Virus record (IMG/VR): IMGVR_UViG_3300033993_001760
Coordinates: 1-23,691 of that record
Length of the DNA stretch: 23,691 nt
From: a virus
Direction: 5' to 3' (one strand)
Below the pieces are notes generated by a model. It saw only the letters and a list, made by a program, of their open reading frames with translations. It was not told where the DNA came from and ran no database searches. The position numbers were made by a program, and so were the translations under genes. Below, piece by piece: positions 1 through 23,691 of this stretch. Every line of letters begins with the position of its first letter. The stretch's first letter is position 1.

Positions 1-813
1 GCGGAAACTCAGCATGTCCGGTGGCTGTCCCGGGGCCTTCGCGCGGCCGTTACTCAACGCCGCCGGCTCGCTTACGGGGTCCTTGCCGGCAAGAATCTTC
101 TTGCGTTGCCCGCCGACGATCTCGTTGAAACCCACGTCCCAGGTCTGGAGGTCCCAGCCCGTTCCACGGTAAGCGAGCGTCGTGCTTACCTCGTAGTATA
201 AATACTGAAGCCCGAGTACCCCTTCGATTTTTCTGTTTCCGGTGATCGAAAGGCACTTCCACGTCCCCGCCGCTCCGCCGCTCCATGAGTCGCTGTTGAT
301 AGCTCCGACGTAATTCTGGGCTTTTACATACGGGAACGGGGCAGGGGTATTCGCAGAGATCGTGACCGTAAACTCGCCCTCGTCCCTGTCGAGGCCGCCG
401 ATCGGGTCGCCTGCGGTGTTGATGATGATCCGCTTCGTGTTGTTGTCGCCTGAGGTTGGGTAGTGCCAGAAGCACGGCGCGGAGGCGAGCGAACCGGAGA
501 AGGAGAACTGCGGAGGCCTTGCCGTCGGGTCCGGGTTTGCGTCCTCCGGGACGAGGCCCTTGTAGGTGAACGTGACCCGATAGTGAAACGGCGAGTCGCC
601 TTCCTGCTGAACGCTCGAATCCGTGAGAAAGGCGTACTGGTTCTCGGGGTGTGGGTCGAGCCACGCAATTCCGGGGGCGGCACTGATTTCGTCATACGCG
701 TTTGCGGCGTCGTCGACCGTGACCATCCAGATTCGCGTGTACGTCGGCATGTCGCCGAACGTCGCCGAACGCGACCGGCCTCGATACATCTCGCGAACTG
801 AAACGACTGCCAT
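1..813 (-). CDS. Tail-tip-side structural protein, 3'-truncated by the window edge
   Basis: This frame is open from an ATG at 813 to base 1, giving 271 codons with no stop, so the C-terminus lies outside the window. The start is 3 bases after the tape-measure stop and has a GAGG ribosome-binding element about 7 bases upstream. The protein begins MAVVSVREMYRGRSRSATF, contains the stretch SPFHYRVTFTYKGLVPEDA, and is rich in aromatic residues and beta-type sequence with no signal peptide or membrane segment. The place directly after the tape measure is where siphoviruses encode distal-tail or baseplate proteins, so a tail-tip role is inferred from position. I do not recognise a named family. Two other minus-strand frames are open over part of the interval but have the arginine- and serine-rich look of off-frame translation. 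Confidence 0.8.
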   Translation of the reverse strand, partial: MAVVSVREMYRGRSRSATFGDMPTYTRIWMVTVDDAANAYDEISAAPGIAWLDPHPENQYAFLTDSSVQQEGDSPFHYRVTFTYKGLVPEDANPDPTARPPQFSFSGSLASAPCFWHYPTSGDNNTKRIIINTAGDPIGGLDRDEGEFTVTISANTPAPFPYVKAQNYVGAINSDSWSGGAAGTWKCLSITGNRKIEGVLGLQYLYYEVSTTLAYRGTGWDLQTWDVGFNEIVGGQRKKILAGKDPVSEPAALSNGRAKAPGQPPDMLSFR

Positions 814-816
814 GTG

Positions 817-3800
817 CTACCTCGCCGAAAGCTGCGCGATCACTGGCGCAGCGTCTGGGTTTCTCGCTGCATCGGCGAGGAACCGGGTGTTCTTGGCGAC
901 CTCAAGCTGTGCCTTGAGCGACGGATTATCGTTGCCGCGAAGAATGCGGAAGAACGTGTCGACGCCAGACTTACTGCGAACGTCGGAGCCCTCGATGCCA
1001 CGGCGGTCTGGCTTGAGATTGTCGAGGGCGGGGCCGAGCGACTCTTGAAGCTCGGCTTGGAGATTTTGCTTTCGGTCGGCAAGCTCCTTGTCGTCGATCA
1101 GGCCTTCGCTGTTGGCCTTCTGGAGCGTCTCCAGGTCTCGCTGGAACTTCTTGACGGGGCTCTCCTCCTCGCCGCCAGGGAGGAACGACTTCTTGGCCTC
1201 TTCCTGGCCCCGCTTGAACTCCTCGTCGGTGATCGCACCCGATGCGAGGGCCTCGTCCAGGTTCTTCATTCGCTCGGCCAACTGCGTGACCGGGTCGAGC
1301 GGAATGCCGAGCGACTGGAGCAGCGTGTCCTTGGCCTTTTGCGACCCCTTCGCAAACTCCTCGGCGCTGATCTGGCCCTTTTTGAAAGCCTCCCTAAGTT
1401 TGTCCATCTGCTCGGAAGCTGCCTGCACCGGAGATTTCTCGATCCCGAGGCTGGAAAGCAGCTTGTCTCTTGCTTCTTTCAGGCCCTTGACAATCTCATC
1501 GAAAGAAAGCTCGGAGGCATTCTCCGCGATCTTATTGACGGCGTCTTCAAAGTCCTGGGCCGGAGTCTTGGGAATTCCAAGCGAGGACAGAAGCGCGTCT
1601 CGCTGTTCTTTGACGGCCTTGTTCTTCTCCTCTTCCGTAACGACGCCGTCGCGGACAGCCTTTTCCAGCTTCTCACGAGACTTTGCGAGCTTCTCCGCGC
1701 CGGATTGCTCGACGCCCAGGCTTGCCTTGACCTTGTCGGCGTTCTCCTTGATCGCCTCCTGGTACTCTGCGAACTCCGACGGTGAGAGCGTGGCCTGAAT
1801 CTCGGCCATCGACTTGCCTGTCACGCCGAACGCGTCGTTGACCTTGTCGATACCGGCCTTGAGGGATTGCGACGCGGTGGCGTCGAGACCGGCGGCCTGA
1901 CGGCGGTCAATGGCGAGGTTGTTGTTGGCGGCGGCCAGTTTGGCCGGGTCCTTTCCGCCTCCGAATGCCTCGTTGATCTTCGCTTGGCGTTCAGCAAACT
2001 GTCCCCCGAGGTCCTCCCCGGCACCGAGGGCCGAGTCTCGCTTCCGTGTCGCCGCAGCCCTCGCCTGAGTGGCCTCCTCTTCGGTGATCTTCTTCGACGG
2101 ATCGGTCGCATTGACCGCCTCGTCGATCTTCTTCATCTGCTCTTCAAAGACCTTCTGCGGGCTCTTCTCAACGCCGAGAGACGCGAGCAAGTTGTCGCGG
2201 GCCTCCTTCACGGCCCGATCGAACAGGGCAAGCTGCTCGGCGTTGCCGGCGAGCTTCCGCCGGACCTCTTCGAGCGGCTGTCCGGCGAAGCCGAACTGCT
2301 TGGCGATGTTATTGAGGCTGGACGAGAACGCCTCGAACGGAGTCTTCGTGACGCCGACGGCGGAGGCGAGGTCGTCCATCGCCTTCTTCATCTCGGCGCC
2401 GAACTCGTCGCCGGAGATGAGGCCTGAGTCTCGGGCCTGGGTCAGGTCGCGAGTCCGCTCCTGGAGTTGCGACTGAGCGTCCTTCCCTACGAGCCCTTCG
2501 CGTGCCTGCTTCCGTGCCAGGAAAGACGCAGAGGCCTTCTCGCTCGGGTTCAGGTCCGGGTTGTCGGCGATCTTCTTGAGTTCCTTCTCCAGCTTCTGGA
2601 CCGGAGACGTGAACGCGTCTTCGAGCTTCTTGCGAATGTCGTCGGCGAAGGAAATGTCGGCCTTTATCTTCGCCCGCTTCCGATCTAGCTCGCGATTAAC
2701 CTCCTCGACAGCCTTAGTCGCTTCCTCCTGGGCGTTGGTGGAGTCGAGTTCAGCCGTGATCGCCGCAAAACCTGCCGAGTCGATCTTGCCGGAGTCGAAG
2801 TCCTCCTGGGCCTGAATTCTCCTCTGATCTAGTTCTGCCTGGAAGCCGCCAGTCGCCTGCTTCTTCTTGATGGCCTCAAGGGCGGCGGAGTATTCCGCCT
2901 GCAACTCGGCGGCACGCCTCTTGACCTCGTCGGAAGCCGGCAGCAAATCGTCGCCGACCAAACGGACGGCGGTCAGGTCGCGGAAAGACTTTTCGGAAGA
3001 CTTGACCGCATCGTCGAGTTGCTTGAAGAGTTCCAGGTTTCTCGCAAGCGTCTCCTCGGGGCTCGACTTTGCGATCTCGTCGAGACCCTTGCTGAGATTC
3101 TCTGCAATGCCGGCGGCGCCTTCGTTGAACTGCTCGATGTTGATTTTATTGGAGCCGAGCGCTCGCTGTAGTTCGTTGAACTCCTCCGTGCTCCTGGAAG
3201 CAGCATCGGCCCCGGCCTTCCCGAACTTGGCGGCCCGGATGGATAGCTCGGCCATCTCGTCCCTGGCGGATGAGATGCTCGACATGATCTCTTCCTTTGA
3301 CGGCCCCTTGAGCGACTCGGCCACGCGGGCGGCCTGGGCAGCAATGCTTGCCGCCCACTGGCTCGCCTGCTCTTCGCTGGCCCCGAACGACATGCCGAAC
3401 TGCACGACCGCTTCGCGAGCCTTTCCAAAATCGGCTTCCGCGACCCTCCCGTCGTCGCCGAAATCAACACTGGCCGTGCCAGAACTTCCGCCGGCTGGGG
3501 CGAACGCGTCGGCCACCGCCTTCGCGTCCTTTGCGAGCCCTGTTTCCTGGTTCTTCTCGACCGCCGCAGTCAGTTCCTCGACGCTGGCGGTGGCGCCGTC
3601 GATTTGCTTGGCGCCGTCGCCCCAGTTGCTGAAGAAGTCGACGATGCTCCCCCCGAGTGCATACAGGGCGACGGCGCCCACGACGAGGAGTTCGAGGCCA
3701 CCAATCAGCAACCCGAGCGGCCCGAGGGCGAACAGCCACGCGACGTGCATGGCTGCGCAGGAGGCAATGGTGGCCGCAGTGGCCGCAGTGAGCGAGGCGA

Positions 3801-6435
3801 CATAGACCGTGAGCGCCGCGACCGCGACGCCGATCAGTGCTGCGGCGATTGCAGCGCCTGCGGCGACCCAGGCTGCGGCCGTCGTGACTGCGCTTGCAAT
3901 CGCAGTGCCGGCCGAGGTCGCCATGACGGCGCTGTAAATAGCCGAAGCGGACGTTACGGAAAAATAGGCGACTGCCACTGCGCCGAGCGCGGTCGTTATT
4001 GCCCCGAGGGCGGTAAGCGTCTCCTTGTCTCCTTCGGTGTTGATAAAAAGCCCGCCAAGTCCAACCAGTTCCGCAACCGCCTCAAGCAGGCCGGTCACTG
4101 CTTCTCCGAGAGAATTAAAGAATTCAATACTTGGCCGCAGGGATTCTTCAACGGCCGACGCGAAACCCTCCAGCGCGCCAACAAGATATTCAACTGGCTT
4201 CAAAACGGCATTGATCGCATCTCCAAGTAGCTCGAAAAGAATGGCTATCGAAGCCACAGGCAGGAAAGCCGTGACGATCTTCGCGACGGCCGCCGCGACC
4301 CTCGCGAAGATGCCGATCACTCTGCCTGTCACCTCGACGATCACCGCGAGCGGGGTGGACAGGTCTGCGATGACCTCGCCGACAGCGCCGACGAGCGGCG
4401 CGAGACCGCCGATGATCTCGGCCGACGCGTTGTTCCACGCCTCCTGCATCCTCGTGAAAGGAATGACGAGGTCGTCTGTCATGGCCCCGGATGCTGTCCG
4501 CAGCCTGTCGAAGGACTGGTCTACGGCCAGAAACCTCTCGAAATCGAGGTCGCTGATCGTCCCGCCGAGTCTTCCGATGTCTTCGTTGACCTGTTCGAGA
4601 TTCTTGAGGAGCGGAAGAAGCTGAGGGCCGGTTCGCCCGAACAGGTCCATCGCGACCTGAGTCTTCTTGGTGGCATCAGGCAGCTTGGAGATTTCGCGAG
4701 CCACGTCAAGAAACAAGTCTTCGGGCTTCTTGCTCCGGAGGTCCTCGACGCTGATGCCCAACTGATTCATGGCCCCGCTCGCCTCGCGAGTCTGAGCCAC
4801 GCCCAGGTTGCCGATCTTGATCTTGCTGACGTTCTGGCTGAAAATCTGCTGCGCACGAACGACGGAGTTGAGGGCGACTCCCGATTGCTCGGCGGCGATC
4901 TTGAGCTTCTCGATCTCCTGCACGGGCTGGCCGAACCTGTCGGCGAGGTTGCCCATCATCTCGGCGTTGTCGCCGACGTGTTGCAGCGCGTGAGCAACGC
5001 GACCCGTGGCAACGGCCGTGGCAACGGCCAGGGCGGTCGCGACCGGAAAGATCGAGGCAAGGCCGCCAATAGCTGTTGCGGCACCGGCGGCGGCACCGGC
5101 CATGATCGAAGTGCCCGATGCTGCGGCAGTGATGGCGCCGGTTGCTGCGCCCACGGCGGCAGTTTGCGCCACCGCGCCGGCTGCGACCCTAAAAAACCCG
5201 GCCGCAGTTTCTCCTGACGCCGCAGAGACTACAGAAAACACCGTCGCCAGCAAGCTGAAACTGCCGACAAGCCTCGCCGCCGGAGCGACGCCCGCCGCGA
5301 TGCTCTTCATTGTCGCGGCAATTACTGGGGCCGCAGACTTCGCCGAAGCAGACAAGCTCCCAATCGACGCCGAAAACGCGTTGATCACGTCCGAGGCACT
5401 CTTTGACGACGCAACGGACGACGCGAAAGAAGAAACGAGCGAAGCGGCTTTGTCAAAAGCCGTTCCGACAGTCGCAGACACTCGCCCGACTATGTTGAAG
5501 TTTTGGGCGAACTTGGCGATAGCACTGACGGCGGTGTCGAAGTCCTTGTTCAGAAACTTCACGTCGGCCGAGAGGCTTTTCAGCGTGTCCGCGAGAGACT
5601 TGCCTGCGGCGAGAGCCCGGTCGGAGCCAGTAAAGTATTTAGCAGCGGAGACGGCGAGAGACTCGTAACCCTTCGCGAGAAGATCGGAAGCCCTCTGCGA
5701 AACGCGAAACACTCCCGCAGTCGCGATCTGATTGGTGGCGAACTGAGAGAAGAACCCGATAGACCTCACTACGGCTTCGTCAGATATCCCAAAAGCTCTG
5801 GCGGTTGCCAGCACGACGCTCTGTAGTGCTGCCTGCGCTCCCTCGACCGTCAAAAAAGACTTCGCGTAGTCCCGGACGGCCTGCGATGTAGCCTGGATAA
5901 CAACCTTTATGGCTGTTCCGTTCCCGCGAAGGGCTTCCTGAATAACAACCAGCGACTTCTGCGTTGAATTAAGTCCGGTGATTGCGCTGATGTTTCGTAC
6001 TGTCGCTTCTCGCAATTGCGAGTACGCCGAGGCCCCGGCAATCGCGGCCGAGGACAGCCTTGCCGTGGTCACGAGAAGTGACGCCAAGGGGCCACGCCCG
6101 CCGGAGGCTGCCTGCGAGGTCGCATTTATGGAGTCGCCGAGGTCTTCTACTGCCCCGCTGGCCTCTTCGACCTGCGACGAATCGGCGTTGATGGAAACAT
6201 TCTTCGCAGTTTTTCCCGGGATGTCCGCGATCTGAGACTTCGCCTTTTCGACCCCAGACGACTCCACCGCTACCTTGAGCGACACCGACTTCGACGTGAT
6301 CGAATCAAGCTGCTCGGCGAGCTTCTCAGCCTTCTCGGATACTCGATCGAACATGCCGGCAATGGAGTCGATGCCCTCGCTCAGCCCGCGAAGGTCGGCC
6401 CCGAACGCGACGGTAATGTTGCCGATCGTTGCCAT
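817..6435 (-). CDS. Tail tape measure protein
   Basis: At 1,872 residues this is the longest complete gene here. It would set tail length, plug the tail tube and leave the particle during DNA ejection. The start is an ATG immediately after the chaperone G-T stop, as expected for this gene pair. The N-terminal part is Ala/Ser-rich and predicted helical. Residues about 485-680 resemble the conserved tape-measure core, including LFGRTGPQLLPLL near residue 599. Residues about 810-930 hold several long hydrophobic Ala/Gly/Val segments, typical of tape measures that insert into membranes. The second half is charged coiled coil, ending in about 45-residue repeats listed separately. It is followed 3 bases later by the gene at 1..813. 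The length implies a long tail; the usual proportion of about 1.5 Å per residue would give very roughly 280 nm, which is inference. Confidence 0.95.
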   Translation of the reverse strand: MATIGNITVAFGADLRGLSEGIDSIAGMFDRVSEKAEKLAEQLDSITSKSVSLKVAVESSGVEKAKSQIADIPGKTAKNVSINADSSQVEEASGAVEDLGDSINATSQAASGGRGPLASLLVTTARLSSAAIAGASAYSQLREATVRNISAITGLNSTQKSLVVIQEALRGNGTAIKVVIQATSQAVRDYAKSFLTVEGAQAALQSVVLATARAFGISDEAVVRSIGFFSQFATNQIATAGVFRVSQRASDLLAKGYESLAVSAAKYFTGSDRALAAGKSLADTLKSLSADVKFLNKDFDTAVSAIAKFAQNFNIVGRVSATVGTAFDKAASLVSSFASSVASSKSASDVINAFSASIGSLSASAKSAAPVIAATMKSIAAGVAPAARLVGSFSLLATVFSVVSAASGETAAGFFRVAAGAVAQTAAVGAATGAITAAASGTSIMAGAAAGAATAIGGLASIFPVATALAVATAVATGRVAHALQHVGDNAEMMGNLADRFGQPVQEIEKLKIAAEQSGVALNSVVRAQQIFSQNVSKIKIGNLGVAQTREASGAMNQLGISVEDLRSKKPEDLFLDVAREISKLPDATKKTQVAMDLFGRTGPQLLPLLKNLEQVNEDIGRLGGTISDLDFERFLAVDQSFDRLRTASGAMTDDLVIPFTRMQEAWNNASAEIIGGLAPLVGAVGEVIADLSTPLAVIVEVTGRVIGIFARVAAAVAKIVTAFLPVASIAILFELLGDAINAVLKPVEYLVGALEGFASAVEESLRPSIEFFNSLGEAVTGLLEAVAELVGLGGLFINTEGDKETLTALGAITTALGAVAVAYFSVTSASAIYSAVMATSAGTAIASAVTTAAAWVAAGAAIAAALIGVAVAALTVYVASLTAATAATIASCAAMHVAWLFALGPLGLLIGGLELLVVGAVALYALGGSIVDFFSNWGDGAKQIDGATASVEELTAAVEKNQETGLAKDAKAVADAFAPAGGSSGTASVDFGDDGRVAEADFGKAREAVVQFGMSFGASEEQASQWAASIAAQAARVAESLKGPSKEEIMSSISSARDEMAELSIRAAKFGKAGADAASRSTEEFNELQRALGSNKINIEQFNEGAAGIAENLSKGLDEIAKSSPEETLARNLELFKQLDDAVKSSEKSFRDLTAVRLVGDDLLPASDEVKRRAAELQAEYSAALEAIKKKQATGGFQAELDQRRIQAQEDFDSGKIDSAGFAAITAELDSTNAQEEATKAVEEVNRELDRKRAKIKADISFADDIRKKLEDAFTSPVQKLEKELKKIADNPDLNPSEKASASFLARKQAREGLVGKDAQSQLQERTRDLTQARDSGLISGDEFGAEMKKAMDDLASAVGVTKTPFEAFSSSLNNIAKQFGFAGQPLEEVRRKLAGNAEQLALFDRAVKEARDNLLASLGVEKSPQKVFEEQMKKIDEAVNATDPSKKITEEEATQARAAATRKRDSALGAGEDLGGQFAERQAKINEAFGGGKDPAKLAAANNNLAIDRRQAAGLDATASQSLKAGIDKVNDAFGVTGKSMAEIQATLSPSEFAEYQEAIKENADKVKASLGVEQSGAEKLAKSREKLEKAVRDGVVTEEEKNKAVKEQRDALLSSLGIPKTPAQDFEDAVNKIAENASELSFDEIVKGLKEARDKLLSSLGIEKSPVQAASEQMDKLREAFKKGQISAEEFAKGSQKAKDTLLQSLGIPLDPVTQLAERMKNLDEALASGAITDEEFKRGQEEAKKSFLPGGEEESPVKKFQRDLETLQKANSEGLIDDKELADRKQNLQAELQESLGPALDNLKPDRRGIEGSDVRSKSGVDTFFRILRGNDNPSLKAQLEVAKNTRFLADAARNPDAAPVIAQLSAR
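1042..1722 (-). repeat. Tandem ~45-residue SHOCT-like repeats in the tape measure
   Basis: Tape-measure residues 1572-1798 form consecutive units of 46, 44, 46, 43 and 48 residues. Most units open with SLG(I/V)xx(S/T/D)P, run through a helix, pass a G-x-(I/V)-(T/S/D)-x-(E/K)-E turn such as SGAITDEEF or KGQISAEEF, and end in a second helix with a RDxLLxSLG-type joint. The fifth unit opens with a degenerate FLPGG and a sixth partial copy starts at residue 1799. Related but more widely spaced copies occur at residue 1419 (SLGVEKSP) and upstream at AVGVTKTP. The turn resembles the short SHOCT helical hairpin; that comparison is by eye. Confidence 0.7.
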
Positions 6436-7097
6436 TTACTTCTGCATCACCGCTGCGACTTTCATCAGTTCGCCCATCATCTGGCCTGCCGACTGGGCCG
6501 GCTTCCTGTGGCTCGGCATGATCATCTCTTCCTCAAGATTCTTGCTTCCCCAGGCAGTGCAAAGAGCCGTGGTGAGACGAGCGATTTGTCGCCACTCGTC
6601 CCCCCACGGCTCGATGAGCCAGAAGGCTTCCCACTCTGCAAGTTCTTCAGCATCGCACTCCTCAAGGAGTTGCCTGTGCGTCTTGCCGAGTGCCAACGCC
6701 AGCCGATACTCGAATCGCCGCCTCGGACGGCTTAGGAGTTTCCCGCGAGTTCCTCCACGTCGTCCTTGGTGAACCTGTTCAGCTTCATGCACTGCGTGAA
6801 GAGCCGGTCGAGGACGGCTGCCGACTTCTCGCCGAGTGCAGGGATTTCCTGCTCGGTGAAGAGACGGTTGCCTTCCGAGTCACACAGGCACTTCGCCACG
6901 AGCTTCGCACGGACCATGTCCACGCTCTTGTTGCCGCCCACGAACTCGGCCTCGAAGCGATCTCGCTCCGTGCCTGTTAACACGCGAAGGCAGACCACGC
7001 CGGGCTGTCCCGCATCATCGGGCCACTCGGGAACGGTGACCTCGACCTGCTTCTTGTCCTTCGCCGCCAGAATCGCCGCTTTGTTGAGAAACGCCAT
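6436..7097 (-). CDS. Tail assembly chaperone G-T fusion made by -1 frameshifting
   Basis: This is the predicted frameshifted product. Codons 1-120 are read from 7097 down to 6738, the ribosome slips back one base on GGGAAAC, and translation continues from 6738 to the TAA at 6436..6438. The fusion would have 220 residues: 120 from the shared N-terminal part and 100 of extension beginning LLSRPRRRFEYRL. The extension carries the LALALGKTHRQLL...EELAEWEAF pattern typical of the second domain of tail chaperones. It has no convincing independent start: an ATG at 6792 lies in this frame, but the residues it would add before the slip site look like off-frame sequence. In lambda-like phages the two forms bind the tape measure and tube protein during tail assembly and are absent from the virion. 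The tape-measure ATG directly abuts the stop. Confidence 0.88.
6732..7097 (-). CDS. Tail assembly chaperone G (unshifted form)
   Basis: This zero-frame product has 121 residues and starts MAFLNKAAILAAKDKKQVE at an ATG at 7097, with GGAG and AGG elements just upstream. It ends GNS-TAA four codons after the GCG preceding the slip site. Its size, acidic and hydrophobic composition, and position between the tail-tube genes and the tape measure match the minor tail chaperone of lambda-like phages. The central LRVLTGTERDRFEAEF stretch resembles other short tail chaperones. Most ribosomes should make this form and a minority the longer G-T form, the normal ratio for this gene pair; the ratio is not visible from sequence. 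Confidence 0.85.
   Translation of the reverse strand: MAFLNKAAILAAKDKKQVEVTVPEWPDDAGQPGVVCLRVLTGTERDRFEAEFVGGNKSVDMVRAKLVAKCLCDSEGNRLFTEQEIPALGEKSAAVLDRLFTQCMKLNRFTKDDVEELAGNS
6738..6744 (-). promoter_or_regulatory. -1 programmed ribosomal frameshift site GGGAAAC
   Basis: The minus strand reads GCG GGA AAC TCC TAA at the end of chaperone G. The heptamer G GGA AAC fits the X XXY YYZ rule exactly in the zero frame. Slipping one base back re-pairs on GGG AAA and continues CTC CTA AGC into the open G-T frame. The zero-frame stop follows two codons later. Position, frame direction and heptamer all agree with the well-known frameshift in siphovirus tail chaperone genes. Confidence 0.92.
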
Positions 7098-7147
7098 GCC
7101 TACCTACTCCATGAAAGAAAAAGAAACCGTATCCGGACAAATCGATT

Positions 7148-7570
7148 CTAAAACTCCGTGAGCTTGAACGTACAGTTGCCGCGAATGAACTCGCCCGCCT
7201 GCATCTGCGCAGAGAATTGGGTCAGTATCCCTTTCCAAGTCACTGTAAACCCGCTGGTCCCGCCCGGGGTGGCGGGAGCGTCTTGGAAGGTAAGCTGCCG
7301 CTTGTGGCCGACGAAGCCCGGCAAAGCCATTGCCGCAGTATTGGCAATGAACTCCATCTGCACCTCGCCTGGGTCGACGACGCTGTACTCCGTCGACTTG
7401 TAAACTAGCTTTCTCGAAGACCAGTTAGGGTCTGCGGCAGTGCCAGAGCCTATGAATGTGACGTCAATCTCTCCGGACGCGGACGCGTTGTACTGAAGAG
7501 ACGTGACGCTAAACGACGTCGTTCCCCAGGTACACGAAAGCCCGTGCGAGGAGAGGCCGTTGAAAGCCAC
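7148..7570 (-). CDS. Tail tube protein paralogue (second copy)
   Basis: This 140-residue protein starts at a GTG (MAFNGLSSHGLSCTWG) with a GAGG element about 5 bases upstream. It is Ser/Thr/Gly-rich and beta-type, like phage tail tube subunits. It aligns by eye with the product of 7586..7957. Both have an N-terminal (S/T)F...GEID or SEID stretch, a central P(G/E)(E/L)Q(M/I)EF segment, and a closing G-E-(F/L)-I-(R/K)-G-x-x-T-F-(K/R)-L-T. It sits 15 bases after its paralogue and 50 bases before chaperone G. It may be a second tube or tube-tip subunit; which copy is the major tube protein cannot be told from sequence. Confidence 0.75.
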   Translation of the reverse strand: MAFNGLSSHGLSCTWGTTSFSVTSLQYNASASGEIDVTFIGSGTAADPNWSSRKLVYKSTEYSVVDPGEVQMEFIANTAAMALPGFVGHKRQLTFQDAPATPGGTSGFTVTWKGILTQFSAQMQAGEFIRGNCTFKLTEF

Positions 7571-7585
7571 CCGGGCCTCGCTGTC

Positions 7586-7957
7586 TTAGTTCTGCGTCAG
7601 ACGGAACGTCGCCGAGCCCTTGATCAACTCGCCGACAGCGGCCGTTACGCTTGCCTGAGTGCAGAGCGCCACGGTCGGCATGCCGGTCGTGAAGCCCGCG
7701 TTCGAGCCGCTGGCGGCGATCGTCCAGACGATCTGGCCGGTAGAGGTCATTTGGGGGAGCGTCATGCCGACGAACTCGATCTGAAGCTCGGGAGCCTCGC
7801 GGATCGGAGCAGGGCGGAAGCTGCGGAAAGCGCCGGTCGGATCAGAGAGCGACGAGACGTCGATCTCGCTGACCTGCTGCGACACCTGAATGCTGTTGGC
7901 CGTGAAGGACTGGCCCGAGAACTTGAAGTCGATTCCCTGCGAAGACTCGAAAGGCAT
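7586..7957 (-). CDS. Major tail tube protein (first copy)
   Basis: This 123-residue protein starts MPFESSQGIDFKFSG at an ATG with a perfect AAGGAGG ribosome-binding site at 7967..7973, 9 bases upstream. That is the strongest such site I noticed in the tail cluster and fits an abundant structural protein. The sequence is beta-rich with conserved PELQIEFVGMT and GELIKGSATFRLT elements shared with the downstream paralogue. Its place between the tail terminator and the tail chaperones is the standard location of the tube gene. I rate it the better candidate for the major tube protein because of its ribosome-binding site. Confidence 0.8.
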   Translation of the reverse strand: MPFESSQGIDFKFSGQSFTANSIQVSQQVSEIDVSSLSDPTGAFRSFRPAPIREAPELQIEFVGMTLPQMTSTGQIVWTIAASGSNAGFTTGMPTVALCTQASVTAAVGELIKGSATFRLTQN

Positions 7958-7978
7958 TTTTTCGTCCCTCCTTGGACG

Positions 7979-8374
7979 CTAAACAGTTTCTTGAAAGCGG
8001 ACGTCGTAGACCTGATCAACCCTGTACAGCGGTTTTGACTGGCCTTCGGGAGGACGCTCCATGTTGTCGCTCTCGGCGGTCAGTGCCGTTGAAATGATTT
8101 TCACGCCTGAAAAATCGCCCGTAAAGTTGTCGATCTCCAGGCGGATCGAGTCGGCGATGTCCTTGGCCTCGGAGTAAGACTCCGAGACGATCGACACTGA
8201 GAAAGTCGCCACGGGGACCCCGAAATTGCCCCCGAAGCCGCGTTCCCGGCGGGTGGAGGACCGGCGGTAGACCACAAGGGGGAACGGAGCGGTCTGCGGG
8301 GCCAGCACCGGATGGACGCTCGCCTCTGTCGCTTTGGTGAGAGAGTCCTTCAGCCACGTTTCAGGCGCTGGCAT
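7979..8374 (-). CDS. Tail terminator / tail completion protein (DUF3168-like)
   Basis: This 131-residue protein starts MPAPETWLKDSLTKA at an ATG with GGAG 7 bases upstream. It overlaps the end of the gp10-like gene by 14 bases. The order of elements matches DUF3168-type tail terminators: an N-terminal helix, PFPLVVYRRSS, a beta strand with VATFSVSIVSESYSEAKDIA, then a helix. Such proteins cap the tail tube where it meets the head-tail connector. Position between the gp10-like and tube genes supports the call. Confidence 0.78.
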   Translation of the reverse strand: MPAPETWLKDSLTKATEASVHPVLAPQTAPFPLVVYRRSSTRRERGFGGNFGVPVATFSVSIVSESYSEAKDIADSIRLEIDNFTGDFSGVKIISTALTAESDNMERPPEGQSKPLYRVDQVYDVRFQETV

Positions 8375-8759
8375 TTAGCTGCTCCAAAAATGACGACTCC
8401 AGAACAGAGGTCGCGGTGGCCTCGAAGTCCTCGAATTCCTGGGCCAGAAGCTCCTCCAGGTCCTTCGGCGGAACCCAGAGAACGCTTCGCCCTCGCGTGC
8501 GGGGGCGGGTGACGCTGTCGAGCTTTGGGTTTCCGGCCTTCTCGACGCCTTCCTCGTAGCCGACCATCGCCTCGTCTTCGTCGACTCTCGCGATGACTGA
8601 TTTCTGGAGCTTGCCGCTGTAGCCGGCAGGAGTCACGTCCGACACGCGGGCCTGGAATTGCCCCGCGACTTCCGTGAGGGCCTTCTTCCGGTCGAGCACC
8701 GTTGGAAGGGCCCGGATGGCGTCAACGGTCTCGCGAAGCCCGACTATCTCAACGCTCAC
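8361..8759 (-). CDS. HK97 gp10-like tail/neck protein
   Basis: This protein begins (M)SVEIVGLRETVDAIRAL and shows the gp10 family pattern: an N-terminal strand, a helix with KKALTEVAGQFQARV, then TPAGYSGKLQKSV and a C-terminal helix with LAQEFEDFEAT. I place the start at the GTG at 8759 (132 residues). It gives a GTGA overlap with the upstream stop, as at other junctions here, and has AAGGAG 5 bases upstream. The in-frame GTG at 8765 would leave no room after that ribosome-binding site. The family joins neck and tail in HK97-type siphoviruses. Confidence 0.82.
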   Translation of the reverse strand: MSVEIVGLRETVDAIRALPTVLDRKKALTEVAGQFQARVSDVTPAGYSGKLQKSVIARVDEDEAMVGYEEGVEKAGNPKLDSVTRPRTRGRSVLWVPPKDLEELLAQEFEDFEATATSVLESSFLEQLNASA

Positions 8760-9085
8760 GGCCACTCCTTGCAGACCAACTGGTGCTCTTCTCGGTTGCC
8801 CTTCTCAGTAACGGCGACGATGTCGAGGGTCTTGGCGGGGCTCCTGGAGTTCCAGATCAGCCGCATTCCCGTCGACAGGCCGGGCAGATAGCGGAACCGC
8901 ACGTTGTATGCGCCACTCGTGTACATATACAAAGCGCCAGTCGCCTCGGTGATCGTCCGACCATCGACAGCGGCCCGGCGAGTTGCAAACGTCGACCACG
9001 TCTGAACGGTTTCGCCGTAGGCGTTCGTCGACTCCGACGCCACCTGGATGGTCACCGACTCGCGAAGGTCGCCGGCATTGATCAC
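8756..9085 (-). CDS. Head-tail adaptor (SPP1 gp16-like head closure protein)
   Basis: This 109-residue protein starts MINAGDLRESVTIQV at a GTG that overlaps the connector stop as GTGA. The opening, with residues 1-20 before ETVQTWSTFATRRAAV, is characteristic of the Phage_H_T_join family. Features of that family include the conserved G-E-x-x-x-x-W segment, a middle strand with YNVRFRYLPGLSTGMRL, and a final strand near LDIVAVTEKGNREEHQLV. These small beta-barrel proteins close the portal vertex after DNA packaging and dock the tail. A G-rich element lies about 8 bases before the start. Confidence 0.88.
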   Translation of the reverse strand: MINAGDLRESVTIQVASESTNAYGETVQTWSTFATRRAAVDGRTITEATGALYMYTSGAYNVRFRYLPGLSTGMRLIWNSRSPAKTLDIVAVTEKGNREEHQLVCKEWP

Positions 9086-9726
9086 CGGTACTGCCCCCAG
9101 TTGACAGTGCCGAGTAGCGTCTCGGCGGACATGGGCACGGGAGCGAATCGGACCTCAGAAACGCTCTCGCGAGTGCGATACCAGTGGGACAAGATGAGAA
9201 GCATCGCGTGGCGGGCGGGGACCGGCACGTCGGCTCCGGTGGTTCCGTAGCCCGCCCACCACGAGATGACGACGTCGTTCTCAGCGCCGCGCGATGACGG
9301 CCATGTTCCGTTCCACTGCGGGCGGATGACGGCGGGGGTCGAGTCGCGGTCCGTCCGAAAGTTCGTGAACGCCACTGGCGAGAAGTTGTCCGACGGGATG
9401 TACTCGACGACGACCGCGTCCGCCATGACAGGAGGGCGGGGGAGTGGCAGGTCCCAGGCGGGGAAGTAGTCGAGCTTCATCCGAAGCTGGGTCCGCAGGA
9501 GAGTGCGGTCGACGTAGTTCTCGACGTAGTGTCTCGCGGCCGTGATCAGGGAGGCGACGTACAGGTCGTCGTCGGTGAAGTCTGAGTCGATCCTGAGGTG
9601 CTGCTTCGCCTCGGCAACGGACACGGGCTCGACGAGCGGCTCCGTGACCCGAACGAGAGATCGGTATCTCAGGTTGACGCGAGAGATAATCTCGATGGAG
9701 CGGCTGAAGCGAGAGGGGTACGTCAT
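9082..9726 (-). CDS. Head-tail connector protein (HK97 gp6-like)
   Basis: This 214-residue protein contains the gp6-like signature: EPVSVAEAKQHLRID, then DDDLYVASLITAARHYVE and a (R/T)LLRTQLRMKLDYFP segment. The C-terminal half has beta-type sequence, ISWWAGYG and a closing helix with PVPARHAMLLILSHWYRTRE, as in longer members of the family. It would form the ring below the portal. It overlaps the preceding stop as ATGA and the following GTG as GTGA, so it is probably translated in a coupled chain with its neighbours. Confidence 0.9.
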   Translation of the reverse strand: MTYPSRFSRSIEIISRVNLRYRSLVRVTEPLVEPVSVAEAKQHLRIDSDFTDDDLYVASLITAARHYVENYVDRTLLRTQLRMKLDYFPAWDLPLPRPPVMADAVVVEYIPSDNFSPVAFTNFRTDRDSTPAVIRPQWNGTWPSSRGAENDVVISWWAGYGTTGADVPVPARHAMLLILSHWYRTRESVSEVRFAPVPMSAETLLGTVNWGQYR

Positions 9727-9926
9727 TTCGCCCGCCGCTTCTCTGTGACGACCGCTCGCTCGGCCCGCGAGGTGTCCTGGTCGGCTCGGTCGACGGCAAC
9801 CGAACGCTCCTCGCGGGCGGGCTCGGCTGCGCCCTCGGCGATCCAGTTCTTGGCGAGCGGGTCATGCACGTCAGCCACCTGCCCGGCCTTGTACCAACTC
9901 CAGTCTCGAAGCATTCTGATTTTCAT
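9723..9926 (-). CDS. Small neck-cluster protein of unknown function
   Basis: This 67-residue protein starts MKIRMLRDWSWYKAGQVAD and continues through LAKNWIAEGAAEPA into a charged Arg/Glu/Ala tail. A short K-I-R-x-L-R-D...K-A-G-Q-V-x-D...WI-A-x-G-x-A pattern recurs in small proteins encoded next to connectors in many phages. I cannot assign a mechanism. Both ends are 4-base ATGA overlaps, which strongly supports it as a real, coupled gene. Confidence 0.75.
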   Translation of the reverse strand: MKIRMLRDWSWYKAGQVADVHDPLAKNWIAEGAAEPAREERSVAVDRADQDTSRAERAVVTEKRRAK

Positions 9927-10696
9927 TGCGGCGCCCTTTTGATTGATTTCTCTGCGTGATCTTCACTGCCCCAGGCCTCTGGCGGCCGCTTGCCTCCGGC
10001 CTCCCAGAAATGCGTCGGGTACTGATGCATCGCCTTCAACCGCTGGTCGGGCCAAGTGATCACAAGCTCCGCGTGACCGATCGCGACCTGCGGGCACACG
10101 GCAACGGTGTTGCCAGCCTTGCGGAATCGATGCCAGAATTCGATGTCCGGGTCTCGCCTTCCGTCCCCCCAGTCTCCGTCTGGGCCAGGGATGCCGATGA
10201 ACCACGGCTTCTCCATTCGTCGCAGGGCCGCCGTGCGGATGATCGTGAGCCCGAAGTGTGCCGTGTCGACGGGCTGGGCCGGGCTCTCCCACCACTCGGA
10301 CGGCAGGGTCACGGTCACGGGCCCCTTGTCTGTCGCGAGGCCCTCCGGAGTGAACATCAGCGTCTGGTCGTCACGCTTCGTCTGAAGTGGAGCCAGAGCG
10401 TCGACGCCGCTGATCAGCATTGCGCCCATCAGCCGGTTCACGCAGTCGGGCTCGAACACAGAATCGTAATCAATCGTGATCACGAACTGGTTGCCGGCCT
10501 CCTCCTTAGAGAGGTCCGTGAGGAGCCGTGACATGGTCTGGTCCCAGAACGCGCCGGTCCCCTTATGGATTTTGATTCCATGAGGGGCGAGCGCCGAGAA
10601 GACCGTGAAGAAATTGTCCTGGAACCCCAGGCGGGGCACCGAGAAACAGGCGGCTACCTGAACGTCATGCTCGACGTTGCCAACGAGGACTCGCAT
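9923..10696 (-). CDS. GT-A fold glycosyltransferase (GT2-like) in the head module
   Basis: This 257-residue protein carries the landmarks of a nucleotide-sugar glycosyltransferase. A hydrophobic strand ends in the DxD-type motif D76-Y-D78 (VITIDYDSVFEPD). An acidic motif D184-I-E186 is followed by FWHRFRKAG. A strand ending in the metal-site-like H208 (VAIGHAE) comes later. There is no membrane segment. The gene lies between the decoration-like gene and the neck genes. This placement suggests modification of a virion protein, although DNA or host-surface sugar targets are equally possible. Its stop overlaps the next start as ATGA. Codon composition does not look different from its neighbours. 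Confidence 0.78.
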   Translation of the reverse strand: MRVLVGNVEHDVQVAACFSVPRLGFQDNFFTVFSALAPHGIKIHKGTGAFWDQTMSRLLTDLSKEEAGNQFVITIDYDSVFEPDCVNRLMGAMLISGVDALAPLQTKRDDQTLMFTPEGLATDKGPVTVTLPSEWWESPAQPVDTAHFGLTIIRTAALRRMEKPWFIGIPGPDGDWGDGRRDPDIEFWHRFRKAGNTVAVCPQVAIGHAELVITWPDQRLKAMHQYPTHFWEAGGKRPPEAWGSEDHAEKSIKRAPQ

Positions 10697-10762
10697 TCAT
10701 TCGCTCCAAGCCCTCCGGTGAAATAGGCTTGGGCATCCATGCCCAGACGAGTCGTCCTTGAC

Positions 10763-11191
10763 TCAGCCGGAAACGTAGCTGTTGACACCGGCGGTCGCGG
10801 CGTTGTACGGCATCTCGTGAGCCTTCGAGAGGCGAGCAGCCGTCACAACGGGAACCGTGTTGCCGGGGGTCGTCACGACCGTGATGTACCGCTTCTTGGC
10901 ACGCAGGTCGAGGTTGAGCCGAGCCACGGCGCCGTTCTTGCCGGTCGTCGCACCGGCAGCGGCCGTGACCGTCATGCCGGTGATGTCCGTCTGGCCGCTG
11001 CCGGCCGTGTCGCTCTCCTGGAGCTTCAGCACGGTGGCGTAGCTGGACGTTGCCGCCGAGAACGCGCCGTAGCAGACGTCGACCGAGAGGTACTCGTGGC
11101 CGATCGTGTCGATCTCGTGGCTGTGGGTGGCGTTGGACGCGACCGAGGCCGTCACGCGAACGTCGGACTTCGTGGCTTCCAGATGGTTCAT
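10763..11191 (-). CDS. Probable capsid decoration / accessory head protein
   Basis: This 142-residue protein starts MNHLEATKSDVRVTASV at an ATG with GGAG 10 bases upstream, 46 bases after the capsid gene. It is beta-rich with HEYLSVDVCYG, TVLKLQESDTAGSG and RLNLDLRAKKRYITVV, ending in LSKAHEMPYN. The combination of a strand-rich small protein, an ESD segment and an NLDLR(A/G)xKRY segment is one I associate with small proteins next to HK97-type capsid genes. The decoration role is inferred mainly from position and size. Confidence 0.65.
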   Translation of the reverse strand: MNHLEATKSDVRVTASVASNATHSHEIDTIGHEYLSVDVCYGAFSAATSSYATVLKLQESDTAGSGQTDITGMTVTAAAGATTGKNGAVARLNLDLRAKKRYITVVTTPGNTVPVVTAARLSKAHEMPYNAATAGVNSYVSG

Positions 11192-11237
11192 GTTCTATCT
11201 GCTCCGGGAAAGGTTTGGGTAAGTGTGTCCGTACAAA

Positions 11238-12710
11238 TCAGGAGAGGGCCGTGCGGAGACCGACGAGCGGGCCAGCCTTCGTGTTGTCGCCGCAATCGTG
11301 GGTGACCGCATCGAACCTTGTGGTCGCCACGATCAAGGTCTGGTCGAGTTCCGCGTAGCGGTCGACCGAGGTCTTGATCTGGAGGCCACGACGGGTCGCG
11401 TACATCGTCGAGAGCGACAGGTCGCCCAGGAGGAACTTGACCTTGCCGGCGTCGACGCCGAGGTTCGCGTCCATTGTGTGGACGAAGTTCACTGGATATC
11501 CCAACAGACGCATTTCGGGAGCTTCAGCAAGGTTCGAGGCGTTGTTGCCGCCCGTCAGCTTGCCCTGGTTGGTCAGGCCGAGACGCTGCACGCTGGCGGC
11601 GAACACGGCCGGCGAACAGTACCATGCTGCGCGAGCGCGACTGTAAACCGGAAGCCGAGCGGCCGCGTTCACGAAGTCGTCGATCGTCAGGCTGGTCACG
11701 GCCGTGTTGCCGGTTGCGGCGGTCACGAGGCTACCGTTGTGGTTGCCGTCGGCAACCTTCACCGCAGCACCCACGATCCCGCCGTCTTCGCCCGAGCCCG
11801 TGCCCACGAAGCCCACGCGATCCGTGAGAATCGCGATGGACCGAGCGATTTCAGTCGTCAAATAATCGGCGAGATTGATGACGGTCGCGTCTTGAAGGAG
11901 TTCCGAAGACATGCGGTTCGAGACCGCCACCTTCTTCGCCACAAGCTGCACGCGGTCCCACGAGGCGTCCGAGTCCGGAATGCTCGTGTTCTCGCCAATA
12001 AAATAGGCCTGGAGGCCGCCGACCCGGCGAGGCACCACGAGGGTGTCCGAGTTCATGTTGACGTTGCGAGCGTTCGCGGCGAACACTCCATACTGCTCGA
12101 CCAGCACGACGATTTCGTTGAGGACCTCCTCCGCCACGAACAGGCCGCCGAGCGAATTGACGCCCTCGCCCTGAGCGCGGCTGTCGACCACGCCGTGGTC
12201 CGTACACCACCGAGTGGCGTCGCGGTCGCCGAACAGGGTCGACTTGAAGTACATGCCAGCGCGATAGGCACGCTCTTCGGCGTTGGGACCCTTGAAGCCA
12301 CGGAGACGGCCGGCACCGGGAAGGTTGTGGTAAATCTGCGTCACGGATCGGCCCTCCTTGGCCGGGGTGTTGTTAACTGCGGCCACCGAAGCGGGGGTCG
12401 CCTTGTCCAGGACAGTGCGAAGTTCGAGTTCCTTCGCGGCAACAGACTCATAGAACTTGATGCGGTCGCGAATCTTCTCGGCCCGCTCACAGAGGCAGCG
12501 AATCTTCTTCTCCTTCGACTCCTCCTCCTCGTACTCCTCTTCGGGAGACTCGGACTTGGTCTCATCCTCTTCCATGCCGGCCTTCTCGGTCGTCTTCTCG
12601 GTGTCGACCTCGGTGTCCTCGATGCCACCCTCTTCCTGGAGGGCGCCCATCTCGGCGAGGACGGCGGCGAGTTCGTCGAGCAGTTGCTTGACCTTGGACG
12701 AGGCTTCCAT
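11238..12710 (-). CDS. Major capsid protein, HK97 fold, with acidic delta/scaffold region
   Basis: I choose the ATG at 12710 (490 residues, MEASSKVKQLLDELAAVLAE) because AGGAAG lies about 8 bases upstream. The in-frame ATG at 12758 would add 16 unconvincing residues. Residues 1-105 are a coiled-coil delta domain with a very acidic stretch (residues 26-66) and a second helix at 67-100; this part acts as scaffold in HK97-type capsids. The HK97 core follows, with LGGLFVAEEVLNEIVVLVEQ, VAKKVAVSNRMSSELLQD, LTTEIARSIAILTDRVGFVGTG and, near the C-terminus, LLGDLSLSTMYATRRGLQI. The protease encoded at 14810..17041 is the likely processor, probably cutting around residues 110-122. No cysteine box of the kind found in the upstream genes occurs here. 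Confidence 0.95.
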   Translation of the reverse strand: MEASSKVKQLLDELAAVLAEMGALQEEGGIEDTEVDTEKTTEKAGMEEDETKSESPEEEYEEEESKEKKIRCLCERAEKIRDRIKFYESVAAKELELRTVLDKATPASVAAVNNTPAKEGRSVTQIYHNLPGAGRLRGFKGPNAEERAYRAGMYFKSTLFGDRDATRWCTDHGVVDSRAQGEGVNSLGGLFVAEEVLNEIVVLVEQYGVFAANARNVNMNSDTLVVPRRVGGLQAYFIGENTSIPDSDASWDRVQLVAKKVAVSNRMSSELLQDATVINLADYLTTEIARSIAILTDRVGFVGTGSGEDGGIVGAAVKVADGNHNGSLVTAATGNTAVTSLTIDDFVNAAARLPVYSRARAAWYCSPAVFAASVQRLGLTNQGKLTGGNNASNLAEAPEMRLLGYPVNFVHTMDANLGVDAGKVKFLLGDLSLSTMYATRRGLQIKTSVDRYAELDQTLIVATTRFDAVTHDCGDNTKAGPLVGLRTALS

Positions 12711-12740
12711 GTGATTCGCTTCCTGGTTTGTGTGCGTGTG

Positions 12741-12758
12741 GTGGCAAACAGGTGCCAC
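12741..12758 (-). other. Hairpin in the capsid gene leader
   Basis: GTGGCA at 12741..12746 and TGCCAC at 12753..12758 form a 6-base-pair stem with a 6-base loop, 31 bases upstream of the capsid ATG. It leaves the ribosome-binding site free. It could be an mRNA stabiliser at the 5' end of a processed capsid transcript, but a stem this short can occur by chance. Confidence 0.35.
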
Positions 12759-12810
12759 ACGTTCAAACTATTTGGAAGCGATCACTCACCCAAAGAAGGG
12801 CAAAAGAGAA

Positions 12811-12831
12811 AGTGTTGTGTGGCACAACACT
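12811..12831 (-). terminator. Terminator-like or attenuator hairpin between zinc-ribbon and capsid genes
   Basis: A perfect 9-base-pair inverted repeat, AGTGTTGTG at 12811..12819 and CACAACACT at 12823..12831, flanks a 3-base loop. In the direction of transcription it is followed by the T-rich run TTTCTCTTTTG. It overlaps the zinc-ribbon stop codon. The tract is interrupted by C, so termination may be partial. The position just upstream of the capsid gene would let early head-gene transcription be damped while a separate start or processing site boosts capsid mRNA; that use is inference. Confidence 0.55.
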
Positions 12832-13021
12832 ATTTTTGATGGGCTCGACGCCAGCAAATCGAACGCACGTCGGTCGCCGTGACCACGGAGCGGGCAGGGT
12901 TGCCGCACACTTGGCACTTGAGATACCGGACTTGAAACTCGCCGCTCTGCCGCGAGCTTCTGGTTGCCATGAGGCCACAACAGCCAGGGCGGGAACACTT
13001 ATCACCACTGCGAAGAGACAT
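12830..13021 (-). CDS. Small zinc-ribbon protein
   Basis: This 63-residue protein begins MSLRSGDKCSRPGCCG and contains two cysteine knuckles, C9-x4-C14 (with C15 adjacent) and C36-x2-C39 in LKCQVCGN. They are separated by a basic linker. This is a zinc-ribbon-like arrangement, as in small phage regulators and nucleic-acid-binding proteins. It starts 7 bases after the upstream stop, with AAGGAG close to the ATG. Two other minus-strand frames are open here, but only this one keeps the paired cysteines and a clear ribosome-binding site. Function is unknown. Confidence 0.7.
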   Translation of the reverse strand: MSLRSGDKCSRPGCCGLMATRSSRQSGEFQVRYLKCQVCGNPARSVVTATDVRSICWRRAHQK

Positions 13022-13028
13022 AGGCTCC

Positions 13029-14810
13029 TTACCTTCTGGAAAACTTACCCTTCACCGTCTGCACGGCATCGTGCGCGAACGAATGCACAGGGGCCGTGAG
13101 ATACGTCGCCACGAGGACGTCCGACGCATGCCCTGCGGCGAGCGTGAATCCATTCCGAACTAGCTTCGAGACATAGGCGGAAGAGCTTTTCTTCACGACC
13201 ACCGAGATCGACTTCGGCGTGGACTTATCAGCGATTTCTTTGACGCGGGAGATTTCCTTCGTTGTCAGTTCGCCCGTGGCTCGCCTGGGGTAGACGGTGA
13301 TCGTTTTCTTGTCGACCTCGACGCTGAAGGTCTTCTTGCCGTCTTTGTCGCGGATCGTGAGGCGTAACGAGTTCCCCTTCGTGTCGGCCGACGACTCCGG
13401 AGCGCCCCCGAGCTTCTGGACAAGGTCACCGACCTGCTTCGTGTCCATCCCGAGCTTCTCGATCGTCTTCTTCACTCGCGTCGGCCGCATCTGGTTGTCG
13501 TAGATGCCCTTCACCGCGCCGGTGGTGGCGCCGATGGCGGCGGCCGGCTTGACCACGGCAGGCCCCCCGGTGAGAAGGCCAGTGATCGCGCCCTTGATCC
13601 CGCCCTTGACGGCGCCGGATGCGGCGGCGGCGACGACTCCGGAGGCGCATGTGTTGCCAGAAGAGAACTTCCCGCCCTCGTCTCGCCCGCAGTCGCGTGC
13701 CTCCGCGAACGCGAGCAGGCTGGCGTAGCGGGCGTCGAGCTTCGCCTTGAGCCTTTGCTTCGACGAAAGGCCGTCCCATGATTTCTTCGTTTGATCCGGA
13801 TCGTTCACGACCTCGATGTCGTACTTTTTCCCGCCGGCGAAGAGCCTCTTGGCAATCGTCTTCGGAAACGCTTCTTTGGCAAAGCCCTTGATTTGCTTCG
13901 CCTCTTTGTCCGAGACCTTGTCGCTCGTGTAGATCGTGGCCCCGTAATAGCCCATGTGGATGAAGTGCGTCTCGTTGTTGTTCCGGTCGCGGATGAAGAT
14001 GTTCACGCCCTCATCGCCGCGAGTGGAGTCGATCTCGACGATGGAGTTGCTGACCTTGCCACCCAGGTCGCGGATCAGCTTCTTGATCTGCTTCTCCGTG
14101 GTCCTCATCTGGTAGAGCTTGCGGGCCACCTTCGTCTGCACCTTGTCAGACTTCGTGCGGACGTTGCGGATTCGCTCGCCCTTGCTGTTGGAGATGCCGC
14201 ACGAGTTGTCGACCCCACCGCCGTCGCCGGTTGCACAGAATGCTCGCATCTCCACGCCGTCGAGGTCGTACTCAAACTCGTCGCTGCGGCTCGACTTGTT
14301 AATGACCCTGCCGATGATCCCCTTCGTGTCGAGCACAACCGGCGAGACGGGCGTCACATCCGAGACCGGGTATCCGTACTTTCCGGCGGGCGTGACGTAG
14401 TGCGGGCTGCCTGGGGCAACGTGATGCTTATCGCGATCCGCGTCGAAGTCCTTCTTCGTCTTATAGAACTTCGGCTCTCCGATCTTCATCGTTCCGACGA
14501 GCGTTGCCTTGCCCTTGCCGGTTCGCACAATGCCAACCGTCTTGCCGACATAAGGGCGAAGCGAATCTGTAGGGCGAGTCTCGATCGTTTTCTTGCCGGC
14601 CAGAATCTGCCCAGTGAAGTCCTGTGTCGAATCGTTGATGTTGATGCCGATCCGACACTTGTTCCCGTCTCCGAACTTCCCGTCCGGAGTACGGCCGCAA
14701 TCCGCCGCTCCAGTGACGGCGCCACCGCCAGCGTTCGTCCCCGCACCCATGGCGCGGGCCTGCGAGAACGCGACCAGGGCTGCGATACGGCAGTCTGTCG
14801 AGAGGCTCAT
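13029..14810 (-). CDS. Multidomain head-region cargo protein with ASCH-like domain
   Basis: This 593-residue protein starts MSLSTDCRIAALVAFSQAR at an ATG overlapping the protease stop as ATGA. Its layout is a helix; a C-x13-C box (C38-C52); an ASCH/PUA-like domain at about 55-170 (ILAGKKTIETRPTDSLRPYVGK, then VGIVRTGKG and a KYGYPVSDV segment); a C-x11-C box (C192-C204); a module at about 229-335; a helix ARYASLLAFAEAR; a second C-x13-C box (C374-C388); a glycine-zipper hydrophobic segment at 389-435; and a second copy of the module at 441-560. The two modules share (L)xxLGG, a strand with IRD, a (T/A)(I)xxY strand and a KE-rich helix. They are probably degenerate GNAT-like folds. ASCH domains bind RNA or modified nucleosides in other proteins. 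I infer a packaged or capsid-associated multidomain protein. Confidence 0.8.
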   Translation of the reverse strand: MSLSTDCRIAALVAFSQARAMGAGTNAGGGAVTGAADCGRTPDGKFGDGNKCRIGININDSTQDFTGQILAGKKTIETRPTDSLRPYVGKTVGIVRTGKGKATLVGTMKIGEPKFYKTKKDFDADRDKHHVAPGSPHYVTPAGKYGYPVSDVTPVSPVVLDTKGIIGRVINKSSRSDEFEYDLDGVEMRAFCATGDGGGVDNSCGISNSKGERIRNVRTKSDKVQTKVARKLYQMRTTEKQIKKLIRDLGGKVSNSIVEIDSTRGDEGVNIFIRDRNNNETHFIHMGYYGATIYTSDKVSDKEAKQIKGFAKEAFPKTIAKRLFAGGKKYDIEVVNDPDQTKKSWDGLSSKQRLKAKLDARYASLLAFAEARDCGRDEGGKFSSGNTCASGVVAAAASGAVKGGIKGAITGLLTGGPAVVKPAAAIGATTGAVKGIYDNQMRPTRVKKTIEKLGMDTKQVGDLVQKLGGAPESSADTKGNSLRLTIRDKDGKKTFSVEVDKKTITVYPRRATGELTTKEISRVKEIADKSTPKSISVVVKKSSSAYVSKLVRNGFTLAAGHASDVLVATYLTAPVHSFAHDAVQTVKGKFSRR

Positions 14811-15736
14811 CAGCGGCGGCCCTTGAGGAACCTCAGCGTGTCGTCGATGACTTGGCGGGGGTCGACGGATCGCTTCTTGATTCGTCCCTTCACCTCTTCC
14901 GAGAGCTTCTTGAATGCCTCGGTCGTGTCGCCGTTCGTAAACGGATACTGCTCCGTCTTGCTGCCGTCCGGGTGCTGGCCCTGGACGTAGCCTTCCTTGT
15001 CTCCAACCTGCTTGGCAGTCCACGGATAATGCTCGCCCTTGCTCCAGGTCTGGACGCCACCGCCGTCGTCGGCCTTGCCTCCGTCCTTGCCTCCACGGGC
15101 AAGCTGACCCTCGCGTGCCTTGTCGAGAAACTCCTGGGCGTCCTTCTCTTTGGACTTGTCCTTGTGGTCGCCCTTGCTCCACTCCTTGTAGTCGCCCTTG
15201 CCGCCGCACGAGTTGTCGAGCCCGCCGCCTGGGCCGGTGGGGCAGAAGCCGCGACGCTCGCGGTAGAAGTCGAGGAATTCGTCGTAACGCTTGGACGACT
15301 TCTTTCCGAAAGACTTGATCATTGTGACGCGAGTTGCGTCGTCGGCTGCGATCGAATGCGTGAAGCCGGCGTCGACAAACGTGTCTTCTTCGAGCCGGTC
15401 CATCGTGTCGAGGGCGACCATGATGTGATCGACCCCGAGATCGCGCCCGGCCTTGATCAGCGTCTTCGCGAGTTGCCCGACGCTTTCAGTTCCCTTGCCG
15501 CCAATTGTGCTCGTGGCGCCTTCGACGAAAGCAACTCGCCCGGAGAGGCGACTTCCTACCTCATCCTTGCCGTACCTCTGAATCGACAGCTTGACGCCGC
15601 CGCCCTCCGCTTCGACGCCGCCGTTTTTGCCTGCCGTGATCGACATGGACTTCCCAAGCGTTCTTGCGAAAGAGTCGATTTTCTTGACAGAAGAACCGAA
15701 CTTCTTGAGAGCTTTCTCGACCTTTGCAACATAGCG
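13131..15736 (-). repeat. Three copies of a divergent GNAT-like module (second type)
   Basis: Homologous modules occupy residues 229-335 and 441-560 of the ASCH-containing protein (13806..14126 and 13131..13490) and residues 436-578 of the protease fusion (15308..15736). Shared landmarks are an L-x-x-x-L-G-(G/K) helix end, a strand pair around xIRDxDxxxTF or LSIQRYG, and a long helix rich in K and E. In the last two copies a strand then leads to a GF element (LVRNGFTLA; FVDAGFTHS). The protease copy has IGGKGTESVGQLAKTLIKAG, which resembles a GNAT cofactor loop and helix. The alignment is by eye and the GNAT assignment is inference. Confidence 0.5.
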
Positions 15737-17041
15737 GTCGACGCTGACGGCGCCTGCGACAAGGCCAGCGAACCCGCCAACAATTGCCCCGGGCACTCCG
15801 GCGATTGCGCCTATCGCCGCGCCGGTGGCCGCGCCTGCAACGGCCGGCAGTGAGTCGGCGTGAATATTGGCGCCGACGTCGTCGGCGGGCTTGTCGCCGC
15901 CTTTGCCCCCACACGAGTTGTCGACGCCGCCGCCTGGGCCGGTCGGGCAGAAGCCGCGACGCTCAGCGATGAACTCCTGGCACTTCCGCATCTCTTCGCC
16001 GATGTCGATCTTCGGCTTCGGCGGCTCGGCCACGGCGGCCGGCGGATCGCTCGCCAGGAACTGCTCGTAGCTCCGCTTCGCGACGGCAACGGAAGAATCC
16101 CTGTACGCCGGGTAGGTCACCGGGCCGCAGTCCAGGAGCGATTTAATTTTTGTGACAAGCCGACGGCTTCTGCCGCCCTCGCGGCTCCACTTCTCGCCGC
16201 CTTCTGCCACGACGAAGCTGAAGCTCGATCCCTTCAGGTCCCCGCGAGCCACCATTTCGGCCAAATCTTTGCGGCTCTCTGGAAGGAGAATTTCGTACTT
16301 GAGGCCGATCTTGTCGACCACGAGCTTCATCGTGTTTGGATAGCGGCCGATGAGGTGATTCGGGTCGTGGTTGAACAGGCCACGAGTCTCCAGGGGGCGA
16401 CCTTCGAGGTCCTTGCCCTTCTCGACGATCTCGAATGCCGACGGCGCAATTTGCTCGACGAAATCCCCCAAGAGCAACGAGTCGGTGCGGAACTTGGCCG
16501 CGTACCCGACAAGGTACGTCTTCCGCTCTCCGGTCTCCGGGTCGGCACGCTCCTCGACGCCGAGTGCGCCCTCGGTGGCGTTCTCCGATCCCGTGGTGGC
16601 AAGATACCGACGTTCGACGTTGTCCATCGCGGTCTCCTTGCCATCGATGCTACGGGCTGGCGTATCCAGACTATAAGAGCGGCCTTCCTTCTCGTCGGCA
16701 GCGTTCATCTGCTCGACGACCTTCTTGGCCCACGAGTAGCCGCTCTGGAATCCGCCCCACAACTTCGCGGCGATGTAGCCGTTCGAGGGCCAGCCCTTAT
16801 CGCCTCGATTGAATCCTTCGCCCTTCTGGTCGACAGTGTGGCGATCGAAGTACGCCTTCATGCGACGCACGGTCGACGGCGACAACTCCGTGCCGTTCGA
16901 CAGGTCTCTCGCACGCGCGATGCCGACGGCGGTGCCGCCTCGGCCGTGCTCGCGACGGAGCTTCAAGCCGTACTCCGCCTCGCGGCGAACGCCGGACGGG
17001 GGCTTGAAGTTGATGTGGCTATACTTCTCGGGCTTTGCCAT
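14810..17041 (-). CDS. HK97-type prohead protease (S78-like) with N-terminal phage domain and box-delimited C-terminal extension
   Basis: I choose the ATG at 17041 (743 residues, MAKPEKYSHINFKPPSG) because AGGAGG lies 6 bases upstream; it overlaps the giant gene by 23 bases. Residues 10-112 are a domain common in phages (GRGGTAVGIARARDLSNG, then TVRRMKAYFDRH and GYIAAKLWGG). Residues about 175-325 are the maturation protease. Candidate catalytic H225 lies in LFNHDPNHLIGR and S273 in LKGSSFSFVV, with the family ending VTYPAYRDSSVAV. Typical proteases of this family are near 200-250 residues, so the rest is extra. It comprises a C-x11-C box (C365-C377), a glycine zipper at 397-433, a GNAT-like module at 436-578, a second box (C600-C612) and a Lys/Gly-rich tail with repeated W(S)KG(E/D)H. 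The protease should cleave the capsid delta region. Whether it cuts its own tail is open. Confidence 0.88.
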   Translation of the reverse strand: MAKPEKYSHINFKPPSGVRREAEYGLKLRREHGRGGTAVGIARARDLSNGTELSPSTVRRMKAYFDRHTVDQKGEGFNRGDKGWPSNGYIAAKLWGGFQSGYSWAKKVVEQMNAADEKEGRSYSLDTPARSIDGKETAMDNVERRYLATTGSENATEGALGVEERADPETGERKTYLVGYAAKFRTDSLLLGDFVEQIAPSAFEIVEKGKDLEGRPLETRGLFNHDPNHLIGRYPNTMKLVVDKIGLKYEILLPESRKDLAEMVARGDLKGSSFSFVVAEGGEKWSREGGRSRRLVTKIKSLLDCGPVTYPAYRDSSVAVAKRSYEQFLASDPPAAVAEPPKPKIDIGEEMRKCQEFIAERRGFCPTGPGGGVDNSCGGKGGDKPADDVGANIHADSLPAVAGAATGAAIGAIAGVPGAIVGGFAGLVAGAVSVDRYVAKVEKALKKFGSSVKKIDSFARTLGKSMSITAGKNGGVEAEGGGVKLSIQRYGKDEVGSRLSGRVAFVEGATSTIGGKGTESVGQLAKTLIKAGRDLGVDHIMVALDTMDRLEEDTFVDAGFTHSIAADDATRVTMIKSFGKKSSKRYDEFLDFYRERRGFCPTGPGGGLDNSCGGKGDYKEWSKGDHKDKSKEKDAQEFLDKAREGQLARGGKDGGKADDGGGVQTWSKGEHYPWTAKQVGDKEGYVQGQHPDGSKTEQYPFTNGDTTEAFKKLSEEVKGRIKKRSVDPRQVIDDTLRFLKGRR

Positions 17042-20000
17042 CCTTGGCCTCCTGGTCTTCTTTGGCCCAGCGATCCCAGTCTTCCTGACTCGGGGCTTTT
17101 CCGCTGAGGCCCTTCTCTCGAATCTCGGCCCACACCTCATCGAGGGCAGGGTCGTTGTCGCAGTCAATGCCGCGACGATAATTTTCCGGTGCCGACATGC
17201 TGCGACGCTCCCTTGTCCTGTCTTGGAATTTTAGCAGCGTCTCCCAGCTTCTGCTTCGAGTACGGGCGTCGAACGTCAGCTTGATCGGGCCGCCGTTCTC
17301 TCTCCACCACTCGTGGCCGCCGGGCATGGCGTAGATGTCGAGAAGGGACTTTGCTTTCGCAAACTGCTCTGGAATGCTGCCCGATCGGAGAGCCCTGGCG
17401 ACGTCGGCGATCGGCGCGTCGTATCCGTACTTCGGCCAGACGTGATAGCCGGTCATCCGAGTGTCCGGGCTTGGGCTATCAAAACGCTCTGCATCCATCA
17501 CAAGACGGACGGCACCCGAGGACACCGACTTCGAGACGGACTCCAGGGCGAGGCCCTTGCCCTGGAAGTCTGGATGAACAAAGAACCCCGCCATATGCAG
17601 GACATTGCCGTCGCGGCCTTTAGAGATGTTTCTCGAAGCCTCGACAGCCTTCACGGCAGTGCCGGACTTCGCGAACTGCTTCTCGTCGTCCTGAAATCCC
17701 TCGCCAGTGGTGACGCCCATCGAGGACCAGTGCATCTCGATGCCATCGCCGAACTGCTGCGGAATGATCTCCAGTCGCGGCCGCGTGATGTTCGCGCGAT
17801 CAGCGGCCTCGGAAACGGGCCCCGAAGCCAAAACCGCCTCTGCGATTGTCATGCCGAGGCCGTCAACGATCCGCTCTCGAATGTCGTCTGGCCTGTGAAT
17901 CTTGATCGAGGCGAGAGACTCGGAGCCCGCAAAGAGTGGCCTGCCAGGGGTCCAAATCTCGGTGCCGCTCGATGTGCCCCATTCGGCCTCATCGCCACCC
18001 CAACGCGACGACGTAACCGACCCGCCGCCGCCTGCTCCATCCGGCGCCATCATCACTCTCGGGCCTGCGCCGCACGAATTGTCGATGCCGCCGCCCTCGC
18101 CCGTGGGGCAGAAGGCCCGCCGCTCGACCCAGACTTCATCAAGCAGTTCGAGCCAGTCTCTCGAAGACTTGCCATAACGCTCGCGAACTTTCGAGAAGAC
18201 CTGCCATCCGGGGCTGTCTTTTGCCTTCGGCGAAAGCGACATATCCATGCCGCCGCCGTGCTGCTCCCACCACCGCTGACCCTCCTTCGTTTCGTAGAGA
18301 GCCTGGACCGTCAGTTTCCCTTCCGACTTCTCTTTCATTGCCCTGGGGGACAGGATGGAATTCGGAATTCTGTCTCCGTAGCTGTTGAACACGCCCTTCA
18401 TCGGGGACCACGTCCGAGTCACGAGCTTCCTCGGAATCTCTCCGTCAAATCCCATGCGAGGCCAGATGCGATAGCCCTTGAACTTTTCATTGCTTGGGCT
18501 TCCTGCGGCCCGCATCGAGACGACGTCGACGCCAATCTCGTCTGCGGCAGTGATGCTCGCCGCGACGGACGTCATCAACTGGCGGGCGATCGTAACGCTG
18601 GAGCTTTGCTGCACCTCGGGCTTCAAGGCAAACAACGCGTAGTTCAGTTCAAGCTCACCAGACTCCCGGCGGATCAAGGAAGTTGTCGCGGTGATCCCAG
18701 CCTCGACTTCTCCGACGTCCTTCCTGGACACGACAGTGACTCCTGGCTCTTGGTCTTCCTGCCGTGGCCCACCCTCCAGGCGGCTCATCGCGTATTCGGT
18801 CCCGCCGGCTGTGGCGATCACATTCGTATCCTGGTCTGGGTTTGCCATTACCCGGAGAGCCTGATCGATCGTCACGCCGACGCTCTCCAGGGCGGCGCTG
18901 AACTCCTCGCCGTCAACGATCGTGAAAGATTTCGCGTCAAAAGTTTCTTTCGTTGGGCTGGCCGCCGCCTTGAGCGAATCGCTGTCCCAATGAATCAACG
19001 CCTCTTGCGTTTTCCAGCCGTTCTTGGAGGGGCGACCCATCGGCATCGGGAGTTCATCGTCGTCAGCGGGCGGCCCCTGCTTTCCGTCGGAGCCGCACGA
19101 GTTATCGATGCCGCCGCCCTCGCCGGTCGGACAGAAGCCACGCTTCTCGCCAGAGCCCTTGCGAAACTCCTCCCACAACTCGTCGAGCTTCTTCAGTTCC
19201 TCTTCAGAGAAGATTTCATCGCCGGCCTCAAAGCTGCGAAGCTCTGCAAGTTTGCCGAGGCGTTGCCTGTAGGCCAGGAACCTCTGCCAGCCGGGAGTGC
19301 TCTCGTCTCCAGGACGGAGAGACATGGGAAGCTCCTGGCCGTGCTTCTCCCAATACTCCTGTCCAGCCTTTGTTTCGTACAGGGCCTGGATCGTCAGCTT
19401 TCCAGCCCGCTTCTCGGCAACGGCCCGTGGAGACAAGTCGGCCTCGCGGAGCTTCGTGAGCATCTTCCTCGGGATCACGCCGTCGAATCCGAACTTCGGC
19501 CAGATGCGATAGCCCTTGAACGACTCGTGCTCCCTGCTCCCGGCAGCGTCGAGGCGAATCTCAGAGACGTCGCTCTTCTCCGCGAGCGTGACGCTCTTGA
19601 GAACCCCGCCGATAACCTCTCTCGCGCACGCGACAGCGGCCTTCTCCTGAGCCTCCTTCGAGGCATGGAAGGCGTGGTACTCCAGGACGAGTTCGCCGTC
19701 TTTCGTCTTTCGGAGAGACGAGTTGCTGTCGAGGCCGTCCTTGATGCCCGCGATGTCCTTCGTGGTCATCACGAAAGCGACGGCCTTGCTCTCTTCTGCG
19801 TAGTTCGCCAATCCCATCGAGTCGTGGGGGTGCTCTGGAGACACGATGACCGTCGTGCCTTCCGAAGGGGCGGCGCACATCGTGATGGCGTCCGACAGGG
19901 ACACGCCAAGTTCGTCGATGGCGGCCTTCATTTCAGTCGGGCTCTCGATCGCCAGGGAGTGGAGCTTGCCCGCGTCTTCGATCGGCGGCCGGCTCTTCAG

Positions 20001-23000
20001 GTCTTCCTGCTCCCACATCTCGACGACCTCGTCAGAGTCGTGCCAGGACGTGTCAAGGGTTTCCGTGCCGCCGCCGGAAGAGGCCGGAGGGCAGTCGTTC
20101 TTGACGCCGCCGCCTTCGCCCGTCGCACAGAAGGCCCGCTTCTCAAGGGTTGAGAAGTCTTCTGCCTCGCCCTCGTAGTCGTCGAGCAGGCCCTCGTCCC
20201 ATATCTCTTCCCACAACTCTTCGAGCTTGGTGGTGTCGTCTGGCGAGAGCCAGCCCTCTCCTTCGCCGACAACAAAGTCGCGGCGGTTTCGCTCGAAGTG
20301 GCGAACGAACTTCCCGAACACCTGCATCTGCGGGCTGTCGGCGCGGGTCAGGTCAAGCTGGACGTCGAGGTCCGTGCCGTTGTCTCGCCACCACCTCGTG
20401 CCTTCGGAAGTCGCGTGCAGGTCGAGAAGCGACCGGCAATGCGAGAGGGTCTCGGGCAGCTTGTTGCGAATATGAAAAGGAATTGGAGCGTCAAACCCCA
20501 TTCGCGGCCAGATCGTGTAGCCCTTGAACATACCGTCGCGGGCCTGCCTTGCGTCGCCGGCAGCGTTCAGGACCACCTTCGACACGCCTTGCTTGATCGA
20601 CGCCTCGACGCTGCTCGTCATAATCCGGAAGAACTCGCGGGCGGCCGCGTGCCGCCTCTGGGGGTCGCGGCTCACCTCCGTCTTCACGTCCATGAGCTTG
20701 TGGTCGACGACAATCTCCGGGTCGTCGGCTGGGCCTGCGTTGTAGACGACCGACTGGCTGAACAGTCCGCCCTTTACACCGGCGACGTCGCGAGTCGTCT
20801 CGACATGCAGGCCGTCGCCGCCTTCGTGGTCGTGGTCCCGTCGCATGAAGACGTAGGTTCCGTCGCTGTCGCCGCCGGCCAAGCGAACAACGTCATCCTC
20901 GACGACGCCCATCGCGTCCAGGCGGCGGTCGATTTCCTCCCGCTTGTCTCCGATGTTGATCTCGGGTCCGGAACCACCAGGAGGAGCGGGGGGCGGCGAG
21001 GGATCGGCGGCAACGCCACCGTCGCTATCGTCTTCTTCCTCGCCGGGTGAGTCTTTCGGCGAGCAGTCGTTCTTGATCCCACCGCCTTCGCCGGTGGGGC
21101 AGAAGGCGCGTGAGCTTGGGGCAGCCCTGCGGGTTCCGTTCGCCATCGCGATAAAAGCATCCGCAAACTCCTGGTCGTCGACATTCGCCAAGGCGGCATC
21201 CCAGAGCATTTGCTCGCGGCCGCCACGGTCGTAGTCGTCGTAAAACTCCTCCTCCACCTCGTAAGACCGACGATCGCTTCGATCCTTCCTTGCTATTGGG
21301 CGACGGTTTTTCTTTTGGTCTTCCGCGATTCGCCTGATCTGATCCGAGTAGAGAGAAAGCTGGCCGACGTTTGTGGCGGTCTTTGCGCCGGCGGCCGCAT
21401 AGGCGTCCTGCTCGTCCTGCCACAGCACGTCCTGGAGATACGCGACGGGCATCCCAGTTCTTGCCGATGCTTCGTTCATCGCCCGGATCATGTTGCCTCG
21501 ACGGGACGCCGCGCCCGGATCGCCCATGAGCGACGTGTCGTTCTCGACGATGTTCTTGGCAATCCTGTTCAGCCTGCCCCCGACGCCAGACTTCTCCTTG
21601 AATCCTCCGGCAGCGAAGTGACGAAGTCGATCGGCAGACCAAACGCGAAGCAGGTCGTCAACGACTCCGTTCTGCGATGTCCTGCGGATAGACTCGTGAA
21701 GGTCCTGCGGGGAGATGCCGTGATAGTGGCCTTCGGTAGCACCCTTAAACGCCCCGATCAACTTCTCGGCATACTTCACAGCCTTCTCTGGCTTCCCTGG
21801 AACGACAAGCTCCCCCGTGATCCGGCCCCAAGTCCTCGTGAACCACACGTCGGCGGTCAGCGGGTCGTGATTTCCTTGGTTGTTTTCGTAGAACGGCCCG
21901 ACCTTTGGCCCAAACGTAGAGAACGCCGGGATGACTTCTCCGGCTCGATAGGCCGCCGCCTTCCAGGCACCCTTGGCGTCGTCAGGAGAGGCGAAGTCTG
22001 AGAAAAAGCTCTCGACGTCGCTGGCGGGAATCATCCTGTGCAGCATCAATTCGCGGGCCGCTTTCAGGCCTGCGGCGACGTCGATGCTCCCGTCCGTTCG
22101 CTTGCCGAGCGTGTCGACGATCCTCTGGAAACGCTGAAGCGACTTGCGGATGCCGGGGCCAGTGACGCCAAGTTTGTCGCTTGTCGTGACACGTCCGTCC
22201 CCCTCAAAAAACTTTCTTAGCAACGAGTCCGTTCTCTGCATGTTGCTAAACGGAGAAGCATTTGGGCTCGTGATCGCCTGCAAGACGCGAAACAGGTGCT
22301 CTGCATCTTCTTGCTCGATGAGCGTTCCGTCTTTTGTCCTGCCGCCGCGAACCTGCGGCACAAGCGAGGAGAACTCATCCAGTTGCTTATCCAGTTCCTC
22401 AGGAGAGTAGAAGAGAGGAACAATGCCCCTGCTGCTCGCCGCTGCTGCTTGGTCCGAAAGCGCGGAGGCAATGTACTCAAGGTCTTCCGGAGGCAGTTCG
22501 CCCCTGCCGGTCGCGGTGTTTATGACTCCGCCGCGAAACTCATCCTGAAGCGACGAAAGGTAGGCGCCGGTATCGATCGTGGAGACCCACTCCCGGCCAG
22601 CAAACGGATACACATGAGCGTCAGGAATCTCAGTCGAAACGATTGACTTACCGTCCTCGCTCCTCGTGGTTGGGGGAGAAGCAGCAACGCGAGCGGTGAC
22701 AAGGCCCGTCGGCTGACCGGGGGTCCAGATTCGAGGCCCCTCGGGCGAAGCCACTTTTTCAGACGATGCAATCGCCTCTACAGCCGAACCCGCGCCGCCG
22801 TCGCTGCTGCTGCACGAGTTATCAACGCCGCCGCCTTCCCCTGTCGCGCAGTACGCTCGCGGTTCTACTGTCCAGACTTTGTCTGGTCGGCCTGCCCTTT
22901 GGCCTTCGCCTCGGCGTATTCCTTGACGGCCTTCTTCCTCGCCGCCTGGATGGCCTCTGCGATCTGCTTCGAGGTCGCCCCGGGAGGAAAGTCGAACCTC

Positions 23001-23691
23001 ACCATCTTCTTTGGCTGCTCGCTCATTCTTGATCCTGATCTCTTTCTTGTTCGCGATATCCCAAATCGCAAGCTGCTTGTGCTTGACCGCCGCCTGCTCG
23101 GCCTCTTCCTGTGTCTCGAACCTTTCCGAGAGATCGAGATAGACCTTGTCGCTCTCCGAGTCGATCCAGCCCCCTAAGTGTAGCTTCGGGCGAGAAGAAA
23201 GATAGTCCCTGTGAGTCTCGAAATACTGGTCGATGACCTCTTCAGTGACGTCGTTCTTGCTGTCAATAATCTTCTCCGCTCCTGGGACGGTTGCGCACAT
23301 ATAGCCCGTTGTCGGGCTCTCGGCCGTCACCGGATGGACAGAAAATCCGCCCGTTGCCTCGATGCTCCTGAGGATTTCGTCGAGCACGTCCCGCGTGGAT
23401 GCACGCTCAGGTTCAGAATCTTTTGAATTCTGAGACTTGCCGGACTCAGCATCGGCAGAGCCGTCTCCCTCCTTCTGACAATCGTTGCCAGGGCCGAACT
23501 TCCCACCGTCCACCCGCCCGCAGTCGTCGGAACGCTGCTCCTTGCCGGCGGCCTTCGTCACCTTGGCGGCGAACTTCCTGGCCTTCTCGGCCATCTTGTT
23601 GACGCGGTCGGCGTCCTCGGCCCACCACTCGGCGAAACCGTCGCCGACGCCCACGGCCTTCTTGATCTCTTCGATCAGTTCCGTCGCCCGC
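17019..23691 (-). CDS. Giant modular box-delimited head-region polyprotein, 5'-partial
   Basis: The frame is open from the right edge to a TAG at 17019..17021. Residue numbers here count from the GTG at 23654; codons continue upstream, so the true start is outside. The layout is: a B box (C45-C59); a domain at about 85-207 ending LHLGGWIDSESDKVYLDLS and QLAIWDIANKKEI; a doubtful stretch at 210-263; A box 1; a helical domain at about 308-775 with FGPKVGPFYENNQGN, LTADVWFTRTWG and VAYLQDVLWQDEQDAY, reminiscent of a domain in other large phage proteins; then four GNAT-like modules separated by A boxes 2-5. The position upstream of the protease is where MuF-type or portal-extension proteins are encoded. 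It may be a C-terminal extension of the portal. I infer capsid-associated or ejected cargo. No enzymatic activity is proven. Confidence 0.8.
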   Translation of the reverse strand, partial: RATELIEEIKKAVGVGDGFAEWWAEDADRVNKMAEKARKFAAKVTKAAGKEQRSDDCGRVDGGKFGPGNDCQKEGDGSADAESGKSQNSKDSEPERASTRDVLDEILRSIEATGGFSVHPVTAESPTTGYMCATVPGAEKIIDSKNDVTEEVIDQYFETHRDYLSSRPKLHLGGWIDSESDKVYLDLSERFETQEEAEQAAVKHKQLAIWDIANKKEIRIKNERAAKEDGEVRLSSRGDLEADRRGHPGGEEEGRQGIRRGEGQRAGRPDKVWTVEPRAYCATGEGGGVDNSCSSSDGGAGSAVEAIASSEKVASPEGPRIWTPGQPTGLVTARVAASPPTTRSEDGKSIVSTEIPDAHVYPFAGREWVSTIDTGAYLSSLQDEFRGGVINTATGRGELPPEDLEYIASALSDQAAAASSRGIVPLFYSPEELDKQLDEFSSLVPQVRGGRTKDGTLIEQEDAEHLFRVLQAITSPNASPFSNMQRTDSLLRKFFEGDGRVTTSDKLGVTGPGIRKSLQRFQRIVDTLGKRTDGSIDVAAGLKAARELMLHRMIPASDVESFFSDFASPDDAKGAWKAAAYRAGEVIPAFSTFGPKVGPFYENNQGNHDPLTADVWFTRTWGRITGELVVPGKPEKAVKYAEKLIGAFKGATEGHYHGISPQDLHESIRRTSQNGVVDDLLRVWSADRLRHFAAGGFKEKSGVGGRLNRIAKNIVENDTSLMGDPGAASRRGNMIRAMNEASARTGMPVAYLQDVLWQDEQDAYAAAGAKTATNVGQLSLYSDQIRRIAEDQKKNRRPIARKDRSDRRSYEVEEEFYDDYDRGGREQMLWDAALANVDDQEFADAFIAMANGTRRAAPSSRAFCPTGEGGGIKNDCSPKDSPGEEEDDSDGGVAADPSPPPAPPGGSGPEINIGDKREEIDRRLDAMGVVEDDVVRLAGGDSDGTYVFMRRDHDHEGGDGLHVETTRDVAGVKGGLFSQSVVYNAGPADDPEIVVDHKLMDVKTEVSRDPQRRHAAAREFFRIMTSSVEASIKQGVSKVVLNAAGDARQARDGMFKGYTIWPRMGFDAPIPFHIRNKLPETLSHCRSLLDLHATSEGTRWWRDNGTDLDVQLDLTRADSPQMQVFGKFVRHFERNRRDFVVGEGEGWLSPDDTTKLEELWEEIWDEGLLDDYEGEAEDFSTLEKRAFCATGEGGGVKNDCPPASSGGGTETLDTSWHDSDEVVEMWEQEDLKSRPPIEDAGKLHSLAIESPTEMKAAIDELGVSLSDAITMCAAPSEGTTVIVSPEHPHDSMGLANYAEESKAVAFVMTTKDIAGIKDGLDSNSSLRKTKDGELVLEYHAFHASKEAQEKAAVACAREVIGGVLKSVTLAEKSDVSEIRLDAAGSREHESFKGYRIWPKFGFDGVIPRKMLTKLREADLSPRAVAEKRAGKLTIQALYETKAGQEYWEKHGQELPMSLRPGDESTPGWQRFLAYRQRLGKLAELRSFEAGDEIFSEEELKKLDELWEEFRKGSGEKRGFCPTGEGGGIDNSCGSDGKQGPPADDDELPMPMGRPSKNGWKTQEALIHWDSDSLKAAASPTKETFDAKSFTIVDGEEFSAALESVGVTIDQALRVMANPDQDTNVIATAGGTEYAMSRLEGGPRQEDQEPGVTVVSRKDVGEVEAGITATTSLIRRESGELELNYALFALKPEVQQSSSVTIARQLMTSVAASITAADEIGVDVVSMRAAGSPSNEKFKGYRIWPRMGFDGEIPRKLVTRTWSPMKGVFNSYGDRIPNSILSPRAMKEKSEGKLTVQALYETKEGQRWWEQHGGGMDMSLSPKAKDSPGWQVFSKVRERYGKSSRDWLELLDEVWVERRAFCPTGEGGGIDNSCGAGPRVMMAPDGAGGGGSVTSSRWGGDEAEWGTSSGTEIWTPGRPLFAGSESLASIKIHRPDDIRERIVDGLGMTIAEAVLASGPVSEAADRANITRPRLEIIPQQFGDGIEMHWSSMGVTTGEGFQDDEKQFAKSGTAVKAVEASRNISKGRDGNVLHMAGFFVHPDFQGKGLALESVSKSVSSGAVRLVMDAERFDSPSPDTRMTGYHVWPKYGYDAPIADVARALRSGSIPEQFAKAKSLLDIYAMPGGHEWWRENGGPIKLTFDARTRSRSWETLLKFQDRTRERRSMSAPENYRRGIDCDNDPALDEVWAEIREKGLSGKAPSQEDWDRWAKEDQEAKDGKAREV
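17109..20966 (-). repeat. Four tandem GNAT-like modules with WW-helix appendage
   Basis: The modules lie at 20184..20966, 19155..19982, 18120..18932 and 17109..17942 (giant residues about 897-1157, 1225-1500, 1575-1845 and 1905-2182). Each has an N-terminal helix (LGVxxxxAxxx), a core with a strand-helix-strand, and the sequence G-Y-x-(I/V)-W-P-(R/K)-x-G-(F/Y)-D. A C-terminal appendage follows with G-x-x-(W/Y)-W-x-x-(N/H)-G and a closing L-(D/E)-E-(L/V)-W. The cofactor-loop position reads Q-G-K-G-L-A (Q2031-A2036) in module 4. It is degenerate in module 1 (QRRHAA), module 2 (QEKAAV) and module 3 (QQSSSV). The GNAT fold is inferred from this pattern. Confidence 0.7.
22865..23026 (-). CDS. Possible 53-residue protein overlapping the giant frame
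   Basis: This ORF starts MSEQPKKMVRFDFPPGATS at an ATG with AGGA about 6 bases upstream and ends KSGQ-TAG. The predicted protein is a Lys/Ala-rich helix after a short strand, with no recognised family. By hand count, 44 of its 53 codons end in G or C, against 23 of the same 53 codons read in the giant frame. The giant frame translation here is Gly/Arg/Glu-rich, like off-frame sequence. The coding signal therefore favours this small gene. The giant frame nevertheless has no stop here and no ATG, GTG or TTG between 23026 and the following A box, so both readings are listed. Confidence 0.55.
   Translation of the reverse strand: MSEQPKKMVRFDFPPGATSKQIAEAIQAARKKAVKEYAEAKAKGQADQTKSGQ

Follow-up and report, generated by a model that had tools for sequence, protein, structure and literature searches.

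Cysteine-bounded boxes between the modules of portal, prohead protease and neighbouring proteins in phage head-gene clusters

The window, by which we mean the whole stretch of DNA analysed here, is an IMG/VR virus record of 23,691 bases that is possibly a fragment. On its - strand, three adjacent ORFs (a giant ORF, a protease fusion and an ORF with a weak ASCH-like module, the ASCH ORF) are followed by the gene for the major capsid protein, after which come smaller genes and a tape-measure-like protein (Table 1). The ATG of the ASCH ORF at 14810 overlaps the stop codon of the protease fusion, which suggests coupled translation. Between the capsid and tail genes, the ORF at 9923-10696 (-) has a weak glycosyltransferase-2-like match that lies below the cut-off (Glyco_trans_2_3, E 0.0016).

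Table 1. Coordinates of the genes, boxes and candidate protease sites in the window
Feature	Position	Strand	Remarks
Giant ORF	17019..23690	-	Open at window edge; leader, six boxes, modules
Protease fusion	14810..17041	-	N-terminal domain, Peptidase_S78 prohead protease, box, GNAT-like module, box, small domain, C-terminal helix
ASCH ORF	13029..14810	-	Leader, box, weak ASCH-like module, box, module, box, module
Major capsid protein (Phage_capsid)	11238..12710	-	Pfam 1.1e-33; without box; N-terminal scaffold-like region ending in KEGRSV linker
C-x13-C box 1 CGRVDGGKFGPGNDC	23478..23522	-	Giant ORF, after leader of at least 56 aa
C-x11-C box CATGEGGGVDNSC	22812..22850	-	Giant ORF
C-x11-C box CPTGEGGGIKNDC	21063..21101	-	Giant ORF
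C-x11-C box CATGEGGGVKNDC	20091..20129	-	Giant ORF; residues 46-58 of modelled stretch, pLDDT <50
C-x11-C box CPTGEGGGIDNSC	19095..19133	-	Giant ORF; model residues 378-390, pLDDT <50; predicted helix 354-369 upstream
C-x11-C box CPTGEGGGIDNSC	18072..18110	-	Giant ORF; model residues 719-731, pLDDT <50; predicted helix 701-712 upstream
C-x11-C box CPTGPGGGVDNSC	15911..15949	-	Protease fusion, behind S78 protease domain; model residues 365-377, pLDDT <50
C-x11-C box CPTGPGGGLDNSC	15206..15244	-	Protease fusion; model residues 600-612, pLDDT <50
C-x13-C box CGRTPDGKFGDGNKC	14655..14699	-	ASCH ORF, 37 residues past likely ATG; a single residue away from the strict regular expression, plainly the same box
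C-x11-C box CATGDGGGVDNSC	14199..14237	-	ASCH ORF
C-x13-C box CGRDEGGKFSSGNTC	13647..13691	-	ASCH ORF; ARYASLLAF (recurrent pre-box motif) in front
KEGRSY	16673..16690	-	Low-confidence linker (low pLDDT 118-139) between N-terminal and protease domains; candidate self-cleavage site
KEGRSV	12342..12359	-	Scaffold/mature junction of capsid protein; candidate protease site, resembles E-x-R before boxes

The protease fusion carries an HK97-family (S78) prohead protease, as both the S78 domain (Pfam Peptidase_S78, 2.7e-29, over the cut-off) and the prohead-protease fold (match to T4 gp21, 5jbl, E 2.2e-4) are present; its match to TIGR01543 (9e-16, 58.3 bits) is just under the cut-off of 59. The module after the protease domain has a GNAT-like fold (4nxy, E 6e-4), the modules of the giant ORF give weaker matches to acetyltransferase folds, none of them below E 0.001, and the ASCH match of the ASCH ORF (Pfam, E 0.087) is below the cut-off. 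The original prediction had the domains that flank the boxes differing completely, which proved incorrect, for modules 3-6 of the giant ORF are mutual paralogues (E 6e-59 to 1e-5), and in the ASCH ORF the final two modules are likewise related (2e-5). A near-identical relative (L082) has a copy of the giant ORF, 99.8% identical over 442 aa, directly downstream of an HK97-type portal gene that itself bears boxes. Other phages have a homologue of the start of the giant ORF inside a single frame of about 2400 aa, and in one record (G006) a frame of that length holds the portal.

A six-frame scan of the window found the strict pattern C-x-T-G-x-G-G-G-x2-N-x-C in eight copies, five of them in the giant ORF, two in the protease fusion and one in the ASCH ORF, as well as three copies of a C-x13-C box, one in the giant ORF and two in the ASCH ORF. 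All 11 boxes lie on the - strand and none occurs elsewhere in the window, exactly as had been predicted. Joined, the three frames amount to 3847 aa with 35 cysteines, and the 11 pairs of cysteines spaced as C-x11-C or C-x13-C are exactly the boxes; composition shuffles of the joined frames contained a mean of 0.62 such pairs, and a strict box in 0 of 2000.

Among IMG/VR contigs, at least 120 stretches matched the strict C-x11-C pattern at the DNA level and 50 matched the C-x13-C pattern, many of the latter in loci also matched by C-x11-C. The original prediction had named residence mostly in cellular proteins as evidence against a link to phage heads. What we found in genome_contigs, which covers 84,980 bacterial and archaeal species, were two matches to the C-x11-C pattern, one in a frame of 32 aa and one without an open frame for the motif, so that no genuine C-x11-C box was found in these species. 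The 22-aa box used as a tblastn query had no match in 50,697 GenBank phage records, where the BLAST low-complexity filter may hide such queries, and neither a 773-aa stretch of the giant ORF nor a composite query had a tblastn match in GenBank phages. The protease fusion aligned with GenBank phages only through its residues 5-329 in the best 12 of 396 records. A search of the PDB by sequence gave no match.

We compared boxes across 148 loci from viral contigs, two from genomes and the window, which together hold 269 strict C-x11-C and 77 strict C-x13-C boxes. The spacing of the cysteines, predicted to be invariant within each family, is so in the window; the relatives also have looser forms, C-x12-C (six) and C-x16-C (two). 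The C-x12-C hybrids, such as CGTGGGGFQKGNTC, combine features of both families, which makes C-x11-C and C-x13-C look like one superfamily and bears out the proposal that they are variants of one box. It is the protein sequence that is under selection, as 31 identical CPTGEGGGIDNSC boxes are encoded by 29 different DNA sequences; the codon entropy of the boxes is near that of the rest of their genes, a clear drop being confined to some of the Gly and Ser positions. (Two other readings of the motif were dropped: it leaves too little space for an intein, and the residue ahead of the first cysteine is mostly F, D or Y, which does not fit a lipobox.) Motifs that lack the cysteines were seen in two places. 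One IMG/VR record (L020, 26,088 bases) has cysteine boxes and also, in a frame of 1272 aa, a Cys-less NPNQPRDEAGRF, perhaps an ancestral form of the box, and the annotated head maturation protease of Mycobacterium phage Predator (L159, 4010-4771) starts with a Cys-less NPRQPRDRLGRW that resembles the C-x13-C core. With E-values of 0.7 and more, the apparent likeness of C-x13-C to these two motifs is only a lead.

Two AlphaFold2 models, one for the protease fusion (mean pLDDT 64, pTM 0.32) and one for a stretch of the giant ORF with three boxes (mean pLDDT 71, pTM 0.43), served to place the boxes relative to folded domains. All five modelled boxes lie in linkers with pLDDT below 50 between folded domains and none within a folded domain, the other location that had been named as counting against the prediction. 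A predicted helix ends 4-23 residues ahead of each modelled box, and these helices, too, are mostly of low confidence; the amphipathic moment of the pre-box helix, in what is a weak test, is barely above background (0.268 versus 0.252, p 0.027). Consistent with the predicted position at domain boundaries, homology ended within 20 aa of a box in 23% of cases as against 11% for random points (boxes masked), and the ends near boxes exceeded random in 113 of 138 proteins. When random places were masked as a control, homology ended there in 5.8% as against 11.5%; masking thus creates no such ends and is not the cause of those near boxes. Modules of one and the same family are found first, in the middle and last in chains.

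The predicted link to head genes was borne out in 35 records longer than 20 kb, in which boxes were located by pattern and head genes by Pfam (portal in 23, S78 protease in 28 and capsid in 29 of the 35) and in which a reversed control pattern had no match. Portal and capsid were both present in 22 records, and there 129 of 130 boxes fall in the interval from the end of the portal domain to the start of the capsid domain, where 43.6 would be expected at random. In records with a head gene, 166 of 166 boxes are on the strand of the head genes; the two counts are not fully independent, since some records are near copies. Five of the 35 records (G007, G011, G014, G018 and G019) have boxes and none of the three head families recognised by Pfam, and in one locus of G014 (L065) the box-bearing protein is a capsid/protease fusion that belongs to another family. 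Across 16 fetched portal-to-capsid intervals, 52 of 67 ORFs of at least 150 aa bear a box, with up to 9 boxes per ORF; by hand count, these are 44 of 45 ORFs in the ten largest intervals and 8 of 22 in the other six, and the ORF table is approximate, because the greedy choice of ORFs replaced the capsid gene in several records, and the portal in G021, by frames on the opposite strand. Portal and protease are components of the procapsid, and the cargo whose genes lie between portal and capsid is assigned to it from context.

A Pfam scan covered 131 (88 plus 43) of 150 non-redundant box-bearing frames, the remaining 19 being the longest, the giant ORF of the window among them. At E 0.001 or better, these 131 included Peptidase_S78 (26), Phage_portal (22), AAA_33 (9), ART-PolyVal (5), ADPrib_exo_Tox (4) and MuF (2), four matches to other portal families, and single cases of a zeta toxin, Ntox46, a GNAT domain and pentapeptide repeats; a metallopeptidase-like match was below its cut-off, and many carriers had no Pfam match. 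The box is therefore common to head proteins and to enzyme-like proteins with domains of the polyvalent and polymorphic-toxin kinds. In one locus (L030, 2038-5889, -), a lambda-type portal, a box and ART-PolyVal share a single frame, which places a box outside the HK97-portal group.

The flanks of the boxes are themselves patterned. Upstream, E stands at position -5 in 142 and R at -3 in 181 of 284 boxes, A or G at -2 in 221 and F, Y or D at -1 in 257. Ahead of 200 of 319 boxes, the motif E-x-R-[AGSD] begins at one of the positions -6 to -4 (background 0.0022 per residue). In one frame (L022, 7442-9715, -), whose N-terminus is phrog_29592-like, LLEVR directly precedes each of three boxes, so that E-x-R abuts the first cysteine. 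The capsid protein of the window has a similar sequence, KEGRSV, at the junction of its scaffold and mature parts, and the KEGRS common to this linker and to the linker ahead of the protease domain suggests a common protease site. Among 23 distinct capsid linkers, a count that leaves out eight capsid sequences without an ERAY anchor, KE[GSAT]RSV occupies the junction in 14, the linkers being otherwise variable; the other nine have E-x-R-x-[YFI] (five), Q-K-R (one) or KET[PSL]V, which lacks the Arg (three). Of 88 ORFs with a plausible start, 42 have their first box no more than 80 aa into the frame (after 11-72 aa), the others having a longer stretch ahead of it; counted from the upstream stop, the limit of 80 aa holds in 48 of 116 cases. 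Another recurrent pre-box motif is R[YH]A-x-L-x-x-F: in 30 of its 31 distinct occurrences a box comes next, no more than 25 aa away, and the remaining one is truncated where its locus ends. The motif lies within 130 residues of the frame start in 17 of the 31 and further in in 14.

These observations raise the possibility that the boxes are joints at which the prohead protease cuts capsid-internal cargo chains, the box staying on the freed module as an N-terminal cysteine tag. We tentatively favour this reading, to which we assign a little less than an even chance, and we infer both the cleavage and the cysteine chemistry. The strongest clue appears to be the E-x-R found both before boxes and in the linker between the scaffold and mature parts of the capsid protein. 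Also in favour are the position of the boxes in linkers, near ends of homology and between portal and capsid genes, the regular succession of R[YH]A-x-L-x-x-F and box, the cleavage of the capsid protein after Arg in phage phi12, which has an HK97-like protease (after R128; in Ccm, a relative of that capsid protein, cleavage follows Lys; PMC8569155), and the first box near the start of many ORFs, which recalls the propeptides of T4 and SPN3US. (Note that, according to the phi12 authors, the two cut sites share little beyond a basic P1 and another protease is possible for the second; PMC8569155.) The S78 protease of the window, by fold a relative of T4 gp21, itself carries boxes, and a single element at each modelled junction, placed in the linker, has the appearance of a processing site. 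Against a protease joint, cleavage alone leaves the two conserved cysteines unexplained, boxes occur in the five records named above without a recognised S78 protease, 119 of 319 boxes have no E-x-R-[AGSD] at -6 to -4, and the predicted pre-box helices are mostly of low confidence. Moreover, E-x-R is not unique to the capsid junction, since it is also present in the coiled coil just upstream (ELRAV, ELRTV). Of the four functions originally proposed, the proteolytic joint is the best supported and a recombination seam is disfavoured; a loading signal and a disulfide or metal clasp are each compatible with the joint.

In the favoured reading of a protease joint, portal, prohead protease and the cargo proteins encoded nearby are strings of folded modules, each separated from the next by a short, probably helical stretch, then E-x-R-[AG]-[FYD], and then a Gly-rich loop with the two conserved cysteines. 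The data above show this element, its confinement to the interval from portal to capsid, its location in linkers and the selection on its protein sequence. The stretch before the box, which is also the short leader of stand-alone cargo ORFs, may bring the chain into the procapsid. During head maturation, the S78 protease would cleave the chain behind the Arg of E-x-R, much as it probably does with the capsid protein at KEGR/SV, and the freed module would keep [AG]-[FYD]-C-box at its new N-terminus. The cysteine pair could then close the loop, by a disulfide or a metal, to act as a handle, and the freed enzymes may be ejected along with the DNA.

An alternative that we regard as rather unlikely is that the box is a loading tag that involves no cleavage, in which the leader or pre-box stretch together with the box binds a common partner in the procapsid (the scaffold part of the capsid protein, the portal or the protease) and brings its bearer inside, the chains remaining whole. 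Such a tag would suit the position of the boxes between portal and capsid genes, the short leader and box with which many cargo ORFs open (42 of 88 with a plausible start), and the presence of the pair of R[YH]A-x-L-x-x-F and box both near frame starts and internally. However, portal and protease are already head proteins and would not need many tags, the repetition of boxes along a chain exceeds what loading requires, and the E-x-R common to boxes and capsid linker is left unexplained.

Less probable still, in our estimate, is a clasp as the main function, in which a disulfide or metal bound by the cysteines, within a box or between the boxes of different proteins, holds the cargo in the virion until it meets the reducing cytoplasm or loses the metal. 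In its favour, when box cores were sought without requiring cysteine, both cysteines were kept in 264 of 264 C-x11-C cores and in 136 of 137 C-x13-C cores, the sole exception being an apparently unrelated frame of 154 aa, while other cysteines number 6.3 per 1000 residues in box proteins; because the loci were gathered with cysteine-containing patterns, this conservation speaks for further boxes in the same loci and not for all phages. A zinc knuckle or ribbon consists of two close pairs of Cys/His ligands. We rejected this identity, as each box has two cysteines separated by 11 or 13 residues (rarely by 12 or 16) and no second ligand pair, which also speaks against the clasp, as do the conserved TG-GGG, the N before the second cysteine and the E-x-R, none of which it explains, and the models, which assign no confident fold to the box.

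That the box is a passive flexible hinge, a Gly-rich spacer without a partner, we consider very improbable: downstream flanks are rich in Gly and Ser and the linkers between domains are of low confidence, as a hinge would have it, but a near-fixed pattern of 13 or 15 residues with conserved cysteines across 150 non-redundant proteins is not expected of one. Hardly credible at all is a recombination seam, with the DNA of the box conserved for module shuffling, which would account for same-family modules in first, middle and last place and for the homology ends near boxes but is disfavoured by the number of DNA sequences that encode one box and by codon entropy near the gene average.

A further, frankly speculative reading, which we think improbable, would make the box a standard plug, with a cysteine loop behind a protease site turning any enzyme into a module of the head interior. 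Portal and protease polyproteins would then supply these phages with an exchangeable set of enzymes to be loaded, cut free and injected, and a loop closed in the virion as a disulfide (or with a metal) and opening in the host cytoplasm would amount to redox-gated delivery. Virion-packaged phage effectors are known but hard to spot from sequence, and the box offers a strict, searchable marker for candidates. It also opens to direct test the questions of how so many kinds of enzyme get into one head and at which sites HK97-type prohead proteases cleave cargo. Should the box prove to be a loading element, it might double as a handle for placing foreign proteins in phage heads.

The box carriers resemble several known systems in part. 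Polyvalent proteins are large multidomain phage proteins, with 2-15 domains per polypeptide, that have ART, metallopeptidase and other effector domains, some of them fused to portal or MuF, and that are predicted to be packaged and injected (Iyer et al. 2017, PMC5512222). Like them, the giant ORF is a multidomain chain, with seven segments split by six boxes and several folded domains modelled, and the frequency of portal, S78 protease and capsid in the 35 box-bearing records recalls their portal-terminase phage context. Of the effector domains, ART-PolyVal was seen in 5 of the 131 box proteins scanned, and the window modules have no polyvalent Pfam family over the cut-off. The text on polyvalent proteins, as available in part (PMC5512222), contains neither 'cysteine' nor 'linker' and describes no cysteine box. 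The MuF polymorphic toxins of temperate phages are head-associated, encoded beside the portal and equipped with variable effector domains (Jamet et al. 2017, PMC5576092). Two of the 131 scanned box proteins share MuF with them; the head domains recognised in box carriers are far more often S78 protease or portal than MuF, and Pfam found no MuF domain in the window proteins. The words 'motif' and 'cysteine' are absent from the available part of that text (PMC5576092).

In phages of the SPN3US/phiKZ type, ejection proteins and the portal carry long propeptides that the prohead protease removes by cutting after Glu, and the passages concerned describe no cysteine box in them (PMC5694885). T4 gp21 removes capsid-targeting propeptides (PMC9026906). 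The capsid-targeting sequence (CTS) of T4 is N-terminal, 10-20 residues long and cut after Glu, with Alt and gp21 also losing C-terminal pieces, and the passages on it mention no cysteine box (PMC9026906, PMC5694885). The leader and box with which some ORFs open may correspond to the T4 CTS, a short N-terminal element on proteins bound for the head, and the window protease is gp21-like by fold; unlike the CTS, the element described here occurs internally and in repeats as well. Eleven stretches were picked by hand for comparison with the T4 CTS: the eight leaders had no sequence similarity to it (P 0.39-0.95 against shuffles) and the three protease pre-box stretches scored above shuffles (P 0 to 0.007, 1000 shuffles); judged by sequence similarity, the stretches before the boxes do not appear to belong with the T4 CTS. 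The sequence QEFIAE at 15962-15979 (-), in a protease pre-box stretch, equals residues 5-10 of T4 ipII/ipIII, a coincidence noticed after the fact and possibly due to chance. The exact box strings that we tried occurred in none of the papers searched, a set without most subscription papers and preprints. None of the passages available on these systems describes a cysteine box that is common to portal, protease and cargo chains and partitions them, and packaged multi-domain effectors, MuF toxins and cleavable capsid-targeting sequences are the known kinds beside which it stands.
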